A stretch of DNA of 64,000 nucleotides from Mucilaginibacter aquaedulcis (lineage in GTDB: Bacteria > Bacteroidota > Bacteroidia > Sphingobacteriales > Sphingobacteriaceae): contig NZ_JAUFPR010000002.1 in NCBI RefSeq assembly GCF_030409325.1, positions 62,001 to 126,000 on the forward strand, in the 5' to 3' direction. Numbering within the stretch: position 1 is the first letter of the stretch; each line of letters opens with the position of its first letter. Of this stretch, positions 1 to 64,000 are shown piece after piece. The notes beneath the pieces are model-generated. The model searched no databases. It was not told the DNA's origin and saw only the letters and a program-made list of their open reading frames with translations. Made by a program: the position numbers and the translations under genes.

Positions 1-64
1 TGAGCTGGTTAGTTCCGCTTTGCTATCTCATAATTAACCTAATCCATCAAATAAAATTTATAAT
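1..64. other. Window edge, no assignable gene
   Basis: Short AT-rich stretch before argE. It opens with TGA, which could be the stop of an upstream gene running in from the left, but nothing else of that gene is visible. Confidence 0.4.
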
Positions 65-1213
65 ATGCGTAGCCAGCAAAGTCAGTTGATTACAACAGAC
101 CTCCAATTGTGCAATACCTTATTTAACGATGCCGTTTTATTATTAAAGGATCTGATCTCCACCCCATCATATAGTGGAGATGAATCAAAAACTGCAGATC
201 TGATCCAGAATTTTCTGCACCTGCATGGGGCACACACCCGGCGAACCCGAAACAATGTGTGGAGTTTTAACTACCACTATGACCCTGCAAAACCTACCAT
301 TCTTCTCAACTCTCACCACGATACCGTTAAGCCTAACTCTCAATACACCCGCGACCCATTTTATCCCGAAATTGATAATGGCGTATTGTATGGGCTGGGC
401 AGTAATGATGCAGGTGGTTGCCTGGTATCGCTCATGGCCACCTTTCTTTACTTTTTTGAACGTAAAGACATGGCTTTTAATTTATGTTATGCTGCCACAG
501 CCGAGGAGGAAAACTCGGGCGACAATGGCCTTAAACTGATCTTACCCGAGCTGGGCCACCTTGATTTTGGAATTGTGGGCGAACCTACACTCATGAAGAT
601 AGCTGTTGCCGAACGCGGTCTTATGGTTTTAGATTGTGTATCAACCGGTAAAGCCGGTCATGCTGCCCGGGAAGAAGGTGTAAACGCCATTTACAAATGC
701 ATACAGGATATTGAGTGGTTTCGGAACTTCATTTTTCCCAGGGTTTCTAATACGCTTGGGCCCGTAAAAATGCAGGTAACCATCATTAACGCTGGTAGCC
801 TGCACAACATGCTGCCAGGCACCTGCAATTTTACTGTAGATGTGCGAATGACCGATGCTTACACTTTTAAGGAAGTGATTAGTATTATTCGGGAGCATGT
901 AAGCTGCGAGGTTATTCCCCGTGATTTTTGCCTACAGGCTTCGGCCATTGATCAAAGCCACCCTATAGTTCAGGCGGGGCTGGCCATGGGGTGCCAAACT
1001 TATGGCTCGCCAACTACCTCTGATCAAGCTTTATTGACTATTCCCTCCATCAAATTTGGACCTGGTGACTCGGCCCGGTCGCACATGGCTGATGAATATA
1101 TATTCATTGAAGAAATTGAGCAGGGGATAAAAAAATACATTTCCTTACTGGAAATGCTGATTCTAAATCTCATCAATCACAACAGTAATGATGAGTATGA
1201 AAAATTTAACTAA
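65..1213 (+). CDS. argE: M20 family acetylornithine deacetylase-like peptidase
   Basis: Predicted cytoplasmic zinc amidohydrolase of the ArgE/DapE/ACY1 group, removing an acyl group from N-acetylornithine or, as in some Bacteroidota, N-acetylcitrulline during arginine synthesis. Visible metal-site residues fit M20: H84-x-D86 (SHHDTV), D115 (GSNDAGG), the catalytic E147 and adjacent ligand E148 (TAEEEN), E173 (VGEPT), and a late His in the ARSHMADE segment. Length (382 residues) is normal. The stop abuts the ATG of the next gene with no gap, so the pair may be co-transcribed. No other arg gene is in the window, so the exact substrate is inferred from family resemblance. Confidence 0.85.
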   Translation: MRSQQSQLITTDLQLCNTLFNDAVLLLKDLISTPSYSGDESKTADLIQNFLHLHGAHTRRTRNNVWSFNYHYDPAKPTILLNSHHDTVKPNSQYTRDPFYPEIDNGVLYGLGSNDAGGCLVSLMATFLYFFERKDMAFNLCYAATAEEENSGDNGLKLILPELGHLDFGIVGEPTLMKIAVAERGLMVLDCVSTGKAGHAAREEGVNAIYKCIQDIEWFRNFIFPRVSNTLGPVKMQVTIINAGSLHNMLPGTCNFTVDVRMTDAYTFKEVISIIREHVSCEVIPRDFCLQASAIDQSHPIVQAGLAMGCQTYGSPTTSDQALLTIPSIKFGPGDSARSHMADEYIFIEEIEQGIKKYISLLEMLILNLINHNSNDEYEKFN

Positions 1214-2575
1214 ATGAAAACCAATATATTGATTATTGATGATGAAGTAAAGCTTAGTGGTTTGCTTGCGCGGATTATTGAGTTTGAAGGATATAGAGTA
1301 CTGCAGGCCTCCAATGCGAAAGCGGGCTTGCGCTTACTGGAAACCGAAGATGTAATGGTTGTTTTATGTGATGTAAAACTCCCGGATATGAACGGGGTAG
1401 AGCTCGTTAGCCGGATAAAGGAGCTACAACCGCATATTGAAGTAATTAACATTACCGCCTTCGGAAACATACATGATAGTGTAAAGGCTATTAAAAATGG
1501 AGCGTTTGATTACCTGATGAAAGGGGATGATAATGAAAAGATAATACCATTGCTGAGCATGGCCGTTGATAAAGCTTCACTGAGTCATAAAGTATTGCAG
1601 CTGGAAAAGCGCATTAACAGCAAGTATAGTTTTTTAAATATCATTGGTAAGTCTGAGGCTATTTTAAGGTCTGTAGAGTTAGCCAAAAAGGTATCGAATA
1701 CACCCACAACCATTTTATTACTGGGCGAAACCGGTACAGGTAAAGAGGTATTTGCCCAGGCCATACATCAGGAAAGTGAATACAGGTCAAAGTCTTTCGT
1801 GGCGGTAAACTGTAGCGCTTTTTCACATGAGCTATTGGAGAGTGAGCTTTTTGGCCACAAAGCCGGAGCTTTTACCGGAGCTTTAAAGGAAAGGAAGGGC
1901 TTATTTGAAGAAGCCAACGGAGGCACCATCTTCCTGGATGAGATAGGTGAGATGACGCTTGATCTGCAGGCCAAATTACTGCGTGTGCTTGAAAACGGTA
2001 CGTTCAATAAGGTAGGCGATTCGCAAACAACCAAGGTAAAGGTACGGGTACTGGCTGCTACTAACCGTGATTTAAAAAAAGAGTCCGAAACTGGTCATTT
2101 TCGGCTTGATTTGTATTATCGCTTATCAGTATTTACCATTCAGTTACCACCGCTCAGGGAGCGCAGAGGTGATATTCCCATTATTGCCAAACATTTCATG
2201 AAGGAGTTTGCCCTAAAGATAAACCGAAAGATAAACGGTATGGATGATCTTTTCTTAAAGATCATTAACGAGCATTCCTGGAAAGGCAATATACGTGAGC
2301 TTAAAAATGTGATGGAAAGAGTGATCATCCTTTCAAACTCTGAAATACTCACCGCCGATTTGCTGCCATTAGAGTTTTTTAAAGAAGAAGATGATCGCAC
2401 CGAGGCTATGGACCTGGAAACGATTGAGCGGCTGCACATATGTAAAGTGTTGCACCATTGTAAAGGTAACAAAACAGAAACAGCAAACCTGCTGGGTATT
2501 GGAATAGCCACACTTTACCGAAAAATTGAGCATTATGAAATTAATCTTCAAAAGCTGGTGCTTTTATCAGTTTGA
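1214..2575 (+). CDS. NtrC-family sigma-54-dependent response regulator
   Basis: Two-component activator that opens RNA polymerase-sigma54 promoters by ATP hydrolysis. The receiver domain (residues 1-120) has acidic pair D9/D10, phospho-acceptor D53 (LCDVKLPDMNG) and K103. The AAA+ domain has Walker A GETGTGKE (171-178), the sigma-54 contact loop GAFTGA (218-223) and Walker B GGTIFLDE (236-243). A Fis-type helix-turn-helix closes the protein (ETANLLGIGIATLYRKI). No partner histidine kinase is adjacent, so it is an orphan here. The following porin gene is a possible target, but I found no convincing -24/-12 element before it. Confidence 0.93.
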   Translation: MKTNILIIDDEVKLSGLLARIIEFEGYRVLQASNAKAGLRLLETEDVMVVLCDVKLPDMNGVELVSRIKELQPHIEVINITAFGNIHDSVKAIKNGAFDYLMKGDDNEKIIPLLSMAVDKASLSHKVLQLEKRINSKYSFLNIIGKSEAILRSVELAKKVSNTPTTILLLGETGTGKEVFAQAIHQESEYRSKSFVAVNCSAFSHELLESELFGHKAGAFTGALKERKGLFEEANGGTIFLDEIGEMTLDLQAKLLRVLENGTFNKVGDSQTTKVKVRVLAATNRDLKKESETGHFRLDLYYRLSVFTIQLPPLRERRGDIPIIAKHFMKEFALKINRKINGMDDLFLKIINEHSWKGNIRELKNVMERVIILSNSEILTADLLPLEFFKEEDDRTEAMDLETIERLHICKVLHHCKGNKTETANLLGIGIATLYRKIEHYEINLQKLVLLSV

Positions 2576-2894
2576 TAATTTTTACCTGTCAAATTGATAG
2601 GTTAAGCGCGGAGTAGGAGGTCATCAAAAAATAAAAATGGTTGTTTTTGATAAATAGGGGCCATTTCAAAGATCATTATTCATAAAGGCATTGTTTTAGC
2701 ATCGGCCTTTGCAAAACATAAAAAATTAAATATGAAATATGGCGGGGTACCCACGCCTCAATAATATACTAAAACACAAAAACACCCGGCAGCTTAGCTA
2801 ACCGCCCGGATGTAAACACAAAAAGATCTTACCGGTAACAACCGTAAGTCCGTTGCTTATGCAGCGGGAGCAATACACTTATATTTTATACAAA
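2576..2894. other. 319-bp intergenic region with palindrome
   Basis: Gap between the sigma-54 activator and the porin gene. Directly after the activator stop lies an imperfect 19-bp palindrome, ACCTGTCAAATTGATAGGT at 2584-2602, without a following U-tract. I checked for a GG-N10-GC sigma-54 core and saw none that fits. The remainder is AT-rich leader for the porin. Confidence 0.4.
2584..2602. promoter_or_regulatory. Imperfect palindrome after sigma-54 activator
   Basis: ACCTGTCAA-A-TTGATAGGT, nine-base arms with one mismatch. It could be a regulator-binding site or a weak RNA hairpin. The lack of a T-run on either strand argues against an intrinsic terminator. Confidence 0.25.
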
Positions 2895-4250
2895 ATGAAA
2901 AAACAAGTATTCTTGATGCTTGCACTTGCAGGTATTACTGTTCAATTACACGCCCAAACCGATCCGGAAAAGAAAACGTCCTCTATTAAGGATACCGTGG
3001 CTACAACACCGGTTAGCAGGGCTCTTCCATCTCCACTTCCTTCGGGGCCGTTTCCAAGTGCCGACTGGCCGGGTTCGCCAATAATTGGTGAACCTGCAGA
3101 TGCTCCTGATTATGCACTGCAAAAAGTTTTAGGTATGGCAAACAATAAGAGCCGCCTCAAAATTTACGGATGGATTGCTCCTGGTGTAAACTTTAGTACC
3201 TCTAAAAATTCAAACATCCCTATGTCATACGCTATTGTTCCAAATAAATTAGAGTTGGATCAGGCAGTATTAAGGATAGAACGGCAGCCCAATACGGTTC
3301 AAACCGATCATCTTGACTGGGGTTTCCGCTTAAGTACTTTTTATGGGATGGATTATCGCTACACCACCAGTAAAGGTTGGTTCAGTAACCAGCTGTTAAA
3401 AAATAACAACTTGTATGGTGTTGACCCGGTAGAAGCTTATGCCATGTTATACTTCCCGAAAGTTGGCGAAGGTATGGTTGTCAAAGTAGGGCGTTTTATA
3501 TCCCCACCGGATATTGAAGCACAATTGGCACCAGACAACTATATCTATACCCACTCGCTGATGTTTACAGTTGATCCCTTTACTTTCACCGGTGTTAACG
3601 CCACCATCAGACTAAACCCTCAGTGGCAGTTGGAACTGGGTGTTCATGCAGGCAATGATATGGCACCATGGACAAACTCTGCACAGTTAAATGGGCAGGC
3701 AATGATTAGGTGGGTATCTAAAAGCACTAATGATTCTTTCTGGGGCGGTATCAATTCACTTGGAAACGGACAGTTTAAAAACGAACACGATAACTTGCAA
3801 ATGGTTGTAGGCACATGGAGTCACCGGTTTAACAAAACCTTTCATATGGAAACCGAAGCTTATTATATGTGGCAATATAACGCCTATGCAGGCGGAACTC
3901 CTATAATTGGTCCTCCTAAATCTTATTATCCTGGTGTTGGTTTAGGTACATTTATTCCGGGGGCATCTAAAACCCTGGGTATTGTGAACTATTTCCAGAT
4001 ACTGGTATCTCCTAAAGATTATTTTACTGTGAGGAATGATTATTTAAGGGATTACCAAGGGCAGCGTTTAGGTTATATAACTCCTTATACCAGCCATACT
4101 ATAGGTTTTGTACATTATTTTACCAACTGGTTGTACATAAGGCCAGAGGTTAGATATGATCGTGCTTATGCCGATGGGGTAACACCTTATGACAACGGTA
4201 CCAGGAACCACCAGTTTTCCGGCTCTATGGATCTTATCTTGAGATTCTAA
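2895..4250 (+). CDS. Outer-membrane porin, OmpL-like beta-barrel family
   Basis: Predicted 451-residue outer-membrane barrel of the BBP2/OmpL-like type known in Bacteroidota. The start at MKKQVFLMLALAG is preferred because it gives a clean signal peptide ending at LHAQ; an upstream in-frame TTG would add 14 residues before it. A Pro-rich linker (about residues 45-70) precedes the barrel, whose strands alternate polar and aromatic residues and end in a terminal Phe (SMDLILRF), the usual BAM signal. The substrate is unknown. It is flanked upstream by the sigma-54 activator and downstream by a convergent LacI regulator, with a shared terminator. Confidence 0.8.
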   Translation: MKKQVFLMLALAGITVQLHAQTDPEKKTSSIKDTVATTPVSRALPSPLPSGPFPSADWPGSPIIGEPADAPDYALQKVLGMANNKSRLKIYGWIAPGVNFSTSKNSNIPMSYAIVPNKLELDQAVLRIERQPNTVQTDHLDWGFRLSTFYGMDYRYTTSKGWFSNQLLKNNNLYGVDPVEAYAMLYFPKVGEGMVVKVGRFISPPDIEAQLAPDNYIYTHSLMFTVDPFTFTGVNATIRLNPQWQLELGVHAGNDMAPWTNSAQLNGQAMIRWVSKSTNDSFWGGINSLGNGQFKNEHDNLQMVVGTWSHRFNKTFHMETEAYYMWQYNAYAGGTPIIGPPKSYYPGVGLGTFIPGASKTLGIVNYFQILVSPKDYFTVRNDYLRDYQGQRLGYITPYTSHTIGFVHYFTNWLYIRPEVRYDRAYADGVTPYDNGTRNHQFSGSMDLILRF

Positions 4251-4256
4251 AAATGT

Positions 4257-4294
4257 AAAAAAGGATCTGTTCGATAAAGAATAGATCCTTTTTG
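4257..4294. terminator. Bidirectional intrinsic terminator
   Basis: AAAAAAGGATCT and AGATCCTTTTT flank a 14-nt loop. A-runs and T-runs on both sides let it serve the porin gene (+) and the convergent LacI gene (-). Confidence 0.75.
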
Positions 4295-4302
4295 TTTTTA
4301 AA

Positions 4303-5334
4303 CTATCGTTTTACAGACGAGTTGCGGATAAATAATTCGGTAGGTAAAATTACATGCTCAAATTCGGTAACAGGACGTTTACTATTGATAATACTTAGCA
4401 GCATTTCGGTTGCTTTTCGGCCAATTTCAAAGGCTGGTTGATGTACTGATGTTAGTGAAGGATTTAAAACATCGGCCAGTACGGTATTGGTAAAGCCCAC
4501 TAAAGCGATATCCTCCGGAATCCTGATATTATTTTTATGAAGCAGGGTCATGGTAGATGTGGTAATACGGTCAGACGCGGTAAGTATCGCATCCGGCCTT
4601 ACATCTAAAGCCAGCAGTTCATCTATGGCTTGCTGAAGTTCGTTAAGATCGAGGCCGCCATGTAAGCAATATTTAATATATTGTTCATTAATATCTTTAT
4701 CTCTTTCAATAAGAGCCTGTTTGTAGCCATCAAGCCGTTGGTGCGTAACCGATGAGGTTACAGAACTGGTAATATGTGCAATGTTTTTAAATCCTGAATC
4801 AAGCAAGTGTGTGGTAGCCTGGTATGATCCGCCTGAGTTGTCAACGATAACCTTATGCGTATCGATTTGATTGCTTACACGGTCGAAAAATACGATGGGT
4901 AAACCTTGCGCCTGTAATTTTCGCAGATGCTCCACATCATGTGTTTCTGTTGCAATTGATATTAAAAGACCATCTATAGCCCTGTGAATCAGGTGGCCAA
5001 CGTTTTGTACCTCAAGATTATATGATTCATGGCTTTGGGTAATAATTACGTTGTAACCCTGACTGTAAGCTTCGGATTCCATACCGTTAATTACCTGCGA
5101 GAAAAATTGATTATCAATACTTGAAACAACAATACCTATAGATTTGCTGTGCCCTCTTTTAAGGCTTTGAGCCATTGGGTTGGGCCTGTAATTGTTTTTT
5201 TGAGCGTATTCTAAAACGAGTTTTTTGGTCTTCTCACTGATCTCGTAACTATCTCTAAGTGCCTTTGACACTGTTGATACGGATAGATGTAGTTCTTTTG
5301 CAATGTCCCTTATCGTTATAGCCTCAAAATTCAT
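4303..5334 (-). CDS. LacI family transcriptional regulator
   Basis: DNA-binding sugar-responsive regulator of 343 residues. The N-terminal helix-turn-helix (about residues 6-27, ITIRDIAKELHLSVSTVSKAL) and hinge helix (PNPMAQSLKRG) are intact, and a periplasmic-binding-protein-like effector domain follows (SIGIVVSSIDNQFF onward). The neighbours, a porin and a TapB-like secreted protein, do not reveal the inducer. The upstream gap holds a small palindrome TAACGGTTA (5473-5481) that could be an operator, but support is weak. Confidence 0.9.
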   Translation of the reverse strand: MNFEAITIRDIAKELHLSVSTVSKALRDSYEISEKTKKLVLEYAQKNNYRPNPMAQSLKRGHSKSIGIVVSSIDNQFFSQVINGMESEAYSQGYNVIITQSHESYNLEVQNVGHLIHRAIDGLLISIATETHDVEHLRKLQAQGLPIVFFDRVSNQIDTHKVIVDNSGGSYQATTHLLDSGFKNIAHITSSVTSSVTHQRLDGYKQALIERDKDINEQYIKYCLHGGLDLNELQQAIDELLALDVRPDAILTASDRITTSTMTLLHKNNIRIPEDIALVGFTNTVLADVLNPSLTSVHQPAFEIGRKATEMLLSIINSKRPVTEFEHVILPTELFIRNSSVKR

Positions 5335-5581
5335 AATAGTTTCTTCACCAGCAAATCAACAAAAATTACAGCACGGCCAGTTTTCATAAAAGTAGATAAA
5401 AAACCTCAATTAAAACATTGTTTACAACTAAAAGGGGTATGTGTTTTGGTTTCTTATCAGCATACAAAAAAGTAACGGTTAATATGCATACTAAGCGTAA
5501 AACCCGAAGGCCGAAGCGTACTTGTACTATTGTAAGTGGCTGATTTTAAGGTTAAATTTACTTAACCTAATTAAACCAATT
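5335..5581. promoter_or_regulatory. Divergent promoter region, LacI gene / TapB-like gene
   Basis: 247 bp between divergent starts. It contains TTGTTTACAA (inverted TTGT/ACAA, near 5420-5429) and TAACGGTTA at 5473-5481, either of which could be a repressor site. No clear TAnnTTTG promoter was found. The role is inferred from divergence alone. Confidence 0.3.
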
Positions 5582-6274
5582 ATGAAAAAGATAATTACAA
5601 TTTGTGCACTGTTGCTGTGGTGCATTCAGTTTGCCACGGCACAAAACTGCAACCAATTTATTGGTACGGTAAACGGTAAAAAGCTTGTTTACTTAAACCA
5701 GGATGCCAAGGGTAACAACACAGGCAAGCTGATTTATACAGCAAATAAAAAGGATGCCTCAACAGTAACCGTTCATAGCGAAGTGATAGATAAGAATGGG
5801 AAATCAATAGGTGGCGGCGATTCTGAAATGATTTGCGATGGCGATGCTATTAAAATTGATATGAAAGCTTTTGTGCCGTCATCATCAATGAAACAGTATG
5901 GTAATATGCAAATGAGCGGCGAGGCTAAGTATCTGGCTTATCCACTTAACTTGAAAGCCGGTCAAACACTTGAAGATGGTTCGGTTACCATTGATATGAG
6001 TAATAATGGCACGCCGATGTCAAAAATACAGATGGACGTTACTAATCGTATGGTTGATAAAGCCGAAACTATTTCTACCAACGCAGGCAGTTTTGATTGT
6101 TACCGTATAACGTATGATGCTTCTATGAAGGTTAAAATGATGGGTATTGGTATACCTGTGCATATGAAAGTTGCTGAATGGTTTGCTCCAAAACTTGGTC
6201 GATTCGTGAAATCTGAAACTTATGATAAAAAATCAAAGCTTGTAGGCAGTATGGTGCTCGATTCTATAAACTAA
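5582..6274 (+). CDS. Secreted TapB / DUF3108-like protein
   Basis: A 230-residue exported protein. The start at MKKIITICALLLW gives a standard signal peptide cleaved near FATAQ; 20 residues of in-frame upstream sequence are rejected for that reason. The body resembles the DUF3108/TapB family: a beta-rich fold with the segment TNAGSFDCYRITYDASMKVKMMG, then AEWFAPKLGRFVKSETYDK, in which a treated precursor value is checked against a reference. Mature cysteines sit at NCNQF, MICDG and FDCYR. No biochemical role is established that I can name. It is monocistronic, with a strong terminator after it. Confidence 0.65.
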   Translation: MKKIITICALLLWCIQFATAQNCNQFIGTVNGKKLVYLNQDAKGNNTGKLIYTANKKDASTVTVHSEVIDKNGKSIGGGDSEMICDGDAIKIDMKAFVPSSSMKQYGNMQMSGEAKYLAYPLNLKAGQTLEDGSVTIDMSNNGTPMSKIQMDVTNRMVDKAETISTNAGSFDCYRITYDASMKVKMMGIGIPVHMKVAEWFAPKLGRFVKSETYDKKSKLVGSMVLDSIN

Positions 6275-6328
6275 GACTAATAAATATATAAAGCCCTGCA
6301 ATTAACCCATCTTAACTTTAACACAAGG

Positions 6329-6366
6329 AGCCTGTATTTTTAAAATACAGGCTTTCTTTTTTTGTT
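6329..6366 (+). terminator. Intrinsic terminator
   Basis: Twelve-base arms AGCCTGTATTTT / AAAATACAGGCT almost touch, then TTCTTTTTTTG. It ends transcription of the TapB-like gene. Confidence 0.8.
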
Positions 6367-6439
6367 TTGGGAGGAGCCCATAAAACAGCAGGCCACCCCA
6401 TGATAATGAGGCGGCCTGGTTTGTTAAAGCAATACTTAT

Positions 6440-9214
6440 TTAAAAATTGAAACCAATGCGTGCAAAAAAGCGACGACCATTTCCGCCCATTTGTACGGCA
6501 TCAAAAGGTCCCGCAGGTTCGTTATTATAAGCCCAGCCTTTGGCACCCTTTACATAACCAAGATCGGGGTGAACGTTAAATACATTGTCTGAACCGATAG
6601 AGATACGTGATGATTTGCTGATTTTATAACTAAGATATAAATCACTTACTACCTTGCCGTTGTAGTTATAAACATCAGGTAATTGTCCTGAGCCGTTATC
6701 GGCAGGAACGGTAGGGGTCAAGGTGCTTCCGTCGCCATAACCATCAATTATCACCTTACCAAAATAGGTAAAGCGAGTGCCCACGGTAAAATCCTTATGT
6801 CCAAATTCGGGATTTAAAGATAGTTTTTGAGGTGGAGCCGATGCCAATATAAATCTCTTTTCCCTTTCGCTTAAAAAGGTTTCCTGCAATTGCGGAGTGG
6901 TACCTAATATTGGCGGGTAGTTAACCTTATCAATATTCATGTGCTGAAAGTTGCCGGTAAACAGTACTCTGAAACGGTTGCTGCCGATGCTTTTGTTATA
7001 ATCGATAACCACATCTAAACCACGATTGGTAGTGTTTACCGCATTTGCGAAAAACTGGGCCGAACTAACACGTAAAGCATTCAACGCGGCAATAAATGTT
7101 GGATCAAGGGTATCGTCAGATGCGCTGAATTGTCCTGAAAGTACCACGCGATCCTTCACTTTTATTAGGTAACCATCGGTAGTTATACTCAACTCGGGTA
7201 TGGGTTTAAAAGTAAAACCAAGGCCCAAGTTTTTTGATTTTTCCTGTCTTAAAGTGGCAATACCCGCCGCTTTGGTAATTGGGCTGTAGTTAGGAGCTAT
7301 TTTTACTTCGGATATTACACTGCCCTGTACGTTGGTAAATGTTGAGCTGTAATTGATCTGTTGTAAGGATGGTGCACGAAAGCCGGTACCTGCAGAAGCC
7401 CTGATATTAAAATTATCGGTTACCTTATACCGGGTAGCCAGTTTGGTATTAAAGTTAAAACCAAAATCGCTGTAGTGTTCCAGACGGTTAGCAAAATCAA
7501 CCAGCCATTTTTTAGTTATATCAGCCTCCAGATCAACATAGCCTCCAAATACCGAACGGTTATCGGTACTTGCGTCACTTGGCTGAAAACCTGGAAAACC
7601 CTGTGATCCTGCGGCTTTAACACCAGTAGGGTCATAGTTTTTATAGGATGCTTCTTCGCCGGCAAACAGTTTATAGCGTTCGTAGCGGTATTCGGCACCA
7701 AAACCAAGATTCAGACCTTGCATTACGGTTTTGTAATGTTTGGTGACATTCAGATTTGAGGTGCTTTGCAAAAATTCCGATCCACCATCGTCGAAATGGG
7801 TTTGGGTGGCACCCAAAGAGGCATTAAAAGTTTTTTCTCCAAAAAAGTGGAATTTATTATTACCTGTGTTATTGCTCAGATCCCAGTCCCAACCATCGCC
7901 TATGGTTCCTTTAAAACCGGCAGCCACCGCTATATCCGTAATATGTGTTTGAATAAGCGGATTAAAATATGATTCGCCATCGGGCGTATTAAATATGATG
8001 CCATTAACCGGGATCAGTTGATCATCGGCGGTTGTAGGGAAGCGTTCGGGCCTGGCCGAAAAATTACGGGTGAACGCGTAGGCATCAGAGGCTTTGTAAC
8101 TATAACCGCCGAAGCTATAAAAGGTGGTTCGTGTACCAGCCAACGGAATTTCGCTATTGTAAAAAATAGTACCGGTTTCTGCCGAACCTTCACCGTTAGC
8201 TCTTCTGGAGGTGTTTACTGGTAAGGCGTTAGGATTGGCTGTTGTGGTATCATGCGCCTGGCGAAAAGTTTTGCCGTTTTTTGTGTAATCGCCGGTTATG
8301 TTTATAAAACCATCGCCTTTGCCAATGGCTAAGCCATAGTTTGCATCAATGGTAATACCGTTACCGTCAATAGCTCCGCCATGAGGATATTGGGCTGCGG
8401 CTACACTTTTGCCACTATTAAAGGCTGGGTCATAATAGCCTGAATAGCCTACGTTTGCGGTAAACTGATTTATATTTTTCTTTAATACGAGGTTAATTAC
8501 CCCGGCTATAGCATCAGAACCATATTGAGCAGAAGCACCATCGCGCAGGATCTCAATTCTGTCGATAGATGCGGTGGGGATGGCGCTCAGGTCAACACCG
8601 GAGTTACCACGGCCACGCGTGCCAAACACCGATACGAAGGCGGTAGAATGGCGCCGTTTACCGTTGATCAGAACCAATGTTTGATCGGGGCCAAGACCGC
8701 GTAAGGTGCCCAGTTCCACGTGGTCGGCACCGTCGGAGCCTGATTGTTTGTTGTAGTTAAATGATGGAGCTGAGTAGTTTAATATATCAGTTACATCTAC
8801 ACGCCCTGTGCTTGAAGCCGCTTTGGTCAAATTTACCACATCAACAGGTACAGCGGTTTCCAGCTTTACGCGGCCTGCTGATCGTGTACCTATTAGTACT
8901 ACCTCGTTAAGCTGTGATACATCACTAACCAAGGTAACATCAATTTTGTTACGGCCACTTACAGCAATGGTTAAAGGTTTGTAACCGGTGAAGCTGATGA
9001 TAAGTTCGTCATTAGCGGAGGCGGAAATTGAAAACTGCCCTTTTGCATTAGTACTTGTGCCCTGGTTGCCACCTTTAACCCGTACAGACACGCCGGCCAT
9101 GGTTTCTTTATTGGCGGCATCAGTAACAGTTCCGGTAATGGCAGTTTTTTGAGCGAATGTTATTTCTGCACTAAACAAAAATAAAATAATAAGAAATAGT
9201 AAGTTTTTGATCAT
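6440..9214 (-). CDS. TonB-dependent outer-membrane receptor
   Basis: Energised outer-membrane transporter of 924 residues. The start at MIKNLLFLIILFLF gives a signal peptide ending TFAQ; a longer in-frame start 17 codons upstream is less likely. A CarboxypepD_reg-like domain (about 25-110, TAITGTVTDAANKETMAG) leads into the plug (VDVVNLTKAASSTGRVDVTD, GLGPDQTLVLINGKRR, EILRDGASAQYGSDAIAGVINLV) and the 22-strand barrel, ending FFARIGFNF. No SusD partner is adjacent, so it is not a SusC-type glycan importer on this evidence. A siderophore or small-organic ligand is possible but unproven. The gene stands alone. Confidence 0.9.
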   Translation of the reverse strand: MIKNLLFLIILFLFSAEITFAQKTAITGTVTDAANKETMAGVSVRVKGGNQGTSTNAKGQFSISASANDELIISFTGYKPLTIAVSGRNKIDVTLVSDVSQLNEVVLIGTRSAGRVKLETAVPVDVVNLTKAASSTGRVDVTDILNYSAPSFNYNKQSGSDGADHVELGTLRGLGPDQTLVLINGKRRHSTAFVSVFGTRGRGNSGVDLSAIPTASIDRIEILRDGASAQYGSDAIAGVINLVLKKNINQFTANVGYSGYYDPAFNSGKSVAAAQYPHGGAIDGNGITIDANYGLAIGKGDGFINITGDYTKNGKTFRQAHDTTTANPNALPVNTSRRANGEGSAETGTIFYNSEIPLAGTRTTFYSFGGYSYKASDAYAFTRNFSARPERFPTTADDQLIPVNGIIFNTPDGESYFNPLIQTHITDIAVAAGFKGTIGDGWDWDLSNNTGNNKFHFFGEKTFNASLGATQTHFDDGGSEFLQSTSNLNVTKHYKTVMQGLNLGFGAEYRYERYKLFAGEEASYKNYDPTGVKAAGSQGFPGFQPSDASTDNRSVFGGYVDLEADITKKWLVDFANRLEHYSDFGFNFNTKLATRYKVTDNFNIRASAGTGFRAPSLQQINYSSTFTNVQGSVISEVKIAPNYSPITKAAGIATLRQEKSKNLGLGFTFKPIPELSITTDGYLIKVKDRVVLSGQFSASDDTLDPTFIAALNALRVSSAQFFANAVNTTNRGLDVVIDYNKSIGSNRFRVLFTGNFQHMNIDKVNYPPILGTTPQLQETFLSEREKRFILASAPPQKLSLNPEFGHKDFTVGTRFTYFGKVIIDGYGDGSTLTPTVPADNGSGQLPDVYNYNGKVVSDLYLSYKISKSSRISIGSDNVFNVHPDLGYVKGAKGWAYNNEPAGPFDAVQMGGNGRRFFARIGFNF

Positions 9215-9469
9215 AAGAACAGGGGTAATGTTAATTATTAAACTAATATTAACCCAATATAACATTTTAGTTACATGATTTTCAAACTTTGATATTAAAA
9301 AATATGATTTTAGCTAATTTTTGTTTCGTTTACTTAGAAAATTTCAAAATTAATGAAAATAAGCAGAAGTTAAATTCACTCTGAATAAAAAAAATATAAA
9401 TTAATAGTGTTGTTGTGTTTACTTAGATGCTAATTCTAAATAATTTCAAGTTTTAGATATGTGATTGCT
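9215..9469. other. AT-rich upstream region of the TonB receptor
   Basis: 255 bp, very AT-rich, containing the receptor promoter. On the minus strand TAATTTTG (9345-9352) matches the Bacteroidota -7 consensus TAnnTTTG, but no matching -33 TTTG was found. There is no reading frame of note. Confidence 0.3.
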
Positions 9470-10159
9470 TTATTTAAGTGTTAAACGAACCAAATATTGT
9501 TTATATTCATCTTCAAGCAAAACTTCCATATTATAGCCTGCTTCGTTAACTACAGTCTCTAACGTTTTTTCATCAGCATACAGCCACGGAAACCAATCTG
9601 TTTTATGCTGTTTATATTGATATTGGTACTGGATCTCACCATAGTATCTGCCATTATCTGGTAATTTGCCTTCATATAAATAAGCTACATCTGATGAATC
9701 GAACAAAAGCTGTCCGCCTTGATTAAGCAGTAGTTTAGCGTGTTGTAAAAAAGTTTTCAGATTAAGGAGGGTACCCGTAAGCCCAATGCCGTTCATGAGC
9801 AGCAGCAAGGTGTCATACCTTTGTTCCTGGTATTCAAATATGTCAGCAGTGATTATTTTATTTACGCCACGGGCTTGCATTACTTCGGTAGCGAGGGCAG
9901 ATATATCAAGAGCAGTTACATCAAAGCCGCGTTCCTGCAACAGCAAGGCATGGCTCCCCGCGCCTGCGCCAATATCCAACACTTCTCCGCGGCATTCGTT
10001 TAGTGCAAGCCATTCTATATCAGGCATGTCATCTTCATCCCGAAAGTAAATATCAATGGGCATTTCTTCCTTAGGGCCATACTGGTTGTTGATCCATAGC
10101 TTATGCTTTGGCTTTTTATAATAATGATCATGTATGGCCTGGCCTAATATATCTTTCAT
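9470..10159 (-). CDS. Class I SAM-dependent methyltransferase
   Basis: A 229-residue soluble methyltransferase with a Rossmann-type SAM site: motif I VLDIGAGAGSHALLL (about residues 66-80), the acidic end of strand beta-2 at VTALDIS, then a motif near YDTLLLLMNGIGLTG. The N-terminal 60 residues (HDHYYKKPKHKLWINNQYG) look like a substrate-recognition region. The substrate is unknown and neighbours give no clue. It diverges from the DUF92 gene across 70 bp. Confidence 0.85.
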   Translation of the reverse strand: MKDILGQAIHDHYYKKPKHKLWINNQYGPKEEMPIDIYFRDEDDMPDIEWLALNECRGEVLDIGAGAGSHALLLQERGFDVTALDISALATEVMQARGVNKIITADIFEYQEQRYDTLLLLMNGIGLTGTLLNLKTFLQHAKLLLNQGGQLLFDSSDVAYLYEGKLPDNGRYYGEIQYQYQYKQHKTDWFPWLYADEKTLETVVNEAGYNMEVLLEDEYKQYLVRLTLK

Positions 10160-10229
10160 ATTGGCATCAAAAGTATGAATTGATGGCTTAATTTAATTAA
10201 TATGCCTACATTAAATACCTTTGGCGTAT

Positions 10230-10940
10230 ATGCTGGCACATTATGGTTTATTGATTATTATTTTAATTGGGGGTGTAGCTTACAGCGTATCTGCCCGTAA
10301 GCTTACCCTTACAGCGGCAATAACCGGAGCTGTTGTGGCTTGTCTTGTTTTTGCAGGTGCAGGCTACACGGGTGTAACCATGATGACCACCTTTTTTATT
10401 TTAGGATCGGCAGCAACATCCTGGCAGCCGGGAAAGAAAGATGCTTTTACTGAAAGCGGTGAGCGTAAAAACGGTCGCACGGCAGGGCAGGTGCTGGCCA
10501 ATGCAGGTACCGCTGCCATAACCGGGTCATTGGTTTTTGTATCTCCATCGTATACACATTTATGGGTATTGATGATGGCTGCAAGTTTTGCATCGGCTAC
10601 TGCTGATACATTATCATCTGAACTGGGTACAGTATACGGAAAGCGTTTTTTCAATATTATCACCATGAAACCTGATCAGCGAGGGCTCGATGGTGTAATC
10701 AGCCTGGAGGGGACATTGATCGGTATCGGTGGAAGTGCAATTATAGCAATAGTGTATGCTATCGGTTTTAGTTGGGATGCCGGTATAATTACCATTATTA
10801 TTGCCGGAACGGTAGGTAACTTAGCTGATTCGGTATTAGGTGCAACATTGGAGCGAGCTAAATATATAAGGAATAACGCAGTGAATTTTTTAAATACCTT
10901 GATAGCCGCACTTATTGCCCTATTGATCTACTTTATTTAA
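10230..10940 (+). CDS. DUF92 family integral membrane protein
   Basis: A 236-residue inner-membrane protein with about six hydrophobic segments. The ATG at 10230 (MLAHYGLLIII) is chosen over an in-frame TTG three codons upstream. The conserved DUF92/TMEM19 core is visible: SFASATADTLSSELGTVYGK and GGSAIIAIVYAIGF, then GTVGNLADSVLGATLER. Related eukaryotic VTE6 proteins are phytyl-phosphate kinases, but the bacterial function is not settled. It is followed 14 bp downstream by the MtfA-like peptidase gene, likely the same operon. Confidence 0.85.
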   Translation: MLAHYGLLIIILIGGVAYSVSARKLTLTAAITGAVVACLVFAGAGYTGVTMMTTFFILGSAATSWQPGKKDAFTESGERKNGRTAGQVLANAGTAAITGSLVFVSPSYTHLWVLMMAASFASATADTLSSELGTVYGKRFFNIITMKPDQRGLDGVISLEGTLIGIGGSAIIAIVYAIGFSWDAGIITIIIAGTVGNLADSVLGATLERAKYIRNNAVNFLNTLIAALIALLIYFI

Positions 10941-10954
10941 CATTAATAATTATT

Positions 10955-11728
10955 ATGGCTTTACTTATTATAATCCTGATCATTATTGTGCTTGGTGCTT
11001 ATTACATTATTAGTAAAAAGCGCAAAGCAAAATTATTCATGGCCGTTGCAGAGCCTGTTTTTAAGTCACTTTTAGCACAGCATATACCATTTTATCAGGC
11101 ATTGGATAATTCTGCTAAGCTTATTTTTGAGCATAAGGTTAGCGAGTTTTTGGCAGGCATTACTATTGAAGGGGTTGGAACCACTGTTGACGATACAGAT
11201 AGGGTGATGATTGCCTCAAGTGCTGTGATTCCGGTATTTGGTTTTAACGATTGGAAATACAGCAACCTCACCAACGTAATTTTATATCCCGATACATTTG
11301 ACGGTGAGTTTCAGTTTGAGGGCGAAAACCGGAATATCCTGGGCATGGTAGGTTCGGGATATATGAACGGACAAATGATCTTATCGCGGGCGGCGCTTAT
11401 TAAGGGATTTTCGCGATCGGCGGGGAGAGAGAACACTGCGATACATGAGTTTGTACACCTGCTTGATAAATTTGACGGAGCTACCGATGGCGTTCCCGAA
11501 AATTTGCTGGCTCATGAATATGTAATGCCCTGGCTAAAAATGATACACCATGAAATTCATAAAATTGAAGATGGCGAATCAGATATTAACCCATATGCTA
11601 TAACCAACGAAGCGGAATTTTTTGCCGTTGTTTCCGAATACTTTTTCCAGAAACCTCACGAACTTAAACACAAACACCCTGATCTGTACGGCATGCTTAG
11701 CAAAATATTTATGCAGGATAGGGGTTAG
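10955..11728 (+). CDS. M90 family zinc metallopeptidase, MtfA-like
   Basis: A 257-residue protein with an N-terminal membrane anchor (about residues 2-20, ALLIIILIIIVLGAYYII) and an MtfA/M90 catalytic domain. The zinc site H164-E165-FV-H168 is clear, with the downstream acidic helix NEAEFFAVVSEYFF expected to supply the third ligand. E. coli MtfA inactivates the glucose regulator Mlc, but that partner is not visible here and the added anchor differs from soluble MtfA. It is probably co-transcribed with the DUF92 gene. Confidence 0.85.
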   Translation: MALLIIILIIIVLGAYYIISKKRKAKLFMAVAEPVFKSLLAQHIPFYQALDNSAKLIFEHKVSEFLAGITIEGVGTTVDDTDRVMIASSAVIPVFGFNDWKYSNLTNVILYPDTFDGEFQFEGENRNILGMVGSGYMNGQMILSRAALIKGFSRSAGRENTAIHEFVHLLDKFDGATDGVPENLLAHEYVMPWLKMIHHEIHKIEDGESDINPYAITNEAEFFAVVSEYFFQKPHELKHKHPDLYGMLSKIFMQDRG

Positions 11729-11834
11729 GATTAGTATCAAGCAGTTAGTATCAAGTAGCGAGGTTTTGGGCTATATCATTAGTAAAAAAAGCCAATAATC
11801 TTCTGTCTTGATACCCGATACTAACTACTTAATA
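11729..11834. repeat. Intergenic inverted repeat of TATCAAG words
   Basis: Between convergent genes. TTAGTATCAAGCAGTTAGTA and a second TATCAAGTAG on the left face CTTGATACCCGATACTAACT on the right, making an imperfect hairpin of roughly 100 bp. It resembles in style the AATCAAGA repeats at 52.2 and 58.0 kb. Confidence 0.5.
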
Positions 11835-12653
11835 CTATAAGCCAAAGCCCAAATCAAGCTGACCAGCCGGTACGTAGGTTTGGTTTGAGTGGCTGATATG
11901 ATATACGGGTGTTTCTTCCATACGCGATGCTACAATGATCCGGATGCCATCGGCACAGGCCGTAAATAATTCTTCTACCAGTTGAGGGTTATTGTTGTTG
12001 TGGGATAGGTGGGAGAGTAGCAGGTGTGTCATATGCGGCGGGCGATGAGTGTTAAAAAGAGCAAGCGCCTGTTTGTTTGATAAGTGCCCTTTACCACCAC
12101 GAATTCGTTTTTTGAGGTAATAAGGATACCCACCATTATCAAGCATTTCATCATCATAATTGGCTTCCAAAAAAGCCGCATGACATTGACTAAAATACCG
12201 GATTAACCGATCGCAAACTACACCAATATCTGTAAATACACCCACATTAATATCGCGGCAGCTAACAATAAAACTATGCGGCTCAGAGGCATCGTGTTCT
12301 TTAGGGAAGGAGGTAACTTGTAATTCGCCAATGTTTACAGTTTCAAACTCTTTGAGGTGGTAAACACGTTCCATATCAATGCTGTTAGCTAAATGCAGCA
12401 ATGTTCCGGGCGTAATGTATACCGGCAGGTTAAACTTTTTGGCCAGCACCGGAATGCCGCGAATATGATCTGAATGCTCGTGCGATACAAATATGGCCTT
12501 TACCTTTTGCATGGAAAGGCCAAGGCGAGCCATCCTTTTTTCGGTTTCACGGCATGATATGCCAACATCAACCAATATAGCCTCCTGCTCGTTCCCTACG
12601 TAATAGCAATTGCCGTTACTTCCCGAATTTAGTGATGTAATGAATAATGACAT
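11835..12653 (-). CDS. MBL-fold metallohydrolase, WalJ/YycJ-like
   Basis: A 272-residue metallo-beta-lactamase-fold enzyme. The start at MSLFITSLNSGSNGNCYYVG matches the family N-terminus; an upstream in-frame ATG would add 13 residues. The HxHxDH signature is present as HEHSDHIRG, with a later metal-binding GVFTDIGV aspartate and HLSHNNN. The YycJ/WalJ group includes putative nucleases or cell-wall-coordination factors in Firmicutes; the precise substrate in Bacteroidota is not known. It ends toward the M90 gene and diverges from yceH. Confidence 0.85.
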   Translation of the reverse strand: MSLFITSLNSGSNGNCYYVGNEQEAILVDVGISCRETEKRMARLGLSMQKVKAIFVSHEHSDHIRGIPVLAKKFNLPVYITPGTLLHLANSIDMERVYHLKEFETVNIGELQVTSFPKEHDASEPHSFIVSCRDINVGVFTDIGVVCDRLIRYFSQCHAAFLEANYDDEMLDNGGYPYYLKKRIRGGKGHLSNKQALALFNTHRPPHMTHLLLSHLSHNNNNPQLVEELFTACADGIRIIVASRMEETPVYHISHSNQTYVPAGQLDLGFGL

Positions 12654-12764
12654 GTAAATACAAAGTAACGGATTTAAGCTAAAATTCACCATCGCTTAAC
12701 ACCAAGTGTTTAAAAATAATCACTAATATTTTGAGGCTATAAAAAGCTGCTTATATTTAGCCCC

Positions 12765-13421
12765 ATGGATTCACTGCAAACTTTACCTGTACTTGATGCT
12801 ACCGAACTGCGCGTATTAGGCTCGCTGATGGAAAAAAGCAAAACCACGCCCGACTATTACCCCATGACACTAAACGGTTTGACTGCTGCATGTAACCAGA
12901 AAACATCGCGTAAGCCGGTTGTTAATTATGATGAGGGTACGGTTACCGATGCATTGAATACCTTGAAAAGGCGCGGACTTATTTCTACCGTTACAGGCGG
13001 TTCTATCCGTAACATTAAGTATAAGCACAACTTCGCCATTGTTTTCCCGGTGATACCGGCAGAAGTAGCTTTAATTTGTCTCCTTATTTTGCGCGGCCCC
13101 CAAACCCCGGGCGAATTGAATACCAACTCGGGCAGGTTATATGAATTTGAATCGATAGAGGAGGTGCAGGAAATATTGGAAAAACTGGCTAATCCCGAAT
13201 TACCTTACGTGGTACAACTACCAAAACGCCCCGGACAAAAAGAGGTAAGGTACGCCCATTTATTAGGCGGCACGCCAGAATTTAATGATGATGATGAGCT
13301 GGAAGAAACCACCGGTAGTAGGGGCTCAGGAGCACTGGAGGCCCGTGTAGCCAAGTTGGAGCAGGATCTGGCCGAAATGAGAGAGGCCTTCGATAAGTTG
13401 ATGAAAGAATTGATGGGATAA
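12765..13421 (+). CDS. yceH: YceH family (DUF480) protein
   Basis: A 218-residue soluble protein made of tandem winged-helix-like units, as in DUF480. Recognisable segments are LDATELRVLGSLMEKSKTTP, LTAACNQKTSRKPVVNYDE and LICLLILRGPQTPGELNTNS. The C-terminus (about 170-218) is a charged coiled coil, ALEARVAKLEQDLAEMREAF. The function in cells is poorly defined. It stops two bases before the stop of the convergent histidine-kinase gene, with no terminator between. Confidence 0.88.
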   Translation: MDSLQTLPVLDATELRVLGSLMEKSKTTPDYYPMTLNGLTAACNQKTSRKPVVNYDEGTVTDALNTLKRRGLISTVTGGSIRNIKYKHNFAIVFPVIPAEVALICLLILRGPQTPGELNTNSGRLYEFESIEEVQEILEKLANPELPYVVQLPKRPGQKEVRYAHLLGGTPEFNDDDELEETTGSRGSGALEARVAKLEQDLAEMREAFDKLMKELMG

Positions 13422-13423
13422 GC

Positions 13424-16400
13424 CTAATCAGGGCGGATCAGTTTTTTACTTAATCTTCCGTTTTTTAAGCCATCATATGCATTTTTCATTACCGAAACCA
13501 GCGCTTCGGTTTTCATAGGTTTGGCAATATAGTCATCCATGCCTTCGCTCAAGCAAAGTTCCCGGTCGTCGGGGCCTGCGTTGGCGGTCATGGCTATGAT
13601 ATAAGGTTGTTTAAATGCGTACTTACGAATATACCTCGTGGCTTCAAAACCATCCATTTCGGGCATTTGTACATCCATGAATATAAGGTCAAATGGAGTA
13701 AGCTTCAGCTTATCCAAAGCTTCGAGGCCGTTTTGAACTATAGTGAATTCATAGCCCAAACGGGTGAGCATATGATCAATCAGTTTTTGATTTACCTCAT
13801 TATCCTCGGCAATTAAAATGCGCATAGGATGCTCTGTAGCAAAGTTCTGTTGAAATGGTTTGGATGGCTTATTATTTTCATGAAACACAACCTGCGGGTG
13901 ATCATGAAACTCAGCCTGTATACTTTTACCCAAATGACTCTGTTTAACAGGTTTGGTTAGTATTGCCGAAAATAATTGCGGATATTTTTTCTTGGAGCCA
14001 TCGCCAATTGAGCTCAGCATAATAACGGGTAAATCCTTGTAATTTCTTTTGATTGCCCTGGTAAGCTCTACGCCGTCCATATCAGGCATTTCCATATCGG
14101 TTATTACCAGGTTAAAATCAGGGTCATTGGTTAGTAAATGCAATGCCTCTTCGGCCGATGACGCTGTTTTGGTTACCAATCCCCATAGTTCAAGCTGGGT
14201 TTGCAGGATGTATCTGTTTGTTTGATTGTCATCTACCACCAATATCCTTTTACCCTCCATTTCGTCAGTGTTAAACACTATCGGTAAATGTTTCGATTGC
14301 TTTTTGCTCACTGCTGCCCTAATGGTGAACATAAAAACCGAGCCTTCTTTAAAAACACTCTCTACCCATATTTCGCCACCCATTAGTTTTACCAGCCGCT
14401 GGCTGATCACCAAACCTAAACCTGTACCACCATATTTTCTGGTTGTTGACGAATCTACCTGCGAAAACGCGTTGAAAAGATCATTTATTTTTTCCTTCGG
14501 AATACCAATACCGGTATCCATCACGCTAAAGCCCACCTCTATTTCGCCGTTTTCAAAGGTTCTGGATAAAAATACCTTGATAAATACTTCGCCTTTTTGC
14601 GTAAATTTCAGGGCATTACTTGTTAAGTTGGTTACTACCTGCTTTAAGCGCAAACTATCGCCTACAATTTGCTGAGGTAATGATTGGTCTATATAATAAA
14701 CCAATTCAATATCCTGACGGGATGCTTTTTGGGCAAACATATCCATAACCTCTTCAATGCAATGGCGCAGGTCAAAATCTTCTTGCTCAATATCCATTTT
14801 ACCCGATTCTATTTTTGAAAAATCGAGTATATCATTGATAACATTAACAAGGGTATCACCACAGGAAATAATGGTATCAGTATATTCACGCTGTTCGTTA
14901 CTTAGTTCCGTTTCACCTAAAAGCGATGCCATACCAATTACGCCATTCATAGGAGTACGTATTTCATGGCTCATGGTGGCCAAGAATATGCTTTTAGCCT
15001 GGTTGGCTTTATCTGCATCTTCACGGGCCTTCTTTTCCTGTAAGCGCTGCAGTTCCAATTCTTCTGATTGAGCCAGCAACTCCTCATTCAATGCCTTAAG
15101 CTCCTCTGATTGCGACTTTAGTTCAGAATTTAAATTTTTGAGGTCTGCTGATTGCTGCTTTAGTTCCTCCGATTGTTGTTTTAATTCATCTGACTGTTGC
15201 CTTAATTCTTCCGATTGTTTTAAAACCTCATCAGTACGTTCAGAAACCTGCTGCTCTAACCGGGCTTTTTGCTTGATGATCGCATTAACTTTAACCCGGT
15301 AAATCGTATATATCAATACAAAAATAAGCGCCAGCACCAGTAAAATAAACCACCAGGTTAACCAGAAGGGGGGTAATATATTAAGCTCAAGCGTTAACTC
15401 GTGTCTTGACCAGCTGCCGTTGCTATTTTGACTTTTTACCTTAAAGATGTAATTGCCCGGCGGCAAATTGGTGTACGTAGCTGTGTTTTTACTGCCTACA
15501 TAATTCCAGGTTTTGTCGAACCCGACCAACTGATAAGCATAAGCAACCTTATTGGCCGAGGCATAATCTAAAGAAACAAACTCAAATGAAATTACCGACT
15601 GATCATGGGTTAAAGTTATAGCTTTGGTTACGGTAATATCTTGCTTTAGTGGTGATGCCTTGTCTGCAACGTGTACGCTTTTAGTAAAGATTTGAAAATC
15701 AGTTAAAACGAGGGGTGGGTTGTAACTGCTCTCTATTATTCTATCCGGATCAAACGCGTTAAATCCGTTAACTCCGCCAAAGTACATAGTGCCATCATGG
15801 CTTTTTAAGGCTGCATGGGGTTTAAACTCATCGGCCTGTAAGCCATCATCAACAGTAAAGTTTTTGAATTTTTTTGTATCAAGATTGTATCTTGATAAGC
15901 CGCTGTTTGTGCTTATCCATAAGTTTCGGCTATTATCTTCCCTTACAGCATAAGTGTAATTGTTGGGCAAGCCGTCGCTTGTTTTTAAAGCTGTGAATTT
16001 TCCAGTTTTAGGATCAAAGCGATTGATACCATCAAATGTACAGATCCATAAATTTCCGGCATGATCCTCAAGCAGATCGACGGCTGTATTATTACTTAGG
16101 CTGTTTTTTGAATTATCGTGTTTGTAAACAGTAAATGTTTGTGCTTTTTTATCGAAAAGGTTAAGGCCGCCATCATTGGTGCCCACCCAAAGATTTCCAT
16201 GAGAGTCCTGCAGCAACGAATTAATGTTATCGCTGCTTAAACTTTTAGGATCATTTGCCTTATGCCTGAAATGGGTGAATTTATTTGTTTGAGGATTGTA
16301 CAGGTTAAGTCCCTGGCCAAGTGTACCAACCCATATCTGATTTTCTTTTGTATTAAGTATTGAATATATATTATTACCGCTTAGGCTGCTACTATCTGCC

Positions 16401-17776
16401 GGGTTGTGCTTAAAGGACTTAAACTTACGTGTTTTGGGATCCATAATGCAGAAGCCATCGCCCCATGTACCAATAAGTAAATTGTTTTTTGCATCCTGCT
16501 TTATGGTTAAAATGAAATTGCCGGGTATGCCGTTTTTGCTTTTTTCGTCGTGTTTAAATACGGTGAAATTGCCGGTATCAGGGTCAAATAAATTTAAACC
16601 GCCGCCATCTGTACCTATCCAGATGTTGTTTTCGTTATCTTCAAAAAAGCTCAGTACAAAATTATTTGAAAGGAAGTTGGGTTGCGAGTTGTGTTTATAG
16701 TGAACAAAGTTTTCCTTTATTTTTTTGTATAAACTAACTCCAGAGGCAAATGCGCCAAGCCACATGTTGCCAACATTATCCCTAAGTATAACATCAACAG
16801 AATTACTGGGGAGGCTGCTATTATCTACATCATCCTGATAATGGTTCCGGAAAGTATTATTTCGAGGATTGAATATACTTAACCCGCCATTTTCTGTACC
16901 TATCCATAAATTACCATTAGTGTCTTCGGCAACGGTTTGTACATCATTATAAGAGAGTGAGTTTTTATTTGCCGGGTCATTTTTAAAGTGTTTAAAGGTG
17001 CCTGCCGAACGATTGAATAAGTTGATTCCTCCACCTTCGGTACCTATCCATATCCTGTGATTGCTATCCTCAAAAATGCTGTTTATTTTACTTGATGATA
17101 TTGATCTCTCATCTTTTTCGTCATGTTTAAATATGATGAACTTTTGGGTTTGCGGATCAAACAGGTTTAGCCCCCCTTCGGTTGTTCCAATCCATAACTT
17201 ACCGGTGCTGTCAAAAAAAAGCGCTCTCAGGTAATTATCGCTAAGCCCTTTTACCTTCCCTGACGAAAATTTATAATGAATAAATTTATTTTGAGCAGGA
17301 ATATATTCATCAAGCCCTTCCTTTTGGTTGGCTATCCACAGGTTATCATTTTTATCAAAGGCAACTCTTATAATGTAATTGCTTGATACGCTGTTTGCAT
17401 TGCTGTCGGAATGTAAATACCGGTAAAAACGATTTTTTTTACGGTCATATTTATTAAGGCCGCCACCGATGGTAGCTATCCAAAGATCGCCGTTTTTGTC
17501 CTCTGTAATATGATTGATGTAATTGTCGCCAATGCTGGTACTATCGGCAACATCGTTTCTGAAAATTTTAAATTTATTACCATCAAAACGGTTTAAACCA
17601 TCGCGGGTACCTACCCAGATAAAACCTTTACTATCCTGAAAAATGGCATTAATATTTAACTCTGATAGATTTGAGCGGCTACCAATGCGCTGGAAATGAA
17701 TAGGAGGGTCCTGAGCAAAAACACATAATGATATGGCTTGAAATAATAAATTAAGATAAAACTTAAGGCCAGTCAT
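13424..17776 (-). CDS. Hybrid sensor histidine kinase/response regulator with periplasmic propeller
   Basis: A 1450-residue one-protein phosphorelay. Order: signal peptide; periplasmic two-component propeller of many Reg_prop repeats ([14 protein letters not shown] type, about 25-690); Y_Y_Y domain (about 715-800); a transmembrane helix (about 805-826); a long coiled coil (about 838-925) built from repeats such as QQSEELK; HisKA with H937 in MSHEIRTP; HATPase (GIGIP, GGTGLGL); and two receivers with D1227 and D1368. It has neither an AraC output domain nor an Hpt domain, so a separate Hpt or regulator must receive the phosphoryl group. Related hybrids sense polysaccharide fragments, but no glycan locus adjoins it. 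Confidence 0.93.
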
Positions 17777-18011
17777 TATATCGATAAATTAATTAAGAGG
17801 TAACAATACACCTGTAGTGCAAGTGGTTATCTAATTTACTAAAATACTATTAAATAAACATATAATTGTACTTGGCATTTTAACGAATAAATAGAAGGTT
17901 TAGTTAAGGGTGGGTGTAAAAAAATTAACTCATGGTAAATTCTGACATTGAATTAACCCCATAGTTATAAATATATTTTTGTATGTTATTATATATTAAA
18001 CAAGTTTACTT
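17777..18011. promoter_or_regulatory. Divergent promoter region, histidine kinase / VF530 gene
   Basis: 235-bp AT-rich gap. For VF530, TATTTTTG at 17974-17981 matches TAnnTTTG with a TTG at 17948-17950. A second match, TACTTTTG at 18007-18014, overlaps the proposed TTG start codon and would make that start unusable if it were the true -7 element. Confidence 0.35.
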
Positions 18012-18236
18012 TTGCATCTGCAACAACAAAGCAAAGACCCGCTTCACGGTAAAACATTAGAGACCATTTTAAATGAACTGGTTGCTCATTTTGGCTGGAG
18101 CGAGCTTGGTTATCGCATCCGCATCAATTGTTTTCTGGATAACCCGAGTGTGTCATCGAGCCTGAAATTTTTACGCAAAACTCCATGGGCACGCAAAAAG
18201 GTAGAAGATCTTTATATAGCTTATTGCAGTAAATAA
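18012..18236 (+). CDS. VF530 family putative DNA-binding protein (DUF2132)
   Basis: A 74-residue protein with the VF530 fold signature: [34 protein letters not shown] and [20 protein letters not shown]. No ATG is in frame before the conserved start and an in-frame TAA lies at 17997, so TTG at 18012 is the only usable common start. Family members are small conserved proteins suggested to bind DNA. The stop touches the stop of the convergent helicase-like gene with no spacer. Confidence 0.85.
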
Positions 18237-19547
18237 TTAGTGTTTACGCTTGTTGTTCATCTTGGCTTTCTGGCCCGAGCTGTAGTTATATGTTTTTGCG
18301 TTAGCAGCTTTCTTTTCATGAAACGCGGCACCAACAATTGGAGCATCCTGGTTTGATTTGGCCGGTTTCTTTTCAGCTTCTTCCTTTTTAGCCTTTGTGT
18401 CTTTTTCTATAACCAGTTCTTCGGGTAAGGTTGCAGGTGCTATCTTTTTACCGGTAGCCTGCTCAATTTTTTTAACCTGGCTCAATTCAATATCGGTGGC
18501 AAAGGTAATGGCCAGCGTTTCGTCATCGCTATTTGGCTGATTGTTGGTGATACGCTCAATGAATAATTCATTCTCTGCCGGCAGATCAAAGTGAATGAAG
18601 AATGGTACGCCATTCAGGTCAATAGTTTCATTGTTTTCGTTGGTCACAATTAAAACCCTTGAATTTTCGGCTGCCTTAAAATCCTCTACACTTTTAAAAC
18701 CACTCGTATCAAAAAACTTAGGGTTTAAATACGCCACAGCATCACGCAGACGGCTGTGCAGACTTTTATATACTTTATCGGCTGTAGCTTGTGTATTTAC
18801 AAAAACAACGGTTTTGGTAAATACCTCATCATCATACAGGAATAAATTAAGCAGGTTTAACTTGGTGCCAAAATTAGGCACGTTATACAATAACTGCGGA
18901 TAAGTTTGTAAAGGAGCTTCGGCCAGTTCTTCAACCTCAATAATGGCAGGCTGATTCATGAACGGGGCCAGCATTTTTTCAAGTTTGCTGTGTATCACTT
19001 CTGTGAAAACCAGATGCTGGCCTCTGCCAATGCTATTGGCAAGTTCAACAACAGGTAACTGCAAACCTTTTTTTACCATAAGGTCGGCATCATCAACTAT
19101 AAAAAGATCAACCTTGTTAAGGTTAAGTCCCAGCTTTAGGTAAATTGCCCTTGCCCTGTCGGGAGTGGCTACTACAATATCAGCTCCATCAGCAAGCGCA
19201 TCCATCTGGGCTTCAACACCCGGTGCAACGTACAGGCCAACTATTTTAATGGATTTATTTTTATTAAGACGATCAAATTGTTCAATTACACCAAATACCT
19301 GATCCTTTTCCGGCACCAGGATCAACACCTTCGGAACCCCCTCAGGAGCATAATTAAAGCGGTTTAAAACCCCTAAAACATAAGCAGTGGTTTTTCCGGC
19401 GCCCTCTGGTGCAACGGCTATAATGTCCTGACCGCCAACTATCCTGGCAAGGGTTTTGAGTTGCAGCTCTGTAGGGTTTGCAAAACCAGCTTCATTTACT
19501 GATCTAACCAATTGTTTATTCAGCTTCAATTTTTCAAACCACACCAT
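18237..19547 (-). CDS. Degenerate DEAD-box RNA helicase-like protein
   Basis: A 436-residue two-RecA-domain protein. The first domain keeps a Q-motif-like FANPTELQ (residues 22-29), Walker A APEGAGKT (46-53), Ib ATPDRA (about 127-132) and a changed motif II, DDAD (152-155). Motif III SAT is replaced by FTE. In the second domain motif IV (VVFVNT) survives, but motif V reads LIVTNENNETIDL and motif VI reads FIERITNNQPN, lacking the HRxGRxGR arginines needed for coupled hydrolysis. A Lys-rich tail (about 380-436) probably binds RNA. It may act as an ATP-binding RNA clamp or chaperone; helicase activity is doubtful. Confidence 0.8.
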   Translation of the reverse strand: MVWFEKLKLNKQLVRSVNEAGFANPTELQLKTLARIVGGQDIIAVAPEGAGKTTAYVLGVLNRFNYAPEGVPKVLILVPEKDQVFGVIEQFDRLNKNKSIKIVGLYVAPGVEAQMDALADGADIVVATPDRARAIYLKLGLNLNKVDLFIVDDADLMVKKGLQLPVVELANSIGRGQHLVFTEVIHSKLEKMLAPFMNQPAIIEVEELAEAPLQTYPQLLYNVPNFGTKLNLLNLFLYDDEVFTKTVVFVNTQATADKVYKSLHSRLRDAVAYLNPKFFDTSGFKSVEDFKAAENSRVLIVTNENNETIDLNGVPFFIHFDLPAENELFIERITNNQPNSDDETLAITFATDIELSQVKKIEQATGKKIAPATLPEELVIEKDTKAKKEEAEKKPAKSNQDAPIVGAAFHEKKAANAKTYNYSSGQKAKMNNKRKH

Positions 19548-19627
19548 CAGGACTTTATTTAATTATTTAAGAGCGCGAAATTACCAATTTACTTGCTCAT
19601 ATCCATAAAGATTAAATATATAGCTAT

Positions 19628-20440
19628 TTATAATGCCTGCCAGGACGTAACAGCATCATTTTGAAGCAATGCCGAAAAGGTTGTTCGCGGTGGAAGATCG
19701 AGATAAGGATAAGTGACTTTTGAAAGGTACAGACCTTGCGGATAGGCCGGGATTATAATGTCAGGTGTTTGTTTGCTGCTTAAATAAAGCTCAAACTCAT
19801 CAACGCTCATATCGCCACGGCCAATATCAAGCAGGCGGCCTACAATGATCCTGATCATTTTGCTTAAAAACCGATTGGCCGATATGTGAAACCTGATCTT
19901 GTCGCCACTTTTATCCGTAAACAATGCAGCCGATGATACATTGCAAATGGTATGATCTATACGATCGGGCATTTTACAAAAAGCCCGGTAGTCATTGTAT
20001 AAAGGCAGTAAAGCCACTGCTTTTTTCATGGCATCCATGTCCAGTTTTTTTTCAAGGTACAACGAGCTGAATCCGCTTAAAAAAGGGTCTTTATAGGTAT
20101 GAATAAAATAATCATATGCGCGCTGTACGGCATCAAAGCGGGCATGGGGTAAACCCTGCATGGGTATAATATCAAACAGGGCAATATCATCGGGCAGTAT
20201 TTTATTGAGCCTGAAAAAGAAGAGGTCTGCATCCCATTCCTGCTCTATATCTGCATGGAAGAAGAACTGGCTGGCGTGTACGTGCGCATCGGTACGGCCG
20301 CAGCCAACGATGGATAGTGGTTGCTTAAAAAGCTTGCTCAGTGCATTTTCCAATACAAGCTGTACGGTAACAACTCCTTTGTGTTTTTGCCAGCCGCTAT
20401 ATTGAGTACCATGATAACCGATGTGAAAAAAGTAGCGCAT
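19628..20440 (-). CDS. truA: tRNA pseudouridine synthase A
   Basis: Modifies U38-U40 in the anticodon stem of tRNAs. The catalytic motif GRTDAHVHA with D51 is intact, along with the N-terminal FFHIGYHGTQYSGWQ and the late segment RFHISANRFLSKMIRIIVGRL. At 270 residues it has normal length. It is downstream of the CDGSH gene on the same strand, separated by a terminator, so it probably has its own promoter in 20441-20490. Confidence 0.94.
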   Translation of the reverse strand: MRYFFHIGYHGTQYSGWQKHKGVVTVQLVLENALSKLFKQPLSIVGCGRTDAHVHASQFFFHADIEQEWDADLFFFRLNKILPDDIALFDIIPMQGLPHARFDAVQRAYDYFIHTYKDPFLSGFSSLYLEKKLDMDAMKKAVALLPLYNDYRAFCKMPDRIDHTICNVSSAALFTDKSGDKIRFHISANRFLSKMIRIIVGRLLDIGRGDMSVDEFELYLSSKQTPDIIIPAYPQGLYLSKVTYPYLDLPPRTTFSALLQNDAVTSWQAL

Positions 20441-20491
20441 AAATTGATGGCTTAAAAATCAGTAAAAAAGCTGGTAAAGCAGTTATAAAAC

Positions 20492-20526
20492 AAAAGCCTC
20501 CTGTTTAATATTCAGGAGGCTTTTGC
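20492..20526 (-). terminator. Intrinsic terminator of the CDGSH gene
   Basis: Twelve-base arms AAAAGCCTCCTG and CAGGAGGCTTTT with a nine-base loop. Read on the minus strand it ends in a TTTTG run, placed just after the CDGSH stop. Confidence 0.75.
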
Positions 20527-20545
20527 AAATAGGTTGAATGATTAA

Positions 20546-20770
20546 TTATACTTTTTTAGGTGGCAGATCAAAAGCGATAGCATTGTGCTCAAAATGACCT
20601 TTGTGTGAGCCATCGCAAAATGGCTTGTTGGCCGATAAGCCACAACGGCAAATTGATACCACGGTTCTGCCTTGTAAACCGTATTGGTTGCCTTGCGCGT
20701 CTACAATTTCAAAATCACCTTCAATTTTTAAAGAACCATTATTATTTATGGTAAGTTTAGTTTTCTCCAT
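20546..20770 (-). CDS. CDGSH iron-sulfur domain protein
   Basis: A 74-residue single-domain protein likely carrying a 2Fe-2S cluster. The CxC-x2-(S/T)-x3-P-x-CDGSH signature is complete: ligands C41, C43, C52 and H56 in CRCGLSANKPFCDGSH. The first 35 residues form a beta-rich lead (TKLTINNNGSLKIEGDF). The redox or iron role is inferred from the family. It is monocistronic and followed by a strong terminator. Confidence 0.9.
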   Translation of the reverse strand: MEKTKLTINNNGSLKIEGDFEIVDAQGNQYGLQGRTVVSICRCGLSANKPFCDGSHKGHFEHNAIAFDLPPKKV

Positions 20771-20979
20771 CTGTTAAAATTTTGCGCAAAGTTAATCAAC
20801 AGGCACTCCTGCAAAGGATCGATTTCTAATTTAGACCTGTTCCTGATTAGGCATCACAATACCTATAAATGACAAATTTATGATGCGCAAAACCAGGGGT
20901 TAAAAAACATAAGTTTTAGCTTTGTTAAGCATGGCTTTCAAAAGCACATGCATCATCATTAATCAAAATTTACCTCAAC

Positions 20980-22011
20980 ATGGATTACAGACAATTAGGT
21001 GCATCGGGCTTAAAAGTGCCCGTTTTAAGTTTCGGAACTGCCACCTTTGGCGGCGGTAATGAGTTTTTTAAAGCCTGGGGCAGCACGCAGGTTGATGAAG
21101 CCAAGAAGCTCATTAATTTGTGCTTAGATGCAGGGGTTAACTTTTTTGATACGGCCAATGTGTACTCTCGCGGTTTATCAGAAGAAATATTGGGTAAAGC
21201 TCTTGAAGGTTTGCGTAACCAGGTGCTGATATCCACAAAATCAACCTTTACCATGGGCGATGATGCCAATGATTACGGCTCATCCCGCTATCACCTGATT
21301 GAGCAGTGCAATGCCAGCCTGCGCAGGTTGAATACAGATCATATAGATGTTTACCACCTGCACGGTTTTGACGGAACCACACCTGTTGAAGAAACCCTGC
21401 GCGCGCTTGACGATCTGGTAACCAGCGGCAAGATCCGTTATATAGCCTGTTCAAACTTTTCGGGCTGGCACCTGATGAAATCTCTTTCTGTATCTGAGCG
21501 TTATGGTTGGAGCAGGTATATAGCGCACCAGGCTTATTATTCATTATTAAACCGTGAGTTTGAATGGGAGCTGATGCCATTAGGTATTGATCAAAAAGTG
21601 GGTACCATTGTTTGGAGTCCGCTGGCATCTGGCCAGTTAAGTGGTAAGTTCAGAAGAGGATTGCCAATTCCTGAAAACTCAAGAACCGTACAAGGCGGCA
21701 GTCATGGCCCTGCCACTGATTTTGATCACCTGTACAATATTGTTGATGCGTTGGACGAAGTAGCCGCAGAAACCGGTAAATCAGTGGCACAGGTTTCCAT
21801 AAACTGGTTATTGCAAAGGCCAACCGTAGCCAACATTATTATTGGCGCCCGTAATGAGGAACAGCTGCAGCAAAACCTGGGTGCCATAGGCTGGAACCTT
21901 ACTACTGATCAGGTTAAAAAACTGGATGCTGCCAGCGAAACCGACCCTATATACCCATACTGGCACCAGCGTCAAAACACTACGCTTAACCCACTGCCTA
22001 AGTTCTATTAA
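20980..22011 (+). CDS. Aldo/keto reductase
   Basis: A 343-residue NAD(P)H-dependent TIM-barrel oxidoreductase, closest in appearance to the YdhF/Tas/IolS-like group. The catalytic tetrad is visible: D in FFDTANVYS, its Tyr, Lys in LISTKSTF, and His in VYHLHGFD. The cofactor region VANIIIGARNEEQLQQNLG near the C-terminus is typical. The substrate is unknown. A long hairpin follows its stop. Confidence 0.9.
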   Translation: MDYRQLGASGLKVPVLSFGTATFGGGNEFFKAWGSTQVDEAKKLINLCLDAGVNFFDTANVYSRGLSEEILGKALEGLRNQVLISTKSTFTMGDDANDYGSSRYHLIEQCNASLRRLNTDHIDVYHLHGFDGTTPVEETLRALDDLVTSGKIRYIACSNFSGWHLMKSLSVSERYGWSRYIAHQAYYSLLNREFEWELMPLGIDQKVGTIVWSPLASGQLSGKFRRGLPIPENSRTVQGGSHGPATDFDHLYNIVDALDEVAAETGKSVAQVSINWLLQRPTVANIIIGARNEEQLQQNLGAIGWNLTTDQVKKLDAASETDPIYPYWHQRQNTTLNPLPKFY

Positions 22012-22019
22012 AGTTATTT

Positions 22020-22081
22020 CCGCGATCAGAATTTTCAGAATTATGATGTAATTTTATATATTCTGAAAACTCTGATCGCGG
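22020..22081. repeat. 62-bp hairpin repeat (CCGCGATCAGA arms)
   Basis: Two 22-base arms beginning CCGCGATCAGA and ending TCTGATCGCGG pair with a single mismatch across an 18-base AT-rich loop. It fills the gap between the aldo/keto reductase and YjbR genes, ending five bases before the next ATG. It probably terminates or stabilises mRNA and looks like a dispersed palindromic repeat. Confidence 0.7.
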
Positions 22082-22085
22082 ATTT

Positions 22086-22451
22086 ATGGCTACAGATATG
22101 CTTGTTTTTATGCAGTTTATGCGCAGTACATTGCTGCCTCTGCCCGGTGTAACCGAAAAAATGTGCTTTGACGATCCCGCCTTTTATGTAAATAAAAAAA
22201 TATTTACCAACATTAAACTAAAAAACGAATTGCTGGCTATATATACCCTTGAGCGCGATAAGTGGATAGCTGCCGATCCGGATACGTTTTTTATTACCAA
22301 TCATTATATTAACTATAAGTATATGCTGGTTCGGCTTGAAAGTGTGTCTCCAGATGATCTCAAGGCACTTTTAATAACCGCCTGGTGTAATCGTGCAAAT
22401 AAAAGGCAAATCAAAATGCATGAAAATGAAACTATTGGTATAAAAAAATAA
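22086..22451 (+). CDS. MmcQ/YjbR family protein
   Basis: A 121-residue small cytoplasmic protein with the YjbR/CyaY-like fold. Its conserved start LLPLPGVTEKMCFDDPAFYV, the strand KKIFTNIKL and the segment WIAADPDTFFITNHY fit the family. Proposed DNA binding for the family is not demonstrated. It begins just after a 62-bp hairpin and is not obviously linked to either neighbour. Confidence 0.85.
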   Translation: MATDMLVFMQFMRSTLLPLPGVTEKMCFDDPAFYVNKKIFTNIKLKNELLAIYTLERDKWIAADPDTFFITNHYINYKYMLVRLESVSPDDLKALLITAWCNRANKRQIKMHENETIGIKK

Positions 22452-22578
22452 ACAATAGTTAATTTATACTTTCTTTATAAAAAAATAACCTCCTTTTTTT
22501 ATAGGCTTTCTAAAACATTAGCTAATTTGCGTTATCTTATAGATAAATACCTTGAAAACCTAATAATCCATTATAGAT

Positions 22579-23904
22579 ATGATTAGCCGTAGAAAGTTTA
22601 TTCAGTCAACTTCAATAGCAGGCACTTGCTTCCTGCTCACTCCCGAAATTTCAAAAGCCAGCTTTTTAGGATCACCAAATAATAAAGTAGTATTAGGCAT
22701 GATGGGCACCAACAGCCGCGGCCTTTATCTCGCCCAAAGTTTTGCTAAAATACCTAACGTTGAAATTGGTTACATATGTGATGTAGACTCGAAAGTGGTT
22801 GAGAAAACAATTAATGAGATCTTTAAACAAACAGGGAAAAAACCAAAAGGTATTACCGATATACGGAAGATGCTGGAGATAAAAGAGATAGACGCTGTCG
22901 TGATAGCTGCTCCCGATCACTGGCATGCGCCTGCTACTATCATGGCTTGCCAGGCCGGTAAACATGTGTACGTTGAAAAACCTTGCAGCCATAACCCGCA
23001 CGAAGGCGAAATGGCCATTGAAGCATCAAAAAAATACAAGCGCCTTGTACAAATGGGCAGCCAGCGCAGATCTTTCTCCAATGTGCAAGCCATGGTAAAA
23101 GAGCTTCATGATGGAGTTATCGGTCGCGCGTACTATGCCAAGGGCTGGTATACCAATCATCGCTTAAGTATTGGCAAGGGTAAGCAGGTTGCGGTTCCCG
23201 AAAATCTTAATTATGATCTGTGGCAGGGCCCCGCGCCACGCATGGCTTATCAGGATAATTTGATTCATTACAACTGGCACTGGTTCTGGAACTGGGGAAC
23301 AGGTGAGGCGCTTAATAACGGTACACATGAACTGGATGTGATACGCTGGGGCTTAGGAGTTGATTACCCAAGTAAGGTAGTATCAACAGGAGGCCGTTTT
23401 CATTTTAATGATGATTGGCAAACACCTGATACGCAAAATATTCTGTATAACTTTCCAAATAACACCGCTGCCGAATGGGAAAACCGCAGCAGTAACGGCT
23501 TTAATATAGAAAAGCTGGGCAGGGGGGTAGTGTTTTATGGCGATAAGGGAACTTTGTTTTATGGCAGCGGTAACGGCTACCAGGTATACGACGGCGATAA
23601 CAAACTAATAAAAGATGTTAAAGACGATACCGTTGTTGATGCTACCAATAAGGTGAGCCCTACAGAATCGCTTGATGGTTTTCACTTCAAAAATTTTATT
23701 GATGCCATAAGGCGCGAAGCCTCGTTGAACTGCCCTATAGAAACCGGGTTTAAATCAACCCTGTTACCTCAATTGGGTAATATATCTTACAGGGTTGATC
23801 GGGTGCTGCATATTGATCCTTCAAACGGGCATATCCTGAATGATCCGGAAGCCGTTAAACTCTGGAGCAGGGAATATGAAAAGGGTTGGGAAGTAAAAGT
23901 TTAG
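22579..23904 (+). CDS. Tat-exported Gfo/Idh/MocA family oxidoreductase
   Basis: A 441-residue NAD(P)-dependent sugar oxidoreductase predicted to be exported folded with its cofactor. The N-terminus has a twin-arginine motif (SRRKFIQ) and a hydrophobic stretch ending near SKASF. A Rossmann domain follows (VVLGMMGTNSRGLYLA), then the family hallmark HVYVEKPCSHNPHEG, with the catalytic Lys in EKP. The C-terminal half has WHWFWNWGTGEALNNGTHELD. Exported members can oxidise glycosides at C3. The DUF1080 gene that follows is consistent with a 3-keto-glycoside route; this is inference from family and context. Confidence 0.88.
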   Translation: MISRRKFIQSTSIAGTCFLLTPEISKASFLGSPNNKVVLGMMGTNSRGLYLAQSFAKIPNVEIGYICDVDSKVVEKTINEIFKQTGKKPKGITDIRKMLEIKEIDAVVIAAPDHWHAPATIMACQAGKHVYVEKPCSHNPHEGEMAIEASKKYKRLVQMGSQRRSFSNVQAMVKELHDGVIGRAYYAKGWYTNHRLSIGKGKQVAVPENLNYDLWQGPAPRMAYQDNLIHYNWHWFWNWGTGEALNNGTHELDVIRWGLGVDYPSKVVSTGGRFHFNDDWQTPDTQNILYNFPNNTAAEWENRSSNGFNIEKLGRGVVFYGDKGTLFYGSGNGYQVYDGDNKLIKDVKDDTVVDATNKVSPTESLDGFHFKNFIDAIRREASLNCPIETGFKSTLLPQLGNISYRVDRVLHIDPSNGHILNDPEAVKLWSREYEKGWEVKV

Positions 23905-24026
23905 TTACATTAATTCATTTTGTTAACCAGGAGTGGCTATTGTGGCTTTTAAAACTGTTGTAATCCATTGCGGTAACGTGTTTTTTACTAATTTTAAAAC
24001 TCATAAACCACTCTTATATATAACCT
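23905..24026. other. Intergenic hairpin region
   Basis: 122 bp between the oxidoreductase and DUF1080 genes. GAGTGGCTATTGTGGCTTTT and, on the other side, the complement of GAGTGGTTTATGAGTTTT form an imperfect hairpin around a 40-base loop. It may tune expression within the likely operon. Confidence 0.35.
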
Positions 24027-25394
24027 ATGAAGAAAATCTTATACCCGGCCATAGTGCTTTTTGCTGCGGCTGCTTTACTTCCTGCTACAACTCATGCTCA
24101 AAACACATTATTTGACGGAAAAACATTAAAAGGTTGGAAACGTCTTGCGGGTACGGCCGATTATAAAGTAGAAGATGGCCAGATTGTTGGTACCACTGTT
24201 TTAAACTCAGGTAATACATTTTTAGTTACCGAAAAAGAATACGGCGATTTTATACTGGAACTGGACGCTAAGATTGAAAGTACGCTGAGCAACTCAGGTG
24301 TACAAACCCGCAGCCACTATGATCCAGCGGGCCACGAAGGGAAGGGCAAAGTTTATGGCAGGCAGTTTGAAATTGATCCATCTGACCGTAAATGGACAGG
24401 CGGTATTTATGACGAAGGCAGGCGCGACTGGCTTTACCCATTGGATCTGAATGCCAAAGCGAAAGATGCCTTTAAAGTTGGTGAATTTAACCACATCCGG
24501 ATTGAGTGTATAGGCAACGAAATGAAAACCTGGATCAATGACGTTCCAACTGCCGATGTAGTTGATACTGTTGATCAAAAAGGTTTTATAGCACTGCAGG
24601 TACACGCGGTAACCGAAGAAAAGCAAGCCGGCAAAAAAGTATATTTTAAAAACTTTAAGCTGCAAACCACCAATTTAAAACCAAAACCATTCCCGAAAGA
24701 TGTGTATGTGGTAAACCTGAAACCAAACAGTATAACCGCCACTGAAAAAGCTGCCGGATGGAAACTGTTATATGATGGTAAAACCAATACAGGCTGGCGT
24801 GGTGCTACCCTCAAAACGTTCCCTGCTAAAGGTTGGGAGTATACCGATGGAGCCATGCACGTACTGCCATCGGCCGGTAAGGAAGAGTCAGGTGGTGGAG
24901 ATATAGTTACTAACGATGAATACAGCGCTTTTGATCTTTCTTTTGAATTTAAACTTACCCCAGGAGCTAATAGCGGAGTAAAGTACTTTGTTACCCTGAA
25001 AGAGGTTACAGGTGGTTCGGCCATTGGTTTAGAGTACCAGGTGCTTGATGATAAGTTACATCCTGATGCCAAGCTTGGCCGCGACGGCGACCGCACCCTG
25101 GCTTCGCTTTATGATTTAATTAAGGCCAACAAGCAGGAGCGTTTTGTGCACCCGATAGGTTCATGGAATATAGGCCGCATTGTAGTGTATCCTAACAATC
25201 ACGTAGAGCATTACCTGAATGGTGTTAAAGTATTAGAGTATGACAGGGGCTCACAAGCTTATCGCGATCTGGTTGCTATAAGTAAATACAAAGTATGGAA
25301 AAACTTTGGGGAAGCTCCTGAAGGTCACTTATTGTTACAGGATCATGGTAACGAAGCTTTTTTCAGAAATATAAAAATTAAGAATCTTAAATAA
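24027..25394 (+). CDS. Tandem DUF1080 (3-keto-disaccharide hydrolase-like) secreted protein
   Basis: A 455-residue exported protein with a signal peptide ending THAQ and two DUF1080 jelly-roll domains, about residues 27-215 (TLFDGKTLKGWKRLAG) and 240-455 (KLLYDGKTNTGWRGATLKTF). Both keep the family pattern of FDGK/YDGK, an N-terminal W and a late GxxxLQ(D/V)H-type strand. Single-domain relatives cleave 3-keto-glycosides. Two different domains in one chain suggest either two specificities or one catalytic and one binding unit. The oxidoreductase upstream would supply the keto substrate; this partnership is inferred. Confidence 0.85.
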   Translation: MKKILYPAIVLFAAAALLPATTHAQNTLFDGKTLKGWKRLAGTADYKVEDGQIVGTTVLNSGNTFLVTEKEYGDFILELDAKIESTLSNSGVQTRSHYDPAGHEGKGKVYGRQFEIDPSDRKWTGGIYDEGRRDWLYPLDLNAKAKDAFKVGEFNHIRIECIGNEMKTWINDVPTADVVDTVDQKGFIALQVHAVTEEKQAGKKVYFKNFKLQTTNLKPKPFPKDVYVVNLKPNSITATEKAAGWKLLYDGKTNTGWRGATLKTFPAKGWEYTDGAMHVLPSAGKEESGGGDIVTNDEYSAFDLSFEFKLTPGANSGVKYFVTLKEVTGGSAIGLEYQVLDDKLHPDAKLGRDGDRTLASLYDLIKANKQERFVHPIGSWNIGRIVVYPNNHVEHYLNGVKVLEYDRGSQAYRDLVAISKYKVWKNFGEAPEGHLLLQDHGNEAFFRNIKIKNLK

Positions 25395-25560
25395 GAGACC
25401 CACCCGGCCTTCGCCTGAAGGGGAGGCCTTTGAATGACATATAGTTTATGCAAGACTTACGAAGTTTTTAAAACTTCGTAAGTCTCATCTTCATTAACAG
25501 AAAAGACTTTAAAAAACGCTTTTTCAAGTCTTCCCCTTTCAGGGGGATTTAGAGGGGGCT
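25395..25560. repeat. Composite intergenic repeat with perfect 33-bp palindrome
   Basis: The outer segments CCTGAAGGGGAGGCCTTTGA and CAAGTCTTCCCCTTTCAGG are inverted relatives. Inside, at 25453-25485, AGACTTACGAAGTTTT and AAAACTTCGTAAGTCT are perfect 16-base arms around one T. The palindrome probably also acts as a transcription stop between the convergent DUF1080 and GntR genes. Confidence 0.7.
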
Positions 25561-25566
25561 ATCTCT

Positions 25567-26619
25567 CTATAACGAACTCCTCCGCGTAACCCGAAAAGGT
25601 ACTGCAAAATGCTCATAACTATTGTTCAGGGCAAATTCGGCTGCCTTACTGCCCATTAATTTAAAATCTGTTGATATGGTAGTAATACCATCCAGAATGA
25701 TTTCTTTCAAGGCAGTTTCGTTGTAAGATATTACACCCACATCTTTGGCGACTTTTAAATTGGAAGCAATTACTTTTTTTATCAATACAACAAGATCATC
25801 TTCTGTTAGGCTGATGTATACCGTTTGTGGTTGTATGTTTTCGGCCGATAGGGAATCAACCACGGCATAATCAAACGCGTACTGCCTGCAAAAATTTAAA
25901 AAGCCCTTTAGTATTTCTTTAGAATGATATGTTTTACCAGGAAATATCAGTTTTATGGTATTATATGTGCTTAGCTTATTCAGCATGCCTTTAAGCGCCT
26001 CATACACATCAACCGCAAAGTTTTCGTAAATAGCCGCAAATTTACCAGTCACTCCCGGTACCAGGTTATCAAGCAAAATCAGTTTATCCTTGGGAATGGT
26101 ATTGATAATTTCGTGAGCCTTGCTTTCATTGTCCATAAAATGGGGGATAATGATATACTTAGCATAATCGCTTTGGGTGCTTTCGGCAATTATCTTCTTG
26201 AAAAAATAAAAATCGTTGTTGTAGATGTAAAAGTCGATAGCTGCTTGTTCGCCAATGGCAGCTACAAATGTGTCATAAATGATCTTTTTATGAGCACTGA
26301 GTTTATTGAATAATAAAAATATTTTAAGCGGCTTCTGAAAATCGGTATTTGAAATAAAAAAACCTTTGCCTGGTACCGAGCTTACAATGCCTTTATCTTT
26401 CAGTTCCTTATATACACGTTCAATAGTATTGCGTGAAGTATCCAATGCAAAACTCAGATCATTGATAGAGGGTAGCATATCATCTTTAACAATATCACCG
26501 CTTTCGATAGCCCTAATAATAGCGTTTGATAACTGCAGATATTTAGGGGTAATGGAATATTCGTCGATGGTTAATATTTTCAGATAATTCTTCACGCAGC
26601 TGTAATTGGAATGTAGCAA
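25567..26619 (-). CDS. GntR-type regulator with periplasmic-binding-like effector domain
   Basis: A 350-residue regulator that joins an N-terminal GntR winged helix (about 20-90: KYLQLSNAIIRAIESGDI, LPSINDLSFALDTSRNTIER, VPGKGFFI) to a LacI/PBP1-like sugar-binding domain rather than the usual FadR or HutC domain. The effector domain ends with DGITTISTDFKLMGSKAAEF. It lies between the keto-glycoside pair and the divergent GH78-like gene, so it likely controls one or both. The start at MLHSNYSC is not well constrained; the first conserved segment begins near residue 18. Confidence 0.85.
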   Translation of the reverse strand: MLHSNYSCVKNYLKILTIDEYSITPKYLQLSNAIIRAIESGDIVKDDMLPSINDLSFALDTSRNTIERVYKELKDKGIVSSVPGKGFFISNTDFQKPLKIFLLFNKLSAHKKIIYDTFVAAIGEQAAIDFYIYNNDFYFFKKIIAESTQSDYAKYIIIPHFMDNESKAHEIINTIPKDKLILLDNLVPGVTGKFAAIYENFAVDVYEALKGMLNKLSTYNTIKLIFPGKTYHSKEILKGFLNFCRQYAFDYAVVDSLSAENIQPQTVYISLTEDDLVVLIKKVIASNLKVAKDVGVISYNETALKEIILDGITTISTDFKLMGSKAAEFALNNSYEHFAVPFRVTRRSSL

Positions 26620-26759
26620 GGGTAATATTACAAAAATTTAATTTAGTCGTAAAAAAGTTGGGTGGCGATGGTCTGAAAATATACATATATTTATATTGAG
26701 TATTTGTATTCAGCTCCTTTACAGGCAATTGTAAGGCGCTAAAATTTAAACCGTACCCT
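26620..26759. promoter_or_regulatory. Divergent promoter region, GntR regulator / GH78-like gene
   Basis: 140 bp between divergent genes. ATACA (26681-26685) and TGTAT (26705-26709) bracket a 29-base AT-rich interval that could be a binding site for the GntR regulator. The match is short and the region is AT-rich, so chance is a real possibility. Confidence 0.25.
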
Positions 26760-28418
26760 ATGTTATTAAACTTACTTAAACCTAAATTTCTTCTTTTTGC
26801 AGCATTATTCTCTGTGGGTTTTGCTGCCAACGCAATAGCTCAAGACCCATACCATAATCAACGGCAAGACTGGCTAAAAAAAGCTGAAGACAATAAGCCG
26901 CAGCTATCAGAAACAGATAAATATCCTGTGGGTTTGGTTAAGCTTGAAAAGGACGCGACTGCTTTTCAGGGGTGGAAAGCTTCAACCGTTGACAGCGCAG
27001 GGAAACTATATAATAGCTCATTTAAAAACCAAAGCGGCGTGATCGTTGATTTTGGCGAACACCTAACCGGATACCTTACATTTACTCTAAAGGCCCTGAA
27101 AGGAACACCCGATGCACCGGTAAGGCTTAAGTTTACCGTTGGTGAAGTTCCATCAGAGCTTGCTTTACCCTTTGATCCGTATAAAGGGGAATTAAGCAGG
27201 GCCTGGCTTCAGGATGAGATAGTTACTGTGACCACCATACCTTCGCCGGTTACCATACCACGCAGATTGGCTGGCCGTTATGTTAAGATCGAGCTGCTGG
27301 GCACATCATCAAATTTTGATTTCGCGATAGGAAGTTTGGAATTTAAGGCTACCACAGCTGTAACCGCTAAGCCTCCGCTTTTGGCATCAACAACGCCTAA
27401 GCTTATTGCCGATATTGACAGGGTGGGCCTTAACACGTTAAAAGAGTGCATGCAAACTGTTTATGAGGATGGCCCTAAGCGCGATAGAAGGCTTTGGATC
27501 GGTGATCTTTATCTCGAATCATTGGCTAATCAGTATTCTTACCAGAATAATGCACTTACCAAAAGGTGCTTTTACCTACTGGCAGGCTTGTCTGACAATG
27601 ATGGAATTCTGATCTCTAACGTGTTTGAAAATCCCGAACCTCACGCTCAGGCCGGCAGCCGCTTGCTTGATTATTGCTTTTTGTTTAATGTGGCTTTAAA
27701 TGAATATGTAAAGGCCACAGATGACAAGCAAACCGGGCTCGACCTTTGGCCTGTTGCTAAAAAACAACTGGATATAGCAAGAAAATACGCCGGCAAGGAT
27801 GGCATGATGGATTATATAAAAGCTGGCAAAGAATGGTGGGTGTTTTTTGACTGGAAAGATGGTTTAGATAAACAAGCCAGTTTGCAGGGGATCACTCTAT
27901 ATACCCTCAACCAAACCTATGAACTTGCCAAACTGTTGGGTAAAGAGGGAGATGTGTCGGATATTCCGGCATTGGCCAAAAAACTAAAAAGTGCCGCTTA
28001 CAAAAATTTGTACAATCCTAAGTCTGGCTTGTTTGTGAGTGGAGCAAACCGGCAAATATCTTATGCCTCACAAGCGTGGATGGTGCTGAGCGGGGTAGCT
28101 TCAAAAGCACAGGCTCAAACTGCCTTAAAAGCAGTTACCACTGTAAAGGATGCTGTACATCCGGGAGCACCTTACTTATATCATTATTACGTAGCTGCGC
28201 TCATAGAAAGCGATCTGAAAAATGAGGCTAAAGAAGCCGTTCAAAACTACTGGGGCGGCATGGTTAAAAAAGGTGCTGATACCTTTTGGGAAGTGTATGA
28301 CCCTAACGACGAATTGAAATCGCCCTATGGTTTTTACCCGGTAAACAGCTACTGCCACGCCTGGAGTTGTACTCCGGTGTATTTTATTCGTAAATACCCG
28401 GAAATATTTCAGCGTTAG
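26760..28418 (+). CDS. GH78-like alpha-L-rhamnosidase-related glycosidase, exported
   Basis: A 552-residue exported protein with a signal peptide ending NAIAQ. An N-terminal beta-sandwich (about 45-200, GVIVDFGEHLTGYLTFTL) precedes an alpha/alpha six-hairpin domain. The segment EDGPKRDRRLWIGDL aligns with the GH78 catalytic region that carries the acidic residues, and TFWEVYDPND and NSYCHAWSCTPVYFI match the later conserved helices. It is shorter than typical 800-1000-residue rhamnosidases because accessory domains are missing. It is adjacent to a GntR regulator and the keto-glycoside genes, so the true sugar may not be rhamnose. Confidence 0.78.
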   Translation: MLLNLLKPKFLLFAALFSVGFAANAIAQDPYHNQRQDWLKKAEDNKPQLSETDKYPVGLVKLEKDATAFQGWKASTVDSAGKLYNSSFKNQSGVIVDFGEHLTGYLTFTLKALKGTPDAPVRLKFTVGEVPSELALPFDPYKGELSRAWLQDEIVTVTTIPSPVTIPRRLAGRYVKIELLGTSSNFDFAIGSLEFKATTAVTAKPPLLASTTPKLIADIDRVGLNTLKECMQTVYEDGPKRDRRLWIGDLYLESLANQYSYQNNALTKRCFYLLAGLSDNDGILISNVFENPEPHAQAGSRLLDYCFLFNVALNEYVKATDDKQTGLDLWPVAKKQLDIARKYAGKDGMMDYIKAGKEWWVFFDWKDGLDKQASLQGITLYTLNQTYELAKLLGKEGDVSDIPALAKKLKSAAYKNLYNPKSGLFVSGANRQISYASQAWMVLSGVASKAQAQTALKAVTTVKDAVHPGAPYLYHYYVAALIESDLKNEAKEAVQNYWGGMVKKGADTFWEVYDPNDELKSPYGFYPVNSYCHAWSCTPVYFIRKYPEIFQR

Positions 28419-28512
28419 AACGTTGATTTGGATTGATTAATTTGATTTCGTGGATTATACCTTATAGATGATTATTGATTATTTTGATTAGTTTTCTTGA
28501 TTTTAATTTCAA

Positions 28513-29544
28513 TCAATGATCATCTGCAATTTGGCCGGGTGCTTTTTTCTTAAAGCTGTAGTATAAATAGCCCAAGGCCGGGAGTATAAATAAACTACCC
28601 ACCAGTAAGCCTATACCCAGATCGTCAATGGATTTTCCTGTAGCATGATCTGTAAGCAGCGACATGGAACTACCATCCTTAAATATTACAAATCTCGGGA
28701 AACGGGTATGCCCAACCGAAATCAGGATCATACTTACCTGGAAAGCGGCCAGCACCCTGATCCACTGCTTGTTTTTTGAATCGGAGATAATGAACCACAG
28801 CAATACAAGCGATAACGTGGCTGCTATTACAGCCGCTAAACTTATCATATTGCCAAAGATCCAATTAGCTAAATGAACCTTTTCAATACCAGAGGCCACA
28901 AATACCAATGCGCCTAATATTACGGCTGCAATGTTCATGGCTTTAGCCTTTCTTATAAACCGTTTAACGTCATAAACTTCAGGGCATTCGCCAACAAGGT
29001 AAATGGCTGCCAGGAAACCACAAAGCGCCACAGTAAAAAGCCCTACTGATACCGAAAACCAGTTTAGCCAGCTAAATATATAGGCATCGGCAAAGTTCCT
29101 GGCGTTAGGGTCTATCTGCCCGGACAAGGCGCTGCCTGCTATAATACCCAGGAACATGGGTGTAACAAAGCTCGAATAAACAAACATGTGGTTATAAAAT
29201 CCTTGCGTTTTTTCGTCTTTAATAGCATCATAATTACGGAAAGCGAAGGCAGTTCCCCGGGCAATGATACCCATCAGCATAATCAGGAGAGGGATATGCA
29301 GGTAAATACACATTTCGCTATAAATAGTAGGGAATCCCACAAACAAAATAACCACTGTAATAATAAGCCACATATGATTGGCCTCCCATATTGGGCCAAT
29401 GGCCTGGTAGCTTGTTTTACGTGTACGGTGTTTGTTATCGGTACTGGTAAAAAGCTCGATAATACCCGCGCCAAAATCGGCACCGCCCAGCAGGAAATAG
29501 AGTGTAATGGCTGCAAATAAGAACAGGATAACAACGTATAACAT
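28513..29544 (-). CDS. cydB: Cytochrome bd ubiquinol oxidase subunit II
   Basis: Integral membrane subunit (343 residues) of the high-affinity terminal oxidase. The N-terminus has the CydB pattern LGGADFGAGIIEL, followed by KTSYQAIGPIWEANHMWLI and the segment FVYSSFVTPMFLGI. About eight to nine hydrophobic segments are visible. It follows cydA by 11 bp in the same operon. No CydX-like small subunit is evident after it. Confidence 0.93.
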   Translation of the reverse strand: MLYVVILFLFAAITLYFLLGGADFGAGIIELFTSTDNKHRTRKTSYQAIGPIWEANHMWLIITVVILFVGFPTIYSEMCIYLHIPLLIMLMGIIARGTAFAFRNYDAIKDEKTQGFYNHMFVYSSFVTPMFLGIIAGSALSGQIDPNARNFADAYIFSWLNWFSVSVGLFTVALCGFLAAIYLVGECPEVYDVKRFIRKAKAMNIAAVILGALVFVASGIEKVHLANWIFGNMISLAAVIAATLSLVLLWFIISDSKNKQWIRVLAAFQVSMILISVGHTRFPRFVIFKDGSSMSLLTDHATGKSIDDLGIGLLVGSLFILPALGYLYYSFKKKAPGQIADDH

Positions 29545-29555
29545 AACTGTATGGG

Positions 29556-30863
29556 TTAACGGTCGTACAATTTAGGTACCATTTGTATCTGCCTCTTTAA
29601 AAGGAAAATAACAAAGATACTCAGCGTAAAATAAATGAAAGTAAACAGGTAAAATGAGTACTGGATACCCGGCATTGGCGTAACCGCCTCACTGGTACGC
29701 ATTACACCTTGAATTATCCAGGGTTGGCGGCCAACTTCGGTCACCGTCCAGCCAGCTTCCAATGCTATAAAGCCTGCAGGGGTGACGTAAATAAACATTT
29801 TCAGGAACCAACCCTTGTCAAACCAGCTTTTCTTTTTCCACAAGGCAACGAAGTATAACACACCAATGAGCATCATCAGCATACCAAAGCCCACCATAAT
29901 TTGAAAGGCATAATGTGTAACAGCAACAGGAGGCTGATCTTTAAATGGTATCTTATCAAGCCCGTTCACCTGTTGTTTAAAGTTATCATGTACCAGGAAA
30001 CTGAGCAGACCGGGTATCTCCAAACCATAATTTACCCTTTTTGCAACAGTATCCGGAATACCACCAATAACAAGAGGCGAATAAGGTTGAGTGTGGAAAT
30101 AGGCCTCCATGGCGGCTAACTTAGCTGGCTGCCTTTTGGCCGCACCTTTAGCAGAAATGTCGCCGCTGAAGGGTTGCAGAATAGCTGCTGCCGCGCCAAA
30201 AATGATGGCGATCTTAAATGCCTTGCTGTGAAAATGCACATTGCGATTACGATAAATCATCAAGGCATGTATGCCCGCTACAGCGAAACCAGTTGCCGAA
30301 AATGCCGCTATGGTCATGTGCAGCGATTCGGAAAACCAGGCCTCATTGAACATGGCCTTTAATGGATCAATATTGAGGTATTTACCGTTAACAAAATCAA
30401 AACCTGAAGGGCTGTTCATCCATGAATTGGCCGATACCACCAATATACCCGAAGCAATACCGCTGATGCCCACTACAATACCTGTAACCCAATGGAACCA
30501 GGTGTTTAACCTGTTCCAGCCGTAAAGGAAAAAACCGAGGGCTATTGCTTCAATAAAAAAGGCCACGCCCTCTAACGAAAACGGCATACCAAATATAGGG
30601 CCCGCGTGTTTCATAAAGCCTGGCCAGAGCAGGCCCAGCTCAAAAGATAACATAGTGCCAGAAACGGCTCCCGTAGCGAAAAATATTGCCACTCCTTTAC
30701 TCCAGGCTATCGTGATGTTTTTGTAAACCGGATCTTTAGTTTTTATCCATTTATAGTGCGATATGGCCATAAAAACCGGCATCACCATGCCAATGCAGGA
30801 GTAGATGATATGAAAACCTAATGATAAGGCCATTTGCGACCTTGCTGCAATAAAATCATCCAT
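29556..30863 (-). CDS. cydA: Cytochrome bd ubiquinol oxidase subunit I
   Basis: Heme-bearing subunit (435 residues) that oxidises quinol and reduces oxygen to water. It has an N-terminal heme-ligand candidate H18 (LGFHIIYS), the second-helix GTMLSFELGLLWPGF, a conserved ESLHMTIAAFSATGFA, and the C-terminal EVGRQPWIIQGVMRT. The periplasmic Q-loop region is short compared with the 520-residue enterobacterial form, so this is the short-Q-loop type. It is the first gene of cydAB. Confidence 0.94.
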   Translation of the reverse strand: MDDFIAARSQMALSLGFHIIYSCIGMVMPVFMAISHYKWIKTKDPVYKNITIAWSKGVAIFFATGAVSGTMLSFELGLLWPGFMKHAGPIFGMPFSLEGVAFFIEAIALGFFLYGWNRLNTWFHWVTGIVVGISGIASGILVVSANSWMNSPSGFDFVNGKYLNIDPLKAMFNEAWFSESLHMTIAAFSATGFAVAGIHALMIYRNRNVHFHSKAFKIAIIFGAAAAILQPFSGDISAKGAAKRQPAKLAAMEAYFHTQPYSPLVIGGIPDTVAKRVNYGLEIPGLLSFLVHDNFKQQVNGLDKIPFKDQPPVAVTHYAFQIMVGFGMLMMLIGVLYFVALWKKKSWFDKGWFLKMFIYVTPAGFIALEAGWTVTEVGRQPWIIQGVMRTSEAVTPMPGIQYSFYLFTFIYFTLSIFVIFLLKRQIQMVPKLYDR

Positions 30864-31180
30864 ATTTCTTGTAATAAATAATGGTTGAATTTAAAGCTTA
30901 ATGTAACAAAAATGATAAGATTTGCTAATTGATATTAAATATAAAATATACTTTTTAGGTGTAATCAGTTGTATTTGTTGAGAAGATTTAGTAAAAATCA
31001 AGATTTATACTGCTCTGCAATTGAGTAAAAATTAAAAGTGGGTGTCATTTCGATAGAGCATGGTGGGAATGTGAGTTGAGCGAAAGAGAAATCTTGTACA
31101 GCATGCCAGTGGGTCTGCTGATTATATAAGATTTCTCCCCGTTCCTCGTTCGAAATGACAATGGTCGTTCGGTTTACTTC
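30864..31180. other. cydAB upstream region with palindromic repeat
   Basis: 317 bp. The first 150 bp, AT-rich, would hold the cydA promoter on the minus strand. The rest is the 116-bp repeat listed separately and the 3' flank of the LacI gene. There is no supportable open reading frame. Confidence 0.4.
31044..31159. repeat. Inverted repeat, GTCATTTCGA family copy 1
   Basis: It starts GTCATTTCGA and ends TCGAAATGAC; inner arms AGAAATCTT and AAGATTTCT form a second stem. The same pattern recurs at 45764-45847. It lies between cydA and the LacI gene. Confidence 0.75.
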
Positions 31181-32206
31181 TTACTTACGTTTTGTCGATC
31201 CCCGGATAATCAGTTCAGGTTTAATACTGATGATCTTGGGTTTGGTAGTATCTGTATTGCCAATTTCCTGGAAAAATAAATTGGCGACTGTGTTACCCAT
31301 ATAGACACTAAACTGATCGATCGTAGTAATTGAGGGACTGGTGATCTCCGAAAAACTCTCATTGGCATAACCGCAAATGCCCAGCTCAGATGGTACCTTG
31401 ATCCCCATTAGGTTAGCTACTTCCAATACGCCAAGCGCCGAAAAATCAGAGGTAGATGCAAATATGGCATCAGGAGGATGGGGCAGGCTCAGTAATTTGC
31501 GGGTGCCTTCGGCACCCAGTTCTTTGGTCCAGGCGTTCTCAACTATCAGCTCTTCAACCACCGGCACATTATAAAGTTGAAGCGCTTTTAAATATCCTTC
31601 TTTACGTTGTTTAAAAATGCTGAGGTTCTGCGGTCCCTCAAGCAGGCCTATGCGCTTATAACCTCCTTCAATCAGGTGCGATACGGCCTCAAATGAAGCC
31701 TGCACATTATCATTGATCACTTTAAGCGTTTCCAGTTCTTCGGCCACACGGTCAAACTGAATAAGCTGTATGCCATGGTCAAGCACATTTTGAAGGTGCT
31801 GGTAGTCATAACTATCGGCCGATACGGATATCACAATACAATCTACATGTTGATTAATAAGCGTATTAACACATTGGATCTCTTTTTCATGATCCTCGCC
31901 CGATTGGCAAATGATCAGGTTGTAACCCTTTTGATAGGTCATTTCCTCAATACCGGCAATCACGTTTGAAAAAAAGTTCTGATTAATACGCGGCACAACC
32001 ACACCAATGGTTTTTGACTGGCCCTTGCGCAGGTTGGATGCCAGTATATTACGTTTATAGTTAAGCTCATCAGCAGTTTTCATGATGAGCTCCTTGGTTT
32101 TTTCGTTCACCTGACTGCTGTTATTCAGCGCTCTTGATACCGAAGACGCAGTTATGCCCAGTTTGGCAGCAATGTCATATATGGTGGTGCGTTTTACTTT
32201 TTTCAT
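31181..32206 (-). CDS. LacI family regulator of the xylose/glucuronate cluster
   Basis: A 341-residue LacI-type repressor. The start at MKKVKRTTIYDIAAKLGI places the helix-turn-helix at about residues 7-30 (ITASSVSRALN), followed by the hinge and a PBP-like domain (TIGVVVPRINQNFFSNVIAG, DAIFASTSDFSALGVLEVA). It diverges from xylB, and a PurR/GalR-like palindrome lies in the shared promoter with a second copy before uxuA. This makes it the best candidate regulator of both sugar modules. The inducer, xylose, glucuronate or a derivative, cannot be told from sequence. Confidence 0.9.
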   Translation of the reverse strand: MKKVKRTTIYDIAAKLGITASSVSRALNNSSQVNEKTKELIMKTADELNYKRNILASNLRKGQSKTIGVVVPRINQNFFSNVIAGIEEMTYQKGYNLIICQSGEDHEKEIQCVNTLINQHVDCIVISVSADSYDYQHLQNVLDHGIQLIQFDRVAEELETLKVINDNVQASFEAVSHLIEGGYKRIGLLEGPQNLSIFKQRKEGYLKALQLYNVPVVEELIVENAWTKELGAEGTRKLLSLPHPPDAIFASTSDFSALGVLEVANLMGIKVPSELGICGYANESFSEITSPSITTIDQFSVYMGNTVANLFFQEIGNTDTTKPKIISIKPELIIRGSTKRK

Positions 32207-32235
32207 TATAAAATGCAAGTTGGAAAAAATATTTT

Positions 32236-32251
32236 ACGCAATCGATTGTAA
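32236..32251. promoter_or_regulatory. Candidate LacI operator upstream of xylB
   Basis: ACGCAATCGATTGTAA, with a perfect core palindrome CAATCGATTG. It matches 13 of 16 bases of the ideal palindrome ACGCAATCGATTGCGT, the layout of PurR/GalR-type sites with a central CG. It lies 85 bp before xylB and 30 bp from the LacI start. Confidence 0.6.
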
Positions 32252-32336
32252 TTTTAAATATTTATTTAATTTCGTTTCGTTAAGTTACCAAAAAATAAAC
32301 ACACCTTTTTATTCACGTATAATCTACCTCAATAAT

Positions 32337-33821
32337 ATGCTGCTATTAGGCATTGATATAGGCACATCATCTGTAAAAGTTGGCATTGTTGACGCCGATA
32401 CTCAGCAAATAATTGCTTCGGCACAATATCCTGATGAAGAATCGCCTATCAAGGCCTTGCATCCCGGATGGGCAGAACAATCACCCCTGATGTGGTGGGA
32501 ACAAACTCAGCAGGCGCTGGCCCGTTGTCATGCCCAAAAAACTTATGACCCTGCCGATATTGCCGCTATAGGTATAGCCTACCAGATGCATGGTCTTGTT
32601 TTAGTTGATAAAGACCAAAACGTACTGCGCGATAGTATTATCTGGTGCGATAGCCGGGCGGTTGAAATTGGCGATAAAGCATTTGAAGTCATAGGCGAAG
32701 AGCATTGTTTGTCGCACTTGTTAAACTCACCAGGTAATTTTACCGCCGCTAAACTGGCCTGGGTAAAGGAGAACGAACCTGCGGTATACAACAAGATAGA
32801 TAAAATTATGCTGCCCGGCGATTATATTGCCATGAAACTTACCGGAGAGATCACTACTTCGGTTTCGGCACTTTCAGAAGGGGTTTTCTTTGATTTTAAA
32901 ACAAATGGTATCTCTAAAGATATCGTCGATTATTTTGGTTTTGATGAGAGCCTGTTCCCGGTTATTAACCCTGTATTTTCGTCGCACGGAACTTTACTGG
33001 CTTCAGTTGCCGAAATGCTGGGCCTTAAAGCAGGTATCCCGGTAACCTATAAATCGGGCGATCAGCCGAACAACGCGCTTTCACTAAACGTACTTAATCC
33101 GGGAGAAGTAGCTGCCACGGCAGGTACTTCAGGTGTAATTTATGGCGTGAGCGATCAGCTTACCTATGATCAGCAATCACGTATTAACACATTTGCCCAC
33201 GTTAATTACACCGAACAACAAAAGCGTTTAGGCGTGCTGCTGTGTATTAACGGCACAGGTAGCTTATACCGCTGGGCCAAATACAATTTTGGTGCTGGCT
33301 TAAGCTATACCCAAATGAACAATGAGGCTAAAAAGGCTCCATTAGGCAGTGAAGGTTTGCAGATATTGCCTTTTGGCAATGGTGCCGAACGCATGTTAAA
33401 CAACAAACAGGTAGGTGCCCACATCCAAAACATCGACCTGAATCTGCACACCCAGGCACATGTTTTCAGGGCGGTACAGGAAGGGATAGCCAGTGCCTTC
33501 CGTTACGGACTGGATATTATGCGCAGCAATGGTATGAACCCAACTGTGATCCGTGCCGGAAAAAGCAACCTGTTCCTGAGCGAATTGTTTACCGAAACCT
33601 TTGTAAACGCCACCGGCGTACCCGTTGAGCTTTATAATAACGATGGCAGTGTAGGTGCTGCTTTAGGTGCAGGTATTGGTGCTGGCATATTTAAATCGCC
33701 TGCCGAGGCATTCAGTAATACCAGGGCTATCCAATTGGTGGAGCCTTCAGGAAAACAATTTGAACCCATATACCAGGGATGGAAAGAGCTTTTAAACTTA
33801 AAGCTAAAGGCAGAAAGCTAA
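32337..33821 (+). CDS. xylB: Xylulokinase
   Basis: Phosphorylates D-xylulose to xylulose 5-phosphate for the pentose phosphate pathway. A 494-residue FGGY kinase; the start at MLLLGIDIGTSSVKVGI is chosen because it begins the ATPase fold, whereas a longer frame reaches into the LacI gene. The xylulokinase-specific MHG (84-86, YQMHGLVLV) and the second FGGY-type region (NVLNPGEVAATAGTSGVIYG) are present. It is first in the cluster, followed by xylA 72 bp later. Confidence 0.93.
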   Translation: MLLLGIDIGTSSVKVGIVDADTQQIIASAQYPDEESPIKALHPGWAEQSPLMWWEQTQQALARCHAQKTYDPADIAAIGIAYQMHGLVLVDKDQNVLRDSIIWCDSRAVEIGDKAFEVIGEEHCLSHLLNSPGNFTAAKLAWVKENEPAVYNKIDKIMLPGDYIAMKLTGEITTSVSALSEGVFFDFKTNGISKDIVDYFGFDESLFPVINPVFSSHGTLLASVAEMLGLKAGIPVTYKSGDQPNNALSLNVLNPGEVAATAGTSGVIYGVSDQLTYDQQSRINTFAHVNYTEQQKRLGVLLCINGTGSLYRWAKYNFGAGLSYTQMNNEAKKAPLGSEGLQILPFGNGAERMLNNKQVGAHIQNIDLNLHTQAHVFRAVQEGIASAFRYGLDIMRSNGMNPTVIRAGKSNLFLSELFTETFVNATGVPVELYNNDGSVGAALGAGIGAGIFKSPAEAFSNTRAIQLVEPSGKQFEPIYQGWKELLNLKLKAES

Positions 33822-33893
33822 AAGCACGAAACAAGTAATCAAAATCATTTAAATACTCATTACTCACAACTTATAACTAAAAATTAATATACC

Positions 33894-35222
33894 ATGAGCA
33901 TTGTAACCGGAGAAAAACAATTTTTTAAAGAAATAGGGCAGATCAAGTACGAAGGACCGGAGTCTGATAATCCGCTGGCTTTCAGGTGGTACGATGCCGA
34001 TAGAGTAGTGGCTGGCAAAAGCATGAAAGATCATTTACGTTTTGCGGGCGCTTACTGGCACTCGTTCTGCGGTAACGGTGCCGATCCGTTTGGAGAGGCT
34101 ACCCATATTTTCCCATGGAATGAAAAAACCGACGCCATTGAACGTGCCAAAGATAAAATGGATGCCGCGTTTGAGTTTTTAACCAAAATGAACCTGCCAT
34201 ACTACTGCTTTCATGATGTGGATGTGGTTGATTATACTAATGATGTAAATGAGAACGACAGGCGTTTACAGGCTTTGGTTGAATATGCTAAACAAAAACA
34301 AGCTGCAAGCGGTGTAAAATTGCTTTGGGGTACTTCAAATCTGTTCAGCAGCCGCAGGTATATGAATGGCGCGGCAACCAATCCCGATTTTCATGTATTG
34401 GCCCATGCGGGCGCACAGGTTAAAGCTGCTATCGATGCAACCATTGCATTAGGCGGCGAAAATTACGTTTTCTGGGGTGGCCGTGAAGGTTACATGAGCC
34501 TGCTTAACACTGATATGAAACGTGAGCAGGAACATTTTGCCCGTTTTTTACATACCGCTAAAGATTATGCCCGCAAACAAGGTTTTAAAGGTACATTCTT
34601 TATTGAGCCAAAACCATGTGAGCCAACCAAACACCAGTATGATTATGATGCAGCCACAGTGCTGGGCTTTTTGCAGAAATATGATTTGCTGAACGATTTT
34701 AAACTGAACCTGGAGGTTAACCATGCTACTCTGGCCGGTCATACCTTCCAGCATGAGTTGCAGGTAGCTGCCGATGCCGGTTTATTAGGTTCAATAGATG
34801 CTAACCGCGGTGATGTGCAAAATGGTTGGGATACGGATCAGTTCCCGAATGATATCAATGAAATTACCGAATCGATGTTGATCATATTAGAGGCAGGCGG
34901 TTTCCAGGGCGGCGGTATAAACTTTGATGCCAAAATACGCCGTAACTCAACAGACCCGGCAGATCTGTTTTACGCCCACATTGGCGGTATGGATATTTTT
35001 GCGCGTGCATTGGTAATTGCCGATAATATCCTCCAAAAATCAGATTATAAAAAGATAAGAAGCGAAAGATATGCCTCTTTCGACTCGGGTTCAGGTAAAG
35101 ATTTTGAAACAGGTAAGCTTTCGTTAGAAGATTTGCGTAACTATGCGATAGCTAATGGCGAGCCTAAAGCCATTAGTGGTAAACAAGAATATTTAGAAAA
35201 TTTGATAAATCGCTATATATAG
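33894..35222 (+). CDS. xylA: Xylose isomerase
   Basis: Interconverts D-xylose and D-xylulose in the cytoplasm. The 442-residue protein shows the metal and catalytic segments of group II xylose isomerases: [56 protein letters not shown] and SIDANRGD. The start ATG is well placed. It sits between xylB and a sodium/sugar symporter, completing a xylose uptake and entry route. Confidence 0.96.
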
Positions 35223-35268
35223 TTTATAATTGTCAATCTAACATATTAAACCAATCTAACCAAAACCA

Positions 35269-36975
35269 ATGAATCTGAAAACCCTATCGTATGGCGATTA
35301 TGCTGTATTCTTGATCTACTTTGTATTAGTTTCCAGCTATGGCTGGTGGGTATATAAGCGTAAGCACAACGCCGATGCCACTTCAAAGGACTATTTTTTG
35401 GCCGAAGGTTCATTAACCTGGTGGGCTATCGGAGCATCACTGATCGCATCAAATATATCTGCAGAGCAGTTTATCGGAACCAGCGGATCTGCATTCAAGA
35501 TGGGGTTAGCCATATCTACCTACGAGTGGATGGCGGCTATCACACTGATCATTGTGGCGGTATTTTTTATCCCGGTATATCTTAAAAATAAGATATTCAC
35601 CATGCCGCAGTTTTTGCACCAGCGCTATAACGGCACGGTAGCCATGATCATGGCTATTTTCTGGCTGTTGCTGTACATTGTGGTTAACCTGATGTCTATC
35701 CTGTACCTGGGTGCCTTGGCTATCAGTGGTATATCTGGTTTGGATATTCACCTGTGTATCTGGTTGCTGGCTATATTCTCCATTGTAATTACACTGGGTG
35801 GTATGAAGGTTATCGGTTATACCGACGTTATACAGGTTGCGGTGCTTATTTTAGGTGGTTTAATGGCTACTTACCTTGCACTTACACTTTTAAGCGAAAA
35901 AGCAGGAACAACTGGCTTATTAAATGGCTTCAAAATTCTGCACTCAGAGGCTACGGATCACTTCCACATGATCTTTAGGAAGGATAACCCTAACTACATG
36001 GACTTACCGGGTTTAACGGTTTTAATTGGAGGTATGTGGATTACTAACCTGAACTATTGGGGTTGTAACCAATACATTACGCAGCGTGCCTTAGGTGCAA
36101 ACCTAAAAACCGCCCGTGGTGGTATCCTGTTTGCAGCTTTTCTGAAACTGTTGATGCCGGTTATTGTGGTATTGCCAGGTATAGCTGCTTATTTGCTTTA
36201 TCAAAAAGGTATGTTCCACCAGGAAATGATGAGCTCATCGGGTGTGTTAGATCCTAATAAGGCTTATCCATCATTATTAAACTTACTTCCTTCAGGCTTA
36301 AAAGGTCTATCGTTTGCTGCTTTAACAGCAGCTATCGTGGCTTCATTGGCCGGTAAGGCAAACAGTATTGCTACCATCTTTACTTTAGATATCTACAAAA
36401 AAGCTATTAATCCGGGTGCTACCGATAAAAAACTGGTTAACCTGGGTAAATGGTCGGTAGTAGTAGCTATGGTATTGGGTATAGTATTATCTGAGTTGAT
36501 AGGTAAAACATTGATGGGCGAGGGTAAACAAGGCTTCCAATATATCCAGGAGTATACAGGCTTTGTATCGCCGGGTATATTTGCCATGTTTATTTTAGGG
36601 TTCTTCTGGAAAAAGGCCACTTCAAATGCTGCTTTATTTGCTACAATTGGCGGGTTCGTATTCTCCTGTTTCTTTAAGCTGCTGCCACGTTTTGCCGATC
36701 TGAGCTTCCTGTCGCCTTACGGTTTCTCGAAACTGGCTTTGCAGGATGATAAAGTAACACAGCTTTACGAAATACCTTTCCTTGACCGTATGGGTTTTGT
36801 ATTCATCATTTGTGTGGTGGGTATGTACATCATATCTAAAATAGATGCGGCCAGAGGGGTAACTACCAATGGTTTGGAAATTGATGCTTCAATGTTTAAA
36901 ACATCAAGAGCGTTTACCGCCGGTGCTTTAATAGTTACCGGTATTGTGGTTGCGCTTTATTCTATCTTCTGGTAG
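35269..36975 (+). CDS. Sodium/solute symporter family sugar transporter (probable xylose)
   Basis: A 568-residue integral membrane protein of the SSS/SGLT family with about 14 hydrophobic helices. Family landmarks include YFLAEGSLTWWAIGASLIAS followed by NISAEQFIGTSGSAF, the region NYWGCNQYITQRALGA, and SFAALTAAIVASLAGKANS before the sodium-site helix. It is placed 46 bp after xylA and before a strong terminator, so xylose is the likely substrate; glucose or other sugars cannot be excluded. Confidence 0.88.
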   Translation: MNLKTLSYGDYAVFLIYFVLVSSYGWWVYKRKHNADATSKDYFLAEGSLTWWAIGASLIASNISAEQFIGTSGSAFKMGLAISTYEWMAAITLIIVAVFFIPVYLKNKIFTMPQFLHQRYNGTVAMIMAIFWLLLYIVVNLMSILYLGALAISGISGLDIHLCIWLLAIFSIVITLGGMKVIGYTDVIQVAVLILGGLMATYLALTLLSEKAGTTGLLNGFKILHSEATDHFHMIFRKDNPNYMDLPGLTVLIGGMWITNLNYWGCNQYITQRALGANLKTARGGILFAAFLKLLMPVIVVLPGIAAYLLYQKGMFHQEMMSSSGVLDPNKAYPSLLNLLPSGLKGLSFAALTAAIVASLAGKANSIATIFTLDIYKKAINPGATDKKLVNLGKWSVVVAMVLGIVLSELIGKTLMGEGKQGFQYIQEYTGFVSPGIFAMFILGFFWKKATSNAALFATIGGFVFSCFFKLLPRFADLSFLSPYGFSKLALQDDKVTQLYEIPFLDRMGFVFIICVVGMYIISKIDAARGVTTNGLEIDASMFKTSRAFTAGALIVTGIVVALYSIFW

Positions 36976-36997
36976 TAGTTAATACATTCAGATATAA

Positions 36998-37035
36998 AAG
37001 AGGGCGGCATATCATGGATGTGCCGCCCTTTTGTT
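36998..37035 (+). terminator. Intrinsic terminator after the xyl operon
   Basis: AGGGCGGCA and TGCCGCCCT arms across an 11-base loop, followed by TTTTGTTT. It separates the xyl genes from the uxu genes and implies a separate promoter for the latter. Confidence 0.8.
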
Positions 37036-37102
37036 TAACAGAATATGTCATTTGCTAAAACGTTATAAATTATATGCCTTAAAGAGAGAGCTTTTTGAAT
37101 AT

Positions 37103-37118
37103 CCGAAAACGATTGCGT
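37103..37118. promoter_or_regulatory. Candidate LacI operator upstream of uxuA
   Basis: CCGAAAACGATTGCGT. It shares the exact 9-mer CGATTGCGT with the xylB operator (reverse complement) and matches the ideal 16-mer ACGCAATCGATTGCGT at 13 positions. It lies 88 bp before uxuA in the post-terminator region where a promoter is expected. Confidence 0.55.
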
Positions 37119-37205
37119 GGATTGTTTTGGCTATCCTTTCTAACTTCTGTAAAATGATATGTAATTTGCGATTCAAACCTATTATACAACAATACCATTT
37201 GATCC

Positions 37206-38402
37206 ATGGTGAATAATTTAGAACAAACATTTCGCTGGTTTGGGCCAACCGATCCGGTTACTCTCACAGCTATCAGGCAAACAGGTGCCACAGGCATTGT
37301 TACATCACTTTACCACATCCCAAGCGGGAAGGTGTGGAGTTTGGATGAAATCAACGAACGGAAAAAAATAATTGAAGATGCAGGCCTTACATGGTCGGTT
37401 GTGGAGAGCGTTAATATTCATGAGAGTATTAAGACCGCTGCGTCCGACAGGGATAAGTACATCGAAAATTATGTAAGCACCCTCAAAAATCTTTCGCTGG
37501 CAGGAATCAACATCGTTTGTTATAATTTTATGCCCGTGCTTGATTGGACGCGCACCGATCTTGATTATCTGCTACCCAATAAAGGAACAGCCCTCAGATA
37601 TGATGCTAACGCGCTGGCCGCGTTTGATCTGTACATACTGGAGCGTGAAGGAGCCGAAAATGATTTTACACCGGCACAGCAACAGGCTGCAAAAAATTAC
37701 CTGGATAATATTACTGCCGAAGAGAAAACGCAGCTCATCAATAACCTGATGGCTGGCCTTCCTGGTACAAACAAAACACTTACCATCGCCGAGTTTAAGG
37801 AGCATTTAAAAAGATATGCCGACACAGATGCAGCGGCTTTGAAAAACAATCTCGGTTATTTCCTGAAAGGGATTATTCCGGGAGCTGAGGCAGCGGGGGT
37901 AAGGATGTGTATCCACCCCGATGATCCGCCGTTCCCGATATTAGGCTTGCCTCGCGTGGTATCAACAGAGCAGGACCTTGCCGATGTGGTTAACTTTAGC
38001 CCATCGCCAAGCAATGGTTTAACTTTTTGCAGCGGCTCGTTAGGAGCAAGGCCGGATAATGACCTGCCTGGTATTGTGGAACGCCTGGGTCAGCACATTC
38101 ATTTCCTGCACCTGCGCAATGTACAGCGTGAGGATGACGGCAGCTTTTTCGAGGCCGAGCATTTGAACGGTAGTACTGATATGTACGCGGTAATGAAAAA
38201 GATTGTTTTAGAACAACAAAAGCGCCATAAAAACGGTCGCCAGGATATTGCCATACCAATGCGCCCGGATCATGGTCATAAACTGTTGGATGATTTTAAC
38301 TATAAAACCTATCACGGTTATTCGGCCATCGGAAGGCTGAAAGGCCTTGCTGAATTGCGTGGCTTAGAAATGGGAGTTAAGAGATCATTATTTGATAAAT
38401 AA
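37206..38402 (+). CDS. uxuA: Mannonate dehydratase
   Basis: Converts D-mannonate to 2-keto-3-deoxygluconate with divalent metal. The 398-residue protein begins FRWFGPTDPVTLTAIRQTGA and keeps the UxuA segments GIVTSLYHIPSGKVW, NIVCYNFMPVLDWTRTDL and VRMCIHPDDPPFPILGLPR, plus the late metal site MRPDHGH. The start is ATG at 37206. It is first gene of the glucuronate module, just downstream of the candidate operator. Confidence 0.95.
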   Translation: MVNNLEQTFRWFGPTDPVTLTAIRQTGATGIVTSLYHIPSGKVWSLDEINERKKIIEDAGLTWSVVESVNIHESIKTAASDRDKYIENYVSTLKNLSLAGINIVCYNFMPVLDWTRTDLDYLLPNKGTALRYDANALAAFDLYILEREGAENDFTPAQQQAAKNYLDNITAEEKTQLINNLMAGLPGTNKTLTIAEFKEHLKRYADTDAAALKNNLGYFLKGIIPGAEAAGVRMCIHPDDPPFPILGLPRVVSTEQDLADVVNFSPSPSNGLTFCSGSLGARPDNDLPGIVERLGQHIHFLHLRNVQREDDGSFFEAEHLNGSTDMYAVMKKIVLEQQKRHKNGRQDIAIPMRPDHGHKLLDDFNYKTYHGYSAIGRLKGLAELRGLEMGVKRSLFDK

Positions 38403-38411
38403 TATGAACCT

Positions 38412-38492
38412 TGACTAAGTCCTCTCCAAAGGAGCAGACTTGAAAGGGAAGTTTAGAACCCTCTCCTTTAGAGAGGGCAGGGAGAGGTTCCC
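38412..38492. repeat. Intra-operon repeat, CCTCTCCAAAGGAG family copy 1
   Basis: Between uxuA and uxaC. It starts CCTCTCCAAAGGAG and includes the hairpin CCCTCTC-CTTTA-GAGAGGG at 38459-38477. It is related to 61381-61462 and, more loosely, to 25495-25560. Its place inside an apparent operon could affect mRNA processing or read-through. Confidence 0.65.
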
Positions 38493-38533
38493 AAATATTA
38501 AAGAAAAAAATACATTTTACCTGCATAAGCACA

Positions 38534-39943
38534 ATGAAGAATTTTTTAGATCAGGATTTTTTACTGCAAACCAAAACGGCACAGCGCCTGTACCATGAAT
38601 ATGCAAGCTCGTTGCCTATTATTGATTACCACTGCCACTTGCCACCTGATCAGATAGCTAACGATATTAATTTCAAGAACCTGACCCATGCCTGGCTTTA
38701 CGGCGACCATTATAAATGGCGTGCTATGCGTGCCAATGGTGTTAACGAGGCTTTTATAACAGGCAATAAAACAGATCAGGAAAAGTTTGAAAAATGGGCC
38801 GAAACCGTACCATATACATTACGTAACCCACTATATCACTGGACGCACCTGGAGCTGCAACGTTACTTTGATGTTCACGATCTGCTTTCGCCTGCAACGG
38901 CTCAAAAAATATATACCGATTGTAATGCGAAAATTGTTACCCCGGAGTTCAGTGTGTGTAATATTCTGAAAGGCAAAAACGTAGAGGTAGTTTGCACCAC
39001 TGACGATCCGCTGGATAGTTTGGCTCATCATCAAAAAATAAAACAAGATGGGTATGCAATAAAGGTACTCCCTGCTTTCAGGCCGGATAAGGCCATGAAC
39101 GCTGATGATCTTGCTACGCTGAATAACTACATTGATCAGCTGCAACAGGTTGTTAATGCCGACATTGCAACACTTGACGATTACCTGAATGCCTTAAAAG
39201 GCCGCCATGATTACTTTGCCGCCAATGGCTGTACATTGTCTGATCATGGTTTGGAGCAGATCTATGCTGAGGACTACACGGAGAGTGAAATAGCTGCCAT
39301 CTTCCTGAAAATACGAGGCAAGCAAGCGTTGTTACCACTGGAGATACTGAAGTTTAAATCGGCCATGTTGTTTCAGTTTGCCGTGTGGGATCATGAAAAA
39401 AGCTGGGTTCAGCAGTATCATCTCGGTGCGCTCCGCAACAACAATACTCGCGGGTTAACCAACTCAGGCCCGGATACCGGCTGGGATTCTATCGGCGATT
39501 TTTCGCAGGGAGCGGCCTTGTCAAAGTTCCTGAACAAGCTTGATCTGAATAACCAGCTTACAAAAACCATCATCTATAACCTGAATCCTGCCGATAATGA
39601 GGTATTTGCCGCCATGACAGGTAATTTTAACGATGGCTCGGTTGCCGGTAAAGTTCAGTTTGGCTCAGCCTGGTGGTTTTTGGATCAAAAAGACGGGATG
39701 ACCAAACAGTTGAACGCCCTATCGAACATCGGCCTTATCAGCCGTATGGTAGGTATGCTTACCGATTCGCGCAGTTTTTTATCGTTCCCGCGGCATGAGT
39801 ATTTCCGCAGGCTGGTTTGTAACCTGTTTGCTGAAGATATTGAGAACGGAGAACTACCAAACGATATAGCATGGACGGGTAAGATCATCCAGGATATATG
39901 CTATTATAACGCTAAAAACTACTTTAACTTTGATCAGCAATAA
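38534..39943 (+). CDS. uxaC: Glucuronate isomerase
   Basis: Isomerises D-glucuronate to D-fructuronate (and galacturonate to tagaturonate). The 469-residue TIM-barrel protein carries the family metal signature IIDYHCHLPP near residue 30, the conserved LTHAWLYGDHYKWRAMRANG, the segment CTTDDPLDSL, and SRSFLSFPRHEYFRR near the C-terminus. Its stop overlaps the kdgK start by one base (TAATG), indicating translational coupling. Confidence 0.96.
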   Translation: MKNFLDQDFLLQTKTAQRLYHEYASSLPIIDYHCHLPPDQIANDINFKNLTHAWLYGDHYKWRAMRANGVNEAFITGNKTDQEKFEKWAETVPYTLRNPLYHWTHLELQRYFDVHDLLSPATAQKIYTDCNAKIVTPEFSVCNILKGKNVEVVCTTDDPLDSLAHHQKIKQDGYAIKVLPAFRPDKAMNADDLATLNNYIDQLQQVVNADIATLDDYLNALKGRHDYFAANGCTLSDHGLEQIYAEDYTESEIAAIFLKIRGKQALLPLEILKFKSAMLFQFAVWDHEKSWVQQYHLGALRNNNTRGLTNSGPDTGWDSIGDFSQGAALSKFLNKLDLNNQLTKTIIYNLNPADNEVFAAMTGNFNDGSVAGKVQFGSAWWFLDQKDGMTKQLNALSNIGLISRMVGMLTDSRSFLSFPRHEYFRRLVCNLFAEDIENGELPNDIAWTGKIIQDICYYNAKNYFNFDQQ

Positions 39944-40983
39944 TGAGTAACCCTTTTGAAAACAAATCGCCAAAAGGTAGTATACTTTCATTTGGCGAGT
40001 TACTGCTCAGGATATGCCCCGATGCAAACGGTGAGTGGCTGAACAATAATCAGTTACCCTTTTTTGTAGGCGGTGCCGAACTGAACGTGGCTACAGCGCT
40101 GGCCTTATGGGGCTTGCCATCGGCTTATTTTACAGCTTTGCCTGATAATGCCTTGTCTGATCAGATATTGAACTACCTGCAAGGCAAAAAAATTGATACC
40201 ACACCCGTTTTTAAACATGGCGACAGGATCGGTTTATATTACTTAACCCGTGGGAAGGATATTAAGAACAATGCGCTGATCTATGATCGCGCTAACTCGG
40301 CCTTTGCCACCTTAAAAACCGGCCAGGTTAACTGGGACAAGGTTTTGGATGGCGTAAGCTGGTTCCACTTCAGTGCTATTTGCCCGGCCATTAGTCAGGA
40401 TGCTGCCGATGTTTGCGCCGAGGTGCTGAAAGCAGCAACTGCCAGAAATATCACCATATCAGTTGATCTGAATTACCGCGCAAGGCTTTGGCAATATGGC
40501 AAACAGCCTATTGATATTATGCCGGAGCTGGTAAAACACGCCGATCTGATCATGGGAAATATCTGGGCGGCAGAAAGAATGCTGGGTATTGATATTGAGG
40601 AGGAAGTGACAGAATCGGGCCAAAAGAGCATCTATCTAAAGGAAGCTCAGAAATCATCTCAGGGTATCATGAAACAATATCCTAAATGCAAAGCCGTAGC
40701 CAACACTTTCCGTTTTGATGCCGGCGAGGGCATAAACTATTATACTGCTTTGTATGATGGCGATAAGTTGCATGCTTCGCAACAATACGATACGGATAAG
40801 GTGAAAGATAAGGTAGGCAGCGGCGACTGCTTTATGGCAGGCCTCATTTATGGTATGTATAATGATTTTGCACCGCTGGATACATTAGAGTTTGCTACTT
40901 CGGCGGCTTATCAGAAATTATTTATTGAGGGAGATGCAACCAATAATACGGTTGAGGAAATTACAAAAGCAATAAAATCATGA
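39943..40983 (+). CDS. kdgK: 2-keto-3-deoxygluconate kinase (PfkB family)
   Basis: Phosphorylates 2-keto-3-deoxygluconate to KDPG. A 346-residue PfkB-fold sugar kinase: the opening ILSFGELLLRICPD, substrate-side GGAELNVATALALWGLP, and the catalytic anion-hole motif KVGSGDCFMAGLIYG with its Asp base. Specificity for KDG follows from its position between uxaC and eda, overlapping both, rather than from the kinase itself. Confidence 0.92.
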   Translation: MSNPFENKSPKGSILSFGELLLRICPDANGEWLNNNQLPFFVGGAELNVATALALWGLPSAYFTALPDNALSDQILNYLQGKKIDTTPVFKHGDRIGLYYLTRGKDIKNNALIYDRANSAFATLKTGQVNWDKVLDGVSWFHFSAICPAISQDAADVCAEVLKAATARNITISVDLNYRARLWQYGKQPIDIMPELVKHADLIMGNIWAAERMLGIDIEEEVTESGQKSIYLKEAQKSSQGIMKQYPKCKAVANTFRFDAGEGINYYTALYDGDKLHASQQYDTDKVKDKVGSGDCFMAGLIYGMYNDFAPLDTLEFATSAAYQKLFIEGDATNNTVEEITKAIKS

Positions 40984-41639
40984 GTAAAAAAAATATAGTA
41001 CTGGATGCCATATTAACCCAGGGTTCGTTACCCTTGTTTTTTTATGAAGATGCCCAGGTGAGCCTTGAAATAACCAGAACCTTGTACAAGGCGGGTATCA
41101 GGGTATTTGAGTATACCAATCGTGGTGCTGCGGCACTTGAAAACTTTAAAGTGCTCAAAAAAGCGCAACAGGATGAAATGCCCGATCTGCAATTAGGCAT
41201 AGGTACCATTAAGGTTGCTGCTGAAGCAACCGCATTCATCGCTGCGGGTGCCGACTTTATTGTGGCTCCTGTTATAAACCCCGAAGTTGGGGCAATAGCC
41301 AAGGAGCACGATATGTTATGGATACCGGGCTGTATGACACCAACAGAAATCAATACCGCGCAACAACATGGCGCGGCCTTAATTAAATTATTCCCGGCCA
41401 ATATTTTGGGGCCGGAGTTCATGTCGTCGATAAAAGAATTATTTGCAGGGCAGTTATTTATACCAACAGGTGGGGTTGAGTTAAATATCGATAGTATCAG
41501 CACATGGTTCAATGCCGGGGTTTGCGCGGTGGGCATGGGAAGTAAGCTCATCAGCAAAAAAGTACTGGAAAATCGTTTGTATGATCAGCTGTATGCAGAT
41601 ACCCTGAAGCTAATGGAATTGGTGCAAGCCAGCAAATAA
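40980..41639 (+). CDS. eda: KDPG / 4-hydroxy-2-oxoglutarate aldolase
   Basis: Cleaves KDPG to pyruvate and glyceraldehyde 3-phosphate. The 219-residue class I aldolase has the general-base E44 (FEYTNRG) and Schiff-base K136 in the LIKLFPAN motif, plus the phosphate-binding FIPTGGVEL. It starts in a 4-base ATGA overlap with kdgK. It closes the Entner-Doudoroff end of the glucuronate route. Confidence 0.95.
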   Translation: MSKKNIVLDAILTQGSLPLFFYEDAQVSLEITRTLYKAGIRVFEYTNRGAAALENFKVLKKAQQDEMPDLQLGIGTIKVAAEATAFIAAGADFIVAPVINPEVGAIAKEHDMLWIPGCMTPTEINTAQQHGAALIKLFPANILGPEFMSSIKELFAGQLFIPTGGVELNIDSISTWFNAGVCAVGMGSKLISKKVLENRLYDQLYADTLKLMELVQASK

Positions 41640-41667
41640 CCTAAACAACCAATTAAAACCAATTATA

Positions 41668-42954
41668 ATGAAAGAAACCAAAGTTGGCAACTACAGATGG
41701 GTAGTAGTAACACTTCTATTTTTCGCCACTACTATAAACTATCTTGACCGGCAGGTTATAGGTTTATTAAAACCTGTATTAGAAATTCAATTTCACTGGA
41801 CTGAAACCGATTATGGCTATATCGTAATGGCATTTTCAACTGCCTATGCCATAGGGTTGCTGGCCTTTGGTGGTTTTATTGACAAAATAGGTACAAAATT
41901 AGGTTATACCATATCATTAATTGTATGGAGCATAGCAGCCATGCTGCATGCCATTGTTAAAAGTACATTTGGTTTCGGAGTGGTAAGAGCGGCGTTAGGT
42001 ATAGGCGAATCCGGTAACTTTCCGGCAGCCATTAAAGTTGTTGCGGAGTGGTTTCCTAAAAAGGAGCGGGCTTTGGCTACCGGTATATTTAATTCAGGTG
42101 CTAATATAGGGGCGGTGGTTGCTCCAATTATGGTGCCCTGGATATTGGGTGTTTATGGTTGGCAAATGGCCTTTATCATTACCGGTGCCATTGGTTTTAT
42201 ATGGCTTATATTTTGGTGGATATACTATGAGATACCATCTAAACATAAAAAAATATTGAAGGCAGAATTTGACCATATTCATAGTGATTTGGACGCTGCT
42301 GTGGGAAAGGATGAAAGTAAAATTAAGTGGGTTCAGCTTTTTGGAATCAGACAAACGTGGACTTTTGTTATCGGCAAATTTCTTACCGATCCTATATGGT
42401 GGTTTTTCCTTTTCTGGCTTCCATCTTACTTTTCAAGCACCTTTAATCTCGACCTTAAAAGACCAAGTCTCCCGTTAATTTTGGTTTATACAGCCACTTC
42501 AATTGGTAGTATTGGCGGTGGATACCTGTCATCATATTTTATAAAAAAAGGATGGCCTGTGTTTAAGGCACGCAAAACCTCTATGTTCATATTTGCATTA
42601 TGTGTGTTACCCATTATTTCGGCAAAATATGCAACTAATATCTGGCAGGCGGTAGCGCTTATCAGTTTGGCAGCGGCAGCACATCAGGCCTGGAGTGCAA
42701 ATATTTTTACTACAGCATCTGATATGTTCCCCAAAAGGGCGCTAAGCTCCATAGTAGGTATAGGGGGTATGGCTGGTTCAGTTGGTGGGATACTTTTCCC
42801 ACTGTTAGTAGGCAACATATTGGAGTTTTACAAAGAAGCAGGCCATTTAACTACCGGCTACAATATTATATTCTTGATATGTGGTTGTGCATACTTGCTG
42901 GCGTGGTTTATCATGCATTTACTATCGCCAAAAATGAAACCTGTTAATTTATAA
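41668..42954 (+). CDS. exuT: Hexuronate MFS transporter, ExuT-like
   Basis: A 428-residue inner-membrane proton symporter of the anion:cation symporter (ACS) branch of the MFS, with 12 predicted helices. ACS/ExuT features: TTINYLDRQVIGLLKPVL, GFIDKIGTKLGYTIS, GIGESGNFPAAIKVVAEWFP and GIGGMAGSVGGILFPLLVG. Position directly after eda supports glucuronate or galacturonate import. It is the last gene before a probable terminator. Confidence 0.88.
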   Translation: MKETKVGNYRWVVVTLLFFATTINYLDRQVIGLLKPVLEIQFHWTETDYGYIVMAFSTAYAIGLLAFGGFIDKIGTKLGYTISLIVWSIAAMLHAIVKSTFGFGVVRAALGIGESGNFPAAIKVVAEWFPKKERALATGIFNSGANIGAVVAPIMVPWILGVYGWQMAFIITGAIGFIWLIFWWIYYEIPSKHKKILKAEFDHIHSDLDAAVGKDESKIKWVQLFGIRQTWTFVIGKFLTDPIWWFFLFWLPSYFSSTFNLDLKRPSLPLILVYTATSIGSIGGGYLSSYFIKKGWPVFKARKTSMFIFALCVLPIISAKYATNIWQAVALISLAAAAHQAWSANIFTTASDMFPKRALSSIVGIGGMAGSVGGILFPLLVGNILEFYKEAGHLTTGYNIIFLICGCAYLLAWFIMHLLSPKMKPVNL

Positions 42955-42980
42955 CAGGCTATAGCTATCAGGGCATTTGC

Positions 42981-43014
42981 GGGGTGTTCGTTTTGAGATT
43001 GCGAACGCCCCTTT
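42981..43014 (+). terminator. Probable intrinsic terminator of the uxu operon
   Basis: GGGGTGTTCG pairs with CGAACGCCCC (one G-U) across an 11-base loop, followed by only TTT. The stem is strong but the U-tract is short. Confidence 0.5.
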
Positions 43015-43034
43015 ACCCTGAATTTAAATATCCT

Positions 43035-43268
43035 TTAAGCCTTACTAACGTGATCGGCCAACTCATCTATCCAGCCCGATAAATAAGGTTCTGTACCGGT
43101 TAGCCTGATCCATTGCCCGTCCGCATCTTTTGCTATGATCAGGTGCAATGTGCCGTCTATTGATTTAAATTCATAAGCATTAGCAAAATTAGGGTATGAA
43201 ATTGCTTCTACAATACCGTCAATCGAGCTGTCGGTGCCGGTAAGTGTTACTTCAAATTGTTGTTCCAT
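43035..43268 (-). CDS. Small hypothetical protein
   Basis: A 77-residue soluble acidic protein I do not recognise. It has alternating beta-type segments (QFEVTLTGTDSSIDGIVEAI, LHLIIAKDADGQWIRLTG) and a helical tail SGWIDELADHVSKA, with no signal peptide or cysteines. The ATG fits codon usage seen around it. It lies between convergent and divergent neighbours and may be a stand-alone gene. Confidence 0.6.
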   Translation of the reverse strand: MEQQFEVTLTGTDSSIDGIVEAISYPNFANAYEFKSIDGTLHLIIAKDADGQWIRLTGTEPYLSGWIDELADHVSKA

Positions 43269-43440
43269 AATCTATAAATTTATATGCTAACACGTTTTAA
43301 GGTGTTTGTGTTTGCCTGATATTAGGTTATAAAAAATGGTATGCAATTGTTTTTGCATGAGGTTCACAAAAATATTCTCAAACTGGTTTGTACTCAAACT
43401 TTTAACATCAGCTTGTTGTTTAGTTAATAATTCCAGAACA

Positions 43441-44373
43441 ATGAACCGATTACTTAATGCAAAATATTTCCAGGTAGCCCAAAGGATATGGGGCACCAGG
43501 CTACTGTTTGTTAATATATACATGATTGCCAATCGTCCCGGCTCGGCAAAGGGTTGGGTTTTGATAGATACAGGATTAAAAGGCTCGTCGGCCAAAATAA
43601 TAGCTATGGCCGAGGCTTTGTTTGGCCCGGGTACCAAGCCATCGGCAATTATACTTACCCATGCTCACGGCGACCATGCCGGCGGTTTACCCGAACTTTT
43701 AAAACACTGGAACGTGCCTGTATATGCTCACCGGCTTGAAATACCTTACTTAACTGGCCTGTCATCATATCCACCTCCCGATCCGTTTGTGGGCGGCGGA
43801 TTAATGAGTCTAGCCTCTGTATTTTTTCCGGTAAAACCTTTAAATATCCGGCACAGGATCAGAGCCATAGATGTAGAAGAGGGGATACCCGAATTGCCCG
43901 ATTGGAAAGTAATTGAAACCCCGGGACATTCGCCCGGTCATATATCTTTATACTTACCGGTAAGTTCCGTTTTGCTGGCAGGCGATGCCGTGGCCACTAC
44001 AAAAGCTGAGTCGGCCATATCGGTATTTAATTATACGGGCAAATTATGCGGCCCGCCAAAATATTTTACCATGAACTGGGAGGCTGCCGCTGCATCGGTA
44101 CGTAAAATCGCAGCTGTTAATCCGCGCACCATCGCTCCGGGTCATGGACTTGTTATGCGTGGCCGCGAACTACAGGATGCCTTACAGGAACTCGCGGAAA
44201 ATTTTGAAGAAGTAGCCATGCCATCAAGCGGAAGATATCTGAACAATCCGGCCATGACCAACGAAACAGGTGTTACCTATGTACCTCCCTTTGTAAGCAG
44301 TGCAGAATTTAAAGTCGCGGTTTCGTTTGCTGCAGCCTTTGCCGGGTTTATGATCATGCGGCAGTTGAGGTGA
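43441..44373 (+). CDS. MBL-fold metallohydrolase
   Basis: A 310-residue metallo-beta-lactamase-fold hydrolase. The start at MNRLLNAKYF is chosen; 35 further in-frame codons upstream look unlike protein. The zinc motif HAHGDHAGG, the second site ETPGHSPGHISLY, the aspartate LLAGDAV and the last His in IAPGHGL are all present. A C-terminal hydrophobic run (FKVAVSFAAAFAGFMIM) could peripherally anchor it. The substrate is unknown. Confidence 0.86.
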   Translation: MNRLLNAKYFQVAQRIWGTRLLFVNIYMIANRPGSAKGWVLIDTGLKGSSAKIIAMAEALFGPGTKPSAIILTHAHGDHAGGLPELLKHWNVPVYAHRLEIPYLTGLSSYPPPDPFVGGGLMSLASVFFPVKPLNIRHRIRAIDVEEGIPELPDWKVIETPGHSPGHISLYLPVSSVLLAGDAVATTKAESAISVFNYTGKLCGPPKYFTMNWEAAAASVRKIAAVNPRTIAPGHGLVMRGRELQDALQELAENFEEVAMPSSGRYLNNPAMTNETGVTYVPPFVSSAEFKVAVSFAAAFAGFMIMRQLR

Positions 44374-44396
44374 GTAATAATCTTTGAGTTTGAAAA

Positions 44397-44571
44397 TTTG
44401 TCATTGCGAGCGAAGCGTGGCAATCGCGAATTTGTCTGAACCAGGATTACACTGATTTATTGGATTAAAGGATTTTATTTTAGTTTTTTTTATAATCGTG
44501 GTAATCCCTTAATCCCCAAAATCGTGGTTCAGACAAATTCGCGATTGCCACGCTTCGCTCGCAATGACAAA
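44397..44571. repeat. 175-bp inverted repeat with perfect 47-bp arms
   Basis: The left arm (44397-44443) begins TTTGTCATTGCGAGCGAAG, and the right arm (44525-44571) is its exact reverse complement, ending CGCTCGCAATGACAAA. The 81-base centre contains further inverted GGATTAA/TTAATCC words. No coding content; it looks like a mobile or dispersed palindromic element. Confidence 0.9.
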
Positions 44572-44605
44572 ATATTAGTCGTAACCAGCGGCAACAGAAG
44601 AAAAA

Positions 44606-44697
44606 TGTCTGAACCAGGATTAAACAGATTTGTTGGATTAAATGATTTTGCTATGATTTTGGATAATCATGGTCATCCCTTTAATACCAAAAATCGC
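44606..44697. repeat. Partial second copy of the inner repeat
   Basis: Begins TGTCTGAACCAGGATTA, which is also in the 175-bp element just upstream (44434 onward), and continues with similar GGATTAAATGATTTT text. The outer arms are missing. It is in direct orientation to the first copy and lies just before the DUF3820 gene. Confidence 0.7.
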
Positions 44698-44761
44698 TGT
44701 CCATTCGATTCATCAAATTATCTGCAACGGGAATAAATTCTATATTTACACAGTGAAAAAC

Positions 44762-44986
44762 ATGCAACCTGACCCGAAAATACTTGTTGATATTGTACAA
44801 ATGCGGATGCCTTATGGTAAATATAAAGGCACTATCATTGCCGATATACCTATCAGTTACCTGGAGTGGATGGCCGGCAAGGGTTTTACAAAAGACAAAA
44901 TGGGCATGTTGTTGTCAACCACCTTTGAGATCAAAACTAATGGGCTCAGCGAAATACTCACCATAGTGAAAAAGTCGTTAAGATAG
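44762..44986 (+). CDS. DUF3820 family small protein
   Basis: A 74-residue soluble protein. The core MPYGKYKGTIIADIPISYLE and WMAGKGF match the DUF3820 pattern, in which a small fold with a conserved YGKYKG loop is seen. A GTG three codons upstream is an alternative start; ATG at 44762 is preferred. Its exact role is unknown; the family has been loosely linked to quorum-sensing-regulated factors and exonuclease fragments. Confidence 0.75.
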   Translation: MQPDPKILVDIVQMRMPYGKYKGTIIADIPISYLEWMAGKGFTKDKMGMLLSTTFEIKTNGLSEILTIVKKSLR

Positions 44987-45078
44987 GATAGGAGACTCGC
45001 TTCAAGATTACCTTTTTCTGACATCTGCCTGTAAGGATTGCGCCGTATATTCGACTAACAACATAAAATCATTATATC

Positions 45079-45726
45079 ATGAACAAGTTGATGTTATATA
45101 TAGCAGGGCTTTTTTTGTTTGTTGGCTGTGCCAGCGGACAATCATCTGATAAGTTTGCCAAACTACCACAGCCCAAAGCAGGCGAAGCAGTTGCCACTTT
45201 TGGTGGGGGCTGTTTCTGGAGCATGAGCGAGGCCATGTCTGAGCTTAAAGGTGTGAACAAAGTAATTTCAGGATATGCAGGCGGCGATACCAAGAACCCA
45301 ACCTACAGGGAAGTGAGTTCGCAAAATACCAACCATGCCGAAACAGTGCAGGTTTATTACGATCCTCAAATAATAAGTTACGAAAAGCTTGTAGAGGGTT
45401 TTTTCTTCGCGCATGACCCCACCACGCTGAACCGTCAGGGGCCCGATGAAGGTACTGATTACCGTTCTATAGCTTTTTACCGTACTCCCGAAGAAAAGAA
45501 TATTTTGCTGGCCACCATTAAAAAAGTGAACGAATCAAAGCATTATAATAATCCTGTAGTAACTCAGGTAGTGCCATTCACCAACTTTTATCCTGCCGAA
45601 ACCTATCATCAGAGCTATTACCGAACCCATGGCGATAACCCTTACATTGAAAGTGTTTCAGAACCCAAAGTTTTGAAATTCAGAAAAGCTATGATCGCTG
45701 ATCTGAAACCGGAGTTTAGGAATTAA
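45079..45726 (+). CDS. msrA: Peptide methionine sulfoxide reductase A, lipoprotein
   Basis: Repairs oxidised methionine (S-sulfoxide) in exported proteins. A 215-residue protein with a lipoprotein signal, LFLFVGC, lipid Cys at C17, and the MsrA catalytic GGGCFW with C45. The segments GVNKVISGYAGGDTKNPTYR and PDEGTDYRSIAFY are conserved. Lipidation suggests it works at the periplasmic face. It is followed by a palindromic repeat. Confidence 0.95.
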   Translation: MNKLMLYIAGLFLFVGCASGQSSDKFAKLPQPKAGEAVATFGGGCFWSMSEAMSELKGVNKVISGYAGGDTKNPTYREVSSQNTNHAETVQVYYDPQIISYEKLVEGFFFAHDPTTLNRQGPDEGTDYRSIAFYRTPEEKNILLATIKKVNESKHYNNPVVTQVVPFTNFYPAETYHQSYYRTHGDNPYIESVSEPKVLKFRKAMIADLKPEFRN

Positions 45727-45763
45727 TATATTGGAATTTGTGCTTTATCCCATTTAACATTAT

Positions 45764-45847
45764 GTCATTTCGAACGATAGTGAGAAATCTTATACGCGCA
45801 GGGTATCGCACGTATAAGATCTCTCCTCGTACCTCGTTCGAGATGAC
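45764..45847. repeat. Inverted repeat, GTCATTTCGA family copy 2
   Basis: Begins GTCATTTCGAACGA and ends TCGTTCGAGATGAC, with inner AGAAATCTTATACG and CGTATAAGATCTCT arms. It has the same architecture as 31044-31159 but a shorter loop. It lies between the convergent msrA and corA genes. Confidence 0.8.
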
Positions 45848-45882
45848 AATTGTTTTTTGTTGACTGTTATGATTTGTAACAC

Positions 45883-47016
45883 CTACAACTTATTAAACCA
45901 GCCTTTTCTCCAAAATACTACCACCTGTATAATGGCTATTAAAAACATGAAGATAAGGGCGTAAACATAGCCGTGGCGCCAGTAAAGTTCGGGCATGTTA
46001 TCAGGTATGGTATGGCCATGATCATCCTGGCGTGAAAAGTTCATGCCATAAATACCGGCAATGAAGGTAAGGGGAATGAAAATTACCGATATAATGGTGA
46101 GCACCTTCATAATCTCGTTCATCCTGTTACTTACCATTGATAAGTAAAGATCAATGATGCTGGAGGTTACCTCTTTATAATTTTCAATGAGGTCCATAGC
46201 CTGGATGCAATGATCATAGGCATCGCGCAGGAAAACTTTAACTTCTGACGTTATCAGCGGGTTTTCGGACCGGATCATATCGTTGATCTTATCGCGCTCG
46301 GGCCAGCTCGCCCTGCGTATAATGATCAGCGTACGCTTAATTTGCTGCGAATTAAACATGATGCTTTTATCAGCATCGGAGTATACCTTATCCTCAATGG
46401 CGTCAAGTTTATCGCCAATATGGGCCAGTATTAAAAAGTAAGTATCTATAATGGTATCGGTTAAGGCATAGCACATATAGCCTGGCCCGGCAGTACGGAT
46501 AGCACCTTTGCCAGCTTTTAAGCGGGCTTTAACCGCTTCAAAATGTTCATGATAATCCTCCTCAAAGCTGATGATCAGGTTATCTTTAATAATGCAGGAA
46601 AACTGGTTGTTTATCAGTTCATCCTCCTTGTTAAAGTGTACTATACGGCTGGTACAGAAGGCATAGCCGTCATACTCATCAAATTTGGGGCGCTGGTGAG
46701 TGTTGGCTATATCTTCCAGCACCAATGGGTTTATACTCAGGTGAACACCTATCTGTTCAATCAGTTCCGCATCGCCCAAGCCATTTACCTTGATCCAGTG
46801 GGTCCACTTAGCGCGGCCGTCGCATTTTTTAAACTGATCAAGTATTACTTTAATACTTTTGCCTTCAGATATGATCAGATCATCCTTATTATATGAAAAT
46901 ATGGCAATATGCGGCTTTACGGCATCTTCCGGAATTACAATAAGCCCGGGACTATCGCCAACGTTGCCTGCAAGTTTGCGTACCTTATATTTTACACGCT
47001 TTATCCTGCTGTCCAT
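45883..47016 (-). CDS. corA: CorA magnesium/cobalt transporter
   Basis: A 377-residue divalent-cation channel. The long N-terminal cytoplasmic domain is followed by two C-terminal membrane helices with the selectivity signature GMN in FIAGIYGMNF, then YALIFMFLIAIIQVVVFW. Its ATG directly follows the WbqC stop codon with no spacer, so the two are co-transcribed. It ends toward a palindromic repeat. Confidence 0.95.
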   Translation of the reverse strand: MDSRIKRVKYKVRKLAGNVGDSPGLIVIPEDAVKPHIAIFSYNKDDLIISEGKSIKVILDQFKKCDGRAKWTHWIKVNGLGDAELIEQIGVHLSINPLVLEDIANTHQRPKFDEYDGYAFCTSRIVHFNKEDELINNQFSCIIKDNLIISFEEDYHEHFEAVKARLKAGKGAIRTAGPGYMCYALTDTIIDTYFLILAHIGDKLDAIEDKVYSDADKSIMFNSQQIKRTLIIIRRASWPERDKINDMIRSENPLITSEVKVFLRDAYDHCIQAMDLIENYKEVTSSIIDLYLSMVSNRMNEIMKVLTIISVIFIPLTFIAGIYGMNFSRQDDHGHTIPDNMPELYWRHGYVYALIFMFLIAIIQVVVFWRKGWFNKL

Positions 47017-47634
47017 TTACAAATAGTTAATGCTTTGCGGGCCCTGATTGAATAAGAGATCAACGATGCTCAGATTTTTCAGGAAGCCTTTCCGCTCTTC
47101 AAAAACCTGAAAGTAGGTTTTTTGTTCAAGTTCAGTTTCCTTTTTCGGGTGAATGGAGGTTCTGAAATCAGGAATGGCAGGGTATTCGGCATGATATTCA
47201 TCCGTATAAGCTATCTCCGTTTTTATTTTCGTAAGCCTAAGCAGTAACTGCAAAAGCTGTTCGTTATAGTCAAACAGGAAGGGAATCTGTTTTTGCTTTT
47301 GGTAAAACGCGGCAAAATCGTCCTCATAATACTCAAAATAAGCAGAGCGGCGGTAGCAGGCACCAAGGCTTTGCCAGTGCAGGCGCTGCCAGTCAAAATC
47401 ATAACTGATCTTTACGTCCGTAATTTTGGTATGATTTTTTGAACCTTTTATAACCGGCACCACCAAAGGCAATATGCCCTCGGGCGAATAGATGTTTGCC
47501 CGGTTACGGTAAGTTTGTTTCGGAAAATGTTCTTCTCTTTCTATCAGAATATCAGGTTTATAAGCATTTAATCTTACAAAATATTCAACCGGCGGAAGAT
47601 AAAACATAGGTAATACAGCACCTTTTTCAATCAT
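47017..47634 (-). CDS. WbqC-like protein
   Basis: A 205-residue soluble protein of the WbqC family. I prefer the ATG at 47634 (MIEKGAVLPMFYLPPVEYF) because a start seven codons upstream would overlap the divergent acyltransferase frame. Conserved-looking segments are QTYRNRANIYSPEGILPLVV, DWQRLHWQSLGACYRRSAYF and YQKQKQIPFLFDYN. Family members sit in some O-antigen clusters but the biochemical role is unclear. It is in one operon with corA. Confidence 0.8.
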   Translation of the reverse strand: MIEKGAVLPMFYLPPVEYFVRLNAYKPDILIEREEHFPKQTYRNRANIYSPEGILPLVVPVIKGSKNHTKITDVKISYDFDWQRLHWQSLGACYRRSAYFEYYEDDFAAFYQKQKQIPFLFDYNEQLLQLLLRLTKIKTEIAYTDEYHAEYPAIPDFRTSIHPKKETELEQKTYFQVFEERKGFLKNLSIVDLLFNQGPQSINYL

Positions 47635-47640
47635 ATATTT

Positions 47641-47648
47641 TATGTTTG
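47641..47648 (+). promoter_or_regulatory. Candidate -7 element TATGTTTG before the acyltransferase
   Basis: TATGTTTG matches the Bacteroidota -7 consensus TAnnTTTG and lies 22 bp before the ATG. A clear -33 TTTG is not seen, so support is partial. Confidence 0.35.
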
Positions 47649-47669
47649 TGTTCAAAATTGGTTAAAATA

Positions 47670-48554
47670 ATGATAAAAAAAGGGTTTTTAAGGTTGGGTA
47701 TATTAATTTTATATCTCATATCGTTACTTCCCTTTTGGTTTTTGTATATCATATCTGATATTTTATTCATCATTATCTATTATCTGGCGCGTTATCGCCG
47801 CGATGTGGTAAAGCAAAATCTGGCCAATGCCTTCCCCGAAAAAACTGAGAAAGAACGCCACGATATTGAATTTAAGTACTACCGTTACCTTGCCGATTTG
47901 ATCGTGGAAACGGTAAAAATGATCACTGTATCTGAAAAACAGATTCAAAAAAGGGTAGTGGCTACCAATTCTGAGCTGGTGCATGAATATTTTGCCAAGG
48001 GTAAAAGTATCATAGCTGTTGCGGGGCATTATTGTAACTGGGAAATGGCGGCGCTCAACTTTAACTTTGTTACCGATAAAAGGTTTATGATTGTTTTTAA
48101 ACCGCTCTCCAATGCCACATTTAATGATTTTTTTATCAAGGTTAGGTCGAGGTTTGGGGGGCAGCCTGTGCCCATGAAGCAAACTATGCGTAAAATGGTG
48201 GAGTATAAAAACGAACTTACCGTAAGCGTGCTGGTTGGCGACCAAACACCCGTGCAGCACGAAGTAAATTACTTTACCAATTTTTTAAATCAACCAACTG
48301 CCGTATTTTTGGGCATCGAAAAAATATCAAAGGCTATTGATGCCGCTGTTGTGTTTTACGACATGAGGCGGGTAAAAAGAGGCTACTATACTTATACATT
48401 GGTTCCGCTGACTGAAAACGCCAAACAAACTGTCGAGCATGAGTTAACAGACAAGCACGTGCAATACCTGGAAGGCATGATCAGGCGCGAACCGCAATAT
48501 TGGCTATGGTCTCACCGGAGGTGGAAGTTTAAGCCGGAGGACAAACATAAATGA
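47670..48554 (+). CDS. LpxL/HtrB-type lipid A acyltransferase
   Basis: A 294-residue membrane-anchored lysophospholipid acyltransferase. The start at MIKKGFLRLGILILYLISLL gives the N-terminal anchor. The HX4(D/E) catalytic motif appears as GHYCNWE, followed by FKPLSN and RFGGQPVPMK and the substrate-region VGDQTP. It probably adds a secondary acyl chain to lipid A. The next gene, GT2, starts inside its stop (ATGA overlap). Confidence 0.9.
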   Translation: MIKKGFLRLGILILYLISLLPFWFLYIISDILFIIIYYLARYRRDVVKQNLANAFPEKTEKERHDIEFKYYRYLADLIVETVKMITVSEKQIQKRVVATNSELVHEYFAKGKSIIAVAGHYCNWEMAALNFNFVTDKRFMIVFKPLSNATFNDFFIKVRSRFGGQPVPMKQTMRKMVEYKNELTVSVLVGDQTPVQHEVNYFTNFLNQPTAVFLGIEKISKAIDAAVVFYDMRRVKRGYYTYTLVPLTENAKQTVEHELTDKHVQYLEGMIRREPQYWLWSHRRWKFKPEDKHK

Positions 48555-49630
48555 TTGATACACCAAAAGTTGCTGTAGTTATATTAAACTGGAACGGCGT
48601 TAAATACCTGAAACAATTTCTTCCATCTGTGCTGGCCTCAACCTGGCCCGGGCTTGATATTGTGCTGGGCGATAATGGCTCAACTGATGGTTCTGTAGCT
48701 TTTGTAAAGGAGAATTTCCCTTCAGTTAAAATAATTGAAACCGGCAATAATTATGGTTTTACAGGAGGCTATAACCGTGTACTGAGCCAGGTACAAGCCG
48801 ATTATTTTATACTCCTTAACTCTGATGTGGAGGTTGTACCCGGTTGGATAGAACCAGTGATTGAGCTCATGGAAAGCGATTCTTTGATAGCCACGGCAGC
48901 TCCTAAACTACTGTCATACGCTCAAAAAGATCAGTTTGAACATGCTGGTGCTGCCGGTGGTTTTATTGACAGTTTTGGATACCCTTTTTGCCGTGGCCGC
49001 ATGTTTTATGAGGTAGAGGACGATCTGGGTCAGTACCAGCAATCTGGCGAGGTGTTTTGGGCATCTGGTGCATCCTTGTTTATCAAAAAGAAATATTGGG
49101 ATGAGGCAGGTGGTTTTGATGAGTTCTTTTTTGCCCATATGGAAGAGATTGACCTTTGCTGGCGATTAAAAAACATGGGCTATAAAGTGATGTACTGCGC
49201 GCAATCAACCGTTTACCATGTGGGCGGTGGTACCCTTAATGCGGAAAATCCCTTTAAAACTTACCTTAACTTCAGGAACAATCTCTTATTACTCAAAAAG
49301 AACCTTCCGTTTGGCAGGGCTTTGTTTGTGATACTCATGCGTTTCTGGATGGATCTGTTAGCCCTGCTGCGATTTTTGGCAGAAGGCAAGCGCAAAGATG
49401 CCTGGGCCGTAAGCCGTGCGCATCAGAACTTTGTGCTGAGTATTTTTGGCATCAGGGTTTCGGCTTATGGAATTAAAAACCTGAGTAGCGGCAAAAACTC
49501 ATCACCTAAAACCCATCACTCCAAACGGAGCAAAAACCTGAAAGGCATGTACCAGGGCAGTATTGTCTGGAACTTTTTCGTGAAAAAGAAAACCAAATTT
49601 ACTGATCTTGATCAGTCTGATCTGCTTTAG
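48551..49630 (+). CDS. Glycosyltransferase family 2
   Basis: A 359-residue GT-A-fold glycosyltransferase. The nucleotide-binding start VAVVILNWNGVKYLKQFLPS and GDNGSTDGS, then a DxD-equivalent LLNSDVEV and the acceptor-side GGFDEFFFAHMEEIDLCWR, are characteristic of the rhamnosyl/GalNAc-type branch. A C-terminal helix and basic tail (KTHHSKRSKN) follow. It likely works on cell-surface glycans with the adjacent acyltransferase. Its last 32 bp overlap the end of the convergent MscS gene. Confidence 0.9.
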   Translation: MIDTPKVAVVILNWNGVKYLKQFLPSVLASTWPGLDIVLGDNGSTDGSVAFVKENFPSVKIIETGNNYGFTGGYNRVLSQVQADYFILLNSDVEVVPGWIEPVIELMESDSLIATAAPKLLSYAQKDQFEHAGAAGGFIDSFGYPFCRGRMFYEVEDDLGQYQQSGEVFWASGASLFIKKKYWDEAGGFDEFFFAHMEEIDLCWRLKNMGYKVMYCAQSTVYHVGGGTLNAENPFKTYLNFRNNLLLLKKNLPFGRALFVILMRFWMDLLALLRFLAEGKRKDAWAVSRAHQNFVLSIFGIRVSAYGIKNLSSGKNSSPKTHHSKRSKNLKGMYQGSIVWNFFVKKKTKFTDLDQSDLL

Positions 49631-52145
49631 TTTCTTCTGTTGAGCTGGTTTTAGCCTTTTTAGTTTCCTTGTCTTTAACAGGTGTTTTTACCAACGGACT
49701 ATCAGGTGGTAATAGTAAGTGCACATCCTGCTGAGGATAAGGAATCTCAATACCCTCACGGTTAAATGCATCATAAATATCGGTAAGTACGCTGCCTTTC
49801 AGGGTAGTCCAGGTATTAATATCAGCAGCCCAGAAAAGCACCCTGAAATCAACGGAGCTCTCACTCAAATTGTGCAGCAATACCGATGGTGCAGGGTTTT
49901 GCATAATATCGTCATGTGAGGTTAACACGTTGGTCAACAAAGCTTTTACCTTTTCAATATTTACACCATAGGCGGCTCCAATTATAAGTTCAACACGACG
50001 GTTGTTATTGCTTAGCGTCCAGTTAATTACGTGGTGCGATATCAGGTCGCCGTTGGGGATAATAACCTCGGCGCCGTCGCTGGTGGCAATTTTACTGGCT
50101 CGTATTCCAATATCAAGTATGGTACCCGAGCGGCTATCTACCTCAATAATATCGCCTACCTGGATGGGCTTTTCAAAGGCCAGTATCAAACCCGAAACCA
50201 GGTTGTTTACAATGTTTTGCAAACCAAAACCAATACCTATACCAAAGGCACTGATAATAATGGTGATTTTATCAATAGGTACGCCCGATGCCGCTACGGC
50301 CAAAAAGAAACCTATGGCAATAACCCCGATACGGATAAGCAGGGTAGAGGTACGGTTTTTCTTTTTCAGCACATCCATATCATGCTTGTGCTTGGCCGAT
50401 ACATCGTACAGGTAACTGACTATTTTAGAGGTAATAGACGACAGCCAGATCACCGCTATAAATATGATCACGCTTTGAAAGGTGAACTGCGTATTGGTGC
50501 CACCAATGCTGCGATTAGCGGTTAAAAAATCTTCAATATGAGTAAATACGGCATCCTCAATATTCATGTTCTGGGTAAACATTACCAGCCATAATAGGCT
50601 GGCCAACACCGCGAGCACACTCCTGAACTTATTTTTAAGCAGTTGATAATCTATGTATGAGGTTAAATTGTTGCTGTTTTTGCTTGCTTCCAATTGTAAA
50701 AACAGGGCTTCCATCAGCATGTGAACTATGTAGTACATAGCCATAGCCAGCCACAAGCTGTGTATAGCCGTTACCCCAACTATTTTGGCCAGGCTAAAAC
50801 GCCCGAACACATTACATAAAATGGAAACGGTTTCAAGAAAAATAAATGCTTTTAATACAAGTCCGGTGTACGGCAAGTGATCATCCGGCGCTTGGCGTAC
50901 CGCAGCCAAATACCTGATACTGAAATAAACCGACGCTATGCCCAGTATCAATACAAAAACCCTATCGGCATTAGTTACCTGTATAAACAAATTGCTCAGG
51001 CAATAAATATTGGTAATAATGAACAGTTGTAGCAGGTAATTGAACAGGGGTTTTGAGCATGTTTTTTTAGCCAGGTAAAGCAGGGCTACAATCAGGATAA
51101 TAAAAAATGTTTCGAGCACCACTACCGGCGGGTGGTCATAAAAATTAGGAAGCAACGTAAACGCCAGAATACATGATGAAACCAGCGGATAGCTGATCAC
51201 ATATTTAGCCTGATCAAATATATTGTCGGCAGCATCATTGGTTTTAAGGATCTTTTTACGGCTCGTATAAACCCAAAACCAAAAGCCCAGTAAAATAACT
51301 AATCCCGAAAGGTGTATAAGCACATCGCGGCCTACAAAAAAGCTGAAAAGCTTGGTGTTCATGGCAACTGTGGCCGAAAGCGCGGTTTTAAAATCGCTGC
51401 CTTCATCGGCATTCATGCTCCATATATTGCTGTACTCGGCCGAGAAAGCGCGGATGCTGAAGTCCCTGATCTTAAAGTCTATCTGGTCTTTGAGGTCAAG
51501 TATAGATATATATACCGATGAGGTACGGTTTTGCAACAGGCCTATCTTAACCATCAGTTTTTTATTGATCCCATCCAGCTTATGATACTTGCTGTCGATA
51601 GCTATTTTCTGGATTAGGAAAGTGGTTGCCAGGGAACTATCGGCCGGTAATATCTTTAAAACACTATCGCGCGAGATGGCGTTCAAATCGGTTTGGTTTT
51701 GTACCAGCTTGGAGTTAATATCCGCCAGCTGATCCTGCCAAAGGTCTAACTGGTCAACACTGCGGGTTAAAATATCGCGTATGGCATATAAATAACGGAG
51801 TGTGCTTGATTTATCGTTATCAATGAGCGGTTTTATCAGCGTTACACGCCTCTCGTAACTGGGGAGCTGGGTGCTGATGCCAACCGTATCAATTTGTTTT
51901 GAAAGGTTGGTTTTGATCTGGTTAAAAGCCGATGTATAATATTCAACCTTTTGCAGTAAGTTATTTGTTGATGTATCGGAGCGTTTGAGCGACCGCATCA
52001 TAGAATCGCGCGAGAGTATAGCCGCCCGGAGCGAATCTCTTACACTGCGTGATTTTTTCTTTTTTGTTTGCGCCAGCGCATCAGCACCGGAAAAAACTAT
52101 CAGGATCAATAAGCTATACGAGGCAGTTCTAAATAATTTATGCAT
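49599..52145 (-). CDS. MscS/MscK-type mechanosensitive ion channel
   Basis: An 848-residue inner-membrane channel relieving turgor. The start at MHKLFRTASYSLLILIVFSG gives a signal peptide. A long periplasmic helical domain (about 30-280) precedes many transmembrane helices and the MscS pore and beta domain (GIGIGFGLQNIVNNLVSGL, FEKPIQVGDIIEVD, IIPNGDLISHHVINWT). The C-terminus is a charged tail. Large N-terminal domains are typical of MscK/MscM-like members. Its 3' end overlaps the glycosyltransferase gene on the other strand. Confidence 0.92.
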   Translation of the reverse strand: MHKLFRTASYSLLILIVFSGADALAQTKKKKSRSVRDSLRAAILSRDSMMRSLKRSDTSTNNLLQKVEYYTSAFNQIKTNLSKQIDTVGISTQLPSYERRVTLIKPLIDNDKSSTLRYLYAIRDILTRSVDQLDLWQDQLADINSKLVQNQTDLNAISRDSVLKILPADSSLATTFLIQKIAIDSKYHKLDGINKKLMVKIGLLQNRTSSVYISILDLKDQIDFKIRDFSIRAFSAEYSNIWSMNADEGSDFKTALSATVAMNTKLFSFFVGRDVLIHLSGLVILLGFWFWVYTSRKKILKTNDAADNIFDQAKYVISYPLVSSCILAFTLLPNFYDHPPVVVLETFFIILIVALLYLAKKTCSKPLFNYLLQLFIITNIYCLSNLFIQVTNADRVFVLILGIASVYFSIRYLAAVRQAPDDHLPYTGLVLKAFIFLETVSILCNVFGRFSLAKIVGVTAIHSLWLAMAMYYIVHMLMEALFLQLEASKNSNNLTSYIDYQLLKNKFRSVLAVLASLLWLVMFTQNMNIEDAVFTHIEDFLTANRSIGGTNTQFTFQSVIIFIAVIWLSSITSKIVSYLYDVSAKHKHDMDVLKKKNRTSTLLIRIGVIAIGFFLAVAASGVPIDKITIIISAFGIGIGFGLQNIVNNLVSGLILAFEKPIQVGDIIEVDSRSGTILDIGIRASKIATSDGAEVIIPNGDLISHHVINWTLSNNNRRVELIIGAAYGVNIEKVKALLTNVLTSHDDIMQNPAPSVLLHNLSESSVDFRVLFWAADINTWTTLKGSVLTDIYDAFNREGIEIPYPQQDVHLLLPPDSPLVKTPVKDKETKKAKTSSTEETKADQTDQDQ

Positions 52146-52170
52146 AGGGAGGTGGTAGATGGTTAGACAC

Positions 52171-52283
52171 AAGAAATGAGAATCAAGACATAAGAGCCAA
52201 GAATCAAGAAATTGCTATTCGATCGTTACCAAAGTTTTTCCTGACCACTCGTTTTAATTCTTATTTCTTGATTCTCATTTCTT
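52171..52283. repeat. AATCAAGA inverted repeat, copy 1
   Basis: Arms of 25 bp with one mismatch: AAGAAATGAGAATCAAGA at 52171 onward and its complement TCTTGATTCTCATTTCTT ending at 52283. Further CAAGA words flank it up to 52316. It sits between the MscS gene and aroQ. Confidence 0.7.
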
Positions 52284-52315
52284 CACTCTTGATTATTATT
52301 TCTTGCTCTTATCTC

Positions 52316-52735
52316 TTATTCAATTATCAGATTTTCAATAGCCAGACGGTACGAGTCCATACCAAAGCCAGCAATAACACCTTTACAGCTTGCTGCCAGC
52401 ATTGATTTATGCCTAAACTCCTCGCGCTTATGCACGTTTGAAATATGCACTTCAATAACCGGGGTAGTAATAGCTGCAATGGCATCGGCAATGGCAATAG
52501 ATGTATGCGTATAAGCGCCGGCATTTAATACAATTCCGTCATAACTGAAACCAATTTCATGCAGTTTGTTTATAATTTCGCCTTCAACATTACTTTGGTA
52601 ATAATTAATGGTGATGTTTGCATAACGCTTGCGCAGCTCTTCAAGGTAAACCTCAAAGCTGGTGTTGCCATAAATTGATTTTTCGCGAACGCCAAGCAGG
52701 TTTAAATTAGGGCCGTTTATAATTTGTATATTCAT
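52316..52735 (-). CDS. aroQ: Type II 3-dehydroquinate dehydratase
   Basis: Third step of the shikimate pathway. A 139-residue small dehydratase with the type II signature: INGPNLNLLG, REKSIYG with catalytic Y22, the segment NAGAYTHTSIAIADAI and catalytic EVHISN. The start at MNIQIINGPN is the usual family start. It diverges from xerD by 41 bp. Confidence 0.94.
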   Translation of the reverse strand: MNIQIINGPNLNLLGVREKSIYGNTSFEVYLEELRKRYANITINYYQSNVEGEIINKLHEIGFSYDGIVLNAGAYTHTSIAIADAIAAITTPVIEVHISNVHKREEFRHKSMLAASCKGVIAGFGMDSYRLAIENLIIE

Positions 52736-52776
52736 TAGTTCAAACTTAAAACAAATCATTTAAAAAAAGTAACAAA

Positions 52777-53676
52777 TTGGAGTGGCGTTCGGCAATAAAA
52801 GGTTTTAAGGCTTATTTGAAATTAGAAAAATCACTGGCCGATAATTCTATCGAGGCTTATGGGCGAGATATAGAAAGGTTATATCAGTTTTCTGAGGTTC
52901 AGGAAATTAAATTAAAACCCGAAATAATTACTTTAAGTGATTTGAGGAATTTTATAGTCTGGGTAAATGAACTGGGCATGATCCCATCATCACAAGCCAG
53001 GATATTATCGGGCATCAAAGCCTTTTATAAATACCTGCTGATGGAGGATATTATCCGGAACGATCCGTCGGAGCTGCTGGAATCGCCCAAGATACAACGA
53101 AAGCTTCCCGATACGTTAAGTTACGAAGATATTAATAAGCTGATAGGGGCCATTGATCTGTCGAAACCCGAAGGTGCCCGCAACAAAGCCATCCTCGAAA
53201 CGCTTTATGGCAGCGGCCTGCGCGTGTCTGAACTTACCGAACTAAAGCTCTCCAACCTGTACCTGGATATTGAATTTATTAAGGTAACGGGTAAAGGTAA
53301 TAAGGAGCGGCTGGTACCCATTGGAAGCGCTGCTATAAAGGCGCTCAGGATATGGATAGAGAACATACGCGTACACCTACTCATAAAAAAAGGAGAGGAG
53401 GATATTGTGTTTTTGAATCGCAGGGGCGCAAGGCTGAGCCGTGTTTATATTTTTTTAATGATCAAAGATCTTGTTGAGCTCACGGGGCTTAAGAAAACTA
53501 TAAGTCCGCATACTTTTCGGCACTCTTTTGCCACACATTTGGTTGAGGGCGGCGCCGACCTGCGCGCCATACAGGAGATGTTGGGCCACGAAAGCATCAC
53601 CACCACCGAAATTTATACCCACCTTGACAGGGAGTACCTGAAAAGTACTATAAGCCAGTTCCATCCCCGGCATTGA
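52777..53676 (+). CDS. xerD: Site-specific tyrosine recombinase XerD
   Basis: Resolves chromosome dimers at dif. A 299-residue recombinase with N-terminal core-binding domain and catalytic domain: R149, K174, H245, R248, H271 and nucleophile Y280, within SGLRVSEL, HTFRHSFATHL and LGHESITTTEIYTHL. There is no ATG: an in-frame stop at 52747 leaves TTG at 52777 as the only plausible start. No dif-like site is recognised in the window. Confidence 0.93.
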   Translation: MEWRSAIKGFKAYLKLEKSLADNSIEAYGRDIERLYQFSEVQEIKLKPEIITLSDLRNFIVWVNELGMIPSSQARILSGIKAFYKYLLMEDIIRNDPSELLESPKIQRKLPDTLSYEDINKLIGAIDLSKPEGARNKAILETLYGSGLRVSELTELKLSNLYLDIEFIKVTGKGNKERLVPIGSAAIKALRIWIENIRVHLLIKKGEEDIVFLNRRGARLSRVYIFLMIKDLVELTGLKKTISPHTFRHSFATHLVEGGADLRAIQEMLGHESITTTEIYTHLDREYLKSTISQFHPRH

Positions 53677-54094
53677 TGATTCGGAAGGATCGTTGATTTT
53701 GCAGAACAAATATTCCCTCTTTCCGCCGTAGGCGAAGAGAGGGTGACCGAGCGTAGCGATGGTCGGGTGAGTCTGATCATTGTATTGCGTAAATTACTTG
53801 CTTCGCTCGCCTGCTCTCTCTTCAACTTCGCTGGAAAGAGGACAGAGTAAGAATTTATCATGCCTAACATCTTGATGTATAGCTCACTGATAACTCCTTC
53901 GCTGCATTCAATATCGACAAAATGGGGAAACCATGTTGCACCGTGTAATTCATCGCCAGTTCGTGAACTACAATTCCCCTTTTTGTGGTGCATTTTACTC
54001 ACGATTTAATGGTTAACAGGGTTTTAAACATCATAATGACTGTAAAAAACTTGTGGCATTAGCATTGGTATAATTAATTAAAGATTAATATACT
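53677..54094. other. 418-bp gap with palindromic repeat and AT-rich leader
   Basis: The first part is the CCCTCTTTCCGCC repeat (53715-53773) followed by related CT-rich inverted words up to about 53845. The last 90 bp are AT-rich leader for the next gene. An apparent antisense frame spans the repeat and is not credible. Confidence 0.45.
53715..53773. repeat. CCCTCTTTCCGCC repeat, copy 1
   Basis: CCCTCTTTCCGCC, then GGCGAAGAGAGGG, and a closing GGTGAGTC. The same order is at 61605-61663, and an inverted version at 61507-61565. Confidence 0.75.
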
Positions 54095-54433
54095 ATGTCA
54101 GGTTATATCACAGAGTTAAATGAGTTGAACGTTTTATTCAACGATTTAGGAAATTATTCCGTAACTAATGCTTATATGCTTCAAATACTTTTAGAGCGTT
54201 ATGACGGCGTGGTTGAACAATTGTATTGTATTAGTGATAAAATTTTCAAACCATCGGTTGATACCATAGCCGAGGTGGAAGCAGATATGGCCTTAATGCT
54301 GAGTGATCAAATGCCTTCGTTTAAAAAGAAGATGCTTTTTGAAAAGAATAAGATGAAATTAAGAGTGGCTGTAAATACCGATATAAGCCGATACGAACAT
54401 TATAAAATAATAGAGCAGATCATATATAACTAA
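54095..54433 (+). CDS. Small hypothetical protein
   Basis: A 112-residue soluble, mostly helical protein that I do not recognise (MSGYITELNELNVLFNDLG, then LLERYDGVVEQLYCISD, KKKMLFEKNKMKLRVAV). It has a single Cys and no signal peptide or membrane segment. The ATG has an AT-rich leader and the frame is intact. Its neighbours, xerD and prmC, give no clue to function. Confidence 0.6.
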   Translation: MSGYITELNELNVLFNDLGNYSVTNAYMLQILLERYDGVVEQLYCISDKIFKPSVDTIAEVEADMALMLSDQMPSFKKKMLFEKNKMKLRVAVNTDISRYEHYKIIEQIIYN

Positions 54434-54505
54434 TAGGGCCCACGAAATAACCTTATCATTATACCCCTAATCTTTATCACTAAATAACTAAGCGAAGCTG
54501 TAATA

Positions 54506-55402
54506 CTAACCTATTACAGCTTTCGTCATTCTATTGCGCCCACTCATATCCTTTCTCAACTCAGTATTTGTAAAGCCCATGCTTTGCAGTAGTTCAATTG
54601 TTTCTTGGCCATAACTTTCATTGATCTCAAAAAATAATAATCCACCAGGCTGCAGGTTTGCCTTGGCAAAATGGGCAATGGCGCGGTAAAATATCAACGG
54701 ATCATCTTCAGGCACAAACAAGGCACTGTGCGGTTCAAAGTCGGTAACGTTGGTGTGCATTTGTTTTTTATCGGCCACCGTAACATAGGGAGGATTGCTT
54801 ACTATGATATGGTATTGGGGAGCGGGGGGCGAAGTGTGGGGTGTGGAATAATAGTTTAAAATATCTGCATGTATAAAGTTCACATCCACCTCATTCAATA
54901 CCGCATTTTCTCTGGCGGTTTGCAAAGCCGTTTCAGATATATCAATAGCCGAAACCTGTGCATTAGCAAGGTTCTTTTTAAGGCTGATGGCAATACAGCC
55001 GCTGCCGGTACCTATGTCCAGAATGCCTCCGGTAAATTGTTTAACGCTTTCGGCTTTATGCTTTTGGCCTTCGGCTACCGAAGAAAGTATCCATTCTACC
55101 AGTTCCTCGGTTTCGGGGCGGGGTATAAGTACCGATGGATTCACTTTAAAGGGTAGGCCATAAAATTCGGTAACCCCCAAAATGTATTGTATTGGCTGGC
55201 CGGTTAACAATTGGGTCAGGATGTTTTTTAATTGTTCTTCCTGTTGGCTGCTCAGTTCACGCTCAGGAAAAGCTTTAATTGATGCTTTTGATAGTTGTGA
55301 TATTTCGCTGATGGTGAACAGCGTGATGGCTTCTATCTCGTTAGGTTCATAAACCTTTTTCAGCTGTTTGTAATCTTCAAAAACATCCTTAATAGTAATC
55401 AT
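54506..55402 (-). CDS. prmC: Peptide chain release factor N5-glutamine methyltransferase
   Basis: Methylates the GGQ glutamine of release factors. A 298-residue class I methyltransferase; the ATG at 55402 (MITIKDVFEDYKQL) is used, as the longer upstream frame adds 84 unlike residues and crosses into the ribD region. Helical N-terminal domain, then LLTGQPIQYILG, IPRPETEELV, the SAM site GGILDIGTGSGCIAI and the catalytic NPPY (IVSNPPYVT). It diverges from ribD by 33 bp. Confidence 0.94.
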   Translation of the reverse strand: MITIKDVFEDYKQLKKVYEPNEIEAITLFTISEISQLSKASIKAFPERELSSQQEEQLKNILTQLLTGQPIQYILGVTEFYGLPFKVNPSVLIPRPETEELVEWILSSVAEGQKHKAESVKQFTGGILDIGTGSGCIAISLKKNLANAQVSAIDISETALQTARENAVLNEVDVNFIHADILNYYSTPHTSPPAPQYHIIVSNPPYVTVADKKQMHTNVTDFEPHSALFVPEDDPLIFYRAIAHFAKANLQPGGLLFFEINESYGQETIELLQSMGFTNTELRKDMSGRNRMTKAVIG

Positions 55403-55423
55403 GCAACAAAGTAACATAAAAGC

Positions 55424-55431
55424 TACTTTTG
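55424..55431 (+). promoter_or_regulatory. Candidate -7 element TACTTTTG at the ribD start
   Basis: TACTTTTG matches TAnnTTTG and ends four bases before the ribD ATG. If functional, the ribD transcript would be leaderless or nearly so. No -33 motif is seen. Confidence 0.35.
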
Positions 55432-55435
55432 CAGC

Positions 55436-56491
55436 ATGGTTAATCATGAAAAATATATGCAACGCTGCATTGAACTTGCCCAGCTTGGTGCCGGGCAGGT
55501 AAGTCCAAACCCTATGGTTGGCGCAGTGGTTGTACATGACGGTAAGATCATAGGCGAAGGCTATCATCAAAAATACGGACAGGCGCATGCCGAAGTTAAC
55601 GCTATTGCCCAGGTTATGGGTAAATTTGATGATGCTGCCGAGTTGCTGAAACAATCTGTTATATATGTTTCTTTAGAGCCCTGTGCACATTACGGAAAAA
55701 CGCCTCCTTGCGCCGATCTGATCATCAGACACCAGATACCGACGGTAGTAGTAGGTTGCCGCGATCCTTTTGACCAGGTTGACGGAAAAGGCATCGAGAA
55801 ATTGAAAGCTGCCGGCATTGAGGTGATAACCGGTGTGCTTGAAAAAGAATGTAAATGGTTAAATCGCCGTTTTTTTACCAAGGTGCAAAAGCACCGGCCA
55901 TATATTATATTAAAATGGGCGCAAACCAGTGATGGTTTTTTTGCCCCGGCAGATCATACTCAACTCTGGATCACAGGCGAAGAATCGCGCAGGCTGGTAC
56001 ACCAATGGCGCAGTGAAGAAGATGCTGTGCTGGTGGGTAAAAACACCGCCGCTATTGATAATCCCTGCTTAAACGTACGTTACGGCGATGGTCGTTCGCC
56101 CAAACGTGTAGTGATTGACAGGAAGCTGGAGTTGGATAAAGGCTTAAATATATTTGACCAATCGGTTGATACATTTGTATTTAACGAAGTTAAGTTTGAT
56201 GTTGACGGCAAAAACAAGTATATAGCCCTGGAAGATTTTAACAACTTTGTGCCTCAGTATATCTTATACCAGTTATACCTGCAGGATATACAATCGGTAA
56301 TAATAGAAGGGGGGGCGCGTACGTTACAAAGTTTTATAGAGGCCGGTTTATGGGATGAGGCCCGGGTATTTACCGGAAAAATCAATTTAAAAAACGGCAT
56401 AAAAGCACCACAAATAACCGGTATAATTGCCGGGGAGTTTCCTTCGGGAAAAGATCGCCTCCAAATTATTTATAACGAGCCAATTATATAA
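55436..56491 (+). CDS. ribD: Bifunctional riboflavin deaminase/reductase
   Basis: Second and third steps of riboflavin synthesis. The 351-residue protein has an N-terminal cytidine-deaminase-like domain with zinc site H51-A-E53 and C83/C92 (EPCAHYGKTPPC), then a C-terminal reductase domain (LKWAQTSDGFFAP, VGKNTAAIDNPCL, VIIEGGARTLQSF). Its stop overlaps the next start by one base (TAATG), so it is coupled to the EamA transporter. Confidence 0.95.
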   Translation: MVNHEKYMQRCIELAQLGAGQVSPNPMVGAVVVHDGKIIGEGYHQKYGQAHAEVNAIAQVMGKFDDAAELLKQSVIYVSLEPCAHYGKTPPCADLIIRHQIPTVVVGCRDPFDQVDGKGIEKLKAAGIEVITGVLEKECKWLNRRFFTKVQKHRPYIILKWAQTSDGFFAPADHTQLWITGEESRRLVHQWRSEEDAVLVGKNTAAIDNPCLNVRYGDGRSPKRVVIDRKLELDKGLNIFDQSVDTFVFNEVKFDVDGKNKYIALEDFNNFVPQYILYQLYLQDIQSVIIEGGARTLQSFIEAGLWDEARVFTGKINLKNGIKAPQITGIIAGEFPSGKDRLQIIYNEPII

Positions 56492-57369
56492 TGTTATACG
56501 TTTTTTTAAGTATTTGCTGTAGTGTTGTGGTTTCGGTTTTGTTGAAACAGGCCAAACGCTACCAGATTGATGTTTTTCAGGCCATCACCTGGAATTACTC
56601 TATGGCAATACTGCTTACCTGGATATTTTTTAAGCCGCAGCTATCACATATAAATGAGCTGCCGGTTTATAATTACCTGGCTCTTGGTATATTGTTTCCT
56701 TCGCTGTTTGTAATTATGGCTTCGTCGGTAAGGCTGGCGGGCATAGTGCGTACAGATATTGCCCAGCGGCTGTCATTGTTTATTCCCATATTCGCGGCCT
56801 TCTTCTTATTTGGCGAGGGTAAAGATGCGGTGAAGATCATAGGTATTGTTCTGGCATTTACGGCCATTATATTTTCAATTCCATGGCAAAAAACGGTGAG
56901 CAACCGGGTTAATAAAATTTCATGGTTTTCACTGGTACTGGTTTTTGTAGGCTTCGGCGTTATTGATGTGCTTTTAAAGCAAATTACCAAGATTAGCACC
57001 GTGCCATTCACCACCACCATATTTGTGGTGTTTGTACTGGCGTTCATCCTGTCTATGACGGGACTTATTTACCAGGTAGCCACTAAAAAAACGCGTTTTT
57101 CGTGGCCGCATATACTCATTGGCTGGATATTGGGAGTAGCTAATTTTGGCAATATCCTGTTTTACCTTAAAGCGCATGTGGCTTTGGCCAATAATCCATC
57201 GGCAGTGTTTTCGGCCATGAATATTGGCGTAATTGTGGTGGGCGCCTTTATCGGTATGTTTATTTTTAAAGAGAAGCTGAGCCTGCTTAATAAAATAGGT
57301 ATTGCGGTAGCCATATTAGCTATCATTGTCATCTACTTTCCGCAAACGTTGGGTTTTCTTCATATTTAA
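56491..57369 (+). CDS. EamA/DMT-superfamily transporter
   Basis: A 292-residue inner-membrane protein with about ten hydrophobic helices in two repeats, typical of the EamA drug/metabolite transporters (ICCSVVVSVLLKQAKRYQ, RTDIAQRLSLFIPIFAAFFL, NNPSAVFSAMNIGVIVVGAF). Substrate unknown; riboflavin precursors are conceivable from the overlap with ribD, but this is only contextual. Confidence 0.82.
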   Translation: MLYVFLSICCSVVVSVLLKQAKRYQIDVFQAITWNYSMAILLTWIFFKPQLSHINELPVYNYLALGILFPSLFVIMASSVRLAGIVRTDIAQRLSLFIPIFAAFFLFGEGKDAVKIIGIVLAFTAIIFSIPWQKTVSNRVNKISWFSLVLVFVGFGVIDVLLKQITKISTVPFTTTIFVVFVLAFILSMTGLIYQVATKKTRFSWPHILIGWILGVANFGNILFYLKAHVALANNPSAVFSAMNIGVIVVGAFIGMFIFKEKLSLLNKIGIAVAILAIIVIYFPQTLGFLHI

Positions 57370-57378
57370 TGTGTTTTA

Positions 57379-57993
57379 ATGCTTTTTGACGATACCTATA
57401 AAACCATAGAGAAACCCACCGAAGGCATATTCCGCGACCGAGGCAGCAAGTTTCTGGGGTATGCATATCCCATCAATTCTGAGAATGATATCAAAGGCAT
57501 TGTAGCCGCTCTGAAAACCGAACATCCCAAAGCCAATCACCACTGCTGGGCCATGCGTTTAAGTATAGACAGATCGGTGTTCAGGGTTAATGATGATGGG
57601 GAGCCATCGGGCACTGCGGGCAGGCCAATACTTAATACTTTATTATCACGCGATCTCACCAATATTTTGGTAGTGGTGGTTCGCTATTTTGGCGGTACGC
57701 TGCTTGGTGTTCCCGGTTTAATTAATGCTTATAAGGTTGCTACTGATGAGGCGATTAACCAGGCTGTTATTATCAATAAAACCGTTAATGATATTTACAC
57801 TATCAAATTTGATTACCTGCAAATGAACGATGTGATGCGTATTATCAAAGATGATAATTTAGCCATATTGGAGCAGCAATTTGATAACGATTGCAGCATA
57901 CAGGTTTCTATCCGCAAAACACAGGTTGAGCAAACTTTATTTAAAATAAGCAAGCTAAGCGGTGCCAAAGCACGGTATGATCGTAGTTTATAA
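57379..57993 (+). CDS. yigZ: YigZ/IMPACT family protein
   Basis: A 204-residue cytosolic protein of the UPF0029/IMPACT family. The core is clear: RDRGSKFLGYAYPINSEND, HPKANHHCWAMRLSID, NDDGEPSGTAGRPILN and VVVVRYFGGTLLGVPGLINA. The C-terminal part is a ferredoxin-like domain of the DUF1949 type. In E. coli the homologue has no clear assigned activity. It is 9 bp after the EamA gene, probably in the same operon. Confidence 0.9.
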   Translation: MLFDDTYKTIEKPTEGIFRDRGSKFLGYAYPINSENDIKGIVAALKTEHPKANHHCWAMRLSIDRSVFRVNDDGEPSGTAGRPILNTLLSRDLTNILVVVVRYFGGTLLGVPGLINAYKVATDEAINQAVIINKTVNDIYTIKFDYLQMNDVMRIIKDDNLAILEQQFDNDCSIQVSIRKTQVEQTLFKISKLSGAKARYDRSL

Positions 57994-57994
57994 G

Positions 57995-58175
57995 GGAAGA
58001 GAATCAAGACATTAGAGTCAAGAAACAAGAATTAAAACGGGGTGTAGGATTAGGCTTTATCAAGGCGATTGATAACCAGTGTCTTAACTGTTAGTAGTCG
58101 TTTTTTTATTCAACCTCGTGGTTGCGATATCTTATTTCTTGATTCTTATCTCCTGATTCTAATATCTTATTTCCT
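57995..58175. repeat. AATCAAGA inverted repeat, copy 2
   Basis: AAGAGAATCAAGACATTAGA at the left and TTTCTTGATTCTTATCT near the right form imperfect arms around a central 100-bp loop. Similar words occur at 52171-52316. It precedes mgtE. Confidence 0.6.
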
Positions 58176-58209
58176 TACTTACTGCATAAAATGACTATTT
58201 TAGTCGCAT

Positions 58210-59565
58210 ATGCAATCTTTTGAAATAGATAAAACAGACCTGCTCCGCATTAAAGCCGCTCTTGAAAGCGATGATGTTGAGTTAGAGAAGGTTCTGCAGG
58301 GATACCACGCCTCTGAGATTGCCATATTGTTTGAAAAACTTCCACAGGAGGCTAAAGAAAGGATCATTAATATCCTGCCTGCCGATATTGCGTCGGAGGT
58401 AATTTCCGAGATGGCCGAGGAGCATCACCCTGAAGAACTGTTGGTGAATCTGCATCCTGAAAAGCGCTCGGAGATTGTGGAGGAGCTGGATTATGATGAT
58501 GCAACGGATATTATTTCGCAGCTTGACGAAGAGCAGCAACACGAGATATTAAAAGATCTTGACGAGGAAGATGCCAGCAGCATTCGCGCCCTGTTAAGTT
58601 ACGACGAGGATACGGCGGGTGGTTTGATGAACTCCGAAATTATTAAGGTGAACATCAACCTTGATAAAAAGGATGCCCTTGATGAGATCATCCATCAATC
58701 GGAAGAGATGGAGGAGCTGTATACCATATATGTTGTTGATGATAATGATATACTGAAGGGCATCCTCTCAATAAAAACAGTGATCAAGGCTAAAGCCGAT
58801 GCCCGTGTAAGTAACCTGGTACAAACCAACTTTGTGTATGTAAAGGCCGATGTTGACCAGGAAGAGGTAGCCCGCTTAATTTCGCAATACAACCTTACCA
58901 GCATCCCCGTAGTGGATGAGGATATGAAGCTGCTTGGCCGTGTTACGGTTGATGACATCATCGACGTAATGGAGGAGGAGAATACGGAAGACATCTTGAA
59001 AATATCAGGTGTATCTGAAGATGAGGAACTGAGTGGTAACTGGCAAGATGCGGTAAAAAGCCGTTTGCCATGGCTGGTGATTAACCTGGGTACCGCGTTT
59101 CTGGCGGCATCAATCATCCGTGATTTTGATTCAACGGTAGCCAAACTTTCTATTATTTCAGCCTACATGACCATTATTGCCGGTATGGGTGGTAATGCTG
59201 CCACACAAGCGCTGGCGGTTACCGTAAGGCGCATCTCTCTGAGTGACCTTACCGACAAGCAAGCTTATAATACCGTACTAAAAGAGTTTTTAGTAGGAAT
59301 GATCAATGGTGGCGCCAACGGCCTTATTGTATTTATGGTGGCCTATTTTTATGATGCCAACCCGCTGCTGGGTCTGGTGCTGTTTTTAGCCATGACAGGT
59401 AATCTGATCATCGCGGGACTAACCGGGGCTTCCATTCCGCTCATATTGAAAAGGGTAGGGATAGATCCTGCTGTGGCATCATCCATCATCATAACCACAT
59501 TTACAGATTGTATTGGCTTTTTATTGCCGCTTTGGTTGGCTACAAAGCTGTTGTTGCATCATTAA
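58210..59565 (+). CDS. mgtE: MgtE magnesium transporter
   Basis: A 451-residue magnesium channel. The N-terminal helical domain (about 20-130, rich in acidic residues) and two CBS domains (about 135-255, PVVDEDMKLLGRVTVDDI) sense cytosolic magnesium; five membrane helices follow, with the signature GMGGNAATQALAVTVRRI and the late PAVASSIIITTFTDCIGF. This gives the window two magnesium transporters, with corA. No M-box or ykoK riboswitch is seen upstream. Confidence 0.93.
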   Translation: MQSFEIDKTDLLRIKAALESDDVELEKVLQGYHASEIAILFEKLPQEAKERIINILPADIASEVISEMAEEHHPEELLVNLHPEKRSEIVEELDYDDATDIISQLDEEQQHEILKDLDEEDASSIRALLSYDEDTAGGLMNSEIIKVNINLDKKDALDEIIHQSEEMEELYTIYVVDDNDILKGILSIKTVIKAKADARVSNLVQTNFVYVKADVDQEEVARLISQYNLTSIPVVDEDMKLLGRVTVDDIIDVMEEENTEDILKISGVSEDEELSGNWQDAVKSRLPWLVINLGTAFLAASIIRDFDSTVAKLSIISAYMTIIAGMGGNAATQALAVTVRRISLSDLTDKQAYNTVLKEFLVGMINGGANGLIVFMVAYFYDANPLLGLVLFLAMTGNLIIAGLTGASIPLILKRVGIDPAVASSIIITTFTDCIGFLLPLWLATKLLLHH

Positions 59566-59759
59566 AAGTGGTGAGTGGTGAGTAAAAAATGGCCAAACAA
59601 GTTAGGATTTAGAATTTAGTCATTAGATTTTTTCTTTAGAGTTTAGAATTTAGTTTTTAAAATTTTTCCCTTACTTTTTAGAATTTCTTTCGGAGTTAAA
59701 CTCTCTATTCACTATTCAAGCTTTTATTATAAATTTGAACCATCAAAATTAGAAACAGA
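59566..59759. repeat. Short direct repeats before bioB
   Basis: AT-rich gap with the 12-mer TTTAGAATTTAG occurring twice (near 59609 and 59642) and further GAATTT words. TAAATTTG at 59730-59737, 30 bp before bioB, matches TAnnTTTG, but no -33 motif was seen. Confidence 0.5.
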
Positions 59760-60761
59760 ATGACTGAGGTAAGATACAACTGGACGAAAGAAGAAATTGC
59801 TGAGATATACCATACCCCATTGCTTGACCTTGTTTACAAGGCCGCTACCATACACCGTGAAAATCAAGACTATGCAGAAGTGCAGATCAGCTCGCTGATC
59901 TCTATTAAAACCGGTGGTTGCTCTGAAGATTGTGCTTACTGTCCGCAGGCCGCGCGTTACAATACTGGTGTAAATGTGCACGCCATAATGCCTAAAGATG
60001 AGGTTGTGGCCGCTGCCGAAAAGGCAAAAGCCGGTGGCGCATCACGTTTATGCATGGGTGCCGCATGGCGCGAAGTTCGTGATAACCGCGATTTTGACAA
60101 GGTAATTGACATGGTAAAAGCCGTAAACGCGCTTGATATGGAAGTTTGCTGCACGCTGGGTATGCTTACCGAGAGCCAGGCTCAACGTTTGGCCGATGCT
60201 GGTTTGTATGCCTACAACCACAATCTGGATACCTCTGAGGAAGATTATAAGCGTATCATTACCACCCGTACTTATGATGAGCGCCTGGACACCCTGAAAC
60301 ATGTGCGTAAAGCCAAGATCTCGGTATGCAGCGGCGGTATCATTGGTTTAGGCGAAACGGTTGAAGATCGTATTTCGATGCTGAAAACATTATCAAACCT
60401 GCCTAAGCACCCGGAGTCTGTACCAATTAACGCGTTAGTACCTGTACAGGGAACTCCGCTGGCCGATCAGCCAAGGGTATCTGTTTGGGATATGGTACGT
60501 ATGATAGCTACCACCCGCATCATTATGCCAAAAACTGTGGTACGTTTATCAGCAGGCCGTACAGAAATGAGCGTGGTTGAGCAGGCGTTCTGCTTTATGG
60601 CAGGTGCCAACTCTATTTTCGCTGGCGAAAAATTGCTGACCACACCAAACCCATCATTTGATACCGATATGGCTATGTTTGAATTGCTTGGACTATCTCC
60701 GCGCAAAGCCTTCAAAAACGGCCGCCCAAATGAGGTTAAGGAAGCTGAAGTAGCAGGATAA
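59760..60761 (+). CDS. bioB: Biotin synthase
   Basis: Radical SAM enzyme inserting sulfur into dethiobiotin. The 333-residue protein has the cluster-binding CxxxCxxC as C54-SED-C58-AY-C61, plus the segments CMGAAWREVRDNRDF, GLYAYNHNLDTSEEDY, CSGGIIGLGET and RLSAGRTEMS. No other bio gene is adjacent. The terminator after it is shared with yajQ. Confidence 0.96.
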   Translation: MTEVRYNWTKEEIAEIYHTPLLDLVYKAATIHRENQDYAEVQISSLISIKTGGCSEDCAYCPQAARYNTGVNVHAIMPKDEVVAAAEKAKAGGASRLCMGAAWREVRDNRDFDKVIDMVKAVNALDMEVCCTLGMLTESQAQRLADAGLYAYNHNLDTSEEDYKRIITTRTYDERLDTLKHVRKAKISVCSGGIIGLGETVEDRISMLKTLSNLPKHPESVPINALVPVQGTPLADQPRVSVWDMVRMIATTRIIMPKTVVRLSAGRTEMSVVEQAFCFMAGANSIFAGEKLLTTPNPSFDTDMAMFELLGLSPRKAFKNGRPNEVKEAEVAG

Positions 60762-60773
60762 GCTTGTAAGAAA

Positions 60774-60806
60774 AAAGAGACGCATCACATGCGTCTCTTT
60801 TTTTAG
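60774..60806. terminator. Bidirectional intrinsic terminator
   Basis: AAAAAGAGACGCAT and ATGCGTCTCTTTTT flank a short CAC loop, with A- and T-runs on both sides. It serves bioB (+) and lies at the end of yajQ (-). Confidence 0.8.
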
Positions 60807-61294
60807 TCTCTCATATTAATATACTGCAGGGGCTGGCCAAAGTTTTCGGCACGGCACAGGCTGATCACGGCTTGCAGATCGTCTATCTTTTTGCCTTGTA
60901 CACGAACTTGATCATCCATAATAGAGGCTTGCACTTTAAGACCGCTGTCTTTTATCTTTTTAACTATCTTTTTGGCAACTTCCTTGTCAATGCCTTCTTT
61001 AACCTTGATCTCCTTGCGTATCATACTTCCTGATGCATATTGATCTTTACCAAAATCAAGCGCGCTTGAATCAAGGTGTTGTTTAACCATACGGCTGATG
61101 ATAGAATCCTGTATGGCCTTTAAACGCATATCGTTTTCAGTAACAATGGTTATTTCGTTGGTTTTCTTATCCAGGTCGATAGTACTTTTTGAATCGTTAA
61201 AATCATAACGGTTCAATATTTCCTTTTTTGCGGTGTTTATGGCGTTGTCAAGAGTTTGTCCGTCTATCTTGCTTACAATATCAAATGTTGGCAT
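60803..61294 (-). CDS. yajQ: YajQ family nucleotide-binding protein
   Basis: A 163-residue cytosolic protein of the YajQ family with two ferredoxin-like repeats. The start MPTFDIVSKIDGQTLDNAIN and the segments ILNRYDFNDSKSTIDLDKKT and IKDSGLKVQASIMDDQVRVQGK are canonical. Some members bind cyclic di-GMP; that has not been shown here. Two magnesium genes and bioB are nearby but unrelated in function. Confidence 0.94.
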   Translation of the reverse strand: MPTFDIVSKIDGQTLDNAINTAKKEILNRYDFNDSKSTIDLDKKTNEITIVTENDMRLKAIQDSIISRMVKQHLDSSALDFGKDQYASGSMIRKEIKVKEGIDKEVAKKIVKKIKDSGLKVQASIMDDQVRVQGKKIDDLQAVISLCRAENFGQPLQYINMRD

Positions 61295-61380
61295 AAGTAA
61301 ATGGGTTTATAAATGTTTACAAAACTAAGGTATTATAAAAGATTTATGAAACCTGTTCAATTAATTTGTTGTAAGGGTAG

Positions 61381-61462
61381 GCCTCACCTAAATCCTCTCC
61401 AAAGGAGAGGACTTGAACTTCGCTCTTGAATATTACTCTTATAACCCTCTTCTTTGGAGAGT
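61381..61462. repeat. CCTCTCCAAAGGAG repeat, copy 2
   Basis: CCTCTCCAAAGGAGAGGA and an opposing CTTCTTTGGAGAG make imperfect arms. It is related to the repeat inside the uxu operon at 38412-38492. Confidence 0.65.
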
Positions 61463-61506
61463 AATAGCCCATCAAGAGGCCGTTGCATCAAATCAGGTCT
61501 TTTATC

Positions 61507-61663
61507 GACTCACCCCGACATCGCTACGCTTGTCGACCCTCTCTATGGCTTCGCCGTAAAGAGGGTTGGGGAATTTTCTTTTCCCCTTTATCAATTTTGC
61601 AATCCCCTCTTTCCGCCGCAGGCGAAGAGAGGGCGGTCCGGCGAAGCGTAGACCGGGTGAGTC
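61507..61663. repeat. 157-bp inverted CCCTCTTTCCGCC element
   Basis: The left half, GACTCACCCCGACATCGC onward (61507-61565), faces the right half (61605-61663), which ends GACCGGGTGAGTC. The arms are about 59 bp and imperfect. The right half matches the copy at 53715-53773 closely. Confidence 0.75.
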
Positions 61664-61866
61664 TTTTGTATGCCAGGCAATTTCTATAATTCTGCCTTTT
61701 CATGGGCTATTAATTTTGGGCATGCAGGGTGAGGCTACATAATATGACTCTTTTGTTTACTTAGTGTAATAAATAATAATGAATAAAAACTGGTTAATTA
61801 CTGATGAGTTAATATTAACTTAACAAATAAATAAGCAGTTTTGTAAAAGCGGACCCCAGTGGGGCA

Positions 61867-63924
61867 ATGTATATGGATAAACAGGTTCCCTTAATAAACA
61901 GAGAAATAAGTTGGTTATATTTTAACGACAGAGTTTTGCAGGAAGCTGCCGATCCAACTGTTCCGCTAATTGAGCGTGTAAGATTTTTAGCCATATTTTC
62001 ATCCAACCTTGATGAGTTTTATCGTGTAAGGGTGGCTACTATGAGCAGGCTGGCCGCACTTAACGAAAAATCAAAGGAGCTTTTAGGTTTTAACCCTAAA
62101 AAACTGCTCAATCAAATCAAAAATATTGTTGTAAAGCAGGAGCGTAAGTTCAATAACCTTTACGAAAACATCATTGTAAAGGAGCTTGCCGAAGAGAAAA
62201 TATTTATCCTGAATGATAAACAGCTTAACGTAACTCGGGGTGCCTTCGTTAAAAACTACTTCAGGGAAAAACTCCTGGCAACACTGGTGCCTATCATGCT
62301 TAATGATAGTTTGCCGCTGCCAGAGCTGCGCGACAGGGCTATTTACTTTTTTGTAAAGCTCACCAAAAATAAAAAATCAAGGTTTGCGCTTATTGAATTT
62401 CCTGATAACCTTTCAAGGTTCATTGTACTTCCCGAAACCAATAACCTGAAATTCATTATCCTGCTGGATGATATTATCAGGTATAGTTTAGAGGATATCT
62501 TCTTCATTTTTGATCATGACAACATTGAGGCTTACTCGTTGCAGCTGACCCGCGATGCCGAGCTTGACCTGGATAAGGAAGTGAGCGGCAAATTTATTGA
62601 TGCCTTGTCAAAAAGCCTGCAAAAGCGTAAAAAAGGTACACCCATGCGCTTACTGTATGATACCGAAATGCCAATGGATATGCTCAAATACCTGGTAGGT
62701 AAAATGGGGTTACATGGCGAAAGTTTAATTCCGGGTAACAGGTATCATAACTTTAAAAATTTCATCTCATTTCCAAATGTAGGCAGCCCCGAGCTGGAGT
62801 TTGTTAAATATCCGCCATTGCCCGTCGAAGATCTTTCTTTTGGAAAAAGCTTAATTGGATTAATAGCTAAGAAGGATTATCTGGTTAGTACGCCTTATCA
62901 ATCATATGATTATATCATCCACTTTTTGCGTGAGGCGGCTATCGATCCTAAAGTAAAGGAAATCAGCATAGCTGTATACCGCCTGGCCGAAAATTCAAGA
63001 ATTGTACACGCCCTGGTAAATGCAGCCAAAAACGGAAAAAGAGTGAACTGCCTGGTCGAACTGCGTGCCCGTTTTGATGAGCAAAACAATATTTTTTGGA
63101 GCAATCGGCTTGAAGAGGAGGGCGTTAACGTACTTTACGGTATAGCCGGGTACAAGGTGCATTCCAAAATATGTTTGGTTAGCAGGTTAGAGAAACAGAA
63201 GATAGTGAACTATGCCTGCTTATCAACCGGGAACTTTAATGAAAAAACGGCTAAAATTTATGCCGATCATACCTTATTCACCGCTAATAAAAAAATAACG
63301 GATGACCTCGCCGTGGTATTCAGGGCATTGAAAAGAAATGTGTTGCCCAAAGGCTTAAAAACGCTCATTGTATCACCTATTGATTCGCGGCCGGCCATTT
63401 ATAGGCTCATTGATACTGAAATAAAGAACGCCAAAGCCGGTAAAAAGGCGTATATGATATTAAAAATGAACAGCCTGGCCGATGAGGAGCTGATCAATAA
63501 ACTTTACCAAGCCAGTAATGCCGGCGTAAAGATCAAAATGATCATTCGTGGTATGTGCTGCCTGGTGCCAGGAATAAAAGGCTTTAGTGAAAATATTGAA
63601 GTAATAAGCATTGTAGATAAATATCTGGAGCATGCCCGTGTCCACATTTATTGCAATGGTGGTAATGAGCTTATTTATCTGACCTCGGCCGATTTTATGA
63701 CTCGAAATATTGATAACAGGGTTGAAGTGGGCTTCCCGGTACTGGATGGGCGTTTGCGTAGTGAAGTGAGGGAGATGATCAATATACAACTGAATGATAA
63801 TACCAAGGCCAGGGAAATTAACAGCGCCAATAATAACAAATATCACAAAACCAGCTCTGCCACCAGCCACAGGGCGCAGATAGAAATATATAACTACCTT
63901 AAAAATAAAACTAACCCAAATTGA
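61867..63924 (+). CDS. ppk1: Polyphosphate kinase 1
   Basis: Reversibly makes polyphosphate from ATP. The 685-residue protein has the four Ppk1 domains: the N-terminal LINREISWLYFNDRVLQEA and FLAIFSSNLDEFYRVRV, the middle domain with TPYQSYDYIIHFLREAA, and C-terminal phospholipase-D-like halves with the autophosphorylated H432 (GYKVHSKICL). ATG at 61867 or the ATG two codons later could be the start. It overlaps the ppx start by four bases. Confidence 0.95.
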   Translation: MYMDKQVPLINREISWLYFNDRVLQEAADPTVPLIERVRFLAIFSSNLDEFYRVRVATMSRLAALNEKSKELLGFNPKKLLNQIKNIVVKQERKFNNLYENIIVKELAEEKIFILNDKQLNVTRGAFVKNYFREKLLATLVPIMLNDSLPLPELRDRAIYFFVKLTKNKKSRFALIEFPDNLSRFIVLPETNNLKFIILLDDIIRYSLEDIFFIFDHDNIEAYSLQLTRDAELDLDKEVSGKFIDALSKSLQKRKKGTPMRLLYDTEMPMDMLKYLVGKMGLHGESLIPGNRYHNFKNFISFPNVGSPELEFVKYPPLPVEDLSFGKSLIGLIAKKDYLVSTPYQSYDYIIHFLREAAIDPKVKEISIAVYRLAENSRIVHALVNAAKNGKRVNCLVELRARFDEQNNIFWSNRLEEEGVNVLYGIAGYKVHSKICLVSRLEKQKIVNYACLSTGNFNEKTAKIYADHTLFTANKKITDDLAVVFRALKRNVLPKGLKTLIVSPIDSRPAIYRLIDTEIKNAKAGKKAYMILKMNSLADEELINKLYQASNAGVKIKMIIRGMCCLVPGIKGFSENIEVISIVDKYLEHARVHIYCNGGNELIYLTSADFMTRNIDNRVEVGFPVLDGRLRSEVREMINIQLNDNTKAREINSANNNKYHKTSSATSHRAQIEIYNYLKNKTNPN

Positions 63925-64000
63925 GATACGCCGCTATAGATATTGGCTCAAATGCAGTAAGGCTGCTGATAGCCGACATTATTGAAAATAATGGTTCGGT
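63921..64000 (+). CDS. ppx: Ppx/GppA exopolyphosphatase, N-terminal fragment
   Basis: The first 26 codons of a gene cut by the window edge. The TTG at 63921, in a TTGA overlap with the ppk1 stop, starts LRYAAIDIGSNAVRLLIADI, the ASKHA phosphate-1 motif (DIGSNAVRL) of Ppx/GppA enzymes. These hydrolyse polyphosphate or pppGpp, opposite to ppk1. The identity rests on this short segment and the neighbour. Confidence 0.85.
   Translation, partial: MRYAAIDIGSNAVRLLIADIIENNGS

Follow-up and report, generated by a model that had tools for sequence, protein, structure and literature searches.

The locus at 44397–44571 raises the question of how a non-coding element of 175 bp in Mucilaginibacter aquaedulcis came to carry two long inverted arms that match perfectly over 47 bases. 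The window, meaning the whole stretch of DNA that was analysed, consisted of 64,000 nucleotides. Alignment revealed inverted arms of 52 nt at 44397–44448 and 44520–44571 with 98% complementarity, of which the outer 47 nt formed a perfect inverted match; the perfect arms described by an earlier reading of the sequence alone could be confirmed by alignment and by shuffles. When the 175-bp element was folded as DNA, 0 of 200 dinucleotide shuffles folded as well (z -17.8), and 100 shuffles of the window yielded nothing that matched the 26-nt arm core. A listing of close inverted repeats in the window (seed 12, length at least 24, within 400 bp) gave three, of which the element was the longest and the most nearly perfect. 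A further inverted repeat with arms of approximately 43 nt and 79% complementarity was present at 52170–52305. No ORF of at least 80 aa was found within 44397–44571, in agreement with the non-coding nature assigned to the element earlier. The element starts 23 bp past the end of a forward-strand ORF (43336–44373), which we take to be metallo-beta-lactamase-fold-like. The two ORFs on its 3' side, both on the forward strand like the upstream ORF, are presumably a small conserved ORF and a methionine-sulfoxide-reductase-like ORF.

Analysis of the arms together with a search of the genome revealed that the element is a composite, A[B], of two dispersed non-coding palindromic repeats, with B at the centre of A. 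The composite occupies the whole of 44397–44571 and is arranged as an A-type arm, B, and an inverse A-type arm. The 5' A arm (44399–44427, forward strand) is of type L and carries a TGTC tag (TGTCATTGCGAGCGAAGCGTGGCAATCGC), and the 3' A arm (44541–44569, reverse strand), also of type L with a TGTC tag, is its inverse complement. The inner B (44433–44535, forward strand; TGTCTGAACCAGGATT...AATCGTGGTTCAGACA) is an imperfect palindrome with unlike halves. The putatively homogenised tract of 47 nt covers 44397–44443 on the forward strand and is the inverse complement of 44525–44571. A second B copy without A arms was located downstream on the forward strand (44606–44699). Its first part (44606–44660) is 84% identical to 44433–44487, and the whole-element search aligned 44606–44696 with the inner part of the element at 81%. 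The second inner copy reported by the sequence-only reading is therefore real, but its truncation is not a clean cut, since the 3' end is degraded.

The whole-element search of the genome returned at least 106 match rows, in which both orientations of one place are counted; as the best 40 of 133 first-look candidates were scored, copy numbers are lower bounds. Family A (TGTCATTGCGAG...) could be described as an inverted REP-doublet-like heterodimer of approximately 88 bp with two arm types, L (TGTCATTGCGAGCGnAGCGTGGCAATCGC) and R (TGTCATTGCGAGGAGGAACGACGAAGCAATCGC or a shorter form), separated by a spacer of approximately 20 nt. The genome contained 49 L arms at up to three mismatches (reversed control, 0) and 85 exact A arms of either type (control, 0). 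Family B (TGTCTGAACCA...) is approximately 100 bp long, begins with TGTC and runs from TGTCTGAACCAGGATT to AATCGTGGTTCAGACA; its ends were found 108 times at up to one mismatch (control, 0). Each family was also present without the other, and in the A[B] composites B replaces the A spacer. Inspection by eye of the arm layout at 24 B places revealed R on the 5' side of B or L on its 3' side in 11, and the degraded copies L018 and L023 had the same layout as these clear places. The arms were reversed around B at L008 and L020, no clear A arm could be seen at eight places, and the window copy had L on both sides of B. Composite and solo B copies, compared among 22 copies recovered by a pattern, did not separate (p 0.29) and thus give no support to joint spread of A and B as a unit. 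The flanks of 47 A dimers had 74% A+T content. A simple ORF caller, with 17 of the 47 dimers left out, placed the remaining 30 between convergent ORFs (13), between tandem ORFs (10), between divergent ORFs (2) or inside an ORF (5). Direct repeats of at least 5 bases were present beside 11 of the 47 dimers versus 9.6 in shuffles, and those of at least 4 bases beside 29 versus 20.8, with 1% of shuffles having as many. Candidate target-site duplications beside A, as expected of a MITE, were therefore not in excess at the longer cut-off and modestly so at the shorter one.

The window copy was then distinguished from the rest of family A by its arms. Among the 47 A dimers, which were fetched via L-arm or whole-element matches so that R/R dimers could be missed, 46 were L/R (40 without B and six with B) and the window copy was the only L/L. 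Counted from the GTC tip, the perfect run between the arms was 44 bases long in the window dimer and at most 12 in the other 46. The list of exact arms, which was not selected by arm type and in which types were assigned by hand, gave 30 pairs distributed as 28 L/R, one hybrid/R, one L/L (the window copy) and no R/R. On the 5' side of B, most composites have type R, the side on which the window copy has type L. The best full-length match to the element elsewhere in the genome reached 86% (best 40 of 133 candidates scored), and the nearest B to the window B reached 92% among 21 compared, versus 100% between the window arms. These values suggest that the copy diverged first and that its arms were made to match later. 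Judged from the sequences, arm homogenisation, and not recent spread, is the most likely cause of the arm identity. Of the explanations raised by the sequence-only reading, recent spread is thus disfavoured by the 86% match, while gene conversion gains support from the single L/L dimer among 47 and from a 47-mer confined to the window arms.

Taken together, it is probable that copies of these repeats spread, that this copy diverged in place, and that a template switch within the hairpin then made its arms alike. A putative trans-acting enzyme would have spread the copies, perhaps via hairpin intermediates of single-stranded DNA, and the window copy would have settled and then diverged before the change in its arms. 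A polymerase working on one hairpin arm may then have switched template, by which a type-R arm would have been rewritten as type L over 47 perfect bases. According to the available part of PMC8604942, template switching between inverted repeats has arm homogenisation and spacer inversion among its outcomes, and signs of both could be seen in this genome. The B halves of one copy, L012, were alike in 29 of 30 bases, versus 5 to 16 mismatches in the other 22 copies; L012 had joined the B set by hand for this comparison since it appeared homogenised. The spacers of 39 plain A dimers, oriented against a consensus by eye (L053 and seven B-bearing dimers excluded), were forward in 31, undecided in six and inverted in two, clearly in L077 and weakly in L056. 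A template switch inside the element is suggested by these two observations together with the lack of another exact donor in the assembly, and switching within the hairpin would be the simplest route to homogenised arms.

Ectopic gene conversion or crossover with an inverse-oriented composite, whose donor may have been lost or left unassembled, would produce the same arms and is unlikely. The genome does contain several L arms linked to B ends, which could have served in such an exchange. However, the exact 26-nt L core, found eight times in the genome, extends into the 47-mer in the two window arms only; the assembly held no second exact copy of the 47-mer, and its nearest relatives, L007 and L017, differ inside it.

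Recent transposition of an L/L form, with arms identical through youth, is a more doubtful explanation still. It accords with the identical arms and with a dispersed, patchy family, and like-armed dimers do exist in congeners, where 8 of 17 A dimers were like-armed with the short R arm (20 fetched stretches, by eye). Because like-armed dimers are common in congeners, the L/L dimer could also be inherited. Against recent transposition stand the best full-length match of only 86% elsewhere (40 of 133 candidates scored) and the absence of a second L/L among the 47 dimers or the 30 exact-arm pairs. An assembly artefact, in which an ordinary R/L composite was assembled as L/L, is very improbable; the window dimer is the only L/L found and the genome is a draft of eight contigs with an estimated contamination of 3.62, but the element sits in a contig of 2.58 Mb and its B core retains the normal unlike halves.

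Comparison of the locus with its counterparts in related genomes revealed that the element is absent from the same position in the congeners that retain both neighbouring genes. Around the downstream ORF, 30 loci were fetched, 29 of them from congeners, and 9 of the 29 keep the upstream ORF adjacent. The gap between the two genes was 51–92 bp in eight of these nine, versus 391 bp in the window. The ninth congener (L121), which is the closest relative among those sharing this gene order, had a gap of 477 bp containing repeats like a third palindromic repeat, C, instead of A[B]. Neither A nor B was seen by eye between the two genes in any of the nine, some of which are nearly identical to each other. 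Of the 301 genomes searched in the family, 43 had exact A arms (control, 0); within the genus they occurred in 39 of 69 genomes, with at least 10 arms in 15. The B 19-mer matched 36 stretches in the genome collection, 11 of them from Mucilaginibacter, and the 20-mer across the composite junction matched none in a collection of genome contigs, which possibly lacks the genome analysed here and those closest to it. The search for the arm thus bore out the REP/BIME-like character suggested earlier, with multicopy inverted doublets that are dispersed in the genome, patchy in the genus and missing from the relatives' gene gap. A single copy conserved in position, which would have pointed to a structural RNA or terminator, is not what was found, since the element is multicopy and none of the nine congeners carries A or B there.

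Constraint on pairing, also considered by the sequence-only reading, received no family-wide support, as the arms of other copies did not covary clearly beyond chance. The A arms showed 89 mismatches versus 95.2 expected (p 0.07; 45 dimers, with the window dimer and L053 excluded), and covariation in the B arms was likewise not clear beyond chance (p 0.20–0.29; 23 copies). In the absence of clear covariation in either family, homogenisation appears to be rare and not a rule. A local structural RNA or terminator under selection for pairing is the least probable of the explanations considered: the hairpin is very stable and lies 23 bp past an ORF end, 13 of 30 A dimers lie between convergent ORFs, and two terminator-like matches were found in the region versus 0.4 in shuffles, but these matches are 5-pair stems inside the arms with no T run after the long hairpin, the element is absent in all nine congeners keeping both neighbours, and the window had no Rfam match at gathering scores.

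A REP-associated tyrosine transposase (Y1/RAYT) had been proposed as the mobiliser, and this could not be supported by position. The flanks (approximately 1–1.5 kb) of 76 Y1 loci, two from the genome itself, 30 from the family and 44 from the genus, were searched with patterns allowing 1–2 substitutions, and at 0 of the 76 did A or B lie on both sides of the gene; a RAYT as mobiliser was accordingly rejected on positional grounds. Both Y1 genes present in this genome are enclosed by palindromes of their own that differ from A and B. At 25455–25483 the window carries two oppositely oriented copies of ACTTCGTAAGT, a repeat that also borders the genome's Y1 transposase gene at L027. One-sided or remote matches, which were not counted as association, occurred at six loci, five of them matching A or B and one more matching a looser TGTC-type pattern. 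The A head pattern was found at L091 and L107, the B pattern (up to two substitutions) at L118, L290 and L329, and the loose TGTC-type pattern at L107, upstream only, and at L294, as a single TGTC-like repeat outside the gene's own repeats. Across 69 genomes of the genus, the numbers of A arms and Y1 genes were correlated (rho 0.39, p 0.0008), and a Y1 gene was present in 18 of 18 genomes with at least five A arms versus 38 of 51 others (p 0.015), both values being uncorrected for kinship or genome size. Two genomes, G036 and G072, had nine and six Y1 matches, respectively, and no exact A arm. In view of the correlation across the 69 genomes, a Y1 enzyme may act on A in trans.

The nesting of palindromes was not confined to A and B. 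Inspection by eye showed that repeat C (CCCTCTCTTCGCC...) flanks both sides in 9 of the 47 A dimers, with A in the central position; seven of the nine could be recovered by a pattern. The relative orientation was identical in all nine C[A] copies, which spread as a compound unit would explain no less well than insertion on separate occasions. Repeat C also occurred with plain spacers of 26–57 nt (best 40 of 59 candidates scored). In one case, L219, it enclosed a lone A-type arm, and in L220 the C element has a fourth palindrome, D (CACAAGCGGGACGCTTG...), at its centre. By eye, an arrangement like that of L220 lies beside the Y1 gene of L315. In the window, a plain C palindrome (CCCTCTCT...) with a 39-nt spacer was present at 61516–61633, and two more C-like arms in opposite orientation were present at 53724–53833. 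In Chitinophaga, two B-ended palindromes with further matched flanks were found, with arms of 105 and 110 nt (L270, 4255–4555; L273, 911–1187), and the L270 palindrome surrounds a terminator-like core between convergent ORFs. A broader and much more tentative proposal is that TGTC-tagged and other palindromes of families A, B, C and D constitute a nesting system, in which doublets would lodge at the symmetry centres of other palindromes and move via a single-strand enzyme acting in trans and distinct from RAYTs. Template switching would homogenise their arms and invert their spacers, and palindromes could grow in this way, as in the Chitinophaga copies.

This genome offers nesting repeat families with solo and nested forms together and with rare copies whose arms appear to be rewritten. 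Two questions are thereby made testable: what moves the CGTC/TGTC-type repeats described as lacking a dedicated transposase, and how long palindromes in bacterial genomes originate and persist. Literature searches by the A or B sequence returned no repeat-related paper by title, and those on nested REPs in Bacteroidetes returned nothing by title, in both cases among the matches listed.

The closest comparison is with the CGTC-tagged REPs. According to the available part of Di Nocera et al. 2013 (PMC3733652), these occur in five phyla including Bacteroidetes, mostly as inverted doublets with heterodimers frequent in some families, and have a stem of 8–9 bp, a loop of 4–5 and a short unpaired tail that is mostly CCA; no dedicated transposase gene flanked by CGTC- or TGTC-tagged REPs is described there. 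Similarly, A carries an unpaired TGTC tag, with T before GTC and A after GAC in 47 of 47 dimers, opens its stem with two A-T pairs, the sequence being ATTGC/GCAAT in both L and R, and forms inverted doublets and heterodimers that flank 0 of the 76 Y1 loci (the Y1 family being the one searched). In contrast to the REPs in that description, the continuous stem of A, ATTGC/GCAAT, has approximately five pairs (checked in one L arm and by reading in R arms) and a longer, interrupted interior. The tail of A is CGC, with C and then GC in 46 of 52 L-like arms, the 85 exact arms carrying the C-GC tail by design of the search pattern, and in some A doublets the spacer is an entire second palindromic repeat. 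Since stem, loop and tail differ, A was not placed in the described CGTC families. The same part of PMC3733652 reports REP doublets inside other palindromes in A. variabilis and H. neapolitanus, where no REP-free copies of the host palindromes were found. Here too a doublet of repeats sits in the middle of a further palindrome, but B, A and C each also occur alone.

Compared with REPINs and their RAYTs, as far as these are described in the available part of Bertels and Rainey 2011 (PMC3116915), A is alike in consisting of inverted doublets with a spacer (47 dimers) that are hairpin-forming, dispersed and non-autonomous, but it is bilateral at 0 of the 76 Y1 loci, and the Y1 genes inspected carry other palindromes. 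The homogenised arms and inverted spacers resemble the quasipalindrome template switching of PMC8604942, which in the available part of that source concerns yeast coding DNA, whereas here the process is proposed for a dispersed bacterial repeat in one genome. Against these systems, the element at 44397–44571 is a TGTC-tagged REP-like doublet with a second dispersed palindrome inside it and with arms that have most likely been homogenised locally.
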